The translations under genes were made by a program, and so were the position numbers. 64,000 nucleotides of DNA from an uncultured Bacteroidales bacterium (GTDB lineage Bacteria; Bacteroidota; Bacteroidia; Bacteroidales; Bacteroidaceae): contig CACZXN010000001.1 in NCBI GenBank assembly GCA_902785075.1, positions 92,784 to 156,783 of the forward strand. The letters are read 5' to 3'. Every line of letters starts with the position of its first letter. The first letter of the stretch is position 1. Shown piece after piece: positions 1-64,000 of this stretch. Under the pieces are notes generated by a model that did no database searches, was not told where the DNA came from, and saw only the letters and a list, made by a program, of their open reading frames with translations.

Positions 1-1
1 G

Positions 2-3000
2 ATTCATCGTGAGGTAGAGGGTGCAGGACTGACATTGTCGCATGTACGTAACGTCCCTGTCAACTCTGACATTCTAGGTGAGGCTTCTGCAGCTACGGAG
101 CCTGATATCATTCAGTTGTTTATCACGGGTGTGAATGACGTGGAGCGGTTCGAGACCGACCTGTATCTGCTTCGCAAGCATATCGAGCAGAAGATTCAAG
201 ACAAGGATTTTTATATTGTATCGTTGTCGAGTCGGGTGATTATCTACAAGGGCATGCTGACTTCCACTCAGCTTCGCGAGTATTATCCCGACTTGAGCAA
301 TCCGTTCTTTACAAGTGGAATGGCGATTGTCCATTCGCGTTTCAGCACGAACACATTCCCAACTTGGTCGCTTGCCCAGCCGTTCCGTATGTTGTCACAC
401 AATGGTGAAATCAACACTATTCGTGGCAATCGTGGTTGGATGGCAGCACGTGAGAGTGTGCTCTCATCGCCGGCTTTGGGCGACGTGAAGGGTATTCATC
501 CGATTATTCAGCCCGACATGAGCGACAGTGCTTCGTTCGATAATGCTCTGGAGTTCTTTGTCCGTTCAGGAATGTCTTTGCCTCATGCCATTTCGATGAT
601 GGTACCTGAGTCGTTCAACGACTTGAATCCTATCAGCGACGAGTTGAAGGCTTACTATGAATATCACTCCATCTTGATGGAACCTTGGGACGGTCCGGCT
701 GCCCTGTTGTTCTCGGATGGTCGATATGCTGGCGGAATGCTCGACCGAAACGGTCTGCGCCCATGTCGCTATCTTATTACCGAGGATGGTATGCTCATCG
801 TGGCTTCAGAAACCGGTTGCCTGAAGGTTGATCCAGGACTGATAAAAGAAAAGGGTAAGTTGCAGCCTGGCAAGATCATGATGGTCGATACGGAGGATGG
901 AACCATCTACACGAACGATGAAATCAAGCTGAAACTGACTCAGCAATGTGAATACAGCCGTTGGTTGCATACAAACCGCATCGAGTTGGGTAAGTTACAT
1001 AGCGGAAGGAAGGTGGAGAACGGTGTGGACGACTTCACACGCAAACTGCGTGGCTTTGACTTCACGCGTGAGGATGTAGATAAGGTGATTGTACCGATGT
1101 GTGTAAATGCTCAGGAGCCGCTCACCTCAATGGGAAACGACACTCAGTTGGCCGTACTTTCCGACCGTCCGCAGCTACTCTTCAACTATTTCCGTCAACA
1201 GTTTGCACAGGTGACCAACCCACCTATCGACCCTATCCGCGAGGAGTTGGTGATGTCGCTCACAGAGTATATCGGAGCTGTAGGTATGAACATACTGACA
1301 CCCAACGAGTCGCATTGCAAGATGGTGCGTCTGCCACAACCTGTTTTGACAAATACAGAGTTGGATATCCTTTGCAACATTCGCTACAAGGGTTTTAATA
1401 CAGAGAAACTATCCATCCTGTTCGATGCCGACAAAGGTGAAGAGGGAATGCGTCAAAGACTCGAAGAGCTATGTAGTGAGGCGGAGAAATCGGTTGATAA
1501 GGGTATCAACTACATCATCCTTTCCGATCGCGGCATTGACGGCGAGCATGCTGCCATTCCTTCATTGTTGGCCGTAAGCACCATTCATCATTATCTGATT
1601 TCCGTACAGAAACGTGTCCAGACAGCTCTTATTGTTGAGAGTGGTGAGATACGTGAGGTGATGCATGCAGCCCTTCTGTTGGGTTACGGAGCAAGTGCCA
1701 TCAACCCTTATATGGCCTTTGCAGTCATCGATGATTTGGTAAAGCGTGGCGAGGTTCAGCTCGACTATGCTACAGCAGAACGCAACTACATCAAAGCCAT
1801 CGATAAGGGTTTGCTGAAGATTATGAGCAAGATGGGTATCTCAACCATACGTTCATATCGTGGAGCCAAGATTTTCGAACCGGTAGGACTGAGCGAGTCC
1901 TTACTTCGCAACTATTTCGGAACAGCCTCATCGACTATCGGAGGAATAGACCTGAAGCAGATTGCAACTGATGCCGTACGCATGCACCAGCAGGGCTATG
2001 CATCCGAGCCAGACGATGTATTGCCCTTCATCGGACAATATTCGTTCCGTAAGGATGGTATTCTGCATGCCTGGACACCCGATGCGATTGCTACGCTACA
2101 GTTGGCAACCCGTCTGGGCAGTTATAAGAAATTCAAGGAGTTCACCCATATCATCGACGATGTCGAGCAACCTTTGTTCCTGCGTCAGTTCTTCCGTTTC
2201 AAGTCCAACCCCATCCCGTTAGAGGAAGTGGAACCAGAGGAGCAAATCATGCATCGTTTCATCGGAGCAGCCATGTCGTTCGGAGCAATCAGCAAGGAGG
2301 CTCATGAGGCGATTGCCTTAGCGTTGAACAAGATAGGCAGTCGAAGCAACACAGGCGAAGGAGGCGAAGACGAAAGCCGTTTCAAGGGTGAGGTCGAAGG
2401 AGTGTCGCTCTCGAGTGCCGTGAAACAGGTTGCATCAGGACGATTTGGCGTAACGACTGAATATCTGGTGAACGCCAAAGAGATACAAATAAAAGTGGCA
2501 CAAGGAGCCAAGCCTGGCGAGGGAGGACAATTGCCTGGCTTCAAGGTCAACGAAATCATAGCGAAGACTCGTCACAGCATACCAGGTATCTCACTCATCT
2601 CGCCTCCACCTCATCACGACATCTACTCCATCGAGGACCTTGCACAGCTGATTTTCGACCTCAAGAACGTAAATCCCGAAGCCCAGATCAGTGTGAAACT
2701 CGTAGCAGAGAGCGGTGTGGGCACCATTGCTGCAGGAGTAGCAAAAGCAAAAGCCGACATCGTAGTCATTTCGGGTGCCGAAGGAGGCACAGGCGCATCA
2801 CCTGCCTCATCAGTACGCTATGCAGGCGTTTCGCCCGAGATTGGTTTGGCTGAGACACAGCAGACCCTTGTGCTCAACGGTTTGCGCGACAAGATAGAGA
2901 TTCAGACCGACGGGCAATTGAAGACCGGACGCGACATCGTCAGCATGGCACTTCTCGGAGCAGGTCAGTTCGGCTTCGGAACCATCCAACTCATCGTGCT

Positions 3001-4159
3001 CGGCTGTGTGCTCATGCGTAAGTGTCACACCAACAGCTGTCCCGTCGGGGTAGCCACTCAAGACCCACGTCTGCGTGCCCACTTCCTCGGACGGTCGGAA
3101 TACCTCGTAAACTACTACACCTTCCTCGCACGCGAGGTACGTGAGTATATGGCAGAGATGGGATTCCGACACTTCGACGATATGATAGGACGTACCGACA
3201 TGATCGAAATCGACCAGTCACGATGTACAGAGAAAACCCGCACACTCGACTTCACACGTCTGCTCTCGCTCATCGACAACGGGCATCCGCTTCATGCCGT
3301 TTCACACCCTATACATAAAATCTACGACGTACTCGACCGCGATATGATGATGGCAAGTCAGGAAGCCCTCAACGCACATCAGAACGTAACACTCCATTAC
3401 GACATCGTCAACACCAACCGAGCTGTCGGAGCCATGATTTCCGGTCAGATAGCAAAAACATACGGAGGTGAGGGACTGCCCGAAGGTACCATCAACATAC
3501 ACTTCAAGGGGTCGGCAGGTCAGTCGTTCGGAGCGTTCCTCATGCGAGGCATCTCGTTCACCCTCGAAGGCGAGACCAACGACTACATGGGCAAGGGTCT
3601 CTCGGGAGGATGCATCAGCCTCTATCCGCCTCGACACTCCAAGTTCCAGGCAGCTGACAACATCATCGCCGGCAACACACTACTCTACGGAGCAACTAGC
3701 GGAGAGGTGTATATCAACGGCAGGGTAGGCGAACGATTTGCCGTCCGCAACTCAGGAGCCACAGCTGTTGTCGAAGGTGCAGGCGACCATTGCTGCGAAT
3801 ACATGACAGGCGGACGAGTCGTCGTGCTGGGCACCACAGGTCGCAACTTCGCAGCCGGTATGTCGGGCGGACTCGCATACGTGTGGGACCGAAACCACGA
3901 CTTCGACTACTATTGCAACATGGACATGATCGAACTCAGTCTCATCGAGGAGAAAGCACGACGCGACGAACTCCACGAACTCATCCGACGTCATTACCTG
4001 CGTACAGGCTCACCGCTCGCCAAACAGATGCTCGACGACTGGAACCACTATGTCGAACAGTTCATACAAGTCACTCCTATCGAATACAAACGAGTGCTGC
4101 ACGAAGAAGCGATGCGACAACTCGACCAGAAAATCAACCACATACAGAGAGACTATTAA
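2..4159 (+). CDS. gltB: Glutamate synthase large subunit, 5' end cut by window edge
   Basis: Large subunit of glutamate synthase, which takes ammonia from glutamine and combines it with 2-oxoglutarate. The frame is open from base 2 through a TTG at 35, so the gene begins outside the window; that TTG is not the start. The N-terminal nucleophilic Cys of the class-II glutaminase domain is therefore not seen. What remains includes the rest of the amidotransferase domain (SHNGEINT, GGMLDRNGLRP), the central domain, the FMN-binding synthase domain (GEGGEDESRF, GGTGASP), the 3Fe-4S motif C-x5-C-x4-C (CVLMRKCHTNSCPVG) and the C-terminal beta-helix with G-x-x-x-x-G repeats. gltD follows after a 142-base repeat-filled spacer, so the two subunits are probably co-transcribed. 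Family assignment is secure. Confidence 0.96.
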   Translation: MHREVEGAGLTLSHVRNVPVNSDILGEASAATEPDIIQLFITGVNDVERFETDLYLLRKHIEQKIQDKDFYIVSLSSRVIIYKGMLTSTQLREYYPDLSNPFFTSGMAIVHSRFSTNTFPTWSLAQPFRMLSHNGEINTIRGNRGWMAARESVLSSPALGDVKGIHPIIQPDMSDSASFDNALEFFVRSGMSLPHAISMMVPESFNDLNPISDELKAYYEYHSILMEPWDGPAALLFSDGRYAGGMLDRNGLRPCRYLITEDGMLIVASETGCLKVDPGLIKEKGKLQPGKIMMVDTEDGTIYTNDEIKLKLTQQCEYSRWLHTNRIELGKLHSGRKVENGVDDFTRKLRGFDFTREDVDKVIVPMCVNAQEPLTSMGNDTQLAVLSDRPQLLFNYFRQQFAQVTNPPIDPIREELVMSLTEYIGAVGMNILTPNESHCKMVRLPQPVLTNTELDILCNIRYKGFNTEKLSILFDADKGEEGMRQRLEELCSEAEKSVDKGINYIILSDRGIDGEHAAIPSLLAVSTIHHYLISVQKRVQTALIVESGEIREVMHAALLLGYGASAINPYMAFAVIDDLVKRGEVQLDYATAERNYIKAIDKGLLKIMSKMGISTIRSYRGAKIFEPVGLSESLLRNYFGTASSTIGGIDLKQIATDAVRMHQQGYASEPDDVLPFIGQYSFRKDGILHAWTPDAIATLQLATRLGSYKKFKEFTHIIDDVEQPLFLRQFFRFKSNPIPLEEVEPEEQIMHRFIGAAMSFGAISKEAHEAIALALNKIGSRSNTGEGGEDESRFKGEVEGVSLSSAVKQVASGRFGVTTEYLVNAKEIQIKVAQGAKPGEGGQLPGFKVNEIIAKTRHSIPGISLISPPPHHDIYSIEDLAQLIFDLKNVNPEAQISVKLVAESGVGTIAAGVAKAKADIVVISGAEGGTGASPASSVRYAGVSPEIGLAETQQTLVLNGLRDKIEIQTDGQLKTGRDIVSMALLGAGQFGFGTIQLIVLGCVLMRKCHTNSCPVGVATQDPRLRAHFLGRSEYLVNYYTFLAREVREYMAEMGFRHFDDMIGRTDMIEIDQSRCTEKTRTLDFTRLLSLIDNGHPLHAVSHPIHKIYDVLDRDMMMASQEALNAHQNVTLHYDIVNTNRAVGAMISGQIAKTYGGEGLPEGTINIHFKGSAGQSFGAFLMRGISFTLEGETNDYMGKGLSGGCISLYPPRHSKFQAADNIIAGNTLLYGATSGEVYINGRVGERFAVRNSGATAVVEGAGDHCCEYMTGGRVVVLGTTGRNFAAGMSGGLAYVWDRNHDFDYYCNMDMIELSLIEEKARRDELHELIRRHYLRTGSPLAKQMLDDWNHYVEQFIQVTPIEYKRVLHEEAMRQLDQKINHIQRDY

Positions 4160-4160
4160 C

Positions 4161-4299
4161 GGTTAACGGTTAAGGGTTAAGGGTTAGAGGTTAGAGGTTA
4201 GAGGTTAGAGGTTAAAGGTTAGAGGTTAGAGGTTCAAGGTTCAAGGTTCAAGGTTTCAACTATTAAACTTTTAAACTATTAAACTTTTAAACTATTCAA
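4161..4299. repeat. Heptamer tandem repeats between gltB and gltD
   Basis: Thirteen head-to-tail 7-base units run from 4161 to 4251, all variants of GGTTAGA, GGTTAAG or GGTTCAA. An AT-rich stretch follows in which ATTAAACTTTTAAACT is repeated. Units of the same flavour recur in most long spacers of this window. No gene is present here. Confidence 0.9.
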
Positions 4300-4301
4300 A
4301 A

Positions 4302-5648
4302 ATGGGAAATCCAAAAGCATTCATTTCTGTGCCCCGTCAGGAAGCCGGACACAGACCAGTATATGAGAGAATCAAAGACTTTGCAGAAGTGGAGCAGACA
4401 CTCAACGAGAACGACCGTCGACTACAAGCTTCACGATGCATGGAGTGTGGTGTACCCTTCTGTCATTGGGCTTGTCCGTTAGGCAACAAACAACCCGAAT
4501 GGCAGGATGCCGTCTATCGAGGCAAATGGGAGTTGGCCTACAAGCTGCTTGCAGCCACCAACCCATTCCCCGAATTCACAGGCCGCATCTGTCCTGCACT
4601 CTGCGAGAAAGGCTGTGTGCTGAACCACAGCATTGATGCGCCCGTCACCATTCGCGAAAACGAATGCTCAATCATCGAGCGAGCATTCAGCGAAGGGTAT
4701 GTACAGCCTAAGACCTACACGTCGAACGGCAAGAAAGTAGCCGTCATAGGTGCAGGACCGGCAGGAATGGCAGCAGCAGTCGCACTCAACACGAAAGGAT
4801 ACCAGGTCACCCTCTACGACCGTCGTAACGCCATAGGAGGACTTGTACGTTATGGCATTCCAAACTTTAAACTCAATAAATACGTCATCAATCGGCGGGC
4901 TGAACTCATGCAAGCAGAAGGAATACGATTCGTGATGAATACCGAAGTCGATACAACGAAACTGCCTGAGGGTTACGATGCCTATATTGTCGCTACAGGT
5001 ACCCCTACTGCACGCGACCTTAATGTGCCTGGACGAGAACTCGAAGGAGTATATTTCGCGCTCCAACTCCTCAGCCAGCAAAACAAGCTATTGACAGGTG
5101 AAGACCTCGATGGTGAGTCGCCAGTAAATGCGAAAGACAAAAAGGTGCTTGTCATCGGTGGAGGAGATACAGGAAGTGACTGCATCGGAACGGCTCATCG
5201 TCAAGGAGCCAAGAGTGTCACCCAGATAGAGATCATGCCGAAACCTCCTGTAGGTCACAACCCCGACACTCCTTGGCCTTGGTGGCCGGTTGTTCTCAAA
5301 ACCACCACCAGTCACGAAGAGGGTTGCGAACGTCGTTGGTGCTTGACAACCAACCGTTTCATCGATGACGGGAACGGTCATGTGAAAGGAGCCGAGGTTG
5401 AAGAGGTTGAATGGATAGCTCCCAAGGACGGAGGTCGTCCACAGATGCGCCCTACAGGCAAGACCGAGACGATCGACTGCGACATGGTGCTCCTTGCTAT
5501 GGGCTTCTTACGTCCCGAACATCCCGAATACCCCTCAAACGTATTCGTTGCAGGAGATGCAAAGTCGGGTGCCAGCCTTGTAGTTCGAGCTATTGCAAGC
5601 GGTCTTCAAGTAGCAGATGATGTGGATAAATTTCTTGCTAAGAACTAA
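4302..5648 (+). CDS. gltD: Glutamate synthase small subunit
   Basis: Beta subunit of NADPH-dependent glutamate synthase, 448 residues, which carries electrons from NADPH through FAD and Fe-S clusters to GltB. The N-terminus has the two cysteine clusters typical of GltD (CMECGVPFCHWACP near residue 46 and CPALCEKGC near residue 100). Next come the FAD Rossmann motif VIGAGPAGMAAA at about 148 and the NADPH motif VIGGGDTGSDC at about 285. A late GDAKSGASLV motif completes the FAD site. Length is normal for the family. The ATG at 4302 is well placed, just before the conserved start of the Fe-S domain. It sits downstream of gltB on the same strand. Confidence 0.97.
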   Translation: MGNPKAFISVPRQEAGHRPVYERIKDFAEVEQTLNENDRRLQASRCMECGVPFCHWACPLGNKQPEWQDAVYRGKWELAYKLLAATNPFPEFTGRICPALCEKGCVLNHSIDAPVTIRENECSIIERAFSEGYVQPKTYTSNGKKVAVIGAGPAGMAAAVALNTKGYQVTLYDRRNAIGGLVRYGIPNFKLNKYVINRRAELMQAEGIRFVMNTEVDTTKLPEGYDAYIVATGTPTARDLNVPGRELEGVYFALQLLSQQNKLLTGEDLDGESPVNAKDKKVLVIGGGDTGSDCIGTAHRQGAKSVTQIEIMPKPPVGHNPDTPWPWWPVVLKTTTSHEEGCERRWCLTTNRFIDDGNGHVKGAEVEEVEWIAPKDGGRPQMRPTGKTETIDCDMVLLAMGFLRPEHPEYPSNVFVAGDAKSGASLVVRAIASGLQVADDVDKFLAKN

Positions 5649-5652
5649 GAAC

Positions 5653-5775
5653 GGACCCCCCACCCCCCTTTAGGGGGAGATAAGAAGGTTCAAGAGTTCA
5701 AGAGTTCAAAGTTCAAGGTTCAAGAGTTCAAAGTTCAAGAACTGTAAACTATAAACTGTAAACTAAATCGTAAAT
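5653..5775. repeat. G/C palindrome followed by GTTCAAG-type tandem repeats
   Basis: Spacer between gltD and dapL. It begins with a palindromic C-run/G-run element (CCCCCTTTAGGGGG at about 5667-5680). Repeated GTTCAAGA/GTTCAAAG units follow, and then ACTATAAACTGTAAACTA near the dapL start. Both repeat types are dispersed through the window. Confidence 0.85.
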
Positions 5776-5790
5776 TAACTAGGATCGTAA

Positions 5791-6972
5791 ATGCGAATCA
5801 ACACAAACTACCTCCAGCTCTCAGGTCGCTATCTCTTTGCCGAGATAGCCCGACAGGTGAGCGCATATAAGAGCGCACACCCCGAGGCCGACATCATCAG
5901 ACTTGGAATCGGTGATGTGACCCGTCCTCTCCCCCCGACAGCTATCCGTGCTATGCGTCAAGCAGTTGAAGAATATGCCGACACACGCACCTTTCGCGGC
6001 TACGGACCGGAGCAGGGTTACGACTTCCTCATCGATGCCATCATCGCTCACGACTTCGCCCCCCGAGGCATCCGTCTCGACCGCGATGAGGTCTTCGTCA
6101 GCGATGGAGCGAAAAGCGATACAGGCAACATTGGCGACATATTAGCTACCGACAACATCGTAGGCATCACCGACCCCGTCTATCCTGTATATGTCGATAC
6201 GAACATCATGGCAGGACGTAACCTTTGCTACATTCCCTGTCATGCCCAAAATGATTTCACGGGCAACATCCCCACGCAGCACCTCGACATCATCTATCTC
6301 TGCTATCCCAACAATCCTACCGGAGCCGTCATCACACGCGAGAAACTCACAGCATGGGTCGATTACGCCCTACGCCATCAGTCGGTTATCCTCTACGATG
6401 CCGCCTACGAAGCGTTTATACGCGACGACACACTTCCCCACTCCATCTACGAAATCGAGGGAGCAAAGCGTTGTGCCATAGAGTTCCGCAGTTTCTCCAA
6501 GACTGCAGGTTTCACGGGTGTACGATGTGGCTACACGGTCATTCCCAAGGAGTTGAAGTCAGAAGATGGAACGAGTGTCAATACGTTATGGAACCGTCGT
6601 CAGTGTAGCAAGTTTAATGGAGCAAGCTACATAGCCCAACGAGGAGCCGAAGCCGTCTATTCGCCCGAAGGAGCGCGTGAGGTTCGCTCCATCATCGACT
6701 ACTACATGTCGAATGCAGCCTTTATCCGTAGCAGTCTTGCCAACATGGGACTTACCGTTTATGGAGGAGAGCATTCGCCCTACATCTGGGTATCCACTCC
6801 CGACGGTGAGGACTCCTGGCACTTCTTTCGTCGCCTGCTCACCGATGCCCATGTAGTAGTCACCCCAGGCGAAGGGTTCGGCTCGCATGGTGAGGGATAT
6901 GTCCGCATCACAGCCTTCGGAACATGTGACGACAGCCATGCAGCCATTGAGCGAATACGGAAAATCGTTTAA
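5791..6972 (+). CDS. dapL: LL-diaminopimelate aminotransferase
   Basis: PLP-dependent fold-type I aminotransferase, 393 residues, that converts tetrahydrodipicolinate and glutamate directly to LL-diaminopimelate. This gives a one-step shortcut in lysine and meso-DAP synthesis. The Schiff-base lysine is K237 in [17 protein letters not shown] at 171-179 and the early [10 protein letters not shown] motif at 39-48 are characteristic of the DapL group. The product feeds DapF, encoded at the end of this same run, and then MurE at 37376, which carries the DAP-specific DNPR motif. The ATG at 5791 gives the full-length family N-terminus. It is followed after 15 bases by purF. Confidence 0.93.
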
Positions 6973-6987
6973 AAGTAGAAAAGAAAT

Positions 6988-8925
6988 ATGGAACCACTCA
7001 AACACGAATGTGGTGTGGCAATGATACGTCTGCTCAAGCCCATCCGACACTATCAGGAGAAGTACGGCACATCGTCGTATGCCCTCAACAAACTCTATCT
7101 GATGATGGAGAAGCAGCACAACCGAGGGCAGGAAGGAGCGGGCATAGCCTGTACCAACCTCAATGCCCAACCAGGCGAGGAATACATGTTTCGTGAACGT
7201 GCCCTCGGCAAGGATGCCATCGCTGAGGTGTTCGAGCATATCGATATCGACCTTTGGAACGAGGCAGAGATCTTCATGGGTCACCTCCGCTATTCCACTA
7301 CAGGCAGGAGCGGACTCGCACATGTCCATCCCTTCATGCGTAGAAACAACTGGCGCGCAAAAAATCTCTGTCTATGCGGCAATTTCAACCTCACGAACGT
7401 GGATGAGGTGTTCAGAGAAATCACGGCAAAGGGACAACACCCTCGCATCTACAACGACACCTACATCATGCTCGAACTCATGGGGCATCGACTCGACCGC
7501 GAGAGCGAGCGCCTCTATAACATCGCTGTGCTGCAAGGACTTGAGGGAATGGAACTGACAAGGTACATCGAGGATAACATCGACATCACGAACGTACTCC
7601 GCTCCTCCACCCCCCTTTTCGACGGAGGGTATGTGCTGTGTGGTTTCACGGGTAGCGGAGAGATGTTCTCCATGCGCGACCCTTGGGGCATCCGCCCTGC
7701 TTTCTGGTATCGTGACGACGAAGTGTTGGTTGTTGCCTCCGAACGTCCTGTCATCCAGACCACCTTCGACCTCCCCACCGACAGCATACACGAACTCCTT
7801 CCCGGTCAGGCACTTACCGTCCGCAAGAACGGCAATGTGGCGCTCACACAAATCCTTCCCCCCCGAGGCAATCATGCCTGCTCCTTCGAGCGCATCTATT
7901 TCAGCCGTGGGAGCGATCGTGACATCTATCGCGAACGTAAAGCACTTGGCGAGCAACTCACATCCCAAATCGACCGAGCCATCGATGGCGACTTAGAACA
8001 TACCGTGTTCAGCTATATTCCCAACACAGCCGAGGTAGCCTTCTACGGAATGCTCGACGGGTTCAAGAAACAACTCAACGAACAGAAAGTCGAACAGCTC
8101 TATCGACTCACTCAGCAGGGAAAACCTTCGCGAGCAGAACTGCGTGCCATTCTCCACAACTATGTCCGCAGCGAGAAGGTTGCCATCAAGGACATCAAGC
8201 TCCGCACATTCATCTCTCCTTCCCTCACCCTCAGTCCCCCAGAGGAGGGAAGACTGGAGGGGAACGCCAAAGAGGAAACGTCGGTATTGTCGGCCGACAA
8301 CACTTCAAAGGGGACCATATGGGGACATCAACGTAACGACCTTGCCGCTCACGTTTACGACATCACATACGGATCGTTAGAGCCGCAGGTCGATAATCTG
8401 GTTATCATCGACGACTCAATCGTTCGCGGGACAACCCTCCGCGAGAGCATCATTCGCATCCTCGACCGCCTGCATCCCAAGAAGATGGTGCTGGTGAGTT
8501 CGTGCCCTCAGGTGCGCTATCCCGACTATTACGGTATCGATATGTCCCACCTCGACGAGTTTATCGCCTTCCGAGCAGCTGTCAGCCTACACCTCGAACG
8601 CGGCAGCTGGCAAACCCTTCACGACATCTACATCAAATGTGTCGAGCAGCAAAGCCTTCAGCCCGCTCAGATGCGAAACTATGTGAAACTCGTCTATGAG
8701 CCGTTCGACGCAGACGAGCTGTCGGCAAAGATGCTGGAACTGCTTCGTCCCGACGGAGTTACCACCCCCATCCGACTGGTCTTCCAATCACTCGAAGGAT
8801 TGCATCGTGCCTGTCCCCATCACCCAGGCGACTGGTACTTCAGCGGCGACTATCCCACTCCCGGAGGCATACGCATGATTAATCGGGCGTATATTGATTG
8901 GTACGAAAAGAATGATAAAGGTTAA
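6988..8925 (+). CDS. purF: Amidophosphoribosyltransferase family protein (PurF-like) with a repeat-derived insert
   Basis: Class-II glutamine amidotransferase fused to a phosphoribosyltransferase, 645 residues. In purine synthesis it makes phosphoribosylamine from PRPP and glutamine. The likely nucleophile is Cys8 (KHECGVAMI), so a short N-terminal propeptide would be removed or the Cys stays internal, as in related Bacteroidales proteins. The PRPP site is VIIDDSIVRGTT. Between LRTFI and RNDLAAHVYDITYG lies an extra segment of about 35 residues starting SPSLTLSPPEEGRLEG. I do not expect this in the family. Its DNA (8214-8266) is a C-run/G-run palindromic repeat like those in the spacers. Function is probably retained because the frame is intact on both sides of the insert. 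Confidence 0.9.
   Translation: MEPLKHECGVAMIRLLKPIRHYQEKYGTSSYALNKLYLMMEKQHNRGQEGAGIACTNLNAQPGEEYMFRERALGKDAIAEVFEHIDIDLWNEAEIFMGHLRYSTTGRSGLAHVHPFMRRNNWRAKNLCLCGNFNLTNVDEVFREITAKGQHPRIYNDTYIMLELMGHRLDRESERLYNIAVLQGLEGMELTRYIEDNIDITNVLRSSTPLFDGGYVLCGFTGSGEMFSMRDPWGIRPAFWYRDDEVLVVASERPVIQTTFDLPTDSIHELLPGQALTVRKNGNVALTQILPPRGNHACSFERIYFSRGSDRDIYRERKALGEQLTSQIDRAIDGDLEHTVFSYIPNTAEVAFYGMLDGFKKQLNEQKVEQLYRLTQQGKPSRAELRAILHNYVRSEKVAIKDIKLRTFISPSLTLSPPEEGRLEGNAKEETSVLSADNTSKGTIWGHQRNDLAAHVYDITYGSLEPQVDNLVIIDDSIVRGTTLRESIIRILDRLHPKKMVLVSSCPQVRYPDYYGIDMSHLDEFIAFRAAVSLHLERGSWQTLHDIYIKCVEQQSLQPAQMRNYVKLVYEPFDADELSAKMLELLRPDGVTTPIRLVFQSLEGLHRACPHHPGDWYFSGDYPTPGGIRMINRAYIDWYEKNDKG
8214..8330. repeat. Palindromic repeat inserted in frame in purF
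   Basis: C-rich then G-rich palindromic DNA (CCCCCAGAGGAGGG core), followed by a second small palindrome TGTCGGCCGACA at about 8299-8310. It lies within the purF reading frame and is translated. The composition matches intergenic elements at 20272, 24261 and 25485. Confidence 0.7.
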
Positions 8926-8985
8926 AGGTTAAAGACCTTATCTAAACTCTAAACGCTAAACTCTAAACTTTACAATATGGACACA
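8919..8985. repeat. pyrG leader repeat, inverted copy at 17964-18017
   Basis: Starts with GGTTAAA units, then CTAAACTCTAAACGCTAAAC and the first three pyrG codons. Bases 8932-8985 are repeated in inverted orientation at 17964-18017 with one mismatch in 54 bases. The match ends inside pyrG, at the ACA of codon 3. Confidence 0.9.
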
Positions 8986-10581
8986 AAATACATCTTTGTC
9001 ACAGGCGGTGTGGTTTCCTCGTTAGGGAAAGGCATCATTTCGGCAAGCATAGGCAAGCTGCTGCAAGCACGCGGCTACAAAGTGACCATTCAGAAGTTCG
9101 ACCCCTACATCAACATCGATCCAGGCACACTCAACCCCTATGAGCATGGCGAATGCTATGTGACATGTGACGGCATGGAGACAGACTTAGACCTCGGCCA
9201 TTACGAACGGTTCACAGATATCCAAACCACACGAAACAACAGTTTCACGACAGGTCGAATCTATCAGGCTGTAATCGAGAAAGAGCGTCGAGGCGACTAT
9301 CTTGGCAAGACCATTCAAGTGGTTCCGCATATCACCGACGAAATAAAGCGAAGCATCCAGGCAAGTGCCGAACACGAGCATTTCGACTTTGTCATCTCAG
9401 AGATTGGCGGCACCATCGGTGATATCGAGAGTGCACCTTTCATGGAAGCAATCCGTCAACTTCGTTGGGAGATGGGACATAATGCCGTGAACATCCACCT
9501 TACCTACGTGCCCTACCTCCATGCAGCAGGCGAGTTCAAAACCAAACCCACACAACACTCCGTGAAGGAACTGCAGCGTATGGGTATTCAGCCCGATATC
9601 CTCATTCTCCGAACCGAGCATCATCTGGACGAAAGCATTCTGCACAAAGTAGCCTCGTTCTGCAACGTGGAGCCGACGTGTGTGGTGCAAAGCGAGGATA
9701 TGCCAAGCATCTACGAGGTACCCGTCAACATGCAGCAACAGGGACTCGACATCGCCATATTGCGAAAGCTCGGAGCACCCCTTCAGCTCGAATCAGGAGG
9801 ACTCGTGTCATGGTATCATTTCCTGCATCTTCAGCAGGAAGCCAAGGAGGAAGTGTCAATAGGCCTGATAGGCAAGTACAACCTTCAGGATGCCTATAAG
9901 AGCATCCGCGAGAGCCTCAGTCTGGCAGCCATCTATCATGGACGGAAGGCAAACATCCGGTTCGTCAACAGCGAAACGCTAACAGCAGCGAATGTGGGGC
10001 GGCAGCTCGAAGGCATGGCAGGAATCGTCATCTGTCCAGGATTCGGCAGTCGTGGCATCGAGGGGAAAATTATCGCAGCCGAATACAGTCGCACCCACGA
10101 CATCCCCACCTTCGGCATCTGCTTGGGAATGCAGATGATGGTAATCGAATTTGCCCGTAACGTACTCGGCTATAAGGATGCGAACACCACCGAGATAGAC
10201 ACCAACACACGCCACAATGTCATCGACATGATGGAAGACCAGAAAAGCATCTCGCAAAAGGGAGGAACCATGCGACTGGGAGCCTACGATTGTGAACTCA
10301 TCGCAGGCAGTCGTGCCCGTGAAGCATACGAAGATCGCCCTATAATCACCGAGCGTCATCGACATCGTTATGAGTTCAATAATAAATATAAGGAAGAATA
10401 TGAGGCGAGTGGCATGAAATGTTCAGGCGTTAATCCCGCAACCCATCTGGTCGAGATCGTAGAGATACCCGTCCTGAAGTGGTATATCGGCACCCAGTTC
10501 CATCCCGAGTACACCTCAACAGTGCTGCATCCCCACCCCCTGTTCATGAGTTTCATCAGCGCCTGTGTCGGAAAACAATAA
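8977..10581 (+). CDS. pyrG: CTP synthase
   Basis: Converts UTP to CTP using ATP and glutamine; 534 residues, the usual length. The N-terminal amidoligase domain opens with FVTGGVVSSLGKGI, a P-loop-like motif, followed by KFDPYINIDPGTL. The C-terminal class-I glutaminase has the nucleophile elbow FGICLGMQ and the His-Glu pair in QFHPEYTS. The start ATG at 8977 agrees with the family N-terminus (MDTKYIFVTGG). It is one of five glutamine-dependent amidotransferases encoded in the window. The stop lies 10 bases before the ATG of the following carA-carB gene. Confidence 0.97.
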   Translation: MDTKYIFVTGGVVSSLGKGIISASIGKLLQARGYKVTIQKFDPYINIDPGTLNPYEHGECYVTCDGMETDLDLGHYERFTDIQTTRNNSFTTGRIYQAVIEKERRGDYLGKTIQVVPHITDEIKRSIQASAEHEHFDFVISEIGGTIGDIESAPFMEAIRQLRWEMGHNAVNIHLTYVPYLHAAGEFKTKPTQHSVKELQRMGIQPDILILRTEHHLDESILHKVASFCNVEPTCVVQSEDMPSIYEVPVNMQQQGLDIAILRKLGAPLQLESGGLVSWYHFLHLQQEAKEEVSIGLIGKYNLQDAYKSIRESLSLAAIYHGRKANIRFVNSETLTAANVGRQLEGMAGIVICPGFGSRGIEGKIIAAEYSRTHDIPTFGICLGMQMMVIEFARNVLGYKDANTTEIDTNTRHNVIDMMEDQKSISQKGGTMRLGAYDCELIAGSRAREAYEDRPIITERHRHRYEFNNKYKEEYEASGMKCSGVNPATHLVEIVEIPVLKWYIGTQFHPEYTSTVLHPHPLFMSFISACVGKQ

Positions 10582-10591
10582 TAAAAACACT

Positions 10592-13528
10592 ATGAAGAAA
10601 GAAGCAATACTGATATTGGAAGACGGAACCACAATGCGTGGGTGGTCGTTCGGGGCAGAAAGAAATACGGAGGGCGAAGTGGTGTTCAACACCGCAATGA
10701 TGGGCTATCCCGAAAGCCTGACCGACCCCAGCTATGCAGGACAGATACTAGTGACTACCTTTCCCCTGATTGGCAACTATGGCGTACCCGATATAGGTGG
10801 AACACCATTACCCCAGTTCATGGAGAGCGAACGGATACATGTGAAAGGACTCGTTGTAGCAGACTATAGCGAACACTATTCACATTGGAACGCAAGGCAA
10901 TCGCTCAGCAATTGGCTCAAGCGCGAGGGCATCCCAGCCATCTCGGGAATCGATACACGACGACTTACCAAACTACTGCGCGAACACGGAGTGATGCGAG
11001 GTCGATTTGAAATGGAAGAAGGTAGAGGGAAGATGGAAGAGGAAGGAAGTATGTGTTTTGATTATAGCTCTACTAACTGGGTTGAAACCGTCAGTTGCAA
11101 AGATGTGATTACCTACAAATCCGAAAACTGTCAACTGTCAACTCCCAAACGTGTCGTTCTCGTTGATTGTGGTGTGAAGGCCAATATCATTCGTTGTCTG
11201 CTCAAACGAGGAGTGGAGGTGATTCGTGTGCCTTGGGATTACGACTTCAACCAATTAGAGTTCGACGGACTCTTCTTAGGAAACGGACCGGGCGACCCTG
11301 AGCAATGCGGAAAAACAATTGAACACATTCGTACTTTCTTAAGTAACAAGGAGGTAAAACCTCTGATGGGTATCTGCTTGGGAAACCAACTGCTGGCTCG
11401 AGCCGCAGGTGCTAAGACATACAAGTTGAAATACGGTCATCGCTCGCACAACCAACCAGTAATGATGGTGAACGGTTCTGGGTTCAGGGTTCATGACTCC
11501 TCAACCGTGAACAGTGAACCATTAACCATGAACCATAGATGCTTCATCACTTCTCAGAATCATGGGTATGCTGTCGATGCTTCGACGCTGCCAGACGACT
11601 GGGAGCAGTTGTTTGTGAATATGAACGACGGATCGAACGAAGGTATTCGCCACAAGACTCATCCTTGGTTCTCTGCACAGTTCCATCCCGAGGCTTGTTC
11701 CGGTCCTACGGATACTGAGTGGTTGTTCGACGAATTTGTAAAGCCCCTCTCCCCGCTCCCCCTTTATGGGGAGAGCCTCGCTTCGCTCGAAAACAACGTG
11801 CATCTTTCCCCCTCCATAGAGGGAGGGGTGCCCATAGGGCGGGGTGGGTCTGTCCTCATCCTTGGTTCCGGAGCCTTGAAAATAGGGCAGGCGGGAGAGT
11901 TCGACTATAGTGGCGCACAAGCGCTGAAGGCGTTGAAAGAGGAGGGGGTGAAATCGGTGCTTATCAATCCTAACATCGCAACCGTTCAGACCTCAGAAGG
12001 GGTGGCTGACAAAGTGTATTTCCAACCTGTAACTCCTGAGTTTGTGGAACGTGTCATCAAGAAAGAAAGGCCCGACGGCATCTTGCTGAGTTTTGGCGGA
12101 CAGACGGCTCTCAACTGCGGTGTAGAGCTTTATCGGAATGGGACGTTAGAGAAATATGGAGTCAAAGTATTGGGTACGCCTATTCAGGCTATCATCGACA
12201 CGGAAGACCGTGATAGGTTTGTGAAACGGCTCGACGAGATTGGCGTGAAGACCATCAGAAGCCAAGCATGCTGTTCAAAGGACGAGGTGCGTAGGGCTGC
12301 TGCCGAACTGGGCTACCCCGTCATCTTGCGTGCTGCATATGCGCTCGGTGGGTTAGGATCTGGGTTCTGCGAGCACGATGCTGAGCTGGAGGTTCAGGCT
12401 GAGGAAGCGTTCGCTTTCTCTCCGCAGGTATTGGTAGAGAAGAGTCTCAGGGGATGGAAGGAAATAGAATATGAAGTGGTGCGCGACCAATACGACAACT
12501 GCATCACGGTCTGCAATATGGAAAACTTCGACCCACTTGGCATCCATACGGGAGAGAGTATTGTGGTGGCTCCAAGCCAGACACTCACCAACAGCGAGTA
12601 TCATAAGCTTCGAGCCTTGGCCATCAAAATTATCCGCCACATCGGTATCGTAGGCGAATGTAATGTACAATATGCTCTCGACCCCAATAGCGAGGACTAT
12701 CGAGTGATCGAGGTAAATGCCCGACTGAGCCGTTCGTCGGCTTTGGCTAGCAAGGCTACGGGCTATCCTCTTGCATTCGTAGCAGCCAAACTGGGATTGG
12801 GATACGGACTGTTCGAGTTGAAGAACTCTGTGACGAAGACCACCAGCGCCTTCTTCGAACCTGCACTCGACTATGTGGTGTGTAAGATTCCGCGCTGGGA
12901 CCTTTCGAAGTTCCACGGAGTGAACCACGAACTAGGCTCAAGCATGAAGAGTGTGGGCGAGGTGATGGCGATTGGTCGCACTTTCGAGGAAGCCATTCAG
13001 AAAGGTCTTCGTATGATCGGACAAGGCATGCACGGCTTTGTAGATAACAAGGCTCAGCATGTGAACGATGTTCCCGCAGCCTTGCAGCATGCTACCGATA
13101 CGCGTATCTTCGTGATTGCGAAGGCTATGATGATGGGCTACTCGGTGGAGCAGATTCACACCCTAACAAAGATTGACGCTTGGTTCCTTCAGAAGCTCAA
13201 ACACATCATGAACATCAACGACCGACTCGGTGAGTACAAGTGGCTATCAGAGTATGCCTTAAATGCAGAACCTTCAGAACTGCTTGAATTCATCGAAGAG
13301 CCTGCCTTTGCTACATTGCTTCATGAGGCTAAAGTGTACGGATTCTCCGACTTCCAGATAGCACGAGCAATCGGACTCGAAAAAACAGACAACAACATGG
13401 AACGTGCCAGCCTTCGCATCCGTAAGTGGCGTGAGGAATTGGGCATCAAACCATCAGTCAACCAAATCGACACGCTCGCAGCTGAATATCCTGCACAAAC
13501 CAACTATCTCTATCTCACCTATTTATAA
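10592..13528 (+). CDS. Carbamoyl-phosphate synthase small subunit fused to the N-terminal half of the large subunit
   Basis: One 978-residue frame. Residues 1 to about 385 are CarA: a small-subunit domain, then a class-I glutaminase with the Cys262 elbow GICLGNQ and QFHPEA. Residues from about 423 to the end match only the first half of CarB: the carboxyphosphate ATP-grasp domain ([45 protein letters not shown]) plus the oligomerisation domain. The protein stops at YLTYL, where full CarB continues with YLTYNG or similar into the carbamate-kinase-like half and the MGS-like regulatory domain. Neither is found downstream, where dapF starts 5 bases later. The linker and several CarA inserts are repeat-derived. 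A GTG at 10565 would overlap pyrG, so the ATG at 10592 is preferred. A separate full CarB may exist elsewhere. Confidence 0.85.
11468..11536. repeat. GGTTCA-type repeat translated inside carA
   Basis: GGTTCTGGGTTCAGGGTTCATG and, 20 bases further on, its near-complement ending ACCATGAACC form an imperfect hairpin. The units match the spacer heptamers. It encodes an extra segment of about 20 residues between VMMV and [13 protein letters not shown], which are adjacent or nearly so in related CarA proteins as I remember them. Confidence 0.7.
11742..11858. repeat. Two G/C palindromic repeats forming the CarA-CarB linker
   Basis: Two C-run/G-run palindromes (CCCCTTTATGGGG at about 11760-11772 and CCCCCTCCATAGAGGGAGGGG at about 11809-11829) separated by a GCCTCGCTTCGCTCG hairpin. 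They replace the expected carA stop and carB start and are read through in frame as a roughly 37-residue linker. Confidence 0.75.
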
Positions 13529-13533
13529 TACGA

Positions 13534-14379
13534 ATGGATATGAACAAGATGATACGATTTACGAAAATGCATGGAGCTGGCAACGATTATATCTATGTCA
13601 ACACACTCGAATACGACATTCCCAACCCATCAGCAGCCGCTATCACTTGGAGCCGTACGCATTTCGGCATAGGAAGCGACGGATTGATACTGATAGGAAA
13701 GTCGTCAACCCCCGATGCCGACTTCTCTATGCGAATCTTCAACAACGACGGATCAGAGGCCATGATGTGTGGAAACGGAACCCGCTGTGTGGCTAAATTC
13801 CTGCACGACAAGGGATTAACCGACAAAAATCCCATTCGTCTTGAAACCCTTTCTGGCATCAAGATACTCACACTCCATCTCGATGAGGAAAGTAAAGTAG
13901 CGAGCGTTACAGTCGATATGGGAGAACCCACACTCGAGGATTCCAACCTGTTCAATCCCACACAACTCTCAACTATCAACTCTCAACTCCCAACCGGCAC
14001 TTTCGTCTCGATGGGAAATCCGCATTTCGTCATCTTTACCGATGAAGACGTGGAGAAACTACCCATCGAAACATACGGACCCTTGCTCGAGCATCACGAA
14101 GCCTTTCCACAGCGGTGTAACATCGAATTTGCACAACTGAGAGCGGATGGAAGCATACGAATGCGCGTATGGGAACGAGGATCAGGCATCACGCTGGCAT
14201 GTGGTACAGGTGCTTGTGCTACAGCTGTAGCAGCTACGCTTACAGGCAGGACAGGTCGGCAGAGCATCATTGAAATGGACGGAGGAACTCTCTCTATTCA
14301 TTGGGACGAACTCTCCAACCACGTCATGATGACTGGAGGTGCAACCTTCGCATTCGAAGGAAAAATTGAACTTCCCTAA
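13534..14379 (+). CDS. dapF: Diaminopimelate epimerase
   Basis: PLP-independent racemase that turns LL-DAP into meso-DAP for lysine and peptidoglycan; 281 residues. The two catalytic cysteines are C79 (MMCGNGTRC) and C223 ([10 protein letters not shown]). The family N-terminus [11 protein letters not shown] is clear; an ATG at 13549 is a possible later start. Inside, after [10 protein letters not shown], a short run [11 protein letters not shown] is encoded by CAACTCTCAACTATCAACTC. This is the same AACTCTCAACT-type repeat seen in spacers, so a repeat has been absorbed into the frame. The gene begins 5 bases after carA-carB and pairs functionally with dapL upstream. Confidence 0.95.
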
Positions 14380-14495
14380 CCCCTACTCCCAACAATCACT
14401 AAGTTAACAATTTGTTAAGTTATTCAGGAGATTCAGAGTTATTTGTTCTGAGTTAGTCAATCTAAATTCGCTCACCAACATTAACTCTTATTTTT

Positions 14496-14566
14496 GTTTC
14501 CCCCAAGGGAAAATTTTATTACCCTTAAGGGCTGCAAAAATTACACTTGATTTTTGACACGAAATA
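14496..14566. repeat. Dispersed palindromic element, copy 1
   Basis: TTTCCCCCAAGGGAAAATTTT followed by ACCCTTAAGGGCTGCAAAAA and TTTTTGACACGAAA. A diverged copy lies inverted at 55941-56020. It sits in the 254-base gap between convergent dapF and the lipoprotein gene, where its two small palindromes could act as a two-way terminator (inference). Confidence 0.65.
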
Positions 14567-14633
14567 GATACTAGATAGTTTGAGCGATTTACTAATCATT
14601 CTTTAACTTTTTTACACAAAATAAAAAGCTTTA

Positions 14634-15398
14634 CTAGTCTTGTAACGACTCTAAGGGAAGGACTGTACCTGAGTACACTTTCTTAAACTTCTCTATCTCT
14701 GATTGCTGAACATAGATGATTGTTGCAGCATCCACACCCTCAAAAGATTCTTTATGCAAGCCTTTAGGGAATGTCCCTCTAATGATGATTGCCTTTAAAT
14801 GTGTGCACATGAACGCAGAACTCCCTATATGTTGTACACTCTTAGGGATATCAAGAATCTGCAGGCTCTCGCAAAAAGCAAAGGCACTGTTACCAATAGA
14901 TGTGGTACCCTCTGGAATCGTGTAGTTTTCTTGCTTTGCTCCTGCAGGATAGGAATATAAATGTGTCCTATCTTTATTGAAAAGCACACCATCAACAGAT
15001 GACAGAATAGAATTAGCCTTGTCAACTTCTATTGATTCAAGGGCTGTGCATCCTCCGAAAAGATTCGTTTCATCAGAAGATACAGCTCCATTCATCCCAT
15101 TAAGAGCATGGAAAATGATACGGTCTATCGTCTCAGGAATCCTCACCTTTGTTAACCCAGTACAACCATTGAAAGAGAAAACCATAATTCCTTTAACTGT
15201 GTATGATTCCCCTTTGTCTTCGATTGTTTCTGGGATGTTTAACTCACCTTCCCACGTCTTATTTGAATCAATAATCGCCATGTTACCATGGAACAAACAA
15301 TAACTCAACCCGTCAATCGTAACAAGGAGTCCTGTGTCCTCTTTTTCGCATGAAAATAAAATGCAGGATAAAACTGCAAATACTAATAATTTTTTCAT
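14634..15398 (-). CDS. BspA-type leucine-rich repeat lipoprotein
   Basis: Surface or periplasmic lipoprotein of about 254 residues. The start is set at the second Met (MKKLLVFAVLSC), which gives a clean signal peptide with lipobox L-F-S-C; an upstream in-frame Met at 15407 adds three residues. The mature part carries several LRR_5/BspA repeats of about 23 residues (IPETIDRIIFHALNG, TIPEGTTSIGNSAFAFC, IPKSVQHIGSSAF). This family is very common in oral and gut Bacteroidales and is linked to adhesion or binding, but the ligand cannot be read from sequence. It lies 65 bases downstream of the anti-sigma/barrel gene on the same strand and may be read with it. Confidence 0.85.
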   Translation of the reverse strand: MKKLLVFAVLSCILFSCEKEDTGLLVTIDGLSYCLFHGNMAIIDSNKTWEGELNIPETIEDKGESYTVKGIMVFSFNGCTGLTKVRIPETIDRIIFHALNGMNGAVSSDETNLFGGCTALESIEVDKANSILSSVDGVLFNKDRTHLYSYPAGAKQENYTIPEGTTSIGNSAFAFCESLQILDIPKSVQHIGSSAFMCTHLKAIIIRGTFPKGLHKESFEGVDAATIIYVQQSEIEKFKKVYSGTVLPLESLQD

Positions 15399-15472
15399 AT
15401 AAATCATTATTTAGTGTTATAATAAGTACATGATTGGGTATACATATATTATTTGGGATGATTACAATACAA

Positions 15473-16600
15473 TTATTTCAAATTGAAACGTAAACCTATG
15501 TTGAGGTTGAAGTTGAATGGATGGTCTTGATAGATTGTGGGGATACTGCTCTTGTTTGAGAAATAATAGCCTCCGCCAGGTTCTGCATAAAGACAGAAGC
15601 GTTCTGACAGTTTGTACTCTACCCCTAAGGCAAAATTCAGAGACAATTGCCAAGGATTTGCATCGAGCATCTTTTCTATCACGCCACCAGCCGATAGGTA
15701 TAATCCAAAGTGACGCCTTTCCAATAGTTGGTAGCCGATATTAATAGGAACACCGATATAGCTATGGCGCTGCTCAATATTGTTAACATCAGCTACGAGA
15801 AGGGTATACAGTAAACCGCTTTCTATGCTCCAATTATCGTTGAGTTGGTAGCGAAGTGAAATGCCGAGTCGAACAGGCTGATGGTAGTGAATGTTTTGAT
15901 TATTTGGAGATACTCTACGTGTGTGAATGGTATCGATGAAATCTGAGTCGGATGGGTTGGGATCAACAATTTGAGCATGTCCATTACTATTATTATTGGC
16001 ATCACCTAACTCTGTGTTGGCATGAAGAATGCTGGACAGATTATTTGTAAAATACACCTTGGCTACCAAGCGGTTATCAGGGAGTTTTAGTGATCGTCCT
16101 CGTGCTCTTTGAATGAAGGGAATTATATTGTCTTCTTTTGTCGGAGATGTACTAAAAGTATCTAAAGAGGTTTCAGTTGTTTCTATAATAGCTATAGAGT
16201 CTGTTTTTTCTAAATCTCCTGCCTGGGTAGTAACAATAGTATCCTGCAATTGTACTTTACTGCTGGATATCGTGTTCCTGAAAGGTATTGGCCTAATGGT
16301 ATCTATGGGAGCAATGGGAGTTAAAGGAGCTTCAGCCTCTACAGCTTTCACGGACCTATCGGTGTTTTCCGTTTTAGCTGTCAAAGGAGGCCGTTTTGTT
16401 TCCGATTGTTGATTTATCCAATAACCTACACCTGTTATTATCAGCACTACGGCCACTGCAGCGGCTATATGCCACAACCAAGGTTTACGGGCTTTACGGG
16501 CATCGAGTATCTGGTCGATTTTTTCCCACGACACATCTGGAGCAGGCCGTCTGTAGTCTGCCATTATTTCTTTTAGCTGTTGTCTCCATTGTTCGTTCAT
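15473..16600 (-). CDS. Anti-sigma-like membrane protein with C-terminal outer-membrane beta-barrel domain
   Basis: Protein of 375 residues whose start overlaps the sigma factor stop by 4 bases, so the two are translationally coupled. Residues 1-38 are a short cytoplasmic-type segment (QQLKEIMADYRRPAPDVSW). One transmembrane helix follows at about 40-62 (HIAAAVAVVLIITGVGYWI), then a low-complexity Thr/Ser/Pro-rich linker. From about 215 to the end there are alternating beta-strands typical of OMP_b-brl porin-like domains (LGISLRYQLNDNWSIESGLLYT), finishing in a terminal aromatic-rich strand. Similar fusions occur in Bacteroidales beside ECF sigma factors. Regulation of the adjacent sigma factor is an inference from position. 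How an inner-membrane helix and a barrel coexist is unclear. Confidence 0.75.
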   Translation of the reverse strand: MNEQWRQQLKEIMADYRRPAPDVSWEKIDQILDARKARKPWLWHIAAAVAVVLIITGVGYWINQQSETKRPPLTAKTENTDRSVKAVEAEAPLTPIAPIDTIRPIPFRNTISSSKVQLQDTIVTTQAGDLEKTDSIAIIETTETSLDTFSTSPTKEDNIIPFIQRARGRSLKLPDNRLVAKVYFTNNLSSILHANTELGDANNNSNGHAQIVDPNPSDSDFIDTIHTRRVSPNNQNIHYHQPVRLGISLRYQLNDNWSIESGLLYTLLVADVNNIEQRHSYIGVPINIGYQLLERRHFGLYLSAGGVIEKMLDANPWQLSLNFALGVEYKLSERFCLYAEPGGGYYFSNKSSIPTIYQDHPFNFNLNIGLRFNLK

Positions 16601-17166
16601 AATCGTGGGCTATTATAGTCATTATAATCTTTGATCATCTTGGCGAGTTGATGTTTCGCCCTATGCAACTGTGATGCTGAGCTGTTTTCCTTTATTCCAA
16701 GCATTTGAGCGATTTCCCGATGACTCTTGCCTTCGAAGACATAAAGGTTTAGCACTGTGCGATAACCAACAGGAAGGCGATTCAGCATTTGCTGTATCAC
16801 ATTGGGTGGTATATCGTTGATAGGCAGCTCTTCATCTTCAACCTCTTCAGATATACCCTCGTCCAATTGTACGAACTCGTGTCGTTGTTTCGTCCGTAGG
16901 TACTTCAGCGATTGATTAACCATCACTTTCGATACCCATGCCTGCAAGGAACCTGCTCCGCGATACTGGAAATCGCCTATGTGAGTAAAAATATGGATTA
17001 ATGCGTCTTGGAAAACATCTTTGAGGTCGTCCTCATCGTCGATGTATCGCGAACAGATTCCCGCAAGATAGTCTGCGTAATGGGAATAGAACTCGCGGGC
17101 AGCTGACTTTTCGCCGTCCTGCATACGCTTTACCAAGCGCTGTTCAACGTTCCCAGAGATAATCAC
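16597..17166 (-). CDS. ECF-type RNA polymerase sigma factor
   Basis: Sigma-70 family factor of 189 residues with only regions 2 and 4. Region 2 is near 25-95 (FYSHYADYLAGICSRYI, DDLKDVFQDALIHIFTHI) and region 4 near 125-180 (LNRLPVGYRTVLNLYVFEGKSHREIAQMLGI). The start is a GTG at 17166; no ATG is available upstream before a stop, and the next in-frame ATG is at 17124. It overlaps the membrane anti-sigma/barrel gene by 4 bases. A lipoprotein gene ends 31 bases upstream on the same strand, so all three may form one unit. The target regulon is not evident. Confidence 0.92.
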   Translation of the reverse strand: MIISGNVEQRLVKRMQDGEKSAAREFYSHYADYLAGICSRYIDDEDDLKDVFQDALIHIFTHIGDFQYRGAGSLQAWVSKVMVNQSLKYLRTKQRHEFVQLDEGISEEVEDEELPINDIPPNVIQQMLNRLPVGYRTVLNLYVFEGKSHREIAQMLGIKENSSASQLHRAKHQLAKMIKDYNDYNSPRL

Positions 17167-17197
17167 GTGTATCTGTAATTACTATATCTTTAAATGG

Positions 17198-17779
17198 TTA
17201 ATAATACTTTTCAACTTGATCGTATGGCGTATGAGAATTCCTTACTTGTTCCAGTTCAGAAGCACTCAACCTCTTTAATATCACATAGTGATAAACCGGC
17301 CTCAACTTATTACTGTCTCTGTCAGCTTTTACCCCCGCTCTCTTTATGATTGTCACTTCAGAGGGACTTGAATAGACGATACTGAACCAGAAGTAGCCGT
17401 TCGCATAATAGACAGAGTTTGTTGCTTCGTCATAAGTATAAGTATAAGGGACAGACACGCGGGCAGGAATAGCATCTGCAAAAAAATAGTCAATAATTCG
17501 CGTGTCAGTGAATTCATATGTGGAGGGGCCTCCACCGCACATATCCTCCCAGTAATCTTTCTTATCGATGGTACCATCAGTATTGATTATGTGAGTTTCT
17601 GCTTCCTTCCATCCATAACCAATAAGTAGATTTTTGAATTCTGTGGTTGATAACTTGTCGTATCTCGTTGGAACAGGACGTGTGTCTTCTACCATCTGAA
17701 ACACAAGTTCATCTTCATCCTTGCTACAGGATGTTATCATCAGGCATAATGCCGAAACAATTAGCAATTGGCTCTTCAT
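17198..17779 (-). CDS. Hypothetical lipoprotein
   Basis: Protein of 193 residues that I do not recognise. It starts MKSQLLIVSALCLMITSCSKDED, a signal peptide with lipobox I-T-S-C and an Asp-rich stretch after the cysteine, so it is a lipoprotein. The mature region is mixed alpha/beta with conserved-looking Trp and Gly (IGYGWKEAE, WEDMCGGGP) and no repeats. It is first in a same-strand series with the ECF sigma factor and the anti-sigma/barrel protein. It could report envelope state to that pair, but that is speculation from gene order. A Bacteroidetes -7 box lies just upstream. Confidence 0.75.
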   Translation of the reverse strand: MKSQLLIVSALCLMITSCSKDEDELVFQMVEDTRPVPTRYDKLSTTEFKNLLIGYGWKEAETHIINTDGTIDKKDYWEDMCGGGPSTYEFTDTRIIDYFFADAIPARVSVPYTYTYDEATNSVYYANGYFWFSIVYSSPSEVTIIKRAGVKADRDSNKLRPVYHYVILKRLSASELEQVRNSHTPYDQVEKYY

Positions 17780-17805
17780 ATTCGATTCGAATCTTTTTTC
17801 TCCTG

Positions 17806-17813
17806 CAAATTTA
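17806..17813 (-). promoter_or_regulatory. Bacteroidetes -7 box upstream of the lipoprotein/sigma operon
   Basis: On the minus strand this reads TAAATTTG, an exact match to TAnnTTTG, 27 bases before the lipoprotein ATG. TTTG is the known -7 core of the Bacteroidetes housekeeping sigma factor. No clear -33 TTTG was identified. Confidence 0.6.
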
Positions 17814-17920
17814 ACAAATTCTACGACAATAAAATCCCGTTAGGTTGAGATTCTTGCATGATTTTCTCTAAATATCTTGGTTTCCCCCCAAAAAAAGACA
17901 GAATAGACGTTTCAAAATAA

Positions 17921-17956
17921 AGAAGGACAGACGCTCGTACTCGAGCCTGTCCTTCT
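17921..17956 (-). terminator. Intrinsic terminator downstream of glnN
   Basis: Hairpin with arms AGAAGGACAG and CTGTCCTTCT and an inner GCTCG/CGAGC stem. On the minus strand it is followed by TTTATTTTG, as expected for termination of the glnK-to-glnN operon. It lies beyond the inverted pyrG-leader copy. Confidence 0.75.
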
Positions 17957-17963
17957 CCCCTAA

Positions 17964-18066
17964 TGTGTCCATATTGTAAAGTTTAGAGTTTAGCGTTTAG
18001 AGTTTAGAGAAGGTCTTGAACCTTAAACTTTGAACCTTGAACTCTTTAACCTTTAACCTTTAACCT
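17964..18066. repeat. Inverted copy of the pyrG leader plus GGTTAAA-type repeats
   Basis: 17964-18017 is the reverse complement of 8932-8985 with one mismatch, including the pyrG ATG and next two codons. Beyond it are units such as CTTTAACCTTTAACC leading into the glnN 3' end. Nothing in the copy continues as a pyrG reading frame. Confidence 0.88.
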
Positions 18067-18076
18067 TTCTTCGCTC

Positions 18077-20263
18077 TTAGTTGATAAACAGCAGCTCACG
18101 ATACTTCGGTAGCGGCCACAGGTCGTTATCAACCACCTCTTCGAGCTTGTCGATGGGGCGACGGATGGCGAAGAGCGACTCGGCTATGTCGTAGTAGGCT
18201 AGGGCTTTCGCGCGTTCGTCCTCTATCTTGTTGGCTGCCTTACGGGCTTCGACCATCGCTGCACACTTGGTGCGGATGTCCTCAATGAGTTTGGTGACTC
18301 GCTGGAGCAACGCCAGTTCGGTCTGAGCCATCGATTCGAAGTCGTCGGGATAGAGTGTCTTGAGTTGGGTGATGATGGTGAGCAGACGATTCTTATAAGC
18401 AAGGGCTGCAGGGATGATGTGGTTCTGCGCCATACGTCCCATCACGCGTGCCTCGATCTGCACTTTCTTCGTGTAAGTCTCCCACTTCACTTCGTTGCGA
18501 GCTTCAAGTTCAGGACGGGTATAGACTCCTGTCTGCTCGAACATCTCGACAGATGACGGTTTGGTGAACTCATCGAACATCAGCGGCACGCAGGTCTCGG
18601 TGTCCAGTCCGCGACGCTTTGCCTCTTCCTTCCATTCATCGGTATAGCCGTTTCCGTCGAAGCAAACGGTGTCGATGATGCTGGCGATAAGGGGCTTGAG
18701 TACATCCATGAAGGCGATATTCATAGGTTTGCCTGCTGCCATTTCTTTATCAACCTCTACCTTGAATGCTGTAAGCTGTTCGGCTACGGCGGCATTCAGC
18801 GTAGTCATGGCTCCTGCACAGTTGGCACTCGAACCTACGGCTCGGAACTCAAAGCGGTTGCCCGTGAAGGCAAACGGAGAGGTGCGGTTGCGGTCGGTGT
18901 TGTCGATGAATATCTCGGGTATCTCAACCAGTCCTACTGATGCTCCTTTCTTGCCTGCTATCTCGATCGGTGTGTCTGACGGTACTTCGAGCAACTTACG
19001 CAGCACGTTCGTCATGGTGTGTCCCAAGAAGGAAGATATGATGGCTGGAGGGGCCTCGTTGGCTCCCAAGCGGTGAGCGTTGGTTGCGGTAGCAATAGAT
19101 GCCTTAAGCAGGGCGTGATGCTTCTGAACGGCTACAAGCACATTGACGAAGAAGGTGACGAACTGGAGGTTGCCCATCGCGTCCTTACCTGGAGCGAGCA
19201 GCAGGGTTCCGGTATCGGTACCGAGCGACCAGTTGTTGTGCTTTCCGCTTCCGTTGATGCCTGCAAAGGGTTTCTCGTGGAGCAGAAGTACAAAGCCGTG
19301 CTTGCGAGCGATCTGCTGCATGAGATTCATAATCATCTGGTTCTGGTCGTTCGACAGATTGGTCTCTCCATAGATAGGTGCCAGCTCAAACTGGTTGGGT
19401 GCGACCTCGTTGTGACGGGTCTTGAGAGGAATGCCGTGACGATAGCCAGCTATCTCAACATCCTTCATGAACTCCATAACACGCGAAGGGATGGCTCCGA
19501 AGTAGTGGTCGTCCAGCTGCTGATTCTTCGACGACTCGTGTCCCATAAGGGTACGTCCTGTAAGCATGAGGTCAGGACGTGCTGCATAGAGGTCTTCATC
19601 GACAAGGAAATACTCTTGTTCCCATCCGAGATATGAAAAGACCTTACGCACCTTCGGGTCGAACATCTGACAGATGGGCACAGCTGCATCGCTGACTGCC
19701 TTGAGCGACTTCTTCAGCGGAGTCTTGTAGTCGAGCGCCTCACCCGTGTAGGAGATGAACACGGTAGGGATGCAGAGGGTGTCGTCCTGAATGAATACGG
19801 GCGAGGTAGGGTCCCAAGCCGTATAACCTCGTGCCTCGAAAGTGGCACGTATGCCTCCACTGGGGAATGAGCTGGCATCAGGCTCCTGCTGACTGAGCGA
19901 CTTACCGTCGAACTGTTCGAGCATACCACCCTTACCGTCGTACTCCATCAGGGAGTCGTGCTTCTCGGCTGTACCCTCAGTAAGCGGCTGGAACCAGTGA
20001 GTGACATGAGTGACTCCATGTTCCATAGCCCAGGTCTTCATCCCTTCGGCCACCTCGTCAGCAATAGCGCGAGTGAGCGGATGACCGTTGTCGATGCAGT
20101 CGATGAGTGCCTCATAGGTCTTTGAGTCGAGATACTTGTGCATGTTCTCGCGGTTGAACACCAATTCTCCGAAATACTTCGAAGTCCTTTCGGTCGGACT
20201 TTCGGCAGGAACTGCTTTCTTCTTGAACGCATCCTGAACCACGTCAAATCTCAGTTTGCTCAT
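18077..20263 (-). CDS. glnN: Glutamine synthetase type III
   Basis: Makes glutamine from glutamate, ammonia and ATP. At 728 residues it is the long type III form (GSIII), first described in Bacteroides, rather than the roughly 470-residue GlnA. Seen motifs are the N-terminal GSIII signature region (TSKYFGELVFN), the catalytic GINGSGKHNNWSLG at about 335, and FRAVGSSANCAGAMTTLNAA near 480. It is the last gene of the minus-strand unit glnK-amt-porin-asnB-glnN and has its own downstream terminator. The 223-base gap from asnB is filled with repeats and has no clear promoter. Control by the Asn/Gln leader attenuator upstream of glnK is a proposal, not shown. Confidence 0.96.
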   Translation of the reverse strand: MSKLRFDVVQDAFKKKAVPAESPTERTSKYFGELVFNRENMHKYLDSKTYEALIDCIDNGHPLTRAIADEVAEGMKTWAMEHGVTHVTHWFQPLTEGTAEKHDSLMEYDGKGGMLEQFDGKSLSQQEPDASSFPSGGIRATFEARGYTAWDPTSPVFIQDDTLCIPTVFISYTGEALDYKTPLKKSLKAVSDAAVPICQMFDPKVRKVFSYLGWEQEYFLVDEDLYAARPDLMLTGRTLMGHESSKNQQLDDHYFGAIPSRVMEFMKDVEIAGYRHGIPLKTRHNEVAPNQFELAPIYGETNLSNDQNQMIMNLMQQIARKHGFVLLLHEKPFAGINGSGKHNNWSLGTDTGTLLLAPGKDAMGNLQFVTFFVNVLVAVQKHHALLKASIATATNAHRLGANEAPPAIISSFLGHTMTNVLRKLLEVPSDTPIEIAGKKGASVGLVEIPEIFIDNTDRNRTSPFAFTGNRFEFRAVGSSANCAGAMTTLNAAVAEQLTAFKVEVDKEMAAGKPMNIAFMDVLKPLIASIIDTVCFDGNGYTDEWKEEAKRRGLDTETCVPLMFDEFTKPSSVEMFEQTGVYTRPELEARNEVKWETYTKKVQIEARVMGRMAQNHIIPAALAYKNRLLTIITQLKTLYPDDFESMAQTELALLQRVTKLIEDIRTKCAAMVEARKAANKIEDERAKALAYYDIAESLFAIRRPIDKLEEVVDNDLWPLPKYRELLFIN

Positions 20264-20271
20264 AATCTTAA

Positions 20272-20482
20272 AGCCCCCCTCTTATCCCCCGAGGGGGAAG
20301 ACCGTTACAGGGGCTTGGGTCTGGATTATTGTATTTGTGTTGGGGTTAAGTTGAAAATCCTAGTTAATTTACTATTTGACGATTTACTATTTACTATTGA
20401 CTATTGACCATTGATTATTGACTCCCCGCCCTAGAGGGAGGGGCAAGGGGGAGGGTCTGCTAGTGGGTCTGCTAGAGGGGCT
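20272..20482. repeat. Palindromic and ACTATTG-type repeats between glnN and asnB
   Basis: Two C-run/G-run palindromic elements (CCCCCGAGGGGG at about 20286-20297; CCCGCCCTAGAGGGAGGGGC at about 20425-20444) flank an AT-rich block of repeated ACTATTTAC/ACTATTGAC units. GGGTCTGCTAG is directly repeated near 20455-20476. No gene is seen. Confidence 0.8.
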
Positions 20483-20486
20483 CTTT

Positions 20487-22166
20487 CTAATACGCCTGCT
20501 CGTGTACTCCTTTCACGGCTCGTCCACTTGGATCGTTCATATTCTTGAACGCTTCGTCCCATTCCAAAGCGATTGCCGTGCTGCATGCTACGGATGCTTC
20601 CTGGTTCACACTTCGGGCAGCTGAGTCGCTTGGGAAATGCTCGGCAAAGATGGAGCGGTAGTAGTATTCCTCCTTGTTCAGGGGTGGGTTGATGGGGAAT
20701 CGCTCGGAGGCATGCGCCATCTGTTCGTCTGTCACAGCCTCGGATGTGATGCGCTTCAGCGTGTCAATCCAACTATAGCCTACCCCATCGCTGAACTGCT
20801 CCTTCTGTCGCCATGCTACACTTCGAGGCAGCATATCAGCGAAACCTTCACGAACCACACCTTTTTCGATGGTCGAACCTGGACACATCTTCAGTTCGGG
20901 GTTGACGGACATGGCTATGTCAAGGAATTCCTTGTCGAGGAAGGGAACTCGTCCTTCGATGCCCCAAGCCATGAGTGACTTGTTGGCTCGCAGGCAGTCA
21001 TAGAAGTGAAGCTTGGAGAGTTTACGTACGGTTTCCTCATGAAAGGCCTTTGAGTCGGGCGCCTTGTGGAAATACAGATAGCCTCCGAATATCTCGTCAG
21101 CTCCTTCGCCCGACAGCACCATCTTGATGCCCATCGAACGAATGACGCGAGCCAGCAGGTACATGGGTGTGGATGCACGAACCGTAGTGACATCATACGT
21201 CTCAGTATAGTAAATCACATCGCGGATAGCATCGAGGCCTTCTTGGATGGTGTAGTTCACCTCGTGGTGTACGGTTCCGATATAATCGGCAACCTCGCGT
21301 GCCTTAGCCAAATCGGGTGCACCCTTCAACCCTACAGCGAAGCTATGCAGGCGTGGCCACCAAGCATCGTGCTCGTCGTTCGTCTCTATACGCTTAGCAG
21401 CATAGAGCTTTGCGATGGCCGACACGACAGAACTGTCTAATCCGCCCGAGAGGAGTACCCCGTAAGGCACATCGCTCATCAACTGACGCTTCACAGCTGC
21501 CATCAGACCCTGCCGGACTTGACTGACTGCCTCAGTACGGTCGGAAGTGGCCCAATGCATGCCTTCGTACTTCATCCAAGGACGTTTGTACCAACGCTCA
21601 ATTCGGCAACCCGACTTGCTCGAACAGTAGTGGCCTGGAGGAAACGGTTCGTAATGCTCACACTGACCCTCCAAGGCTTTTAGCTCAGAGGCCACATAGA
21701 CGGTTCCCTCACTGTCGTGTCCGATATACAAAGGGATAACACCTATTGCATCGCGAGCCACAAGAAAGTCGTCTGTCTCAGCATCGTAGAGCACGAAGGC
21801 GAAGATGCCGTTCAACTTGTCGAGGAAGTCAACCCCATACTGCTCATAGAGTGCCAGGATGACTTCGCAATCCGACCCCGTCCTGTACTGATACTGAATG
21901 TCGGTCTCCATCCTCAGCAGCTGGTGATTGTAGATCTCGCCATTCACTGCCAGCACTTTCTTCCCGTCGGGCGAATAGAGGGGCTGACCGCCTGAAAGGG
22001 GATCGACGATTGCCAAACGTTCGTGTGAGATGACTGCATGGTCGCAGCTGTACATTCCACTCCAATCCGGACCACGATGACGAATCTTTGCCGACATCTT
22101 CAGCGCCTGCTCACGCTTCTGATGAGCATCACCCTTGATTTTTAATATTCCTACAAAACCACACAT
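20487..22166 (-). CDS. asnB: Asparagine synthase (glutamine-hydrolysing)
   Basis: Converts aspartate, glutamine and ATP to asparagine; 559 residues, normal for AsnB. Cys2 (MCGFVGIL) is the class-II glutaminase nucleophile exposed after Met removal, and NGEIYNH and RHRGPDWSG line the glutamine site. The synthetase half has the PP-loop SGGLDSSVVSA at about 240 and GEGADEIFGGY near 360. It lies between the porin and glnN genes on the minus strand. Having an asparagine-forming and a glutamine-forming enzyme in one operon fits the mixed Asn/Gln codon run in the leader ahead of glnK. Confidence 0.96.
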   Translation of the reverse strand: MCGFVGILKIKGDAHQKREQALKMSAKIRHRGPDWSGMYSCDHAVISHERLAIVDPLSGGQPLYSPDGKKVLAVNGEIYNHQLLRMETDIQYQYRTGSDCEVILALYEQYGVDFLDKLNGIFAFVLYDAETDDFLVARDAIGVIPLYIGHDSEGTVYVASELKALEGQCEHYEPFPPGHYCSSKSGCRIERWYKRPWMKYEGMHWATSDRTEAVSQVRQGLMAAVKRQLMSDVPYGVLLSGGLDSSVVSAIAKLYAAKRIETNDEHDAWWPRLHSFAVGLKGAPDLAKAREVADYIGTVHHEVNYTIQEGLDAIRDVIYYTETYDVTTVRASTPMYLLARVIRSMGIKMVLSGEGADEIFGGYLYFHKAPDSKAFHEETVRKLSKLHFYDCLRANKSLMAWGIEGRVPFLDKEFLDIAMSVNPELKMCPGSTIEKGVVREGFADMLPRSVAWRQKEQFSDGVGYSWIDTLKRITSEAVTDEQMAHASERFPINPPLNKEEYYYRSIFAEHFPSDSAARSVNQEASVACSTAIALEWDEAFKNMNDPSGRAVKGVHEQAY

Positions 22167-22232
22167 AGTCTGAATTACTATTTACGATTGATTATCTATT
22201 TGTTTATTTACTATTTTTCTATTCAGGAAGTC

Positions 22233-22934
22233 CTACAACCCGAAGCTCATTCCTACGACCAGATAGGCTTTCTGACTACAAGGATTGGCCGAGACTTCTC
22301 CGAAGATGGGGATGGAGAAAGAGTCTGTCACCTTTATGTCCTTCGATGCACGAACTGCCAGGTTGGTTACTGCAAAGCCGTTTGTGCCATAGAAATCAGT
22401 GGCATAAGGAACTGCTCCAACGGTAGCTGTCCAGTCACAAGTAGCGAGTTTGAAGGGGGCGGCAACCTCAAAATAACTGCTATAGGCGCGCTTGCCATCC
22501 TTGTTCACTCCATCGTTGCCTGAAATATTCGTGTACCACTGTGCACTTACCACTCCGAAATCGTAGCCGATGTTTGCTTCGAACACATGGTTTGTACCAT
22601 GGGCATCATACTTGAAGTAGCGATCCTGTGGATCAAGCCCTGCATTGAACCAATAGTCAGTAATGCCTATGTTCAGGCCTCCGATGGTATACCCGAGTGT
22701 GATATCAAACTCTTTCGTATCGGCAGGATCGGCAAGTCCTACACTTCCCCAAGCCGAGAGCGAAATGCCTTTATACTCCAAACCAAGTGTCGGTTGCAGG
22801 CTCACTCCTCCCAGATCTTGACCACGCCAAATATAACTACTTACGATGTCACTACCAATCGTTGTACTAATCTCTTGTGCCTCTACGGCCATTGTTGCTC
22901 CGCAGAGCAATATCATTGCAAATATCTTTTTCAT
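22233..22934 (-). CDS. Putative outer-membrane porin of the TorF/Gcw_chp type
   Basis: Protein of 233 residues with a signal peptide (MKKIFAMILLCGATMAVEAQ) and alternating beta-strands throughout, ending in the aromatic/hydrophobic C-terminal strand LVVGMSFGL. The motif DIVSSYIWRGQDLGGVSLQPTLGLEYKG matches the small putative-porin family often named TorF or CHP02001, as I recall it. It lies directly downstream of the ammonium channel gene, a pairing that suggests it passes ammonium or small nitrogen compounds across the outer membrane (inference). The spacer to asnB is 66 bases of AT-rich repeat. Confidence 0.75.
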   Translation of the reverse strand: MKKIFAMILLCGATMAVEAQEISTTIGSDIVSSYIWRGQDLGGVSLQPTLGLEYKGISLSAWGSVGLADPADTKEFDITLGYTIGGLNIGITDYWFNAGLDPQDRYFKYDAHGTNHVFEANIGYDFGVVSAQWYTNISGNDGVNKDGKRAYSSYFEVAAPFKLATCDWTATVGAVPYATDFYGTNGFAVTNLAVRASKDIKVTDSFSIPIFGEVSANPCSQKAYLVVGMSFGL

Positions 22935-22996
22935 AATCTTTTTACTTTTAACTTATTAACTGACTATAAACTTTAAACTATAAACTCTCAACTTTA

Positions 22997-24253
22997 TTAG
23001 TTATAACAACTCTCTCCATGTTCATAAATATCAAGACCTTCTTCCTCGATACGGGCATCCACACGGAGTCCATGCAGTTTCTTGATGCCGTAGAACAGGA
23101 TGAATCCACAACCTGCTGCCCAGAGGTCAATCATGAGGATACCGAAACACTCAGCTCCGAAGAAGCCCCAACCGCCGCCGTAGAAAGCTCCGTTCTCTGT
23201 AGCCAACAAACCTGTCATCAGGGTGCCAAGGATACCGCATACACCATGTACTGAGCTTGCACCTACAGGGTCGTCAATGTGGAGCTTGTGGTCGATGAAC
23301 TCAATGGCGAAGACCAAGACAGTACCGCAGACCAGACCGATGATAACGGCTCCAACAGGTGAAACAAGGTCGCAACCAGCTGTGATACCTACAAGTCCTG
23401 CCAAGATGCCGTTCAAGGTCAGAGAAAGTGATGGCTTACCGTATTTCAACCAAGTGACGAACATTGTTGCCACACCGCCAGCTACTGCTGCGAGGTTGGT
23501 TGTCAGGAATACATGGCTGATGGCCGTACGGTTCACCTCACCGCTTGCAGCCAACTGACTACCTGGGTTGAAGCCGAACCAACCTAACCAGAGAATGAAT
23601 ACGCCAAGAGCTGCAAGTGCCAGGTTGTGTCCAGGAATAGCACGGCTCTTACCGTCCTTACTATACTTACCAAGACGTGGACCCAATGCCATTGCACCGA
23701 CAAAAGCCAAGACGCCACCTACGCTGTGCACAATAGCAGAACCTGCAAAATCGTGGAACACATCGCCAAACGTCGACATCATGAATCCGTCGGCTGCATC
23801 GTTGCAGAGCCAACCGCCGCCCCAAGTCCAATGGCCTTCTACAGGATAGATAATCAGTGAGATAAAGGCGCTATAGACCAAATACATAGAGAACTTAGTG
23901 CGTTCGGCCATGGCTCCGCTCACGATGGTAGCAGCTGTGGCACAGAAAACTGTCTCGAAAATCAAGAAACCCTCTACTGGCAGGTCGCCCGAATAAAAGC
24001 TCAGGTCGCCCCAATTAGGTATACCGACGAATCCGCCGAGAATATCGCCTCCGAACATAAATCCGAAGCCTATAAAGAAGAACAACAGACTACCGAACAT
24101 AAAGTCCACAAAGTTCTTCATCAAAATGTTTGCCGCATTCTTACGACGAGTGAAACCTGCTTCGCACAATGCAAAACCTGGTTGCATCCAGAAAACTAAC
24201 ATGGCTGCCAATAGCATCCAAACTGTATCGAGTGATAAACCTATTTCGTTCAT
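22997..24253 (-). CDS. amtB: Ammonium transporter
   Basis: Inner-membrane ammonium channel of 418 residues with about eleven hydrophobic segments. The paired pore histidines fall in SAIVHSVGG and ASSVHGVCG. MQPGFALCEAGFTRRKNAAN near residue 23 is the typical first helix and loop. There is no separate signal peptide. It sits between glnK and the porin gene on the minus strand. In nearly all bacteria GlnK plugs AmtB when nitrogen is plentiful, and the glnK-amt pairing here supports that role. Confidence 0.96.
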   Translation of the reverse strand: MNEIGLSLDTVWMLLAAMLVFWMQPGFALCEAGFTRRKNAANILMKNFVDFMFGSLLFFFIGFGFMFGGDILGGFVGIPNWGDLSFYSGDLPVEGFLIFETVFCATAATIVSGAMAERTKFSMYLVYSAFISLIIYPVEGHWTWGGGWLCNDAADGFMMSTFGDVFHDFAGSAIVHSVGGVLAFVGAMALGPRLGKYSKDGKSRAIPGHNLALAALGVFILWLGWFGFNPGSQLAASGEVNRTAISHVFLTTNLAAVAGGVATMFVTWLKYGKPSLSLTLNGILAGLVGITAGCDLVSPVGAVIIGLVCGTVLVFAIEFIDHKLHIDDPVGASSVHGVCGILGTLMTGLLATENGAFYGGGWGFFGAECFGILMIDLWAAGCGFILFYGIKKLHGLRVDARIEEEGLDIYEHGESCYN

Positions 24254-24260
24254 ATTATTA

Positions 24261-24389
24261 AGCCTCCCCCTAACCCCCTACTCTAAGAGGGGGAACCCGA
24301 ACGGAGGTGCGGGGTTTGTGTTTGTGTTGTGTTGTTACATTTTTGGGGTCCCTAACTCCCCTCCATAGAGGGAGGGGTTGGGGGTGGCT
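24261..24389. repeat. Palindromic repeats between amtB and glnK
   Basis: Two C-run/G-run palindromes (CCCCTACTCTAAGAGGGGG at about 24277-24295; CCCCTCCATAGAGGGAGGGG at about 24358-24377) flank GTGTTTGTGTTGTG, which read on the minus strand is ACACAACACAAACAC. The same A/C motif occurs twice more between the attenuator and glnK. Confidence 0.8.
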
Positions 24390-24391
24390 CT

Positions 24392-24739
24392 TTACTTCTT
24401 GTCCCTTAAAACTGTGTCGCCGTGCTCACCCGTTCGGATGCTCCATGTGTCGATCATATCGCTCACGAAAATACGGCCGTCGCCTACCTCGCCAGTATGA
24501 GCCACTTTCAATATGACGTTGACTGTAGGTTCTACAAACTGGTCGCGGCACACAATTGTGATGGCCACACGCTCAATCACGTCAGTCGAATACTGCACGC
24601 CGCGGTAGATTCTCTCCTCACGGCTCTGACCGATACCATGAACGTTATGATACTCAAACCAGTTGATGTCCGACTCCAAAAGAGCCTCCTTCACATCCTC
24701 GAACCTCGTCTTTCGGATAATTGCTTCAATCTTTTTCAT
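24392..24739 (-). CDS. glnK: P-II nitrogen regulatory protein
   Basis: Trimeric P-II signal protein of 115 residues that senses ATP/ADP and 2-oxoglutarate and controls AmtB. The T-loop reads RIYRGVQY with Y45 and Y50, matching the Tyr46/Tyr51 pair of E. coli GlnB, so the uridylylation-type tyrosine is present. Whether it is modified here is unknown. The C-loop EVGDGRIFVSD and RTGE end are typical. It is first in the operon glnK-amtB-porin-asnB-glnN. Upstream lie, in order, a promoter box, a 40-codon Asn/Gln-rich leader ORF, a strong terminator and an A/C-rich stretch, so its expression is probably attenuated. Confidence 0.96.
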   Translation of the reverse strand: MKKIEAIIRKTRFEDVKEALLESDINWFEYHNVHGIGQSREERIYRGVQYSTDVIERVAITIVCRDQFVEPTVNVILKVAHTGEVGDGRIFVSDMIDTWSIRTGEHGDTVLRDKK

Positions 24740-24808
24740 GTTTTACCTTGTGTTTGTGTTGTGTTAATACTTAATGATTTTTCTCTGTGTTTGTGTTGTA
24801 GCTACAAA

Positions 24809-24840
24809 AAAAAGGCTGATTCTCTCGGAACCAGCCTTTA
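24809..24840 (-). terminator. Attenuator terminator hairpin ahead of glnK
   Basis: On the minus strand AAAGGCTGGTTC, loop CGAGA, GAATCAGCCTTT forms a 12-bp stem with one G-U pair, running straight into a run of eight T (three of them in the stem). It starts 34 bases after the leader ORF stop and ends about 66 bases before the glnK ATG. A terminator in front of the first gene, and not after the last, is the mark of an attenuator. The segment CTGGTTC of its 5' arm (24828-24834) is complementary to GAACCAG inside the leader ORF (24934-24940), a possible antiterminator. Confidence 0.88.
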
Positions 24841-24873
24841 CTTAATATTTAAATACTCTATTGTTCAGTCTTA

Positions 24874-24996
24874 CTATATGTTCATCCGACTGGTAGATTC
24901 ACACAACGAACAACAGAGAACCTGATTATTATTCTGGTTCTGCTGATTATTCTGATTATTATTCAGACCTACGTTGTATGTTCTTACGAATGACAT
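24874..24996 (-). CDS. Asn/Gln-rich leader peptide of the glnK-amtB-asnB-glnN operon
   Basis: A 40-codon ORF starting ATG at 24996 (MSFVRTYNVG...) and ending TAG at 24874. Codons 12 to 25 are all Asn or Gln: nine Asn (eight AAT, one AAC) and five Gln (all CAG). After that come Val-Leu-Cys-Cys-Ser and an ordinary tail. A TAAATTTG promoter box lies 27 bases upstream and a 12-bp intrinsic terminator starts 34 bases downstream, before glnK. This matches the architecture of trp/his-type leader peptides, with the control codons specifying the two amino acids whose synthetases (GlnN, AsnB) lie in the operon. The peptide itself probably has no other role. Function is inferred; the sequence layout is directly seen. 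Confidence 0.82.
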   Translation of the reverse strand: MSFVRTYNVGLNNNQNNQQNQNNNQVLCCSLCESTSRMNI

Positions 24997-25023
24997 TTTG
25001 TCGTGTTTGTTTGATTTCGGGTG

Positions 25024-25031
25024 CAAATTTA
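25024..25031 (-). promoter_or_regulatory. Promoter box for the leader-glnK operon
   Basis: Minus-strand TAAATTTG, an exact TAnnTTTG -7 element, 27 bases before the leader ATG. A TTGAC and a T-rich TTTTTC lie further upstream where a weak -33 element could be. A start of transcription about 7 bases downstream would give a short 5' end before the leader ORF. Confidence 0.65.
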
Positions 25032-25713
25032 CGACCATTTCCCGAAACAGAAAAACATTTTGTCAACTTTTTTCAAGAAATCCCTAATAAATTGACAAAT
25101 ATCAATAGTTCTTTTACAAAATAAGCGATAACTACCCTTTAATCACCTTTAACATTCCTGTTTCATAAAGGTTGTTTATTTTAGTCCCACACTGCGAATC
25201 AACCGTCCTTGTAATCCTCCCGACTCTTCCGATAGCTCCATACACGTCTTTCACCATTGGTGCTATAATGATTCTTATATTTATGCTATGTTCAACTCTA
25301 CTTCATCTCTACTATATCTCTAATTATAGAATTGGAGATGAATTGGAGATATGATGTGTAAAAAGTAAGGAGTTTTATTGAAATAACCTGATAGAATATA
25401 AAGAGACTTTAGGGATCACTTGCATAACACTGTGTGTAGATTTAGAAAAAACATCAAAAACAGATATTACCATTGTTTTTATTAGCCCCCCCCCTTACCT
25501 TCAATGGTCTTTGCACCCCCTTCGGTTCCCCCGTTATCGGGGGACAGAAACCCTCTAGGGCGGGGAGAAAATCGTAAATAAATCAAATGGTAAATAAATA
25601 GTCAATCGGAACATCTTGGAGCAGCGAGAACAGAAAGTCCCCCTCTATCTCCCCCCCTCTATGGGGAGGAAGGAAAGAGGAAAGAACGATAACGATAACG
25701 AATTGCTAATCTG
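25032..25713. other. Long intergenic region between divergent-side glnK leader and GH30 gene end
   Basis: About 680 bases with no convincing gene. 25032-25480 is AT-rich without obvious motifs apart from a short GGAGATGAATTGGAGAT direct repeat near 25335. From 25485 to 25680 lie C-run/G-run palindromes (CCCCCGTTATCGGGGG at about 25529-25544; CCCCCCTCTATGGGGAGG at about 25653-25670) and an AATCGTAAATAAATC / AATGGTAAATAAATAG repeat. The palindromes could end transcription of the operon arriving from elsewhere, but that is not shown. Confidence 0.6.
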
Positions 25714-28131
25714 TCACTTCATCATGACCTTTTGTCCATTCACGATATACAGGCCCTTGGTCGGCCGGGTGGCTTTCCTGCCTTGCAAGTCGTAGATGGC
25801 GTCAAGATGGGATGATGGTTGGATGGCGAGTTCATCGATGCCTGTATCTTCGCCCAGAGCAGTCAGCGGACAAAGCATCCATTGCCGATGAGTGGGTGTA
25901 TCGGTGTCTGCCGAGTATTGCCAAGTGCAGACAGAGGTGCCTGTTGAACTGTTGGCATTGTTGAGGTCGAGTGCATAGCTGCGTGAACGTGCAAGCGTAA
26001 TCTTGTAGTATGGCAGGTCGATGGCTTCGATATAGAACTGCTGTTCGGACGAGGTGGTTGTCTGTGCTTTCAGGTTGGAAGAGCCTGAGGAACGAAGCGA
26101 AGTGAGTCGCTGCCCGCGTGCATTCTCGAGGATGAAGGCATTGCCCGATGCCACGAGTTTCCATCGCTGACCTTCACCGTAGTTGGTATTCTCGATAGTC
26201 ACAGCACCTGTCTCGGAAGCTGTGAGGGCTGCGGTGAGATTATGACGAGGCACGATGATGTATTCGCAGTCGGCAACAGGTTGGGGTTGGGTCGTTACTC
26301 CACCAACAGGCACGATGATGGTTGTGATGCTTTGTGAAGGGAGTTTGACAAGCATCGTGGTGCTGTCCATTGTGAAGGGTCGCACACTCTTCAGGTCTTC
26401 GGATGATGAGGTACGGTAGCACTTGATAGCGCTGACGGCTGGCAGATTGGTGAGCTGCGAAAGGTCGATACGGTGATAGGTGAGGCTTCCTTCGTTGAGC
26501 AGAACGAGCACAAGGGTGTCCTGAGCCTCGTTCATGGCTGCCAAAGACTGATCGTTGAGCGATGCCACGATGTTGTAGCCACGCTTGATGAATCGCGAGC
26601 ATTGCTGACGCACATAGAAATTCTTGACCTTCGAGTAGGTCTGGTCGGCAAAACTGCCGCGGATGGTACACCACTGGTCGTTAGCTTCCTCCATATACTG
26701 CCAGTCAATCCATGTCTCGGGCTGTAGGTAGCGCATGTCGTCGAACAGCTTCTGTGTAAGGCTCAAGTTGCCGCCAATGCCATTTCCACCTGCTCCAACC
26801 TCGCTCATCCATAGCGGAACATTGTCCTGATGGGCAAGGAATGCCATGTGAACACGGTCGGCATTGTTGCCCGAATAGGTGTGGGTGTTCCATTGTCCCA
26901 ACATCCGAAGCGCTCCACCCTGCTTAAAGGCTTTGTAGCCATTGACAGCCAAGCCCACGTTGGTTTCGTCGGAGGCAGAGATGACGGTGTTGAGTCCCGC
27001 CTTGTCGAGAATAGGTTTCAGCACCTTCACAAACTTCACCTGAGAGGCATAGTCGAAGTGACAGCCTTCCTGCGGACCGTTGGCGTACCAGAAATTGGTA
27101 ACTGACTCGTTGAACGGCTCCAAGGTCTTGAACTCGATGCCGTACTCGTCCTTATAGTGCTTGCAGACATCGACCAGATAGTGGGCAAACTCCTCGTAGT
27201 ATTCCGGCTTGAGATTGTCTTTACCTCCATCTGTATTGCCGCTACAGCAACCGCTGTAGGTCATATAGTAAGGGCACGAGTTGCTGAACGCCTCGAACAC
27301 AGCATCAGGACGCTTCTCACGAATCTTCAGCATAATCTTACGCTGAGCCTCATCACGATCCCAATGATACTCGTCGCCAGAGAAATCCTTGAAACCCTCC
27401 ATCTCAGCTCGAAGTCCCTTGCCCCGACCCATGTGATGAAGGTCACAATGTGCGTTTTCAGGGTCATCACCTCCACCTATATTATAACGGAAATGGCTGT
27501 AGTTAAGACCTGTAGGGCTGGTAAGCCAAGTCACAATCTCATCTATCTTCTTATCATTCCATTTACCGCATTGACCTGCCCACCAGCAGAGCGAAACGCC
27601 CCATCCATCGAACTTCTGACGTACAATCGAAGGGAACACAGCATAGGAAACGGTATCGGTAGGTAACGTTCCGTTGACCTTATCACTGAAGTACCAGAAA
27701 TGTTTCATGTCCGAACCGTTCTTGTCGGAATAGACCTTCGCATCGGCATCGTTGCTGTCGGTACCCAGACACTGCCCGTTGCCCTTGCAGCGAATGCGGA
27801 TGTATGCCCCTTGTGCCTGCTCGAACGTGAAGCGTGCATCATCACTGGTAGAGTCTGTCACGAAAGAGGTGTTCCACGAATTAATCTTTGAGAGATAGCG
27901 TTTCTTTCCCTCCTGTTTGATATAGTAATATCCTTGACCATCGGGCACAATGGTCATCTTCTGAGGATTCGAAACTGTTGCAGACTCCAAAAAGCCACCA
28001 TTATCACTGCCCATCTTCAAATGAAGTTCACTGCTGTGCATCACAAACACCGTTGTAGGTACAGCGAAATCGGTCTGGCCGTAAGATGTCATAGCCAGCA
28101 AAGAAGTAAATAGAATGAAGATTCGTTTCAT
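25714..28131 (-). CDS. Secreted glycoside hydrolase family 30 enzyme with ricin-like domains
   Basis: Exported protein of 805 residues with signal peptide MKRIFILFTSLLAMTSYG. Residues about 25-150 look like a beta-trefoil/ricin-like binding domain (YYYIKQEGKKRYLSK, GNGQCLGTDSND). A GH30-type (beta/alpha)8 barrel spans about 165-600, with KFDGWGVSLCWWAG, acid/base E342 in LEPFNES and nucleophile E444 in WMSEVGAGG. A second ricin-like domain lies at about 635-775 (RQWMLCPL). The C-terminus (IYDLQGRKATRPTKGLYIVNGQKVMMK region) resembles the tails of proteins sent through the Bacteroidetes type IX secretion system. GH30 subfamily 5 endo-beta-1,6-galactanase is my best guess for activity; the exact substrate is uncertain. 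It stands alone, with no SusC/D pair in the window. Confidence 0.82.
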   Translation of the reverse strand: MKRIFILFTSLLAMTSYGQTDFAVPTTVFVMHSSELHLKMGSDNGGFLESATVSNPQKMTIVPDGQGYYYIKQEGKKRYLSKINSWNTSFVTDSTSDDARFTFEQAQGAYIRIRCKGNGQCLGTDSNDADAKVYSDKNGSDMKHFWYFSDKVNGTLPTDTVSYAVFPSIVRQKFDGWGVSLCWWAGQCGKWNDKKIDEIVTWLTSPTGLNYSHFRYNIGGGDDPENAHCDLHHMGRGKGLRAEMEGFKDFSGDEYHWDRDEAQRKIMLKIREKRPDAVFEAFSNSCPYYMTYSGCCSGNTDGGKDNLKPEYYEEFAHYLVDVCKHYKDEYGIEFKTLEPFNESVTNFWYANGPQEGCHFDYASQVKFVKVLKPILDKAGLNTVISASDETNVGLAVNGYKAFKQGGALRMLGQWNTHTYSGNNADRVHMAFLAHQDNVPLWMSEVGAGGNGIGGNLSLTQKLFDDMRYLQPETWIDWQYMEEANDQWCTIRGSFADQTYSKVKNFYVRQQCSRFIKRGYNIVASLNDQSLAAMNEAQDTLVLVLLNEGSLTYHRIDLSQLTNLPAVSAIKCYRTSSSEDLKSVRPFTMDSTTMLVKLPSQSITTIIVPVGGVTTQPQPVADCEYIIVPRHNLTAALTASETGAVTIENTNYGEGQRWKLVASGNAFILENARGQRLTSLRSSGSSNLKAQTTTSSEQQFYIEAIDLPYYKITLARSRSYALDLNNANSSTGTSVCTWQYSADTDTPTHRQWMLCPLTALGEDTGIDELAIQPSSHLDAIYDLQGRKATRPTKGLYIVNGQKVMMK

Positions 28132-28165
28132 AAGATGTTTATTTTTGACGATTTAATTGCTTGTC

Positions 28166-28489
28166 TTACATGGTCCGCTTCCTATCTTTCTTGTTGCTGG
28201 TTCCTGCGCCATAGGCACAATAACCCATATAGGTATGGAAGATGAGGAGGAGCCACCACCAAATCATATAAGCAGCGGTGTGATGAGGTGCCTGACAGAG
28301 GATGTGCTTGTCGAGCACCAGCGACATCGCCCAGTTGGGGACAATGAAGATACCGTGCCAAATGCCCATATACCAGTCGTATTCAACGCTAGGGCTGATA
28401 TGACACCACTTGTTTGCAATGAAACAGCCAATGAGCGTTACGACAATCAGAATGGCTGCTGCTTTCAATAGTTTAAGTATTACGTTCAT
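28166..28489 (-). CDS. Small two-helix membrane protein
   Basis: Protein of 107 residues, family not recognised. The start is set at the ATG at 28489 (MNVILKLLKAAA), which clears the stop of priA upstream at 28542; a longer frame would overlap it. Two hydrophobic helices are visible, at about 8-26 (AAAILIVVTLIGCFIA) and 78-95 (AYMIWWWLLLIFHTYMGY). Between them is a Trp-rich segment (YDWYMGIWHGIFIVPNWAMS), and the C-terminus is very basic (NKKDRKR). It follows priA on the same strand with a 52-base gap, suggesting shared transcription only. Confidence 0.7.
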   Translation of the reverse strand: MNVILKLLKAAAILIVVTLIGCFIANKWCHISPSVEYDWYMGIWHGIFIVPNWAMSLVLDKHILCQAPHHTAAYMIWWWLLLIFHTYMGYCAYGAGTSNKKDRKRTM

Positions 28490-28541
28490 AAATCTTGTTG
28501 TGAAAGTTTTAAGTTCAGTTGAAAGTTGGGTAATCATTTCT

Positions 28542-30791
28542 TTACATTGGATCCACATCATAATAGACCTGCAGACCATTAGCAGAGGGTTGCTGCATGA
28601 GGCGCGACTGGATGTCGAAGAGGATGTTGCGCACCTTATCGACCGAGGCTGTCTTCTCGATCTTGAGCATCAGCTTGCGGATATACATCGAATGAACACG
28701 CGACACCGCAGGACGATCGGGACCAAGCAGCCGTTCGCCAAAGGTGTGACGCATCATCGAAGCCATATCGTTTGCGAGCAACTCGACACGAGCGGCATCG
28801 TGATGGCGCAGGTAGATGTTAATGAGCCGATAGTATGGTGGATAGTGAAAGGCTTTGCGTTCCTCCATCTGGGTGCGGAACATCGAGGCATAGTCGTTGG
28901 TGACTACATAGGAGATGATGTCGGCATCGGCACTACGCGTCTGCACCACCACCCTTCCCTTGTTGTGTTTACGTCCTGCACGTCCAGCCACTTGAGCCAG
29001 CACCTGATAGGTGCGCTCGTGACTGCGGAAATCGGGGATGTTGAGCATTGTGTCGGCATCGAGCACTCCCACCACGCTCACATTATCGAAATCGAGTCCT
29101 TTGGTCACCATCTGGGTACCAACCAAAATGTCATAGCGATGTTGGGAGAAGTCGGTAATGATCTGTTCGTAAGCAGTACGAGTATGAGCAGTGTCGATAT
29201 CCATACGAATGGTAGTAGCGTTAGGGAAGTCGCGATGAAGCTGTGCTTCGACCTTCTCTGTTCCTATACCGACATCCGTGAAGGTGGATTCCTCACACTG
29301 AGGACACTTGTCGGGCACCTCGAAGGAAGTGCCGCAATAATGGCATACTAGACGACCTGACTTCTTGTGATAGGTGAGACTGACATCGCAATGGGGACAG
29401 CGAGGCACCCATCCGCAAGTCTTGCACGAAAGGAAATTGGCATAACCACGACGGTTAAGAAAAAGGATGACCTGCTCATGATGAGCCAACGCTTCGCCTA
29501 TCAGGTCGTGGAGAACTGGCGAAAACACTCCCTTCATTCGCTTCTGGAACCTCAGACGCTTGATGTCAACCACTTCAACCTCAGGCAACTGCATATCACG
29601 ATAGCGTGTGGTGAGACTCACATAACCATACTTACCTGTCTTGGCCAGATGGTATGACTCCAGACTCGGAGTAGCCGTACCAAGGAGAGTCTTGGCATGC
29701 GCCTGATGAGCCAACATGATGGCAGCATTGCGCGCATGATAGCGAGGAGCTGGTTCTTGCTGCTTGTACGACACCTCATGTTCCTCATCAACAATGACTA
29801 ATCCCAATCGATGAAAAGGGAGAAAGACAGACGAGCGAACCCCCAAAATAAGGTTGAAAGGGTGGTCGGAAAGCTGTTTCTGATAAACCTCAACTCGCTC
29901 AGCATCGGAGAATTTCGAGTGATAAACGCCCATTTCATCGCCAAAAACACTACGCAGACGTTCAGTAATCTGGGTGGTCAACGCAATCTCAGGCAGGAGG
30001 TACAACACCTGTTTACCCTCTGCGATAGCCTTACGGATGAGATGAATGTATATTTCGGTCTTACCGCTCGAAGTAACTCCATGAAGCAAAGTGACATCGT
30101 GGGTTAGATACAAGCTATTAATTTCCTCATAAGCCGCCTGCTGTGCCTCGTTGAGAGGATGCACATCACGTAGTGACACAGGTGTATGCAGAATACGCCC
30201 CACCTCATGTTCATAGGTCGTCAAAAGTTTCTTGCTAACCAATCCGTTGAAGATGGTTGTCGAAGCACCGCACACCTGTAACAACTCTTGCTTGGAAACA
30301 GGACGGGGTTGTTCAAACCGACCATAGCCCGCCATCTCCAGATAGGTCTCGAACACGATTTGCTGCTTCTTGGAGTTCTTCAGGAAGTTCAGGACGATGT
30401 CTTTCTTATTGATGTCGAAATCGCCTGCCAGACAAACTCGAGTCTCTGTTTTAGGACGAAACTTATCGTCCTTCAGTCCTGCTGGCAAAGCAGCATTCAT
30501 CACATCACCCAACGGGCATACATAATAGCTCGCTATCCACTGCCAGAAAGTCAATTGGACAGGAGTAACGACTGGTTGTTCATCAAGGCAACGAACGATA
30601 GGCTTAACCTGATAGCCCTGCGGTTGTTTCTTGTGCACATCCCGAACGATGCCCACATACGATTTGTTCTTTCCAAAGGGAACAACAACACGACAACCCT
30701 TCCTGACAGATAACTCCATCGAGGAAGGGATGCTGTAAGTATAGCTGTCCTGCAGCGGAAGTGGAACAATTACATCAGCAAATGTGGACAT
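28542..30791 (-). CDS. priA: Primosomal replication restart helicase PriA
   Basis: 3'-to-5' DNA helicase that reloads the replication machinery at stalled forks; 749 residues. Visible parts are the N-terminal DNA-binding domain (PFGKNKSYVGIV), the Walker A GVTSSGKTEIY, DEEH Walker B (VIVDEEHEVSYKQ), and a zinc module with paired cysteines (CKTCGWVPRCPHC, CHYCGTSFEVPDKCPQC). Later come the motif V/VI region (VGTQMVTKGLDFDNVSVVG, QVAGRAGR). Length is slightly short of many Bacteroidetes versions but all motifs are present. It precedes the small membrane protein gene and follows the beta-barrel gene. Confidence 0.96.
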   Translation of the reverse strand: MSTFADVIVPLPLQDSYTYSIPSSMELSVRKGCRVVVPFGKNKSYVGIVRDVHKKQPQGYQVKPIVRCLDEQPVVTPVQLTFWQWIASYYVCPLGDVMNAALPAGLKDDKFRPKTETRVCLAGDFDINKKDIVLNFLKNSKKQQIVFETYLEMAGYGRFEQPRPVSKQELLQVCGASTTIFNGLVSKKLLTTYEHEVGRILHTPVSLRDVHPLNEAQQAAYEEINSLYLTHDVTLLHGVTSSGKTEIYIHLIRKAIAEGKQVLYLLPEIALTTQITERLRSVFGDEMGVYHSKFSDAERVEVYQKQLSDHPFNLILGVRSSVFLPFHRLGLVIVDEEHEVSYKQQEPAPRYHARNAAIMLAHQAHAKTLLGTATPSLESYHLAKTGKYGYVSLTTRYRDMQLPEVEVVDIKRLRFQKRMKGVFSPVLHDLIGEALAHHEQVILFLNRRGYANFLSCKTCGWVPRCPHCDVSLTYHKKSGRLVCHYCGTSFEVPDKCPQCEESTFTDVGIGTEKVEAQLHRDFPNATTIRMDIDTAHTRTAYEQIITDFSQHRYDILVGTQMVTKGLDFDNVSVVGVLDADTMLNIPDFRSHERTYQVLAQVAGRAGRKHNKGRVVVQTRSADADIISYVVTNDYASMFRTQMEERKAFHYPPYYRLINIYLRHHDAARVELLANDMASMMRHTFGERLLGPDRPAVSRVHSMYIRKLMLKIEKTASVDKVRNILFDIQSRLMQQPSANGLQVYYDVDPM

Positions 30792-30810
30792 AGTGAGCGT
30801 AGAAAAATCA

Positions 30811-31449
30811 TCAGAAGAAATAGGTCAGGGAAATCTGATGGGTATTATCTTTCAGCTGTCCCTCCACAATGTCACCACTTAATTTCTTGACGGTGAACTC
30901 GTTGGTGTGACCCAGCATGATGTTATAGTTATAGCCAAGACGGAAATGGCCGAAAAACGAAATACCTCCACCTACGTTCCAAGAGAGGTCGGACCTGTTC
31001 AGTTCCCATCCGTTGGTCCAATTGTCAACAACATAATCGTTCAGTGCCCAACTACGATCGCCAATGTTGTACGACACCTGAGGTCCTGTTGCAGCATAGA
31101 TGCTTAAGATACGTCCCAAACCCACAGAATAGCGCAGGTTGACAGGCACAATGATATATTGCATTGTCTGATTTTGCAGTTCTTCGGATAAGGGTAAAGA
31201 AACCACACGATTGTCGTAGAGGACAGAAAAATCAACCCCCATTCCAGGCACAGGAAGCGACACATCCAACGTGGCTCCAACAAAGAAACCATTGCGGTTG
31301 TCACTGCGGACGTTGTTCTCAAGCTGCTTCCATTTCCATGTCACCTTGTTCACATTAAAGCCACCTCTGATACCCAAGCGGACTTGCGCTTGAGCAGGTA
31401 ATGCACAAACGAAGGTGAAAAACGCAATATAGACAATGTATCTCTTCAT
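30811..31449 (-). CDS. Outer-membrane beta-barrel (porin-family) protein
   Basis: Protein of 212 residues with signal peptide MKRYIVYIAFFTFVCALPAQAQ. The mature part is alternating beta-strands beginning VRLGIRGGFNVNKVTW and ending in the terminal strand HQISLTYFF with a final Phe, the usual BAM recognition end. It matches the general OMP_b-brl/PorT-like class; a specific function cannot be given. It lies between the aldo/keto reductase gene (16 bases upstream) and priA (19 bases downstream) on the minus strand. Confidence 0.82.
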   Translation of the reverse strand: MKRYIVYIAFFTFVCALPAQAQVRLGIRGGFNVNKVTWKWKQLENNVRSDNRNGFFVGATLDVSLPVPGMGVDFSVLYDNRVVSLPLSEELQNQTMQYIIVPVNLRYSVGLGRILSIYAATGPQVSYNIGDRSWALNDYVVDNWTNGWELNRSDLSWNVGGGISFFGHFRLGYNYNIMLGHTNEFTVKKLSGDIVEGQLKDNTHQISLTYFF

Positions 31450-31465
31450 ATTTTGATGATAAAAC

Positions 31466-32812
31466 CTATGCTTTTCTCAGAGTCTCAACAATTCGTGCCA
31501 TCTGATTCGGAATACGAATCTGCTGTGGACACTTCGACAGACACTCCTCGCAATCCTGACAAGCCTCAGCCCATTTCTTCTTGTCAGGTAGTGCCTTCTT
31601 ATAGGCATCAGAGAATGTCTTAAAGGCTGCTGCATACCCAGCAGAACTCTTGTCGGGTAATGGCAAGATGTGCTTGGTCACTGCATCATTGTAAGTAGCA
31701 AAGTTTGTTGGAATGTCGACCCCAAACGGACAAGGCATACAATAAGAGCAAGTGGTACAAGGGATGTTGGGGAATCCAGACATCTGGTCAGCTATCTCTG
31801 CAAGGAGGTTGTTCTCTGCATCTGTGCAAGGATCAAGCGGCGAAAAGGTTTGAACATTCTCCTCGAGATGGTCCATGCGGTTCATACCGCTCAACGTGGT
31901 GAGAATATTGGTATGAGAGCCCACCCAACGGAATGCCCAACGAGCCGAACTATCGTCGGGATGAACGGCTTTCAGCTTTTCAGTAATTTCTTGTGACATG
32001 CGTCCGAAGGTACCTCCACGAAGCGGCTCCATCACAACACACTGTACACCCAATTTGTCACATTTGTTATAGAGATATTCTGCATCAGCATCACTTCGAC
32101 GACCTCCACGCATGGATGCATGACGCCAATCGAGGAAGTTCATCTGAATCTGAACGAAGTCCCAATGGTACTCACTCTGATGATCTAATAGCCAGTCGAA
32201 ATCACGCACATCACCATGATAGGAGAATCCAAGATGCTTGATACGACCAGCCTTGCGTTCAGCAAGCAAGAAATCGAGCACTCCATTATCAAGGAAACGT
32301 CCCTTAAGAGTATTCATACCGCCGCCGATACCATGTAGCAGATAATAGTCGATGACATCTACCTTCAGCTTTTCGCGAGACTGCTCATACATACGTTTTG
32401 AGACATCAAAAGACCATTGATTCTGACTCATGTTCGACATCTTTGTAGCCACATAATACTTACTACGCGGATGACGAGATAGCGCATTACCCATCAACAC
32501 CTCAGACTGTCCTCCCATATACATTGGAGCGGTGTCGAAATAATTCACTCCGTGCTCGATAGCATAATCGACCAACTTGTTCACCTCTTCCTGATTGTTG
32601 GGCAAACGCATCATACCGAACCCAAGCAAAGAAATCTGCTCTCCGCTACCATGCTGAACACGATAGGTCATTCGATTCGCTACTGGTTTCTCTGGCTTCT
32701 CCTTCGCGATTACATTCAAAGGCTCCAACGCCATAATGGCCATTGCAGAACCAGCTCCTACTCCCATGCGACGCAAAAATTCGCGACGACTCATGCTTTT
32801 ATTTTCGTCCAT
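31466..32812 (-). CDS. Tat-exported aldo/keto reductase with C-terminal ferredoxin-like Fe-S motifs
   Basis: Protein of 448 residues. It starts with a twin-arginine signal (SRREFLRRMGVGAGSAMAIMAL). An aldo/keto reductase barrel follows at about 50-340 with DTAPMYMGGQSE holding the catalytic Asp/Tyr region, and LGFGMMRLP near the start. The last 90 residues carry two cysteine clusters, CTTCSYCMPCPFG near 356 and CQDCEECLSKCPQQ near 421, fitting two 4Fe-4S sites. The barrel plus Fe-S layout is known among anaerobes. Export suggests a periplasmic redox enzyme whose substrate is unknown. A TAACTTTG promoter box lies 28 bases upstream. Confidence 0.88.
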   Translation of the reverse strand: MDENKSMSRREFLRRMGVGAGSAMAIMALEPLNVIAKEKPEKPVANRMTYRVQHGSGEQISLLGFGMMRLPNNQEEVNKLVDYAIEHGVNYFDTAPMYMGGQSEVLMGNALSRHPRSKYYVATKMSNMSQNQWSFDVSKRMYEQSREKLKVDVIDYYLLHGIGGGMNTLKGRFLDNGVLDFLLAERKAGRIKHLGFSYHGDVRDFDWLLDHQSEYHWDFVQIQMNFLDWRHASMRGGRRSDADAEYLYNKCDKLGVQCVVMEPLRGGTFGRMSQEITEKLKAVHPDDSSARWAFRWVGSHTNILTTLSGMNRMDHLEENVQTFSPLDPCTDAENNLLAEIADQMSGFPNIPCTTCSYCMPCPFGVDIPTNFATYNDAVTKHILPLPDKSSAGYAAAFKTFSDAYKKALPDKKKWAEACQDCEECLSKCPQQIRIPNQMARIVETLRKA

Positions 32813-32840
32813 ATTTGATTAAGTTTTTAGTTAGTCGCCA

Positions 32841-32848
32841 CAAAGTTA
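32841..32848 (-). promoter_or_regulatory. -7 box upstream of the aldo/keto reductase
   Basis: Minus-strand TAACTTTG matches TAnnTTTG, 28 bases before the ATG at 32812. A CTTGTG about 20 bases further upstream may serve as a weak -33 element. Confidence 0.55.
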
Positions 32849-33004
32849 CAAACATTTTTTAGATTAAACACAAGTTTTTTCCTTTTTTTTATTTGCACAT
32901 TAGATTTTTCGCACTTATCCCCCACCATTTTTCGGTCAAAATAGTGCGGTTCTAGGGCATTTTATGGGGAAAATGCAAAAAAAACAAACTTTTTATTAAA
33001 AAAA

Positions 33005-33034
33005 TGTGGGGAAATGTGGTGGAGTGTGGAGAAA
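33005..33034 (+). promoter_or_regulatory. Probable MraZ operator: three TGTGG boxes with 10-base period
   Basis: TGTGG starts at 33005, 33015 and 33025, giving TGTGGGGAAA, TGTGGTGGAG and TGTGGAGAAA head to tail. MraZ of E. coli binds TGGGN repeats separated by 5 bases, also a 10-base period. The boxes end 7 bases before the mraZ -7 element, so binding would block the promoter. Role is inferred. Confidence 0.75.
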
Positions 33035-33040
33035 AATGTT

Positions 33041-33048
33041 TATATTTG
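33041..33048 (+). promoter_or_regulatory. -7 box of the division/cell-wall cluster
   Basis: TATATTTG, an exact TAnnTTTG match 27 bases before the mraZ ATG. The three TGTGG boxes cover the region where the -33 element would be. Confidence 0.65.
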
Positions 33049-33074
33049 CAATCGAATTCAAAAAGTAAGGATTG

Positions 33075-33536
33075 ATGCGATTCATCGGAGACTATTCAGC
33101 TAAAGCAGATGCAAAAGGCAGAGTTTTTTTGCCAGCACCTTTCAGGAAAGTTCTCGATGCAGAAAAAGAGACACGACTCATTCTGCGGGGAGACCTCTTC
33201 CAAAAGTGCCTTGTGCTTTATCCAGAAGGCCTTTGGAACGACATGCTGAACATGCTTCAAGCAAAGTTGAACAGATGGAACGGACAGCATCAACACCTAC
33301 TTCGCCAGTTCCTAGAAGATGCAGAAGTGGTAGAATTGGATAGGAACGGACGTATTTTGATAAACAAACGCAAGCTGAAATTTGCCGGGATATCCCAAGA
33401 CGTTAGGTTTCTCGCCGTGGACGACCACATAGAAGTGTGGGATAAGAGCCAATTTGAATCAGTGTTGAGTGAGTCAGCGAATCTCGGTGCAGACTTGCAG
33501 GAAATAATGGCGGAATTACCTCCAAACTTAATCTGA
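33075..33536 (+). CDS. mraZ: Transcriptional regulator MraZ
   Basis: DNA-binding protein of 153 residues with two AbrB-like SpoVT halves: FIGDYSAKADAKGRVFLPAPFR at 2-23 and AEVVELDRNGRILINKRKLKFAG at about 91-113. It forms ring-shaped oligomers and represses its own operon in other bacteria. The ATG at 33075 is chosen over the TTG one codon earlier. It opens the division and cell-wall cluster, and three evenly spaced TGTGG boxes upstream look like its operator. Confidence 0.95.
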   Translation: MRFIGDYSAKADAKGRVFLPAPFRKVLDAEKETRLILRGDLFQKCLVLYPEGLWNDMLNMLQAKLNRWNGQHQHLLRQFLEDAEVVELDRNGRILINKRKLKFAGISQDVRFLAVDDHIEVWDKSQFESVLSESANLGADLQEIMAELPPNLI

Positions 33537-33657
33537 CATAGCGGAAAAGCCTACTTGTAGGTTCGCGTCACTTTTTATGGGTCTCGCGCGCGTACCTTAT
33601 TAATAAAGAATAAGTGCTCAGAAAGAGAGCGGTTTTTCATTATCGAACTTACCCACG

Positions 33658-34575
33658 ATGTACGAAAAAGAAGTCACATATCACCAACCCGTGTTACTCG
33701 TTCAGAGTATTGACGGAATGAATATCCAGAAGGACGGAGTTTATGTGGATGTGACCTTCGGAGGAGGCGGACACAGCAAAGAGATATTGAGAAGGCTCAA
33801 AGGTAATGCTCACCTGTACAGCTTTGATCAGGATGCCGATGCCGAACGCAATATCGTTGATGACAAACGATTCACGTTCGTTAGAAGCAATTTCAGATAC
33901 ATGAAGAACTTCTTGAAGTATTATGGGGAGGACGCAGGCGTTGATGGCATCCTTGCAGACTTAGGCGTTTCATCGCATCACTTCGATGATGCAGAACGCG
34001 GTTTTTCATTCCGGTTCGATGTCCCCCTCGACATGAGGATGAACCAACGAGCTAAAACCACATCGGCAACCATCATCAACAACTACAGCGAAAGCGCACT
34101 TGCCGATATTCTCTACTTCTACGGAGAGTTGAAGAACAGCCGGCAGATAGCCGCTGCAATCGTCAAGGAACGTAGCCAAAAACCGATTGAGACAACAGGA
34201 GAGCTAATCAACATTGTACAACCGTTCTTCGTACGAGACAGAGAGAAGAAAGAGCTGGCAAAGGTGTTTCAAGCTTTGCGCATTGAGGTAAACCAAGAGA
34301 TGGATGCCCTAAAAGAAATGCTGACAGCAGCCACAGAATGCTTAAAGCCTGGAGGAAGATTGGTGGTCATCACCTATCATTCGTTAGAGGATAGAATGGT
34401 CAAGAACATCATGAAGACTGGTAGTATCGAAGGCAAAGAGGAGAAAGACTTTTTCGGCAACGTTTCATCTCCCTACAAGTTGATTACACGTAAACCGATT
34501 GTCCCTAACGCTGAAGAGCAAGAGAAAAACCCTCGGTCGAGAAGTGCAAAACTGAGGATTGCCGAAAAATTGTAA
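33658..34575 (+). CDS. rsmH: 16S rRNA (cytosine-1402 N4)-methyltransferase
   Basis: SAM-dependent methyltransferase, 305 residues, that modifies C1402 of 16S rRNA. The SAM motif is VYVDVTFGGGGHSKEIL. ILADLGVSSHHFDDAERGFSFR, RMNQ and FFVRDREKKELAKVFQALRIEVNQE are family signatures, and VVITYHSLEDRMVK is near the end. It follows mraZ as expected for this cluster (older name mraW). The 121-base gap from mraZ contains a small CCTACTTGTAGG hairpin but no clear promoter. Confidence 0.97.
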   Translation: MYEKEVTYHQPVLLVQSIDGMNIQKDGVYVDVTFGGGGHSKEILRRLKGNAHLYSFDQDADAERNIVDDKRFTFVRSNFRYMKNFLKYYGEDAGVDGILADLGVSSHHFDDAERGFSFRFDVPLDMRMNQRAKTTSATIINNYSESALADILYFYGELKNSRQIAAAIVKERSQKPIETTGELINIVQPFFVRDREKKELAKVFQALRIEVNQEMDALKEMLTAATECLKPGGRLVVITYHSLEDRMVKNIMKTGSIEGKEEKDFFGNVSSPYKLITRKPIVPNAEEQEKNPRSRSAKLRIAEKL

Positions 34576-34611
34576 CCACAAATTGAGTTAAGAGTTTAAA
34601 TTGAGTTAATA

Positions 34612-35085
34612 ATGGACGAGGACAACAAGACGAACATTGAGGAGCAAGACACAGAACTGACGCAGGACGAGGTGCAAGAGATGCAGGAGCGACAGAAAGC
34701 GATTGAGGCTATCAAGAAGTTCACCGAAGAAGACGAGGAGGAAGACGAAGACAGCTTGGGCGAAATCTCGTTGAAATCCATCATCGGAGGTGACATCCTA
34801 CAAAGTCGCTTCATGCTGCATCAGGTTGTCTTCTTCATGTTCTTGGTTGTACTAGCCATCATCTACACAGGTAACAGATATGCAAGTCAACAAGACACCT
34901 TGCTCATCGACAGTCTGAAAGTAGAGCTACAAGAAGAGCGAAACAAAGTACTGACTATCGAAAGTGACCTGCTCAACGCCAGTCGCCAATCAGAAATCAT
35001 CAAACTACTGAAAGTAAACGGAGACTCACTACTACTCAACCCAACAAAACCACCATTCATCATCACAGAAGACGACAACCAATAA
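34612..35085 (+). CDS. ftsL: FtsL-like division protein
   Basis: Bitopic membrane protein of 157 residues. It has a long acidic cytoplasmic part (EEDEEEDEDSLGEIS), one transmembrane helix at about 70-86 (VVFFMFLVVLAIIYTGN) and a periplasmic coiled-coil-like tail (SLKVELQEERNKVLTIESDLLNA). Position between rsmH and ftsI, single helix and coiled coil fit the Bacteroidetes FtsL family, which is very divergent from E. coli FtsL. The acidic N-terminal extension of about 65 residues is a lineage trait. Assignment rests partly on gene order. Confidence 0.85.
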   Translation: MDEDNKTNIEEQDTELTQDEVQEMQERQKAIEAIKKFTEEDEEEDEDSLGEISLKSIIGGDILQSRFMLHQVVFFMFLVVLAIIYTGNRYASQQDTLLIDSLKVELQEERNKVLTIESDLLNASRQSEIIKLLKVNGDSLLLNPTKPPFIITEDDNQ

Positions 35086-35098
35086 AGAGAGAAAAAAA

Positions 35099-37333
35099 AT
35101 GAAGTTCGACAAGAAATACATATCAGGTCAATTCACATTAGTGATAATACTGGCATTGCTTTTCTGTGTTGGTATCGTTGTCTTTATGGTCAAGACCATG
35201 ACGGTTGATAAGAAGAAATGGGAGGAAGTGAGAAGAGAGAACTTCGAAAAGGACAGTCTGCTTGTAGAGCCGAAAAGAGGAAACATCCTCTCTGCTGACG
35301 GCCAATTAATGGCTAGCGACCTGCCCGACTATAAGGTATATATCGATTTCAAATCGGGACTGAACAAAAAAGCCATTAAGAACAACGAGTTCGATCATCA
35401 GGATTCAATCATCTTCAACGCTAAAGACTCATTGTTCTTAGGAAAGGGCGAAGCATACGCCAAGACGCTCGATTCAATCTGTGTAGGACTGAGCAAGATT
35501 TGTCCGCCAAAGACAGCAGCAGAGTACCGTCAGCACTTGGCAGAGGGATGGACCTCGCAAAGCCGCTATTTTGAGGTATGCAAACATAAAACCCTAAACT
35601 ACATCCAATACAAAGAACTGATGGCTTTACCATTCTTCAGAGATTACGAAAAGCGCAAGTACTTTGTCGGGCTGAACATCGTACCTCGAAATAACAGAAA
35701 AAAGCCTTTCGGCTCATTAGCACGTCGTACACTCGGCGATATGTTCGGGGATAAAGACAACAAAGAAAACAAGTCAGCACGTTCAGGACTAGAGTTGGCT
35801 TACGACTCATTGCTCAGGGGAGTCCCTGGTATCATGCATAGACGTAAAATCCTGAACAAATACGTTGACTTGATTGATATCAAACCAGAGAACGGCTATG
35901 ACATCGTGTCAACAATTGACGTGACGATGCAAGACGTCAGCGAAAATGCTTTACGCGAAGAGTTCAAAGTTATCAAGTCGGCTGGCGGTTTGGCCGATAT
36001 GGGTGTCGTGGTACTGATGGAGAGAAAGACGGGTGATGTGAAAGCAATCGTAAACCTCTCATTGTATGACGATGGTGAGTACTACGAAGCCCGTAACTTT
36101 GCGTTGGCAGCCCTCATGGAACCAGGTTCCACCTTCAAGACCGCATCCATACTTGTAGGACTTGATGACGGAGCACTTGACATCAACGAAACCACAAACG
36201 GTAATGGAGGTGTCTATAACATGTACGGTTCGATGATGAAAGACCATAACTGGAATCGTGGTGGATATGGTGAGATGGACGTAGCCCACACCCTGATGTA
36301 CTCATCTAACATTGGTGTAAGCCGTCTGATTGACAAACACTATCATAACCATCCAGAAAAGTTTGTCGAAGGGCTACACAGAATCGGTATTGGTACAGAC
36401 TTGCAGTTGCCATTTGTTGGAGCCGCCACACCAAAGATTCGTATGCCGAAAGCCGATAAGAGCAACTGGTCGAATACTGCACTTGCATGGATGTCGATTG
36501 GCTATGAGACACAGATTCCACCTATTTCCACTGTCACTTTCTACAACGCAATAGCCAACGATGGAAAGATGGTACGTCCACGATTTGTCAAAGCAATTCA
36601 AAAAGAAGGAGAAGTCGTCCAGGAAATGCCCGTGGAAGTTATCAAAGAACAAATTGCTCGTCCACAAGCCATCAAGCAAATTCAGGAAATGTTGCTCCGA
36701 GTTGTAGGCGAAGGCGTAGGAAAACGTGCAGGAAGCAAATATTTTGCGGTTGCAGGCAAAACAGGAACAGCCCAGATTGGCGGTAAAGGTGGTTATAAGG
36801 GAGGTGGACACCTCGTTAGCTTCTGCGGCTACTTCCCCGCTGAGGATCCTCAATACACATGTATCGTCGCTATACGATTGGCACATGGTCAAGCATCGGG
36901 TGGAGGACAAGCTGGTCCTGTATTCAAGAAAATCGCAGAAAGTATCTATGCCAATGCTGTGACAAGCGACCTCTCAAAAGCAAAAGACACGCTGGCGGTA
37001 TTTGCCCCACAAGTCAAGAAAGGCTATGCAGGTGCTACCAAATCCGTATTCGATCGGTTGAATTTGAAAGCAACTACATCAGGAGTGCAGAATGACGAAG
37101 TGGTCAACATCGCCACCAATGGAAACACAGTTAGCTTTGAAGCTTTCGATTATGACTTCGACCACCTCCCCAACTTGAAGGGAATGGGCCTTAGAGACGC
37201 CGTGTACGAGATAGAACGCAGAGGAATGAAAGCAAGAGTTAAAGGTATAGGAAAAGTAGTGGAGCAAAGCATACATCCGGGTACGAAGAACCAAGAAGGT
37301 CAAATCGTGGAGATTGAATTGCGCCAAGACTAA
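35099..37333 (+). CDS. ftsI: Division-specific transpeptidase (penicillin-binding protein FtsI/PBP3 type)
   Basis: Cross-links septal peptidoglycan; 744 residues. One membrane anchor lies at about 12-32 (FTLVIILALLFCVGIVVFM), then a dimerisation domain (EPKRGNILSADGQLMA). The transpeptidase has the active serine S344 in STFK, S402-S-N404, and KTGT at 554-557. A single PASTA domain ends the protein (LPNLKGMGLRDAVYEIERRG to the C-terminus), which is common in Bacteroidetes FtsI but absent from E. coli FtsI. The gene starts 13 bases after ftsL and is followed by murE. Confidence 0.96.
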   Translation: MKFDKKYISGQFTLVIILALLFCVGIVVFMVKTMTVDKKKWEEVRRENFEKDSLLVEPKRGNILSADGQLMASDLPDYKVYIDFKSGLNKKAIKNNEFDHQDSIIFNAKDSLFLGKGEAYAKTLDSICVGLSKICPPKTAAEYRQHLAEGWTSQSRYFEVCKHKTLNYIQYKELMALPFFRDYEKRKYFVGLNIVPRNNRKKPFGSLARRTLGDMFGDKDNKENKSARSGLELAYDSLLRGVPGIMHRRKILNKYVDLIDIKPENGYDIVSTIDVTMQDVSENALREEFKVIKSAGGLADMGVVVLMERKTGDVKAIVNLSLYDDGEYYEARNFALAALMEPGSTFKTASILVGLDDGALDINETTNGNGGVYNMYGSMMKDHNWNRGGYGEMDVAHTLMYSSNIGVSRLIDKHYHNHPEKFVEGLHRIGIGTDLQLPFVGAATPKIRMPKADKSNWSNTALAWMSIGYETQIPPISTVTFYNAIANDGKMVRPRFVKAIQKEGEVVQEMPVEVIKEQIARPQAIKQIQEMLLRVVGEGVGKRAGSKYFAVAGKTGTAQIGGKGGYKGGGHLVSFCGYFPAEDPQYTCIVAIRLAHGQASGGGQAGPVFKKIAESIYANAVTSDLSKAKDTLAVFAPQVKKGYAGATKSVFDRLNLKATTSGVQNDEVVNIATNGNTVSFEAFDYDFDHLPNLKGMGLRDAVYEIERRGMKARVKGIGKVVEQSIHPGTKNQEGQIVEIELRQD

Positions 37334-37375
37334 CCTATCGAGTAGGAATGTATAACAAATAAAGACAAAGCACAT

Positions 37376-38827
37376 ATGCAGTTACAGAAGCTATTAGAGG
37401 CAATCACAATAGAAGGAACTCAAGGAGAGTTGCACAGAGAAATCTCTGGAATTCAAATAGACTCTCGGCAAATAACGGCAGGACAAGTTTTCGTTGCCGT
37501 TCGCGGTTCTCAGAACGATGGGCACAAATACATCGAGAAGGCTATCGAACTGGGTGCTACCGCAATTGTCTGTGAAGAGTTCCCTACAGAAATCAATTCC
37601 AACATCACCTATGTAAAAGTACGCAACTCTGAACATATTGTCGGCAACCTTGCCACCACTTTCTACGACAACCCTTCCAAGAAGTTCAAATTGGTAGGCG
37701 TTACTGGTACTAACGGCAAGACAACCATTGCTACGACGCTGTATAACATGTTTAGATACATGGGGCATAAAGCAGGACTTCTCTCAACTGTCGTTAACTA
37801 TATCGACGGTGAAGCTGTCCCTACAGAACACACAACACCAGACCCAATCACACTTAACAAACTATTAGCCCAGATGGCTGATGCTGGCTGTGAATATGTG
37901 TTCATGGAAGTCAGTTCGCACTCGATTGTTCAAAACAGAATCGGAGGACTGCACTTTGTTGGCGGCTTGTTCACCAATATCACTCGTGATCACTTGGATT
38001 ATCACAAGACATTCGAAAATTACATAAAAGCAAAGAAGCAGTTTTTCGACAATCTCCCATCTGATGCGTTCGCCATCACCAACATCGATGACAAGAACGG
38101 AATGATCATGGTACAAAACACGAAGGCAACTGTCAAGACCTATTCCGTTCAACAAGCAGCTGACTTCAAGGCGAAAATCATCGAGTGTCATTTTGAAGGA
38201 ATGTATCTTGACATTAACGGAAAAGAAGTGGGTGTGCAGTTCATCGGGAAGTTCAACGTTTACAATCTGCTAGCTATCTATGGTGCAGCTATCATGCTAG
38301 GCAAGGAACCACAGGAATGTCTCATAGCAATGAGCAGTATGAAACCTGTAAGCGGACGATTGGAAGCTATCAATTCTCCTGACGGATTCACAGCCATCGT
38401 TGACTATGCTCACACTCCTGATGCTTTGGAAAACGTGCTCAATGCTATCCATGGTGTGTTGGAGGGCAAAGGGCGGCTGATAACTGTCTGTGGTGCAGGA
38501 GGAAATCGTGATAAGGGGAAACGTCCTTTGATGGCTCAAGAGGCTGTACGCCAAAGTGACAGAGTCATCATCACCAGCGACAACCCTCGCTTTGAAGAAC
38601 CACAAGACATCATCAACGATATGGTAGCAGGACTCGACAAAGAGCAGATAAAGAAAGTGCTGACCATCGTTGACCGAAGAGAAGCCATCAAGACAGCCTG
38701 TATGATGGCTGAAAAAGGAGATGTGATTCTCATCGCAGGAAAAGGACACGAAGACTATCAGGAGGTGAAGGGTGTAAAACATCACTTCGACGATAAAGAG
38801 GAAGTGTGTAAATGCTTTGGAAATTGA
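37376..38827 (+). CDS. murE: UDP-MurNAc-tripeptide synthetase adding meso-diaminopimelate
   Basis: Mur ligase of 483 residues. The ATP site is [10 protein letters not shown] at 108-117. The substrate-selecting motif is D402-N-P-R405, the form linked to meso-diaminopimelate and not lysine. This agrees with dapL and dapF in the same window. C-terminal GKGHEDYQ completes the third domain. It sits between ftsI and mraY in the normal cluster order. Confidence 0.96.
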
Positions 38828-38865
38828 TAGTTGATAGTTAAATTACTAAATAAGACTTAATCGAT

Positions 38866-40137
38866 ATGTTATACTTTTTATCACAATATCTCGACCGATT
38901 GGACATCCCAGGAGCAGGAATGTGGACATACGTTTCGTTCCGTTCGCTACTAGCTTTGATGCTTTCGCTAACCATCTCTATGGTAGCTGGGAAAAGGTTC
39001 ATTACATATATGAAACGGAAACGTCATTTTGAAAGTGCACGTGACGCAGAAATCGATCCTTATGGGGTTCAAAAAAACGGAACACCTTCAATGGGAGGTG
39101 TGATTATCGTTGGGGCGGTTGTAATTCCTGCTCTCCTGCTTGGTCGATTGGACAATGTGTATATCAATCTGCTGATTGTCACGATACTTTGGTTTGGATT
39201 ACTCGGTTTTATTGACGACTATATCAAACTAAAAGGTAATAAGGATGGCATGAAGCCTCGCTACAAACTCCTCGGACAGTTGGCATTAGGTTGTGTAGTT
39301 GGAATCGTCCTGTGGTTATCGCCAGATGCTGTAGTACGCGAAAATGTTACTGCGGAAAGCAACGGCCAATCGGCTGTGGTCTATCACAAGAGCGAAGCAA
39401 GAAAGTCCACAGTAACCACCGTACCATTCCTAAAGAACAACAACTTGGACTACTACGAAGTGTTTAATTGGATAAAGGATGGTAAAGTGAAGCGTGCATG
39501 CGGATGGATTCTGTTCATATTGGTTACTACATTTGTGATTACAGCTGTATCAAACGGTGCAAACCTGAATGATGGAATGGATGGCATGTGTGCAGGCAAT
39601 TCTGCCATTATCGGCACCACGTTAGGCATTCTAGCTTATGTTTCTGGTCATATTCACTATGCCAGCTACCTGAATGTGATGTATATTCCAGGCTCGGAGG
39701 AGATTGTGGTTTACATTTGCGCCTTCGTCGGAGCGTTGATTGGATTTCTATGGTACAACGCTTTCCCTGCAAAAGTGTTTATGGGCGATACAGGCAGTCT
39801 GTCCATCGGAGGAGTGATTGCCGTCACCGCTGTCATCATTCACAAAGAGCTGATGATTCCGATTCTCTGCGGCATCTTCTTGGTCGAGAGTATTTCTGTG
39901 ATGATACAAGTATGGTACGCTAAGAAAGGCAATAAACGAGGGGTGAAACAACGAGTATTCAAACGCACACCGATTCATGACCATTTCCGTGTACAGCAAA
40001 ACCAATTACTTACTGATTGCAAGTACATCTGCAAGTATCCGACAACGGTACTACACGAAAACATGATCACAATCCGCTTCTGGATTATCACGATATTATT
40101 AGCAGCAATAACGATTATTACACTGAAGATAAGATGA
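38866..40137 (+). CDS. mraY: Phospho-MurNAc-pentapeptide transferase
   Basis: Integral membrane enzyme that makes lipid I; 423 residues and about ten hydrophobic segments. Key motifs are GTPSMGGV near residue 73, FIDDYIKL near 114, the Asp-rich ANLNDGMDGMCAG near 230, and PIHDHF close to the end. The loop around residues 150-200 is longer than in E. coli MraY, which is usual in Bacteroidetes. The TGA stop overlaps the ATG of murD by the sequence ATGA. Confidence 0.96.
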   Translation: MLYFLSQYLDRLDIPGAGMWTYVSFRSLLALMLSLTISMVAGKRFITYMKRKRHFESARDAEIDPYGVQKNGTPSMGGVIIVGAVVIPALLLGRLDNVYINLLIVTILWFGLLGFIDDYIKLKGNKDGMKPRYKLLGQLALGCVVGIVLWLSPDAVVRENVTAESNGQSAVVYHKSEARKSTVTTVPFLKNNNLDYYEVFNWIKDGKVKRACGWILFILVTTFVITAVSNGANLNDGMDGMCAGNSAIIGTTLGILAYVSGHIHYASYLNVMYIPGSEEIVVYICAFVGALIGFLWYNAFPAKVFMGDTGSLSIGGVIAVTAVIIHKELMIPILCGIFLVESISVMIQVWYAKKGNKRGVKQRVFKRTPIHDHFRVQQNQLLTDCKYICKYPTTVLHENMITIRFWIITILLAAITIITLKIR

Positions 40138-41465
40138 AAAGAATTGTAGTTCTTGGAGCAGCAGAAAGCGGTGCAGGAGCCGCTGTATTGGCAAAAGTGA
40201 AGGGATTTGACGTGTTTGTCTCTGACATGTCTGCCATCAAAGATAAATACAAGAAGCAACTCGATGAATACCACATCGATTGGGAAGAGGGGCAGCATAC
40301 TGAAAAGCAGATTCTCAATGCCGACGAAATCATCAAGAGTCCCGGAATTCCTGAAAAAGCCCCTATGGTGCAGAAAATCAAAGCGGCAGGTATTCCTATC
40401 ATTTCAGAGATTGAATTTGCAGGCAGATACACAAATGCAAAGATGATATGCATCACTGGTTCGAATGGCAAGACCACAACAACGTCACTCACCTATCATA
40501 TCCTCAAAAATGCCGGCTACAATGTTGGGTTAGCTGGTAATATCGGCAATAGTCTGGCTTTGCAGGTAGCTACCGAAAACTACGACTACTACGTGATTGA
40601 GCTCAGCAGTTTCCAACTGGATAACATGTATGAGTTCAAGGCAGATATAGCGATTCTCATGAACATCACACCTGATCATCTCGACCGCTACGACTTCAAG
40701 ATGCAGAACTACGTGGATGCGAAGATGCGAATCACACAGAACCAAACCGAAGACGACGCATTCATCTTCTGGAACGATGACCCAATCGTGAAAGAAGAGA
40801 TGAAACGGTATAATCTCAAAGCCCAATTATTCCCATTCTCCGAATTCAAAGGAAACGGAGCTATTGCATACGCAGAAAAAGGTCAATACGTGATTGAGGT
40901 TCCTACACCATTCAACATGGAACTCGAAGAATTGGCACTTACGGGCAAACACAATCTCTACAACTCTCTGGCAGCAGGTATCACTGCCAATATTGCTGGT
41001 GTAGATAACAAAACACTTCGTGAATGCCTATCAAACTTCGAAGGAGTTGAACACCGATTGGAGAAGGCAGGACGCGTTCGTGGGATTGACTTCGTGAACG
41101 ACTCAAAAGCCACCAATGTCAATGCATGCTGGTATGCACTTGAAAGCATGAAACAACCTACCGTCCTGATTTTAGGCGGAATCGACAAAGGAAACGACTA
41201 TACAGAAATCTACGATTTGGTTCGTGAAAAGTGTGTAGGATTGGTATTTCTTGGAGTTGATAACAAAAAATTACACGAGAACTTTGACTCGTTCGGATTA
41301 CCAATCGTGGATGTACAAAGCATGAAAGACTGTGTCGATGCTTGTTACAAAATGGCTCACGATGGTGATTGCGTACTACTCAGTCCCTGCTGTGCCAGCT
41401 TTGATTTATTCAAAAACATGGAAGATCGCGGAGAGCAATTCAAACACTATGTAAGTAATTTGTAA
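40134..41465 (+). CDS. murD: UDP-MurNAc-L-alanine:D-glutamate ligase
   Basis: Adds D-glutamate to UDP-MurNAc-L-Ala; 443 residues. The start is set at the ATG overlapping the mraY stop (MKRIVVLGAAESGAG). A longer upstream frame lies within mraY and gives no homologous sequence. The ATP site is ICITGSNGKTTTT, followed by LAGNIGNSLALQ and the C-terminal DSKATN. The 4-base overlap with mraY implies coupled translation. Confidence 0.96.
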   Translation: MKRIVVLGAAESGAGAAVLAKVKGFDVFVSDMSAIKDKYKKQLDEYHIDWEEGQHTEKQILNADEIIKSPGIPEKAPMVQKIKAAGIPIISEIEFAGRYTNAKMICITGSNGKTTTTSLTYHILKNAGYNVGLAGNIGNSLALQVATENYDYYVIELSSFQLDNMYEFKADIAILMNITPDHLDRYDFKMQNYVDAKMRITQNQTEDDAFIFWNDDPIVKEEMKRYNLKAQLFPFSEFKGNGAIAYAEKGQYVIEVPTPFNMELEELALTGKHNLYNSLAAGITANIAGVDNKTLRECLSNFEGVEHRLEKAGRVRGIDFVNDSKATNVNACWYALESMKQPTVLILGGIDKGNDYTEIYDLVREKCVGLVFLGVDNKKLHENFDSFGLPIVDVQSMKDCVDACYKMAHDGDCVLLSPCCASFDLFKNMEDRGEQFKHYVSNL

Positions 41466-41489
41466 GAAATGTATTAAACCTATCGAATA

Positions 41490-42797
41490 ATGCTAAAAAT
41501 TATCAGCAATAACCTATTTAAAGGAGACAAAGTAGTTTGGATGATCTACTTTTTCCTGTGCATGATCTCGCTGGTTGAGATCTATAGTGCTTCTAGTTCT
41601 TTGACCTATACCCACGGAAATCATCTTGACCCGATGATACGTCAGGCGGGATTCCTGTTTGTGGGACTGATTATCATCCTCATTGTACACAGAATACCTT
41701 GCAAGTATTTCAAGTTGTTCCCACTCTTCTTATTACCAGCATCTGTGATGTTGCTGTTATATGTGCTGTTATTTGGAGGAACCATCAATGGAGGTAACAG
41801 ATGGATTGACTTGGGATTTCTCTCATTCCAACCCTCTGAAGTGGCTAAAGCGGCTCTTATCATGTCGCTTGCTGCTATTCTTTCGAAAACCCAGAACGAA
41901 GAATCGATAATTGGGAAAAACGGTCGAAAGACAGTTGTGATGGCAACAAAGGGAGGATATAACAAACCATTCAAGATTTGCAGTATCCTCGTGTGTGTCA
42001 TCTGTGGTCTGATAGTATCTGAGAACTTCTCAACCGCAGCCATCCTATTTACCGTATCCATCATCATGATGTATATCGGCAATATTCCACGCAAACTAAT
42101 GGCAAAAGGGCTTCTGTGCATTGGAGTCATTGGAGCACTATTCATAGGCACCCTACTTTTGATACCCGATTCTTTGGCCACATCAATTGGCGGACGTGTC
42201 GCTACATGGAAACATCGTATTGAAAACAAGATAGGAATTAACAAAACAGACGCAGCATCAAAAGAACTTGAAGAAAGTGAATACGATTTAGCAGAGAACT
42301 GGCAAGTTGGAAACTCCAATATCGCCATAGCCAACTCTAACATGATTGGATTGGGGCCAGGCAACTCTGTTCAGCGCGATTTTCTCTCTCATGCTGAGTC
42401 CGACTTCATCTATTCCATCATCATTGAGGAGACAGGCATAGCAGGTGCGATATTTGTTATATTCCTCTACTTCGCACTATTGATACGAGTGAATAAGATT
42501 GCAAAGAGGTGCGATAAGTTCTTCCCAGCATTTCTTGTGACAGGCTTCGGCATCGTTCTGGTATTGCAAGCCCTCATCAATATGGGCGTAGCTGTTGGAC
42601 TATTACCCGTTACCGGTCAGCCATTACCACTTATCAGTAAGGGTGGTACGTCAATCATCATCACCTGCTTCTATTTTGGGGTTATCCTCAGTATCAGTCG
42701 TTATGCAGAAAAAGTAAGCGAAACTCCAGCAGAACCGGCAGAGTCTAGCAGCACGATTGAAACCGATGAATATTTCAGTGGAGTAGGCATAGAATAG
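41490..42797 (+). CDS. ftsW: Septal peptidoglycan glycosyltransferase FtsW
   Basis: SEDS-family polymerase partner of FtsI; 435 residues with about ten transmembrane helices. Conserved stretches are GGNRWIDLGFLSFQPSEVAKAALI near residue 98, AHAESDFIYSIIIEETG around 303, and PLISKGGTSI near 384. A charged loop at about 235-275 (NKTDAASKELEESEYD) is longer than in E. coli. The tail after the last helix is Pro/Glu/Ser-rich and cytoplasmic. Position between murD and murG is standard. Confidence 0.95.
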   Translation: MLKIISNNLFKGDKVVWMIYFFLCMISLVEIYSASSSLTYTHGNHLDPMIRQAGFLFVGLIIILIVHRIPCKYFKLFPLFLLPASVMLLLYVLLFGGTINGGNRWIDLGFLSFQPSEVAKAALIMSLAAILSKTQNEESIIGKNGRKTVVMATKGGYNKPFKICSILVCVICGLIVSENFSTAAILFTVSIIMMYIGNIPRKLMAKGLLCIGVIGALFIGTLLLIPDSLATSIGGRVATWKHRIENKIGINKTDAASKELEESEYDLAENWQVGNSNIAIANSNMIGLGPGNSVQRDFLSHAESDFIYSIIIEETGIAGAIFVIFLYFALLIRVNKIAKRCDKFFPAFLVTGFGIVLVLQALINMGVAVGLLPVTGQPLPLISKGGTSIIITCFYFGVILSISRYAEKVSETPAEPAESSSTIETDEYFSGVGIE

Positions 42798-42821
42798 CTG
42801 TAAGTGCTAAGATTTAGAGAC

Positions 42822-43937
42822 ATGAAACAACTAAAAGTCATCATTAGCGGAGGAGGTACAGGAGGTCATATATTTCCTGCTGTATCGATAGCAAATGCTA
42901 TTAAGGGTATAGACCCAAATGCCGACATTTTGTTTGTTGGCGCAGAGGGACGTATGGAGATGCAACGTGTACCTGATGCAGGATATCCTATCATTGGTCT
43001 GCCTATTGAGGGGTTCAGCCGTAAGAATCCGTTCAAAAACATACGGGTGCTGTGGAAAATCCTAAGATGCCAGTTGAAGGCACGAAAGATTATCCGCGAC
43101 TTCCAGCCACAAGTCGTTGTAGGCGTTGGAGGATACGCAAGCGGTCCTACACTCAAAACTGCCGGACAAATGGGTATCCCAACCTTGATACAGGAGCAGA
43201 ACTCTTATGCAGGTGTGACAAACAAACTTTTAGCGAAATCTGCCAGCAAGATTTGTGTGGCATACGAAGGGATGGAACGGTTCTTCCCTGCTGATAAAAT
43301 CATCATGACAGGTAATCCCGTTCGCCAGCAGCTACTCAACACGGCCATCAACCATCAGGATGCTATCAAACAATTCGGATTTAACCCCACCCTGCCAACC
43401 ATTTTGATTATCGGAGGCAGCTTGGGTGCCAGAACCATCAACGAGAGCGTTCTGTCTGCAATTGAGGTGATACGCAGCTCTGGTGTTCAAATCATCTGGC
43501 AGACAGGAAAGATCTATCGCCAGCAAATCGCAGAGGAGCTGAAACAACACGAGAAGATGGAACAGTTATTCGTAAGCGACTTTATCTCAAATATGGATGT
43601 AGCCTATACTGCTGCCGACCTCGTGATATCGAGAGCCGGTGCAAGCAGCATCAGCGAATTATGCATGCTGGGGAAGCCCTGTATATTGGTTCCTTCACCG
43701 AATGTAGCAGAAGACCATCAAACCAAAAATGCGATGGCTCTCGTTCACAAAGAAGCGGCCCTGATGGTCAAGGACGCCGAAGCGCGTGAAAAACTGATTC
43801 CGCTGGCAATCGAGGTAGTTCGTGACACCCAGAGACTCAGTGCATTAAGCACCAACATCAGGCAATTAGCACTACCCGATTCTGCTAACATCATTGCAAA
43901 AGAAGTCATCAAATTAGCAACTATCAAAGCATCATAG
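42822..43937 (+). CDS. murG: UDP-GlcNAc:lipid I N-acetylglucosaminyltransferase
   Basis: Makes lipid II at the inner face of the membrane; 371 residues. GGGTGGHIFPAVSIA near the N-terminus, GVGGYASGPTL around 95, and SRAGASSISELCMLGKPCILVPSPNVAEDHQ near 270 are MurG hallmarks. The ATG at 42822 (MKQLKVIISGGG) is preferred; an in-frame GTG at 42804 would add six residues with no family counterpart. It is followed 6 bases later by murC. Confidence 0.96.
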   Translation: MKQLKVIISGGGTGGHIFPAVSIANAIKGIDPNADILFVGAEGRMEMQRVPDAGYPIIGLPIEGFSRKNPFKNIRVLWKILRCQLKARKIIRDFQPQVVVGVGGYASGPTLKTAGQMGIPTLIQEQNSYAGVTNKLLAKSASKICVAYEGMERFFPADKIIMTGNPVRQQLLNTAINHQDAIKQFGFNPTLPTILIIGGSLGARTINESVLSAIEVIRSSGVQIIWQTGKIYRQQIAEELKQHEKMEQLFVSDFISNMDVAYTAADLVISRAGASSISELCMLGKPCILVPSPNVAEDHQTKNAMALVHKEAALMVKDAEAREKLIPLAIEVVRDTQRLSALSTNIRQLALPDSANIIAKEVIKLATIKAS

Positions 43938-43943
43938 AACAAC

Positions 43944-45311
43944 ATGAATAATCATTTAAAGTCTGTATATTTCATCGGAGCTGGAGGCATCGGAATGAGT
44001 GCCCTACTACGCTACTTTCTCACAAAAGGTTATAATGTGGGCGGCTACGATCGTACACCAAGCGAATTGACAGAGAAACTGATTAGCGAAGGAGCACAAA
44101 TCCACTACGAGGAAAACGTAGACACAATACCTACCTGCTTCAAAGAGAAAGACAGCACGCTGGTTGTCTATACACCAGCCATTCCTGCAGAACATAAGGA
44201 ATTGGTGTATTTTCGTGAGAATGGGTTCGACCTTCAGAAACGAGCTCAGGTGCTGGGATTCCTCACCCAAGCTCACAAAGGGCTATGCGTAGCAGGAACA
44301 CATGGAAAGACAACTACCTCTACGATGACAGCCCATCTGTTCCATCAATCACATATCGACTGCAATGCATTCCTTGGAGGTATTTCCAAGAACTACGGAA
44401 CCAATTACATTCTCTCGGACAAAAGCGACTATGTTGTCATCGAAGCCGATGAGTTCGATCGTTCGTTCCATTGGTTACGCCCCTACATGTCAGTTATTAC
44501 TGCAACCGACCCCGATCATCTGGACATCTACGGAACCAAAGAGGCATATCTCGAGAGTTTCCGCCACTATACCACACTGATTCAGAAAGGTGGTGCATTG
44601 ATTATTCACAAGGGACTTGAAATGAAAGCCGCTGTTCAGGAAGGGGTCAGAGTCTATGAATACGCTCGGACAGAAGGCGACTTCCATGCAGAGAATATCA
44701 AGATAGGAAACGGAGAGATTCTCTTCGACTTCGTCACCCCGACAGCTGTCATCAAGGACATACAATTGGGAGTGCCCGTCAGCATCAACATCGAAAACGG
44801 AATAGCTGCGATGGCTCTCGCTTGGCTAAATGGTGTCACAGACGAAGAGATACGCAATGCTATGAAGTCTTTTGGAGGTGTCGATCGTCGATTTGACTTT
44901 AAGATAAAAAACGACCACATGGTCTTCCTCAGCGATTATGCACATCATCCCAACGAGATTGAACAAAGCATCAAATCAATACGCGAGCTGTATCAGAACA
45001 AAAGAATAGCAGCTGTGTTCCAACCTCACCTCTATACACGTACACGCGATTTCTACAAGGAGTTTGCCCAGAGCCTGTCATTGTTAGACAAAGTATATCT
45101 CTGCGACATCTACCCTGCACGCGAGGCACCAATTCCAGGTGTGACCAGCAAACTGATTTACGACAACCTGCGCCCAGGCATCGATAAACAGCTCATTCAC
45201 AAGGAAGACGTAGTAGAAAGTGTACGACAAAAAGATTTCGATGTTCTCATTCTACTGGGAGCAGGTGATATAGAGAATTACGTACAAGCAATTACAGAAG
45301 TGCTGTCATGA
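43944..45311 (+). CDS. murC: UDP-MurNAc:L-alanine ligase
   Basis: First amino-acid-adding Mur ligase; 455 residues. It opens with the Rossmann-like FIGAGGIGMSALLRYF, has the ATP site VAGTHGKTTTST near 111, EADEFDRSF, and DYAHHPNEI followed by FQPHLYTRT in the C-terminal domain. The stop overlaps the ftsQ start by ATGA, again implying coupled translation. Confidence 0.97.
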   Translation: MNNHLKSVYFIGAGGIGMSALLRYFLTKGYNVGGYDRTPSELTEKLISEGAQIHYEENVDTIPTCFKEKDSTLVVYTPAIPAEHKELVYFRENGFDLQKRAQVLGFLTQAHKGLCVAGTHGKTTTSTMTAHLFHQSHIDCNAFLGGISKNYGTNYILSDKSDYVVIEADEFDRSFHWLRPYMSVITATDPDHLDIYGTKEAYLESFRHYTTLIQKGGALIIHKGLEMKAAVQEGVRVYEYARTEGDFHAENIKIGNGEILFDFVTPTAVIKDIQLGVPVSINIENGIAAMALAWLNGVTDEEIRNAMKSFGGVDRRFDFKIKNDHMVFLSDYAHHPNEIEQSIKSIRELYQNKRIAAVFQPHLYTRTRDFYKEFAQSLSLLDKVYLCDIYPAREAPIPGVTSKLIYDNLRPGIDKQLIHKEDVVESVRQKDFDVLILLGAGDIENYVQAITEVLS

Positions 45312-46066
45312 TACAACTGAAGAAAGGCATAAAAATCCTAATCGGAGCAATACTGGTACTTGGTGTTGCGACATATGCCGTATATGCCGCCATCATTGCG
45401 TCCAATCCTTCTCCAGAAGACAGATGCACACACATCGAGCTCAACATCGAACAGAACCCACATTCTGGGTTCATCACCAACGAAATCATTGAGAACGAAC
45501 TTCACAAGGCGAACATCTACCCAAAAGAGCGTCTGTTGGCCGACATCAGAACACGCGACATTGAGAAAACGCTGATGAAGAATGAATTTATCGAACAAGT
45601 CGAGTGCTACAAGACTGCCAACAACACGGTCACCATCAACATCAAGCAGCGTACACCCGTCATCTATATACTCCCCGATAACGGAAAAGGTTATTACATC
45701 GACAAGTACGGGAAAATCATCACGAAGACCAACTACCCAGTCAATCTTCCTGTAGCCACAGGCATCATGTCCGAGGCATACGCCACAAAATGCCTGTCGA
45801 AGTTAGGAGCATACATCGTCAACGATGAATTCTGGAACAGTCAGATAGAGCAAATCTACGTAAAGGCAAATGCTGATCGTGAATACGTCATCGACCTCAT
45901 TCCTCGGGTTGGGAATCACGTCATCCACTTAGGACATATCACCAACTTCGAGAACAAACTACATCGACTGATGGTGTTCTACGAGAAAGCACTATCGCAA
46001 ATCGGATGGAACAAGTATTCATCAATCGACCTCGAATACGAAGGACAAATCATTTGTAAGAAATAA
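45308..46066 (+). CDS. ftsQ: Cell-division protein FtsQ
   Basis: Bitopic division protein of 252 residues. One N-terminal helix (IKILIGAILVLGVATYAVYAAII) is followed by a POTRA-like region (THIELNIEQNPHSGFITNEIIENEL, DIRTRDIEKTLMKNEFIEQVECYK) and a beta domain ending near LHRLMVFYEKAL. Sequence is poorly conserved across phyla, so the call relies on topology, POTRA pattern and position between murC and ftsA. Confidence 0.9.
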   Translation: MIQLKKGIKILIGAILVLGVATYAVYAAIIASNPSPEDRCTHIELNIEQNPHSGFITNEIIENELHKANIYPKERLLADIRTRDIEKTLMKNEFIEQVECYKTANNTVTINIKQRTPVIYILPDNGKGYYIDKYGKIITKTNYPVNLPVATGIMSEAYATKCLSKLGAYIVNDEFWNSQIEQIYVKANADREYVIDLIPRVGNHVIHLGHITNFENKLHRLMVFYEKALSQIGWNKYSSIDLEYEGQIICKK

Positions 46067-46082
46067 CAAAACAATAACATAT

Positions 46083-47696
46083 ATGGTAGAACAAGAATCA
46101 ATCATTGTAGCCATCGAGCTAGGTTCATCGAAGATTTCGGGCATCGCTGGAAAAATGAAGGACGGGACCATGCAGATATTGGCCTACGCTGAAGACAAGA
46201 CTACAGACTGCGTCAAGCGCGGAGTGGTCTATAACATCGAGAAAACGACACTCAGCATCAAGACTATCATCAGTAAACTTGAAGCTGCCCTGAAAATGAA
46301 GATTACCCGCACGTATATCGGTCTGGGTGGTCAGTCTGTCCGTTCTGTCAAGAGTGTAGTTCAGAAAAACATGCTGACACCGACCTATATCAATCAGGCA
46401 CATATCGACCTCATCACCGACGAGAGCCATGAAGTACCCTACGAGGACAATGAACTGATTGGCTACTTCAACCAGGAATTCGTGGTCGATACCAACGTAG
46501 CGGCCGATCCTGTAGGCATCATGGGAACCAACATCGAAGGCAAGTTCCTCAATGTCATCGCCAACTGCCGCATACGCAACAACATCAAGACAAGTTTTGA
46601 AAACATCGGTATCGACATCGCCGACTATCGCCTGTCAGCCTTCGAATTGGCAAACAGCGTGCTGACCGATGCCGAGAAACGCTCCGGAACAGCCTTGATT
46701 GACTTCGGTGCAGGCACAACCACAATTTCCGTGCTGAAGAACAACATCGTGCGCCAAATTATCACGCTGCCGATGGGCATCAGCAACATCACACAAGACC
46801 TCTGCGACTTGCAGATTGAGCCATCCGAAGCCGAGCAACTGATGCTCACCTATGCCGATGCAACCGCAGACATTACCGCCGACGAAGAAAACGAGCAACT
46901 CAAGACCTACACCACTTCCGACGGACGTCAAATCGAAGTAAGAGAAATCCATCGCATCATCGGAGCACGTCTTCATGAGATACTTCTCAATGTTGAAAAC
47001 CAACTACACAACTCCGACTACGCCGACAAACTGCTCGGAGGAATTGTCATCACAGGTGGAGGAGCCAACATTCCCAACATCGAGAAAGCATGCACCAGCA
47101 CGCTCAAAGTCGATAAGGTGAGAGTTGCACGCAAACTCATTCCACCAATCATCAAGAACAGCGACATCACGACACTCTCATTGGAGAGCACAACCAGCTG
47201 CACCATCGTCTCACTCCTCCTCTCTGGAAGCGAGAACTGCGTAGGCGAGGAATACAAAGGGCCAGACATGTTCCGTGAGAACGAGAAGGTACAAGAGATT
47301 GAAGCCCACAAAGAGGCAGCAGCCCGACTGCAACAGGAAGAAGACCGAGCACTCGAATACATCGAGCAGACCAAGACACAGCTCCGCGAAACCATCCTCA
47401 AACTGCAGCAAACCAGCGAAGCCATCACAAACGACGAGTCGAACAAAAAGCTCCACAAAGCAGCCGAAGCATTCATCGAAGAAGCACACGGCATCATCAC
47501 CGACGACTTCAAGCAAAATAAAGACCTACTCGTAGGAAAAGACAAATACAAGCAGTCACTACGCGAGGCCGACATCCTCATCACCAAATGCGATGAAGAA
47601 GCCGAAGGTCTAAAGAACCTGTTGAAAGAACTCACCAAGAAAAACAGCTTCCTGGGTAAGGTGAACCGATGGATTGACGACATCCTGAAAGAATAA
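46083..47696 (+). CDS. ftsA: Cell-division actin homologue FtsA with long C-terminal extension
   Basis: Membrane tether for FtsZ; 537 residues against about 420 in E. coli. The actin-like core (IIVAIELGSSKISGIAG, DFGAGTTTISVL, IVITGGGANIPNIEKA) ends near 390. The next 140 residues are a charged helical, coiled-coil-like extension (HKEAAARLQQEEDRALEYIE, KLHKAAEAFIEEAHG). It ends in an amphipathic helix FLGKVNRWIDDILKE that suits membrane binding. Such extensions occur in Bacteroidetes FtsA, though this one is long. ftsZ starts 75 bases later. Confidence 0.95.
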   Translation: MVEQESIIVAIELGSSKISGIAGKMKDGTMQILAYAEDKTTDCVKRGVVYNIEKTTLSIKTIISKLEAALKMKITRTYIGLGGQSVRSVKSVVQKNMLTPTYINQAHIDLITDESHEVPYEDNELIGYFNQEFVVDTNVAADPVGIMGTNIEGKFLNVIANCRIRNNIKTSFENIGIDIADYRLSAFELANSVLTDAEKRSGTALIDFGAGTTTISVLKNNIVRQIITLPMGISNITQDLCDLQIEPSEAEQLMLTYADATADITADEENEQLKTYTTSDGRQIEVREIHRIIGARLHEILLNVENQLHNSDYADKLLGGIVITGGGANIPNIEKACTSTLKVDKVRVARKLIPPIIKNSDITTLSLESTTSCTIVSLLLSGSENCVGEEYKGPDMFRENEKVQEIEAHKEAAARLQQEEDRALEYIEQTKTQLRETILKLQQTSEAITNDESNKKLHKAAEAFIEEAHGIITDDFKQNKDLLVGKDKYKQSLREADILITKCDEEAEGLKNLLKELTKKNSFLGKVNRWIDDILKE

Positions 47697-47771
47697 GAAA
47701 TCCACTCTCTTACGCTCCCATCGAGGAGAACTACTAACAACTAAACAAAAAACTACTAAACACACAATCAG

Positions 47772-49082
47772 ATGTTTGATAATGTAGAATTCAGTTTCCC
47801 ACAAGGGAAAACCAGTATCATAAAAGTCATAGGAGTAGGAGGCGGAGGATGCAACGCCGTCAACAACATGTTCAATAAAGGCATCCATGACGTAGCCTTC
47901 GTCGTATGCAACACCGACAACAAAGCACTCAACGACTCAGTCGTCCCAGCCAAACTCCAGTTGGGCAAAGAAGGCTTAGGAGCCGGAAACGACCCAGTAG
48001 CCGGACGTCATGCAGCCGAAGAGTCACTCGACGAAGTTAAGACCATGCTGAGCGATGGAACCAAAATGGTATTCATCACAGCAGGAATGGGAGGCGGAAC
48101 AGGCACAGGAGCCGCACCAGTCATTGCAAAGACAGCTAAGGACATGGGCATCCTTACCGTAGGAATCGTCACCATTCCATTCCGATGGGAAGGCATCAAG
48201 AAAATCGACAAAGCACTCGACGGAGTCGAAGAAATGAGCAAAAATGTCGATGCACTCCTCGTCATCAACAACGAACGCCTGCGCGAAATCTACCCCGAAC
48301 TGACCATACTCGACGCATTTGCCAAAGCTGACGACACACTCTGTAATGCAGCACGAAGCATCGCCGAGATCATCACCATGCACGGAGTCATCAACCTCGA
48401 CTTCAAGGACGTGAAGACCGTACTACAAAACGGAGGAGTCGCCATCATGAGTACAGGCTACGGAAGTGGTGACGGACGAATCTCCAAAGCCATCGAAGAC
48501 GCACTCCACTCACCGTTGCTCAACAACAACGACATATACAACTCACAAAAGATTCTGCTCCATATCGCATTCTGCGGAGACGATTCCGACGGAACACCAA
48601 GCCTCATGATGGAAGAGATGGGCGAAATCCATGAGTTCATGGAGAAGATGAACACAGGCGACATCGTCGAGACCAAATGGGGACTCTCAGTCGATCCATC
48701 ACTCAAAGAGCGCGTCAAAGTCACCATCCTTGCAACCGGATTCGGAGTGCAGAACATTAACACAACAGAGATGGACGACCGCATCAACCATCGCAACGAA
48801 GAGACACGCAAACGCGAAGCTCAGCGCACAGAAAAAGACATCGAAAACGAAATCCGACGCACCCAAGTCTATGGTGACGACCACAAGAAAGGCGCAATAC
48901 GCAAGCTCACATTCAACTACATCTTCAAAGACGAAGATCTCGACAACGATGACATCATCAGCATGGTCGAAACCATACCGACCTATCGACGCAAACGTGA
49001 AGACATACGTGCCATCGAAGATCGCTCAAACACCCTGAGCGTATCAGCACCCGTAGCCGGATCAGTCATCAGTTTCACCTAA
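47772..49082 (+). CDS. ftsZ: Cell-division tubulin homologue FtsZ
   Basis: GTP-binding protein that forms the division ring; 436 residues. [17 protein letters not shown], the tubulin signature [10 protein letters not shown] near 98, and NDxx-type contacts at LRSIAEII-like ARSIAEII are present. After the core (to about 330) comes a charged linker. The usual D-I-P-x-F-L-R tail is not seen; [10 protein letters not shown] may be the equivalent, followed by 20 further residues. A strong terminator 28 bases downstream ends the cluster. Confidence 0.97.
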
Positions 49083-49110
49083 GCACATTTCAATAATCTA
49101 TAAAGAACAA

Positions 49111-49138
49111 CAGGAGCGATTAACGCTCCTGTTTTCGT
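49111..49138 (+). terminator. Intrinsic terminator after ftsZ
   Basis: CAGGAGCG, loop ATTAA, CGCTCCTG, then TTTTCGTTT. It lies 28 bases after the ftsZ stop and closes the mraZ-to-ftsZ cluster. Confidence 0.88.
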
Positions 49139-49140
49139 TT

Positions 49141-49255
49141 CAAGTATCAAGTTTCTGGTCTTGAACTTTTGAAACATTTGAAACTCTTGAAACATTTGAA
49201 ACTCTTGGAACCTTTGAAACTCTTAAAACCCTTGGATCTTCTTGAACCTCTTGTA
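49141..49255. repeat. TTTGAAACTCTTGAAAC tandem repeats
   Basis: Several units of ACATTTGAAACTCTTG with small variations fill the gap between ftsZ and the radical SAM gene. They are of the same general style as the GTTCAAG repeats near gltD. Confidence 0.82.
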
Positions 49256-49280
49256 TGTCACTCATCTGTCCTATGACTAT

Positions 49281-50873
49281 CTAGGGTAATCCTTTTTCCT
49301 TTAGCGTTTCGGCAAATGCTGTAACATCAGTTGTTACCATCTCTAAGGGGGCATCATACATTTCCGCAATAGCCTGTGCCACAGCAGTGATGTCCTTGCC
49401 CTCCATGAACAGTTTCAACATGTCAGCACCTGTTTCGTTGAGCGTGAACGACTCCTTTACCTTCACGCTTTCTTTGTTTCTGGTCACCACCACATAATAG
49501 TCTGCCAGCGGTAGGATTTCTATCTTTTTCTCTTCCGTCTTTTCTTTAGTATAATTCTGATACGTTTTCAGCATGCTCTGTCGAATCTTGTTGAGCCTGT
49601 CATCACGCGTCTCAGGGTAGCAATAGGCATTGGCCTCGCATAGTTTCAGCCGGATACAATTGGGGTAGTCGAAGCAGGTGGCACAGGCCTCTATCTCGTC
49701 GTGGCATTCGCGGAAACGCTCCACCATCGTCTCGTCGCGGTCGTCGCTGTCGATATGTCCGATATAGTGGTCTTCAGAATAATGCTCACATTTCCCGATA
49801 TTTCCTGATGGCTCAATTACAACGCTCTGGTCATTGTCTGCCATACAGTGGTTGATCTTGATGCCTTCCGATAGCGGCTTTATCTCATACAGCCCGTAAT
49901 CCGCCAACTTTGCCTCTATCTCCTTCATCTTCTCAAAAACGGTTTTCCGCTCCTGTTCATCTTTGATAGCCACGCTACCGTCTGATATTTCGAAGAGCAT
50001 GTGCAGATAGACCGTCAGATTATCATTACTTCCGAACTCCTGATACAGCTCGTCGGCCAATTCCATCAAATTATCGGCATTATGCACGTCGATATTCAGA
50101 CGTATCGACACACGGATGCCAGCATCTAGCAGGCGGTGGATATTAGCGATGACACGTTGATAGGCGTTGACACCTTTATAGATATACGCCTTGCTTTTGT
50201 TATAGACGGTCTCAGTACCATCCAAAGTAATCTGAACGCTTTTTAGCCGCCAAGTCCCAACAGCCTCCTTGACGGTGTTGTCATCGAAAAGGTAGCCATT
50301 ACTAATCATCGATGAAGAGTAGTCAATGCCAGCTTCCGAGAGCTTATTACAGATGGTAGTAATGACAGATTTGTTAAATAGCGGCTCGCCGCCAAACCAA
50401 CTGATTGAGACCTTCTGTTTCTCGCAGTGGTCAATGATATATTGCGCCGTTCGCAGGGCAATATCATTGCTCATCGGCCTGCGTGGGCGTCCTTTCTCAT
50501 AACAGTAGAAACAGCGTGCATTGCAGTCGGTAGTCGTCAGAATGGTGTAGCCTGTGATACCCTTCTTCTTCTCCCTTGTCTGCTTGATAACATCTCTCAC
50601 CTGCCGACTAAGCAACCGGTCGTCGTGTGCTGTGGGCACAACAAACCATTTCTCGATAAGTTGTGGGAGTGATGCAGGCCTGCTTTTATAGAGTTTTGCC
50701 TCTTCAGACGAAAGCAACAACAGGGCCTTAGTCATCGTGTGATAGAGCAGCAGCCCTTCGTCAACGGGTTGCTCCACAACGAAGGACATAGGGCGATATG
50801 TCTGTCCGTCCCCTGCCTCCTGCTTATTCAGCAAACTGTCTAATGGTTCTGCGACAGTTTTGATTTCTTTCAT
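49281..50873 (-). CDS. Radical SAM/SPASM peptide maturase with fused C-terminal PqqD-like domain
   Basis: Probable RiPP-modifying enzyme, 530 residues. Residues 1-105 form an N-terminal domain of the kind seen in peptide maturases. The radical SAM barrel has the cluster motif C117-x3-C121-x2-C124 (CNARCFYC) and the SAM-binding GGEP at 161. A SPASM-type cysteine-rich region follows (C343, C362, C397, C400, C406, C412, C418), suited to auxiliary Fe-S clusters. The last 75 residues (SFTLNETGADMLKLFMEGKD, AIAEMYD, ETLKEKGLP) have the pattern of PqqD-type recognition domains that bind leader peptides. A 44-residue Cys-containing peptide is encoded 75 bases upstream on the same strand and is the likely substrate. 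Thioether formation is a plausible chemistry, not established. Confidence 0.85.
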   Translation of the reverse strand: MKEIKTVAEPLDSLLNKQEAGDGQTYRPMSFVVEQPVDEGLLLYHTMTKALLLLSSEEAKLYKSRPASLPQLIEKWFVVPTAHDDRLLSRQVRDVIKQTREKKKGITGYTILTTTDCNARCFYCYEKGRPRRPMSNDIALRTAQYIIDHCEKQKVSISWFGGEPLFNKSVITTICNKLSEAGIDYSSSMISNGYLFDDNTVKEAVGTWRLKSVQITLDGTETVYNKSKAYIYKGVNAYQRVIANIHRLLDAGIRVSIRLNIDVHNADNLMELADELYQEFGSNDNLTVYLHMLFEISDGSVAIKDEQERKTVFEKMKEIEAKLADYGLYEIKPLSEGIKINHCMADNDQSVVIEPSGNIGKCEHYSEDHYIGHIDSDDRDETMVERFRECHDEIEACATCFDYPNCIRLKLCEANAYCYPETRDDRLNKIRQSMLKTYQNYTKEKTEEKKIEILPLADYYVVVTRNKESVKVKESFTLNETGADMLKLFMEGKDITAVAQAIAEMYDAPLEMVTTDVTAFAETLKEKGLP

Positions 50874-50948
50874 TCTTCTTTAAAATACTCTGATGCCATT
50901 GATAAGACAGAAACGATGGAGCCGAACAATGACATCAAAGATTCATTC

Positions 50949-51083
50949 TTACAGAATGTCGGAAGGACATGCCACTTCAGATGGGCAAACAGGTATAGTA
51001 TACGAAGTGCAAGAACCTTGTAATAACTGCACTTTATTCAGATTGATACTTTCAATTGTTGGTTTCTGATAATTCTTTTTCAT
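50949..51083 (-). CDS. Candidate RiPP precursor peptide
   Basis: A 44-residue ORF from ATG at 51083 to TAA at 50949. The leader-like part is MKKNYQKPTIESINLNKV followed by QLLQGS. The C-terminal part CTSYTIPVC and PSEVACPSDIL holds three cysteines (C25, C33, C39) in about 20 residues. The MKK-x-Y-x-KP-x-(I/V)-E opening and the LLxGS junction resemble Bacteroidales natural-product precursor families as I remember them. It starts 13 bases after the LRR gene stop and ends 75 bases before the radical SAM/PqqD maturase start, all on one strand. The coding claim rests on context and composition; the cleavage point after G-S is a guess. Confidence 0.78.
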   Translation of the reverse strand: MKKNYQKPTIESINLNKVQLLQGSCTSYTIPVCPSEVACPSDIL

Positions 51084-51096
51084 TGTACATTAAAAT

Positions 51097-53424
51097 TTAG
51101 TGAATTAATATTTTTTTGCCATTTTTGATAAAAATACCTCTTTGTGGGTTTTGTACCTTCTGTCCGCTTAAGTTATAATAGTCACCTTCAGCCTCCTTTG
51201 TATCAGGAGTAAAGACACCGTCCAAACCTGTACTGTCATCATCTGTTTCTATGCCAAGAAATTCTCTGGCTCCAACTATACTGCTAGGTATCTGAACGTA
51301 TGCTCTGTTTGCAGGTGATGATGTATCGTTTGCATGTTTAAAGATGACACCGCCGTGACCATCAGAACTCAAGACATAATTGGTGTAGTTGTCTTCATTG
51401 GCGTGTATAACCGTTGGAACCAATACACCCTTCAGCATATTCGAATAATAGAAATCCGTTGGTTCTACGGGAACATTATATGTATTCCCAGGTGTACCAA
51501 CTATATACAAACCCGTTCCTGCCGGAACTTCATATGCCCTTGTGATAATGAGATTGCCAGCTGATGGCTTGAAACCACTAACAATGTATGCCTCGATACC
51601 GCTGACATTGGTAAAGTTAAGGGGATATTCACTACAGTAAGTTCCTTTGCCCAAAGAATTGAGAGTGATGCTAACCGGAGGAGTTGCTGCCTCAACAATT
51701 CCACCCTTAAACACATTTTCTGTCCAACCTGCAGCGATGTAGGCGTCACGAGTACCGTATGGAACAGTCAATGTACATGAAGAACCAATATTATTGAAAG
51801 ATGAGGAAGGATAAGCAAAAGGCTCTTCAATCTCAGAAAAAACAGAGGTCAAACCTATGCAATCTTCGAAAGCATGCCAATTAATACTTGTCACACCATT
51901 ACCTAATGCTACAGAGGTCAAGCCTATGCAACTACGGAAAGCGCCATTGCCTATACTCGTTACACTATTGGGTATTTCTATGGAAGTCAAGCTAATGCAA
52001 TTATAAAAAGCATGACCACCTATGCTCGTCACACTATTGGGAATTTCTATGGAAGTCAAACCAATGCAGTCACTAAAAGCACGACCACCAATACTCGTCA
52101 CACTATTGGGAATAGTTGTGTTTTTGCACCCAGTTACCAGCTCATGGGTTCCTGTATTGATAATGGCATTGCATCCATCGGGAGAATCAAATATAGTATT
52201 TCCATCTGCTACTGAAATGGAAGTCAAGGATGTACACCTTGAAAAGGGATTTACACCCAAACTCGTCACGCTATTGGGGATCTCAATAAATGTCAGGCCA
52301 GTGCAGCCTTCGAAAACATACATGCCAATGCTCTTTACGCTGTTGGGGATGGTAACAGAGGTCAGGCCAGAGCAACCAGAGAATGCATAATTTCCAATCG
52401 CAGTCAGCCCTGTGAAGTATTGTAATTCGTTGAACGAAATGATTGCCGTGTTCTCCTTGAATACCTTTCCTAGGTCGGTCACTGCTTTTGCTTCTGCTTC
52501 ACTTAGTTCGCCATCATCATTCGTATCCCAATTGGCTACACAAAGCGCTTTCACATTTGCATCAGCAAAGATTACCGCCTCAACAATACCTCCTTTAAAA
52601 ATATCTTCTGTCCAACCTGCTGCAATATAAGCATCACGAGTACCTACAGGAACAGTCAAGGTACAAGAGGAAGAAATTCCGGAAAATGCATTATTTCCAA
52701 AAGCGAAAGGTTCTTCAATCCCAGAAACAACAGAGGTCAGGCCTGAACAACCAGAGAAAGCCCCCTCTCCTATGCTCGTAACACTATTGGGAATCTCTGT
52801 TGAAGTCAGGCCAGTGCAGCCTTCGAAAGCATACATGCCAATGCTCGTCACACCATTGGGAATAGTTGTGTTTTTGCACCCAGTTACCAGCTCATGGGTT
52901 CCTTTATTGATAATGGCATTGCATCCATCAGGAGACTCATAATATGAATAATAACCATCAACCACTGTAATGGAAGTCAAGGATGTACAGCTAGCAAATG
53001 GATTCTTACCTATACTCCGCACGCTGTTGCCAATGGTGACAGAGATGAGGTATGAGCAACCACCGAAAGCAAAATCGCCAATACTCGTCACACTATTGGG
53101 GATGGTGATGGAGGTCAGGCTACAGCAGCATGTGAAAGCATAATTACCAATACTTGTCACGCTGTTGGGAATCTCAATGGATGTCAATTTATGGCAAAAC
53201 TGGAAAGCATTATCACCTATACTCGTCACATTGTATGTCACATTATTATAAGTAACTGAGGAAGGAATCGTGATATTACCTGAGTATGTATAATCTTGAG
53301 TTACCTCAACTGTACTCCCATTTAATCTATTGTAAGCTATTCCATCAACCTCAAAATCAGAGGCATTAGCAGTTATGATACCCAACAGGGTAAGCAGACT
53401 CAAAAGTAATAATTTTAGTTTCAT
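51097..53424 (-). CDS. Secreted BspA-type leucine-rich repeat protein with internal duplication
   Basis: Exported protein of 775 residues. The start is set at 53424, giving a clear signal peptide (MKLKLLLLSLLTLLGIITANA); a longer upstream frame runs into the preceding gene. The body is LRR_5/BspA repeats of about 23 residues (NSVTSIGxxAFxxCxxLTSIEIP). Two large blocks are near-duplicates, each with SPDGCNAIIN, THELVTGCKNTTIPN, and SCTLTVP-x-GTRDAYIAAGWTE. Between them lies an EF-hand-like DTNDDGELSEAEA. The C-terminus (YYNLSGQKVQNPQRGIFIKNGKKILIH) resembles type IX secretion tails. It is followed 13 bases later by the precursor peptide gene, an unusual operon partner. Confidence 0.88.
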   Translation of the reverse strand: MKLKLLLLSLLTLLGIITANASDFEVDGIAYNRLNGSTVEVTQDYTYSGNITIPSSVTYNNVTYNVTSIGDNAFQFCHKLTSIEIPNSVTSIGNYAFTCCCSLTSITIPNSVTSIGDFAFGGCSYLISVTIGNSVRSIGKNPFASCTSLTSITVVDGYYSYYESPDGCNAIINKGTHELVTGCKNTTIPNGVTSIGMYAFEGCTGLTSTEIPNSVTSIGEGAFSGCSGLTSVVSGIEEPFAFGNNAFSGISSSCTLTVPVGTRDAYIAAGWTEDIFKGGIVEAVIFADANVKALCVANWDTNDDGELSEAEAKAVTDLGKVFKENTAIISFNELQYFTGLTAIGNYAFSGCSGLTSVTIPNSVKSIGMYVFEGCTGLTFIEIPNSVTSLGVNPFSRCTSLTSISVADGNTIFDSPDGCNAIINTGTHELVTGCKNTTIPNSVTSIGGRAFSDCIGLTSIEIPNSVTSIGGHAFYNCISLTSIEIPNSVTSIGNGAFRSCIGLTSVALGNGVTSINWHAFEDCIGLTSVFSEIEEPFAYPSSSFNNIGSSCTLTVPYGTRDAYIAAGWTENVFKGGIVEAATPPVSITLNSLGKGTYCSEYPLNFTNVSGIEAYIVSGFKPSAGNLIITRAYEVPAGTGLYIVGTPGNTYNVPVEPTDFYYSNMLKGVLVPTVIHANEDNYTNYVLSSDGHGGVIFKHANDTSSPANRAYVQIPSSIVGAREFLGIETDDDSTGLDGVFTPDTKEAEGDYYNLSGQKVQNPQRGIFIKNGKKILIH

Positions 53425-53443
53425 ATTGATATCTATTAAATTA

Positions 53444-54265
53444 TTATTTCTTGTAGGCATAGATTTTGGTGTTTTCAAACTCCGGCCATCTCTGCGAATT
53501 CTTTCTATCTTTAAATCGTTTGTCTTCTTTTTCAAGAAACTCTTTTAGGGGCATATCTCGCCAGTTGTTGTTTACAGATTTTGAAATCGTTTCATCTGAA
53601 TCATTTTTGGTATTTAATACTTTTATAAATACATCTGAGAAAATGCACAAGATATCCTCTATACAAATACTTGGAAAAGCGCAGAATTCACACAGGAAAG
53701 ACGTGGCTGGTTCTCGATATGCCAACCTCCTTCTTAATATTGACTGTGCTGCCTTGTTCACACAATTATAATGAAGATAAACGTAAGCAACAGGAAAAAT
53801 CGGCTGATTGAGCAAATACCCTATTCGGCGAGCGGTGTCGTAGAGCGTCACATACCCTATTCCAGTTATGTTTCCTATGAGTTGGAGTACTGCATCATAA
53901 AGTTCCTCGAAATCGACAAAATATTTATAAAAGGAAATAGTCCGTTTATTCAAAAGGCTGCAATTCTTGCCAGTTCGAAAATCCGTAAACTTCCCCGTCA
54001 TCAAGTTGCTAACAGCCATGTTTATCGCTTGCTCATCTACTCGCTTTTGGTGGCCTGTCGTATATAACCCCCTTACACACATCCGTATAACTTCATCAAA
54101 AGAATAGCATCCTGACTGATTAGACACACATTCTTTGTAGTAGGACTTTATCTCGTTCATTTCGCTCCACATAGTAACAATGCCATTCGAACCATTTGGC
54201 ATAGAATTGGCGTAATGGGCAAGATAATAATCCATAACATCTTTAATGGTTAGTTTTCTTTCCAT
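53444..54265 (-). CDS. Hypothetical protein at head of the RiPP/LRR operon
   Basis: Protein of 273 residues that I do not recognise. The start is set at MERKLTIKDVMDYYLAHY (54265); a Met four codons earlier (54277) is possible, and further upstream the frame runs through a structured RNA region and is not believable. It is mostly helical, without signal peptide or membrane segments. A stretch ITGIGYVTLYDTARRIGYLL at about 133-152 looks like a helix-hairpin-helix DNA-binding element. Its stop lies 19 bases before the LRR gene ATG, so it probably heads the operon with the LRR protein, precursor peptide and radical SAM enzyme. No function is assigned. Confidence 0.65.
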   Translation of the reverse strand: MERKLTIKDVMDYYLAHYANSMPNGSNGIVTMWSEMNEIKSYYKECVSNQSGCYSFDEVIRMCVRGLYTTGHQKRVDEQAINMAVSNLMTGKFTDFRTGKNCSLLNKRTISFYKYFVDFEELYDAVLQLIGNITGIGYVTLYDTARRIGYLLNQPIFPVAYVYLHYNCVNKAAQSILRRRLAYREPATSFLCEFCAFPSICIEDILCIFSDVFIKVLNTKNDSDETISKSVNNNWRDMPLKEFLEKEDKRFKDRKNSQRWPEFENTKIYAYKK

Positions 54266-54321
54266 AACTATTTGCATTATTATTTGTAATTTACAATAGT
54301 ACATCCTCTGATGGGGCACAA

Positions 54322-54545
54322 CAAAAAAACGTGGACAAATTACTTCGTCTACGTTCTTTTCCGGTATCGGCAAACACCATGAGCTACATCTACGAGTAAA
54401 AGCCCACGCATTTTGCGTGAGCATCAACTTTCACTCTTGTAGCTCTTTTTTCAATTTGCCGATTTCGAAAAGAACAAGAACAAAAAGCTAACGCTTCTTT
54501 CAATATGTCCGTCCACCCATCAGTCACGCATAACATCTGAATGGA
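54322..54545 (-). ncRNA. Rod-like structured RNA with own promoter and terminator
   Basis: Nested complementary arms, in plus-strand coordinates: GTGGAC 54331-54336 with GTCCAC 54511-54516; GTTCTTTT and ATCGGCAAA (54353-54374) with TTTGCCGAT and AAAAGAAC (54456-54476); GAGCTACA 54381-54388 with TGTAGCTC 54438-54445; and CACGCATTTTGCGTG 54404-54418 at the tip. Together they fold about 185 bases into one interrupted rod. On the minus strand a TATATTTG box lies just upstream (54551-54558). A CGTAGAC/GTCCACG hairpin followed by eight T lies at the 3' end. The gene at 54265 follows. It could be a free small RNA (6S-like in shape only) or a leader that attenuates the RiPP operon. The family is unknown to me. 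Confidence 0.6.
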
Positions 54546-54550
54546 CGCTG

Positions 54551-54558
54551 CAAATATA
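54551..54558 (-). promoter_or_regulatory. -7 box upstream of the structured RNA
   Basis: Minus-strand TATATTTG followed by CAGCG; the identical TATATTTGCAGCG occurs at the GNAT pair promoter (55597-55609). It would place transcription start just before the structured RNA. Confidence 0.6.
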
Positions 54559-54633
54559 AAGTAATTCTTTGAAACTACCAAACAAATTGTGAAAAAAATA
54601 TAAATATAAGGTATATCTTATAAAAGAGAATAA

Positions 54634-54772
54634 AAAAACGAGCGAAATTTTCGCCCGTCTCATCGAGATTCGCCTGTTCAAAGACTGTTAACTTTCACTC
54701 TTGCTGCTTCTGTTAATTTTGCCGAATTACGAGAAACAAGAATTAAAAGCTAAAGCTTCTTTCAATATGTCC
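54634..54772 (-). repeat. Partial second copy of the structured RNA, ending in a terminator-like hairpin
   Basis: 54690-54772 is a diverged copy of 54426-54510: shared AACTTTCACTCTTG, TTTGCCGA and AAGCTAAAGCTTCTTTCAATATGTCC-type sequence. It contains only one arm of the rod. On the minus strand it ends in GGGCGAAAATTTCGCTCG followed by seven T (54633-54655), a credible terminator for the GNAT gene upstream. No promoter box is seen before it. Confidence 0.6.
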
Positions 54773-54826
54773 TTTTAATAATTATCTTAGCCCATAGGCG
54801 GCATGTTCGTTTAATCGTTTAATTAT

Positions 54827-55426
54827 CTATTTATTCTCCACATCATCTAACGGAACGAGTGGGAGAATTGTCTTGTACATTCTTAGCGTTTCTTTGTTTG
54901 GATTAGGGGCTTCCGCTGCGACGAAATCACACTTATCGTAAAACCCGACCGCACTATTGGAACCACGACTGTAGGCCTCTACCGTAAGAAATTGACAACC
55001 AGCAAGACTAAAGCGAGAATCAAGTGCACGCTGGGCGACTGCTTCGATGATGTATTCACCTATACCAAGATGACGCTTGTCTTTTTTGACAGCAAGATAG
55101 GTTATCTCAATAGCAGGATAACTTGACTTTGCCCAAAACGTATCTTGATAATTGAAGTCTATCTCCGGTTTCGGAAAAAATCCCATTTGCAACTCTTCTT
55201 TGTCGGTAGTATCCAACTCCAGTTTATCACAGCCGAGAGCTACAATACCAACGATCTCCTCTATGTCTTTGACCGCATATACGACACAATAATGATAATC
55301 AATACACCACTGGAGGCCTGAATGTATGAAACGATCCATTACGTCCAAGCCACAATTAAAATCCGATAGGATAGATGCGTCTTCTACCCTTTCGAATCGT
55401 AGACGATATTTATTCCCAAACTGCAT
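54827..55426 (-). CDS. GNAT-family acetyltransferase, possible toxin of a toxin-antitoxin pair
   Basis: Acetyltransferase-fold protein of 199 residues. EITYLAVKKDKRHLGIGEYIIEAVAQRA is the acetyl-CoA-binding A-motif region (R/Q-x-x-G-x-G/A form), and FLTVEAYSRGSNSAVGFYDKCDF the following strand. The N-terminal DASILSDFNCGLDVMDRFI resembles the start of tRNA-acetylating GNAT toxins. The ATG at 55426 is chosen because it overlaps the small upstream gene by 17 bases; a start at 55480 is possible. The overlap with a small basic partner suggests a toxin-antitoxin unit, but an ordinary acetyltransferase cannot be ruled out. Confidence 0.75.
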   Translation of the reverse strand: MQFGNKYRLRFERVEDASILSDFNCGLDVMDRFIHSGLQWCIDYHYCVVYAVKDIEEIVGIVALGCDKLELDTTDKEELQMGFFPKPEIDFNYQDTFWAKSSYPAIEITYLAVKKDKRHLGIGEYIIEAVAQRALDSRFSLAGCQFLTVEAYSRGSNSAVGFYDKCDFVAAEAPNPNKETLRMYKTILPLVPLDDVENK

Positions 55427-55574
55427 CAAAATTCTGAAGCACTTTACGTGAACGACGGATACGGCGTTTGTCTGCCTCATTCAAACAGCCAGTACTTACT
55501 CGACGAATAGTCGCGCGAATTTCTTCAGCATACTTACCTTCTACTGGTACATGTGGTGTGTCAATTCCTAACAT
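55410..55574 (-). CDS. Small basic protein paired with the GNAT protein, possible antitoxin
   Basis: A 54-residue protein starting MLGIDTPHVPVEGKYAEEI and rich in Arg/Lys (NEADKRRIRRSRKVLQNFDA). No domain recognised; it could be a helical DNA-binding antitoxin. The ATG at 55574 lies 27 bases downstream of an exact TATATTTG box. A longer frame to 55655 runs through AT-rich repeat and is rejected. The stop overlaps the GNAT start by 17 bases. Confidence 0.62.
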   Translation of the reverse strand: MLGIDTPHVPVEGKYAEEIRATIRRVSTGCLNEADKRRIRRSRKVLQNFDAVWE

Positions 55575-55601
55575 ATAACTTGCAATGTTTATTAAACGCT
55601 G

Positions 55602-55609
55602 CAAATATA
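55602..55609 (-). promoter_or_regulatory. -7 box for the GNAT pair
   Basis: Minus-strand TATATTTG, exact TAnnTTTG, 27 bases before the ATG at 55574. Upstream are short ATTGTCAATTATCAATT repeats. Confidence 0.62.
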
Positions 55610-55764
55610 AGTAAATTAATTGAAAATTGATAATTGACAATTGATAATTATACAAATTACGGTGCTTTTCTAGTCAAAATACTTTGTTTTTGCTGTATGG
55701 ACGGGGCAAATGTGTTGTTTCCTGGGAGGTACTAAGGGTGTCGCATTTCGCGACTCCCTTTATT

Positions 55765-55887
55765 GAACGTTGTCATTATTGTCATGGTCATTAGTTGTCA
55801 TTAAGGATTTCGGATTGGTATTTTATGATTTTTTCCAGTTTCAAAACTCTTAATGACAAATGACAACTAATGACAATGACAACGTTC
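55765..55887. repeat. Large imperfect inverted repeat
   Basis: Left arm 55765-55805 (GAACGTTGTCATT... TTGTCATTAAG) and right arm 55849-55887 (CTTAATGACAAATGACAAC... AACGTTC) are complementary over about 38 bases with a few mismatches and gaps. The loop is 43 bases. No gene; it may be a terminator-like or mobile palindromic element. Confidence 0.75.
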
Positions 55888-55940
55888 TTTTTCCATTTTA
55901 TGTTAAATGGTTAACAAATCATTCGTGGACCATCCAAACT

Positions 55941-56096
55941 GTTTCGTGTCTTGCAGCGTCAAAAAGCAAGTGCATTTTTTGCAGCCCTTAGGGATTACAA
56001 ATTTTCCCCTTAGGGGGAACAAATGGACCCTCTCCTGTCTCCCTTAAAGGGGAATGATATGAAGTCCTCCTTTAAGGAGGATTTAGAAGGTCCAAC
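55941..56096. repeat. Dispersed palindromic element, copy 2, and adjacent palindromes
   Basis: 55941-56020 is an inverted, longer copy of 14496-14566 (shared GCAGCCCTTAGGG, AAATTTTCCCC, and GTTTCGTGTC end). 56024-56096 carries TCTCCCTTAAAGGGGAA and CCTCCTTTAAGGAGG inside an outer TGGACC/GGTCCA pair. With the inverted repeat before it, these fill the 610-base gap between 55575 and 56184, which has no gene. Confidence 0.65.
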
Positions 56097-56184
56097 TTAA
56101 CAATTCATTAACTAAAACGGTAAATAGTTTGGATTTAGCTACGATATACCTGATATCACAAGGGACAGTTCTACTGATTACTTC

Positions 56185-56550
56185 TCACACTCCCAACACA
56201 ACAGCCGGGTCAATATTTAGTTTGCGACTTATCTCTCTTCCTATTTTCAGCGAGGGCTCGCTTTTGCCGTTCATGATTTCACTGACACGAGCATTGCTGA
56301 GGCCAAGCATCTCTGAGAGTTTGGTCTGTGTGATGCCCATTTCATAGAGACGCAGTTTGATGACATCTATCAGCGTAGGTTTGCTGATAGGATAGTGAAC
56401 ATCTTCATACTCCTCTGCCATATCGGAAATCATATCCAACTCCAGATAGTTGGGATCGTCAACTGGAGTAGAGTCGTTGACCACCTTAAGCAGTTCGTCA
56501 ATCCTTTTCATCGCTGCTCTATAGGCAGCTTCGCTCTTAATCTGTGCCAT
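56185..56550 (-). CDS. HTH (XRE/HigA-like) antitoxin-type regulator without a visible toxin
   Basis: Protein of 121 residues starting MAQIKSEAAYRAAMKRIDEL; a frame extending 13 residues further upstream is less likely. The C-terminal half is a Cro/C1-type helix-turn-helix (LYEMGITQTKLSEMLGLSNARVSEIMNGKSEPSL). The N-terminal half (DDPNYLELDMISDMAEEYEDVHYPI) is typical of HigA antitoxins in Bacteroidales. The HigB toxin is usually encoded just upstream; the 200 bases upstream here contain none. It is therefore an orphan antitoxin or a stand-alone regulator. Confidence 0.8.
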   Translation of the reverse strand: MAQIKSEAAYRAAMKRIDELLKVVNDSTPVDDPNYLELDMISDMAEEYEDVHYPISKPTLIDVIKLRLYEMGITQTKLSEMLGLSNARVSEIMNGKSEPSLKIGREISRKLNIDPAVVLGV

Positions 56551-56751
56551 ACCTATAAAAGTTCCTTTTGAGTACAAATATCGCACCATTTTTGGGATTT
56601 ACCAAATATTTTTCGGAAATTCTTAAAAACAGGTCATGAAATCTTGCTTAATCGTATTATTCCGCAATAACCAGGCATTATTGAGCAATAACCTTGGGTT
56701 ATTTGATAATAAGGTTACTTCCTTTAGGTTAAATGCGGAACGACCTTAATT

Positions 56752-57882
56752 GCAGAGAGTGCTTTCAGCGGTTGTACCAAATTGGTTTCAGTTGAAATCC
56801 CCAATAGTGTGACCGAGATTGCTGGAAAGGCATTTGAGAATTGTAAGGGGCTGAAATCAATAGATATACCCAACAGCGTGACAGCAATGGGTGAATCTGC
56901 CTTTTCGGGTTGTACAGGCCTTACCTCTTTTGAAATACCAAGAAGTGTAGCTGTTGTATACGTTTCTCTTTTAAACGGCTGTACAGGCCTTACGTCGATT
57001 CTGATTCCTAGCAGCGTGACCAAAGTATACCAATTCCTTGGAGGCTGCACGGGTGTGACATCGATTGTGGTAGAAGATGGTAATCCCTACTATGATTCGC
57101 GCAACAATTGCAATGCAGTTATCGAAACAGCTACTAACACATTAGTTTCAGGTTGTAAGAACACCATTATCCCTGAGGATGTGACAGAAATTGGTTATAA
57201 AGCTTTTGATGGCTGTGTTGGGTTGGAATCAATTGATATTCCAAGCGATGTAACCAAAATTGATAATTATGCATTTAATAATTGTACAGGCTTGACCTCA
57301 ATAAAGATACCAGACGGTATAACAACGATTGAGATGGGAACATTCTATGGTTGTACAGGTTTGACTTCTGTTGAGATTCCAAATAGTGTGACAAGTATTG
57401 GAAATTGGGCTTTCTTTTCTTGTTCAAGTTTGGCTTCCATTAAGCTCCCTGATAATTTAACAGGTATAGGAACTAGTGCTTTCAATTCTTCTGGTTTAAC
57501 TTCAGTTGAAATACCGATAAGTGTGACAAGCATTGGCGATAGAGCCTTTTCTTATTGTGAAAACATGGCCTCTGTGAAAGTTTACTGGGAAACACCAATT
57601 CAACTGACATCATATTCTATTTTTGTTGGTAGTATTTATAGTACTCTTACAATTCTTTATGTGCCGAAAGGTTGTATAAACGCATATAAGAACGATTTTT
57701 ATTGGGGACAACAGTTCGGGAAGTTTGCAGAACATTCATCTACAGATATTGAAGAGATTGAAAAAGACACGTTCTCCCCTCATGGAGTTAGAAACGGCAT
57801 CTACAATCTCAATGGTCAAAAGCAAGCATCACCAAAGAAAGGCATCAACATCATTGAAGGTAAAAAGGTAATGGTGAAGTAG
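56752..57882 (+). pseudogene. 5'-truncated BspA-type LRR gene
   Basis: The frame is open from just after a TAG at 56725 and is in LRR register from about 56752 (IAESAFSGCTKLVSVEIPNSV). No ATG, signal peptide or cap region precedes the repeats. The only nearby ATG (56733) is in another frame, and the first in-frame start-like codon is a TTG at 56782 in mid-repeat. About thirteen LRR_5 repeats follow, and the C-terminus (IYNLNGQKQASPKKGINIIEGKKVMVK region) has the type IX secretion-like tail. The 3' part is intact. It is most likely a remnant that lost its 5' end, perhaps as recombination stock for other LRR genes. Confidence 0.7.
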
Positions 57883-58087
57883 AAACGTGGTTTCTGTGCT
57901 TGGTATGTTCAGCCGTTGTCTTCAAGGAGTACAGCGGCTGGATTCCTTGGTTGCAGAGGCTTGATTGCGAAGGACAGACAACTTGGAAAATTTATTTTAT
58001 ATGTTGTTTTTGGAGAAGAAACAAGTTGTTTTTTCTGGAAACATGGAAATAAAGCTTTCTTTATTTGGTTATTTCAATTTTTATTCC

Positions 58088-58095
58088 TAATTTTG
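58088..58095 (+). promoter_or_regulatory. -7 box upstream of the ATPase gene
   Basis: TAATTTTG, an exact TAnnTTTG match, 45 bases before the ATG at 58141. The preceding 200 bases (57883-58087) hold no gene I can support. Confidence 0.5.
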
Positions 58096-58140
58096 CGTCG
58101 AAAATGTAAACAGCCATTTATATAAATACGGATTTATATT

Positions 58141-59454
58141 ATGAGGTTCTATAATCGTGAAATGGAGATTGGAATTCTCCAACAGAATGAAGAGCAGGCG
58201 AAACGTAATGCGGTGTTCACAGTGTTGATGGGTAGACGGCGAGTTGGTAAGACATCGCTTGTCATTAAGGCGTTGGAAGGAAAACCGTTTGTCTACCTCT
58301 TTGTCTCAAAGGACAGTGAGGCAATGCTTTGCAAGAAGTTTCAGCAAACACTTTCAGAACAATTGGGCATAGAGATATATGGCCAATTGACACATTTTCA
58401 TGATGTCTTCGAAGTCATCATGAAAGAATCTGTTGGGCGGCACTTTACCGTGGTATTCGATGAGTTCCAAAACTTCTACAAAGTGAATCCTGCTATCTTC
58501 AGTGAGATGCAGGATATATGGGATAGGTATCACCGCGAATCTCACATTAACTTGATTGCTATGGGTAGTATCCGCTCATTGATGAAGCGTATCTTTGAAG
58601 ACAAAAACGAACCCCTCTATGGCCGTCCAACTTCTAAATTTACACTCCTTCCTTTTACTATCAGCGTGCTGAAGCAAATTTTTGGAGACTATCAACCTAA
58701 CTACAAGAACGAGGACTTGCTTTGTCTCTATATGATTACTGGTGGTGTGGCAAAATATGTGGAGCTGCTGATGGATGCAGGATGTTATACTAAGGAGAAG
58801 ATGCTGAACTATGTATGTCGCCAAGATTCCTATTTCCTATCTGAAGGTCGTGACATCGTGAATCAGGAGTTTGGCGATGAGAGTAATACCTATTTCTCCA
58901 TACTCCAACTGATTGCTGGAGGAATGACAAGGCGCTCAGAAATAGACGGGGCCATGCAGAAAGATATGGGGACTTTTATCCAAAACTTGGATAGTAACTA
59001 TAACATCATTACACGCTTAAAGCCTTTGCTTGCCAAACCAAATAGTAAAACCAGCGTATATGAGATTACTGATCAGTTCCTGCGTTTTTGGTTCCGTTTC
59101 GTATGGCCATATCAAGCACTTGTGGAGCGCCAGCAACTATCATTATTACGCCAGAATATGGGTAAGGGATATGAGCAGTTTACAGGTCGTACGCTTGAAC
59201 AATATTTTCAGCAAAAGGCGATGGAGTCTGGACTATATACGATGGTCGGCAATTGGTGGGACCGCAAAGGCGAAAACGAGATAGACATGATTGCTTTAAA
59301 TGAGTTTGACCACACGGGTGTTGCTGCTGAGATAAAGCGTAATCCCAAAAAGCTCAGTCTTTCAGAATTAGAAACAAAGGTAAAGGTATTGCCTGTATCC
59401 GACTTTACTCCTTATGTCCTCAAACTGCAAACGCTCTCAATAGAAGATATGTGA
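58141..59454 (+). CDS. AAA-type ATPase with C-terminal DUF234 nuclease-like domain
   Basis: Protein of 437 residues. The N-terminal MRFYNREMEIGIL and Walker A MGRRRVGKTSL at about 30-40, with Walker B FTVVFDEFQNF near 102, define the archaeal-type ATPase_2 (STAND-related) family. The C-terminal DUF234 region has GENEIDMIA and VAAEIKRN, the E-x-D...E-x-K spacing of PD-(D/E)XK folds. Such proteins are widespread and often mobile; roles in defence or chromosome upkeep have been suggested but none is established. It stands alone on the plus strand with its own promoter box. Confidence 0.85.
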   Translation: MRFYNREMEIGILQQNEEQAKRNAVFTVLMGRRRVGKTSLVIKALEGKPFVYLFVSKDSEAMLCKKFQQTLSEQLGIEIYGQLTHFHDVFEVIMKESVGRHFTVVFDEFQNFYKVNPAIFSEMQDIWDRYHRESHINLIAMGSIRSLMKRIFEDKNEPLYGRPTSKFTLLPFTISVLKQIFGDYQPNYKNEDLLCLYMITGGVAKYVELLMDAGCYTKEKMLNYVCRQDSYFLSEGRDIVNQEFGDESNTYFSILQLIAGGMTRRSEIDGAMQKDMGTFIQNLDSNYNIITRLKPLLAKPNSKTSVYEITDQFLRFWFRFVWPYQALVERQQLSLLRQNMGKGYEQFTGRTLEQYFQQKAMESGLYTMVGNWWDRKGENEIDMIALNEFDHTGVAAEIKRNPKKLSLSELETKVKVLPVSDFTPYVLKLQTLSIEDM

Positions 59455-59597
59455 CTTTTTGAAGGAACAAAATAGACAATGATACTCTTTTCCTAACTAA
59501 CAATCGCTAAGTGTGCAAGCAGAGTGCAATCAAACATACTCGTTTTGTAGAGGTACAGCCCCTTTTTTAGCTTGAATTGAAAAAAGTGTGCAAAAAA

Positions 59598-59629
59598 TTT
59601 GGTGATTTCTTTGTTTTGCCGTAAATTTG
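59598..59629 (+). promoter_or_regulatory. Full Bacteroidetes promoter for the TetR-fabG-rluA run
   Basis: TTTG at 59598-59601, exactly 20 bases, then TAAATTTG at 59622-59629. This matches the known -33 TTTG / -7 TAnnTTTG consensus and spacing. The TetR ATG is 34 bases downstream. Confidence 0.75.
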
Positions 59630-59663
59630 CAAAAGAATTTATAGGTATCATAAATCAAAAAGA

Positions 59664-60263
59664 ATGCAAAAAACAAGAAACTTATTGGTTGATACTGCTC
59701 GACAGCTGTTTGCCAAGAATGGCTTCGAAGCAACGACGATGAATGAAATTGCGGCTGCCTCAGGCAAGGGTCGCCGTACACTCTACACGTATTTCAACAG
59801 CAAGGAGGAGATATATCTTGCGGTTATTCAGAGTGAGTTGGACCGTTTATCGAATCGGATGGAGGAGGTTGCCCGTCAGGATATGCCACCAGAGAAGAAG
59901 ATGGTGAAGTTGTTCTTTGCCCATCTGGAATTTGTGAAGGAAGCGGTTTACCGCAACGGCAACTTGCGTGCTGAATTCTTCCGCGACGTATGGAAGGTTG
60001 AGAGTGTTCGCAAGAACTTCGATCGTAACGAGATGATTCTGTTCCGTCGTGTCATGCTTGAGGGGAACGACAAGGGCGTATTTGACATCCGCAACCCCAA
60101 ACTGACTGCAATGATTACTCACTATTGCCTGAAGGGTTGCGAGGTTCCTTATATCTTTGGTCGTATCGGTGTGAATTCACCTGAGGAGTTGTACCCATAC
60201 GTGTTCCGTATGGTGAACAAGGCGATGGGAAACGAGCGCTACAGACACGACTTCAGGTATTAA
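59664..60263 (+). CDS. TetR-family transcriptional regulator
   Basis: Repressor-type protein of 199 residues. The N-terminal helix-turn-helix is FAKNGFEATTMNEIAAASGKGRRTLYTYFNSKEEIY at about residues 16-51. The C-terminal ligand/dimer domain is helical and not specific. The gene is followed 52 bases later by fabG on the same strand, so it may control fatty-acid synthesis genes (inference). In this family auto-regulation is common, but no palindromic operator was picked out at the promoter. Confidence 0.9.
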   Translation: MQKTRNLLVDTARQLFAKNGFEATTMNEIAAASGKGRRTLYTYFNSKEEIYLAVIQSELDRLSNRMEEVARQDMPPEKKMVKLFFAHLEFVKEAVYRNGNLRAEFFRDVWKVESVRKNFDRNEMILFRRVMLEGNDKGVFDIRNPKLTAMITHYCLKGCEVPYIFGRIGVNSPEELYPYVFRMVNKAMGNERYRHDFRY

Positions 60264-60315
60264 AAGGTGAGAATTGGAAAACGAAAACTTAGCGTATAAT
60301 AATTAATAAAGTATT

Positions 60316-61074
60316 ATGGGATTATTAGAAGGAAAGACGGCGCTGATTACGGGTGCCGCACGTGGCATCGGTAAGGCTGTAGCATTGAAGTTTGCCAGCG
60401 AAGGTGCTAACATAGCATTTACTGACTTAGTGTTGAACGACGAGATGGCAGCTGGTTTGGAGGCTACTCGCAAGGAAATCGAGGCTGTAGGTGTTACTTG
60501 TCGCGCTTATGCAGGTAATGCTGCCGACTTTGCAGAAACTGAAAAAGTAGTGAACCAAATCAAGGAAGATTTCGGTTCGATTGACATTCTGGTAAACAAT
60601 GCAGGTATCACAAAAGACGGTTTGATGCTTCGTATGAGCGAGCAGCAATGGGATGCAGTTCTGAACGTGAACCTGAAATCAGCATTCAACTTCATCCACG
60701 CTTGTGCACCTATCATGTTGCGTCAACGTAGTGGTTCTATCATCAACATGTCATCTGTAGTCGGTGTTCATGGTAATGCCGGCCAGTGCAACTACTCAGC
60801 TTCCAAGGCTGGAATGATCGGTCTTGCTAAATCTATCGCTCAGGAACTGGGCCCCAAGGGTGTTCGTGCGAATGCTGTAGCTCCAGGATTCATTGAGACA
60901 GCTATGACGGCTCAATTGCCAGAAGAGATTCGTGCTGATTGGATGAAGAAGATTCCACTCCGTCGTGGTGGTCAGGTTGAGGACATTGCGAACGTATGTC
61001 TGTTCCTTGCGTCAGATATGTCAAGCTATGTATCTGGACAAGTGATTCAGATTGACGGCGGAATGAACATGTAA
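60316..61074 (+). CDS. fabG: 3-oxoacyl-[acyl-carrier-protein] reductase
   Basis: Short-chain dehydrogenase of 252 residues that reduces beta-ketoacyl-ACP with NADPH in fatty-acid elongation. The cofactor motif is TGAARGIG at residues 12-19, with NNAG near 93. The catalytic set is N-S-Y-K, with Ser in IINMSSVVG and YSASK near 158. PGFIETAMT and the end VIQIDGGMNM are typical of FabG. The stop TAA shares its last base with the ATG of the next gene (TAATG), implying coupled translation. Confidence 0.92.
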   Translation: MGLLEGKTALITGAARGIGKAVALKFASEGANIAFTDLVLNDEMAAGLEATRKEIEAVGVTCRAYAGNAADFAETEKVVNQIKEDFGSIDILVNNAGITKDGLMLRMSEQQWDAVLNVNLKSAFNFIHACAPIMLRQRSGSIINMSSVVGVHGNAGQCNYSASKAGMIGLAKSIAQELGPKGVRANAVAPGFIETAMTAQLPEEIRADWMKKIPLRRGGQVEDIANVCLFLASDMSSYVSGQVIQIDGGMNM

Positions 61075-61730
61075 TGGAAGTCGTTTACGAAGATAACCAT
61101 ATCATCGTTGTATCAAAGCGTAGTGGCGAGATTGTCCAAGGTGACAAGACAGGCGACACGCCTTTAAGCGAAACGGTGAAACAATACATCAAGGAAGCGT
61201 ATGCCAAACCAGGTGACGTCTTCCTTGGTGTTGTTCATAGGCTAGACCGTCCTGTGAGCGGATTGGTGATGTTTGCCCGAACCAGTAAAGCTTTGGCACG
61301 TCTTAACAAGATGTTTGCAGAGGGAGAGGTTCACAAGACTTATTGGGCCATCACCAAAAACTGCCCTGCAGAACAGCAGGGAACACTTGTTCATTGGTTA
61401 GTACGCAATGAGCAACAAAACAAATCGTATGCCTACGACCACGAGGTGCCCCATTCGAAACGGGCTGTGTTAGATTATCGTGTCTTAGGCCATTCTGACA
61501 ATTATCATCTATTGGAAATCAACCTGAAAACGGGTCGACATCATCAGATTCGTTGCCAGCTTGCTGCTATAGGATGTCCCATCAAGGGAGACTTGAAGTA
61601 CGGAGCTAAACGCAGCAATCCCGGTGGTAGCATCAGCCTGCAGGCGCACTCCATGCAATTTATTCATCCTGTCTCGAAAAAAGAAATTCTCCTCACGCTC
61701 GAGGCGGAAGGAGCATTTGCTCACTTTTAG
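61074..61730 (+). CDS. RluA-family RNA pseudouridine synthase
   Basis: Protein of 218 residues. The catalytic motif is HRLDRPVSGLVMFA, where the Asp is the nucleophile; later motifs are KTYWAIT and LKTGRHHQIR. There is no N-terminal S4 domain, so it is a short stand-alone enzyme, like RluA or TruC types. The target uridine in rRNA or tRNA cannot be told from sequence. It overlaps fabG by one base and ends near a palindromic terminator shared with the convergent peptidase gene. Confidence 0.92.
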   Translation: MEVVYEDNHIIVVSKRSGEIVQGDKTGDTPLSETVKQYIKEAYAKPGDVFLGVVHRLDRPVSGLVMFARTSKALARLNKMFAEGEVHKTYWAITKNCPAEQQGTLVHWLVRNEQQNKSYAYDHEVPHSKRAVLDYRVLGHSDNYHLLEINLKTGRHHQIRCQLAAIGCPIKGDLKYGAKRSNPGGSISLQAHSMQFIHPVSKKEILLTLEAEGAFAHF

Positions 61731-61757
61731 GGTGAGATAGGGCTTATGAGGCCGATG

Positions 61758-61779
61758 AGGCCATAGGGCCTATGGGCCT
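61758..61779. terminator. Palindrome between convergent rluA-type and M3 peptidase genes
   Basis: AGGCCATAGGGCCTATGGGCCT, nearly self-complementary, placed between the two gene ends and touching the peptidase stop. GAGGCCGATGAGGCC before it adds further pairing. Two-way termination is plausible. Confidence 0.55.
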
Positions 61780-63774
61780 TTATTCCAATCCACGTCCTAC
61801 GAGGAAGGCATGGTTATCGGGTTCGCGTCCTGCGAATTCCTTGTAGAGCGTCATTGGTTCCTCACCCCCACCTCGCTCAAGGAATGTCTCCTTGAACTTC
61901 TTTGCTAATTCCAGATTCCAAACATTTCCTGAGGTCTCAAAGATTGAGAAGGCGTCTTTGTCGAGCACTTCCGACCACAGATAGCCATAATATCCTGCGC
62001 TGTAGCCGCTCGAGAAGATGTGGTTGAAGTAAGTGGTACGATAACGAGGAACGATTTCGTGAATCAATCCCATCTTATCACACACATCCTTCTCGAATGT
62101 ATCAATGTCAAGCCCTTCAACACTTTCCAGTTCGTGCCACTTCATATCGAGGATGGAGGCAGCACAGAGTTCTGTCGTCATGAATCCTTGGTTGAACTTC
62201 AGGGAGTTGTTGATTTTGTCGACCAATTCTTGTGGGATGACCTCACCCTTCTCGTTCTTTGCATACTGAGCAAGCAGTTCTGGTTGGAAAGCCCAGTTCT
62301 CATTGAATTGCGAGAACATTTCAACAAAGTCGCGTGTCACGTTTGTTCCGCTTACAGATGGATAGTGACACTGAGTGAGCAATCCATGGAGCGCATGTCC
62401 GAACTCGTGGAACACTGTCTGTACTTCGTCAACATTGAGGTAGTCTTCGAGATTACCCACATTCACGATGATTGGGCGCACCATCTTTCCATCGGCATCA
62501 ACCTTCTGTTCGCGGATGTTGTTCATCCATGCACCTCCACGCTTGCTTGAACGAGGCAGATAGTCAGTCGTGAAGATACCCAGCAGTTCACCCTTCTCGT
62601 CTGTCACCTTGTAGGTTGTCACCTTATCTTTATTATAAGCAGGGACTCCTTCAAGTTTCTCCATATTCACTCCATAGAGTGTCTTAGCAGCGATGAAGAT
62701 GCCGTTTACTACGTTCTCAAGCTTGAAATAAGGCTTGATGAGGTCTTCGTCGAGGTCGTATTTCAGTTTTCTTACCTTCTCTGCATAGTACCACCAATCC
62801 CAAGGTTCAATCTTGCTACCAGCAGGCAATTTACCTGCAGCTACATCTTCGTCCATCACTTTCTGCATATCGTACACTTCTTCCTTCGCTTTGCGTACAG
62901 CAGCCACCATGATGCCATCGAGGAATGTGTCAACGGTTTGCGGATCGTGCGCCATCTTCGGCTCAAGTATATATTCTGCAGGATTATTGTAGCCCATGAT
63001 CTGAGCTTTCTCTATACGGAGGCCCATCACGTCGATGATGAGTTGACGGTTGTCGAACTCGTTGCCGTTATGTCCGCGCATGGTGTATGCTTCGAACATC
63101 TGTTTTCTCAGCTCACGATCCTCAGTTGTAGTCATTGCATTGGGATAGTCCGATACACTCATGCCGAACTTCTCTTTGAATGCATTGCTTTCGCTCAGGA
63201 TGTTGTTTCCGATTTTCTGTGTCTTCTCAGCTATTGCGGTATTGATTTCGCGCAGACGAGCCTGCTTCTCTTCAGGAAGTCCGATGCCGCTCCGTTCGAA
63301 CGACTCATAATGTTTCTTAAGCACCATCTGCTGCTCACGCGTCAGGTTACTCTGGTCGGCATTATAGATAGCAGCAACACGCTCATACAGTTGCTTGTTG
63401 AACGCGATGTTGTCACTATGTTCTGTCATCAGTGGTATGGCCAACTCCATCACCGAATCGAGTTCGTCGGTGCGGTCGGTTTCTGTGATGTTATACAGCA
63501 CACCTGACACTTTCGCAAGTATTTCGCCCGATTGCTCATAAGGAGCGATCGTGTTTTCGAAGGTAGGCGCTTCGGGATTCGCCGTGATGGCTTTGATTTC
63601 CTTCTGCTGTTGAACTATACCCTCTTTGATAGCAGGGATGTAGTCGTCTACTTGGATTTCGTCAAAGGGAGGAATACCATAAGGCGTATTCCATTCTGCA
63701 AGAAACGGATTCTCACGTGTAGTACATGCACTCATTGTCATAACTGCAATTGCAATCGATAGGAATTTTTTCAT
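61780..63774 (-). CDS. dcp: M3-family zinc metallopeptidase lipoprotein (dipeptidyl carboxypeptidase type)
   Basis: Envelope-bound oligopeptidase of 664 residues. The signal MKKFLSIAIAVMTMSAC has a lipobox with C17, so the protein is lipidated. The zinc site is H456-E457-F-G-H460 (VFHEFGHALHG), with the third ligand expected in the following helix (SAASILDMKWHELE region). The N-terminal NPFLAEWNTPYGIPPFDEI is characteristic of the Dcp/OpdA group. It probably trims peptides in the periplasm. A TAACTTTG box lies 30 bases upstream. Confidence 0.9.
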   Translation of the reverse strand: MKKFLSIAIAVMTMSACTTRENPFLAEWNTPYGIPPFDEIQVDDYIPAIKEGIVQQQKEIKAITANPEAPTFENTIAPYEQSGEILAKVSGVLYNITETDRTDELDSVMELAIPLMTEHSDNIAFNKQLYERVAAIYNADQSNLTREQQMVLKKHYESFERSGIGLPEEKQARLREINTAIAEKTQKIGNNILSESNAFKEKFGMSVSDYPNAMTTTEDRELRKQMFEAYTMRGHNGNEFDNRQLIIDVMGLRIEKAQIMGYNNPAEYILEPKMAHDPQTVDTFLDGIMVAAVRKAKEEVYDMQKVMDEDVAAGKLPAGSKIEPWDWWYYAEKVRKLKYDLDEDLIKPYFKLENVVNGIFIAAKTLYGVNMEKLEGVPAYNKDKVTTYKVTDEKGELLGIFTTDYLPRSSKRGGAWMNNIREQKVDADGKMVRPIIVNVGNLEDYLNVDEVQTVFHEFGHALHGLLTQCHYPSVSGTNVTRDFVEMFSQFNENWAFQPELLAQYAKNEKGEVIPQELVDKINNSLKFNQGFMTTELCAASILDMKWHELESVEGLDIDTFEKDVCDKMGLIHEIVPRYRTTYFNHIFSSGYSAGYYGYLWSEVLDKDAFSIFETSGNVWNLELAKKFKETFLERGGGEEPMTLYKEFAGREPDNHAFLVGRGLE

Positions 63775-63803
63775 ATTGCGATTCGATTAATTTGATATCG
63801 TTG

Positions 63804-63811
63804 CAAAGTTA
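63804..63811 (-). promoter_or_regulatory. -7 box upstream of the M3 peptidase
   Basis: Minus-strand TAACTTTG, exact TAnnTTTG, 30 bases before the ATG at 63774. A TTTG lies 23 bases further upstream, a little longer than the usual spacing. Confidence 0.6.
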
Positions 63812-63943
63812 GGCAAAAAAAAAGAAAGACTGCGCAAATCATACCAAAACATAACGAAAGGAGAGAAAAAATGCTGCAAAACATCACTTTTTTTTAGAAA
63901 ACCTTAATTCCGCAACACTATTACAAATATAACTTTTTAAGTA

Positions 63944-63968
63944 CCTGAGCAACAAAAAGTTGCTCAGG
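63944..63968. terminator. Hairpin near right edge
   Basis: CCTGAGCAAC, five-base loop, GTTGCTCAGG, followed by ATTTTG on the plus strand and preceded by an AT-rich tract. It is probably the terminator of a gene beyond the window or of one read toward it; the direction cannot be decided here. Confidence 0.5.
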
Positions 63969-64000
63969 ATTTTGCCATGTCAGATTTTTCACCTATCTTA

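Follow-up and report, generated by a model that had tools for sequence, protein, structure and literature searches.

Candidate Gln/Asn leader-peptide attenuators upstream of nitrogen and glutamine operons in Bacteroidales

A new ribosome-mediated attenuation system of nitrogen genes in Bacteroidales, with Gln and Asn as control amino acids, is well supported by our results, the geometry of its antiterminator being a candidate only. It was recognised before the glnK operon in a 64,000-nucleotide stretch from an uncultured gut Bacteroidales bacterium (hereafter the window), where an initial annotation had proposed an attenuator of that single operon. The locus very probably is a ribosome-mediated transcription attenuator with Gln and Asn control codons that belongs to a nitrogen and glutamine regulon. 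The initial proposal of a candidate attenuator is supported; the leader that it described is one of two in the genome and part of a multi-operon system.

The promoter box, the 40-codon ORF, its run of 14 Asn/Gln codons, the terminator and the gene order were all recovered where the initial annotation had placed them (Table 1). The promoter, TTTT-N20-TAAATTTG, is of the -33/-7 type of Bacteroidota. The leader ORF encodes MSFVRTYNVGLNNNQNNQQNQNNNQVLCCSLCESTSRMNI, and its TAG codon is separated by 34 nt from the terminator stem, in which 24839-24828 pair with 24822-24811 (including one G-U pair) ahead of a T run reaching 24806. The TANNTTTG box was absent from the leader-glnK, glnK-amtB, amtB-porin, porin-asnB and asnB-glnN gaps and a terminator-like hairpin lies 3' of glnN, so that glnK-amtB-porin-asnB-glnN look like one transcript issued from the leader. 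A single glnK was found in this genome (85.5% complete).

Table 1. Positions of leader elements and associated genes in the window
Feature	Positions	Strand	Basis or remark
Promoter TTTT-N20-TAAATTTG	25024..25055	minus	TTTT 25055-25052, box 25031-25024, 20-nt spacing
Leader ORF, 40 codons	24874..24996	minus	ATG at 24996, TAG end at 24874; direct reading and recomputation
Control-codon run, codons 12-25, 14 consecutive Asn/Gln	24922..24963	minus	Codon statistics
Possible hairpin AGAACC/GGTTCT over the end of the run	24917..24941	minus	Includes most of GAACCAG; weakly supported
Outer stem, 24918-24908 with 24866-24856	24856..24918	minus	Predicted with the ribosome in the run
Display hairpin, loop carrying ACCAGTC	24877..24905	minus	Local folding
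ACCAGTC loop, candidate antiterminator strand	24888..24894	minus	Pairs with 24836-24830
Intrinsic terminator, 12-bp stem and T run	24806..24839	minus	Sequence and covariation
glnK (P-II), first gene of the operon	24392..24739	minus	Start at 24739; Pfam
amtB (ammonium transporter)	22997..24253	minus	Pfam
Porin-like outer-membrane protein	22233..22934	minus	Name from the initial annotation, Pfam match absent
asnB (asparagine synthase)	20487..22166	minus	Pfam
glnN (type III glutamine synthetase, GSIII)	18077..20263	minus	Pfam
gltB	1..4159	plus	5' end outside the window; family assignment
gltD, aminotransferase-like, purF-like, pyrG, carAB fusion, dapF-like	to 14379	plus	Follow gltB

When loci L001-L184 and the window (1,004,345 bases) were scanned in all six frames, 25 ORF segments had at least 11 Asn/Gln within 12 codons (19 with 12 and six with 11), and all 25 were leaders heading a glnK operon, including three duplicate pairs (window/L001, L002/L011 and L061/L183) and three cases with a porin gene between leader and glnK (L003, L004 and L010). 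The Asn/Gln run of the window leader is not a product of chance. Over the 59 leaders tabulated in this study, Asn and Gln made up 37% of in-frame codons, as opposed to 2.7% and 6.8% when the two remaining frames were read, with 501 Asn for 88 Lys and 324 Gln for seven His (351 for 71 and 242 for six among 43 peptides at most 85% alike). The leaders are related and were partly selected for Asn/Gln, hence these counts are not independent and binomial values derived from them are not probabilities. For comparison, genes of the window contain 4.1% Asn and 3.6% Gln codons.

The peptides themselves were unlike one another across relatives (e.g. MTRTYTYFSMVPTSKFQQQNQNNQNLNNQTLNACCVNLPVG versus MFIGFKNITTVQLNNNQQQNNQNQNNNQVPMVIPFDRSGM): Asn and Gln interchange while the surrounding peptide diverges. 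This bears on two other readings of the run. An Asn/Gln-rich nascent chain might arrest the ribosome in response to free glutamine, in a TnaC-like manner, for which a long Asn/Gln segment followed by a terminator would be appropriate; such an arrest peptide is nevertheless very unlikely, as the residue pattern is not conserved, Asn and Gln are swapped freely and both the N- and C-terminal parts vary between genera. Alternatively, the run might matter as A-rich RNA, either by binding a protein or Rho or as a simple AATAATCAG repeat, the ORF being incidental. The run is indeed A-rich and repeat-like, and a downstream ACCAGTCGGATGAAC element is kept as RNA across two reading frames. Yet, the Asn:Lys and Gln:His ratios given above are confined to one frame and codon order varies between genera, leaving this explanation extremely improbable.

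In the leaders, Asn was encoded by AAT in 390/501 cases and Gln by CAG in 304/324, compared to 105/348 and 210/308, respectively, in 14 genes of the window; leaders thus prefer AAT where window genes prefer AAC, which may slow decoding or avoid structure. Composition also varied with the gene downstream: gltB leaders were Asn-rich with few Gln and the two ATP-grasp leaders Gln-rich. Within the genus, GlnRS and AsnRS each scored above cut-off in 14 of 17 genomes and GatB in none of the 17. Direct charging with free Gln and Asn, not transamidation, is therefore what the codons should monitor.

Relatives were collected through GlnK/AmtB searches, which gave matches in 10/17 genomes of the genus, 146/301 of the family (at E<=1e-25) and 125/393 of the order, in addition to the best 80 taken from a named collection. 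Several genera had Asn/Gln leaders, located ahead of glnK itself or of a porin gene that precedes it. A set of 176 distinct 320-nt regions upstream of glnK comprised 31 with both leader and hairpin, seven with the hairpin only, four with an Asn/Gln-rich ORF only and 134 with neither. The four ORFs devoid of hairpin reached just 7/12 Asn/Gln. The initial annotation had proposed this alignment, expecting run and hairpin to be kept together, which these 31 regions bear out; it had also considered that hairpins retained without an Asn/Gln ORF would speak against attenuation; the seven solitary hairpins have other sequences, and the core proposal withstood this comparison. Together with the lack of a TANNTTTG box between hairpin and glnK, where a further promoter had been sought in the sequence, this co-occurrence supports the proposed attenuation.

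The large number of relatives without leader and terminator at glnK (134/176) counts against the proposed attenuation, although at least three of these regions (L003, L004 and L010) have a complete leader farther upstream, before the porin gene. In the window's own genus, leaders were absent from the fetched stretches of L005-L008. When a leader was present, the TANNTTTG box was found 17-31 nt upstream of its ATG in 44 of 59 cases (27-31 nt in 30); it was not found ahead of the ATG in three of the 59. Three of the leader-less loci (L005, L007 and L008) contain short direct repeats (GAGGATATCCTCAA; GACTGCGCACTCGC) between the TANNTTTG box and glnK. Gene order was leader-porin-glnK in L003, L004, L010 and L233, in place of leader-glnK-amtB-porin, so the porin accompanies the operon under control.

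A covariance model built from 27 leaders extended the distribution beyond glnK. With strong matches set at 48 bits or more, 65 leader places were found in 36/301 genomes of the family, belonging to four of 30 genera (g1, g218, g227 and g233). By position beside glnK or inspection of fetched loci, 64 of them were traced to a gene: glnK or porin-glnK (31), asnB (14), glmS (6), gltB (5), pyrG (4), glnN (2), purF (1) and ATP-grasp (1); the remaining one, L243, was not readable. The 59 tabulated leaders, which constitute the statistics set and partly originate from searches other than the covariance model, head glnK (22), asnB (13), glmS (6), gltB (4), porin-glnK (4), pyrG (3), glnN (3), ATP-grasp (2), purF (1) and amt (1); these labels were confirmed by tblastn and the families checked for representatives. 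Omitted from the set were near-duplicates or same-genome copies (L011, L125, L134, L145, L183, L219 and L231), L243 at a contig end, the glnK leaders L195, L199, L204, L205, L206 and L209, and the late additions L271 and L272; counts out of 58 further leave aside L248, whose element differs. With the exception of ATP-grasp, the first enzymes and transporters serve to produce, take up, regulate or use glutamine or ammonium. As the device precedes several glutamine-making or -using operons, it appears to work as a regulon.

The window's genome illustrates this multiplicity. Its second Asn/Gln leader (C1:92204-92374, i.e. 410-580 bp ahead of the first base of the window) heads gltB, and the two leaders flank one nitrogen island. 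Families were checked for gltB, gltD, purF-like, pyrG and carAB, the purF-like gene scoring below the purF cut-off; the aminotransferase-like and dapF-like genes behind gltB are putative assignments. Two leaders were also found inside each of the single loci L061, L229, L232 and L272. At most four strong copies were recorded per genome, nearly all preceding a glutamine-related operon. Such a distribution hardly suits a trans-acting small RNA having the terminator as its normal 3' end, a possibility raised by the discrete promoter-to-terminator unit of about 215 nt; since there is also no TANNTTTG box for glnK downstream, this interpretation is highly unlikely.

Outside these strong places, leaders of the candidate attenuator type were rare in the genomes searched. 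A tally of 169/301 genomes at E<=0.01 was rejected as a count of leader carriers because it includes many plain terminators, and among nine loci opened below 48 bits, L247, L249-L254 and L273 had no Asn/Gln leader, L248 alone having one. The order search matched 12/295 genomes, one being the window's own; in the 12 order loci scanned outside that genome, Asn-rich leaders were found only in L256 and L267, both from genome G243, where they precede amt and glnN. The phylum search matched 4/296 genomes, again including the window's own, and its three outside loci had no leader (L269 was a simple repeat). Both searches used strict filters by which weak matches are lost. Spread beyond the four genera thus seems limited within the genomes searched; it comprises G243 and possibly L037/L038 and L059.

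Conservation of the terminator was clear. Its stem was paired at 100% in 27 leaders and at 98.6% in an alignment of 60 that was fitted to this stem, and its covariation, which the initial annotation had suggested examining, was strong (none of 500 shuffles reached the score). A second conserved strand, ACCAGUC or a variant of it, is situated close to the stop codon and is complementary to the terminator 5' arm. Pairing between both covered 96.7% of cells on 27 leaders, where sliding left 4-50%, and 85.2% on 60 leaders, where sliding left 10-43%. This pairing is mostly invariant and its covariation beyond shuffles is weak: on the 60 leaders the score was reached by 490/500 shuffles and the number of cells with both sides changed (nine) by 7/500, while the corresponding values on 27 leaders were 345/500 and 43/500. 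A-U to G-C changes were observed in L037, L038, L240 and L246.

The initial annotation had chosen another strand, GAACCAG (codons 19-21 of the run, 24940-24934), assumed to pair linearly with CTGGTTC (24834-24828). Both motifs exist in the window, where they form seven perfect pairs, and GAACCAG was complete (7/7) in 11/27 leaders by alignment columns, gaps splitting some rows. At least six contiguous pairs with the arm could be formed from the longer Asn/Gln run in 39/58 leaders, which counts in favour of this strand and against ACCAGUC, but in 57/58 for ACCAGUC; the 19 leaders limited to five or fewer (one for ACCAGUC) include 11 of the 13 asnB leaders. Moreover, a ribosome past the middle of the run would cover GAACCAG. 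GAACCAG as the antiterminator is therefore improbable, and comparison of the leaders points to the ACCAGUC loop as the likelier one. The AGAACC/GGTTCT hairpin at the end of the run had 6/6 pairs in four of 27 rows and 5/6 in 15.

ACCAGUC is conserved as RNA whatever its reading frame: the window's genus has it within the ORF, whereas it straddles or follows the stop codon in several g218 leaders. Its centre falls between 14 nt before and 12 nt after the stop in 53/58 leaders, within reach of a ribosome terminating there. The centre was outside this interval in L227 (32 nt past the stop) and in four gltB leaders (32 nt ahead of it). Since a linear hairpin model gave no useful switch for the window leader, local hairpins were examined. 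With the element held open, local folds placed it in a closed hairpin loop in 58/58 leaders, which says little alone as shuffles expect 47; the folding energies had a median z of -1.9, with p<=0.05 in 31/58. Stems of this display hairpin vary by gene class (GTCCATC/GATGGAC before gltB and TATCAG/CTGATA before glnN, for example). At least six contiguous bases of the loop were paired with the arm in free folds of 36/59 leaders.

From this arrangement, we infer translation of the leader, ribosome stalling, antitermination and the signal as follows. With ample charged tRNA-Gln and tRNA-Asn, the leader ribosome would cross the run and reach the stop codon, where it would cover ACCAGUC and melt the display hairpin; the terminator would then form and the operon be off. 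Under a shortage of glutamine (or asparagine), the ribosome would slow in the run and the display hairpin could form ahead of it, its ACCAGUC loop pairing with the terminator 5' arm (GGCUGGU) and letting the polymerase continue into glnK-amtB-porin-asnB-glnN. Because the leader arrangement recurs before many glutamine-using genes, the slowed ribosome probably senses Gln/Asn shortage. Stem, loop and downstream arm are ordered as in an H-type pseudoknot; this topology, which the folding programs used exclude, has about even chances of being correct. The most inclusive reading, in which multi-copy attenuators with such a pseudoknot antiterminator would govern the whole Bacteroidales nitrogen/glutamine regulon (glnK-amtB, asnB, glnN, gltB, pyrG, glmS, purF and the ATP-grasp cluster) by reading tRNA-Gln/tRNA-Asn charging, is tentative and slightly less probable than its opposite.

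Plain secondary-structure models gave a mixed picture of the switch. At synthesis of the terminator 5' arm, the mean antiterminator probability was 0.33 for a ribosome located in the run and 0.17 for one at the stop, being higher in the run for 37 of the 59 leaders, lower for seven and about equal for 15; neither for the leader of the window nor for L002 did this model give a useful difference between both states. The complete terminator dominated in all ribosome states (medians 0.97), hence antitermination would have to be kinetic.

Classical ribosome-mediated attenuators regulate the trp, his, thr and ilv operons of Proteobacteria. They are also known from Actinobacteria (excerpts of PMC1262725) and, for hisS/hisZ, from Firmicutes (excerpts of PMC2965389). 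The window leader shares with them a short ORF, cognate control codons, a terminator and a competing strand near the ORF end. It differs by the joint presence of Gln and Asn control codons, by the many loci concerned, with nitrogen assimilation and glutamine amidotransferases as targets, and by a candidate antiterminator strand that is a hairpin loop. T-box riboswitches, which are not known to contain a translated leader, likewise sense tRNA charging and control terminators, while the glnA and Downstream-peptide RNAs (RF01739 and RF01704) are structured glutamine aptamers, in contrast to the predicted translated leader and terminator of the window system; Bacteroid-trp (RF01692) is presumably linked to trp, as its name indicates. 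The glutamine RNAs are reported as cyanobacterial in the cited part of PMC2864571, which also records Bacteroid-trp as a Bacteroidota 5' leader, and clues to leader-peptide attenuation exist for amino-acid operons of Flavobacterium psychrophilum (excerpts of PMC9723704). Both Bacteroidota cases resemble the window leader in phylum and as 5' leaders of amino-acid operons, but neither a Gln/Asn leader nor a nitrogen regulon is described in the cited parts of these two sources. Short ORFs within long 5' UTRs are mentioned for Bacteroides thetaiotaomicron (excerpts of PMC7366714). The LEU element of Actinobacteria combines, as here, a control-codon leader peptide with a candidate pseudoknot according to parts of PMC1262725; by comparison with these, the loop here would block a terminator.

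Searches of the window with Rfam models of the T-box, the glutamine riboswitches (RF01739/RF01704) and RF01692 gave no match above threshold; at E<=1, L20_leader and Thr_leader alone were recorded, both far below cut-offs. Among the matches listed in the open literature, there was no Gln/Asn leader-peptide attenuator, nor, likewise among those listed, any leader-peptide control of glnK, gltB, pyrG, glmS or purF.

To our knowledge, nitrogen-status sensing in Bacteroidota is poorly known. In Prevotella ruminicola 23, the counterparts amtB, glnK, asnB, glnN, gltB, gltD, pyrG and dapF belong to the genes that respond 4-fold or more to the supply of ammonium, the change reaching 38- to 69-fold for asnB, glnK, PRU_1977 and amtB (69-fold for amtB), as given in excerpts of PMC5552732. 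Sentences of this source disagree on whether limiting or excess ammonium is the inducer, and its excerpts name no transcription regulator for these genes. A Gln/Asn attenuation regulon, if true, would offer a concrete and testable mechanism in gut and rumen Bacteroidales. It would also carry ribosome-mediated attenuation beyond single biosynthetic operons, into a nitrogen response that spans several operons and relies on two control codons able to replace each other, perhaps along with a pseudoknot antiterminator.

Some additional features were recorded. The Gln-rich leaders of L214 and L248 precede a circularly permuted ATP-grasp gene, identified by a Pfam match in L214 and, in L248, by a tblastn match to the L214 protein, followed by an Alpha-E protein. 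In L248, the arm of the terminator deviates from the usual sequence, as does a possible complementary element close to the stop. Short repeats resembling CCCCTCCCTC...GGGGAG were noticed by eye in operon gaps of the window (24254-24391 and 20264-20486) and in the upstream flank (about 25480-25700). Finally, the ORF at 10565-13528 fuses the small subunit of carbamoyl-phosphate synthase to no more than the N-terminal half of the large one (matches 8-542 of 1052), and the dapF-like ORF begins six bases past its end.
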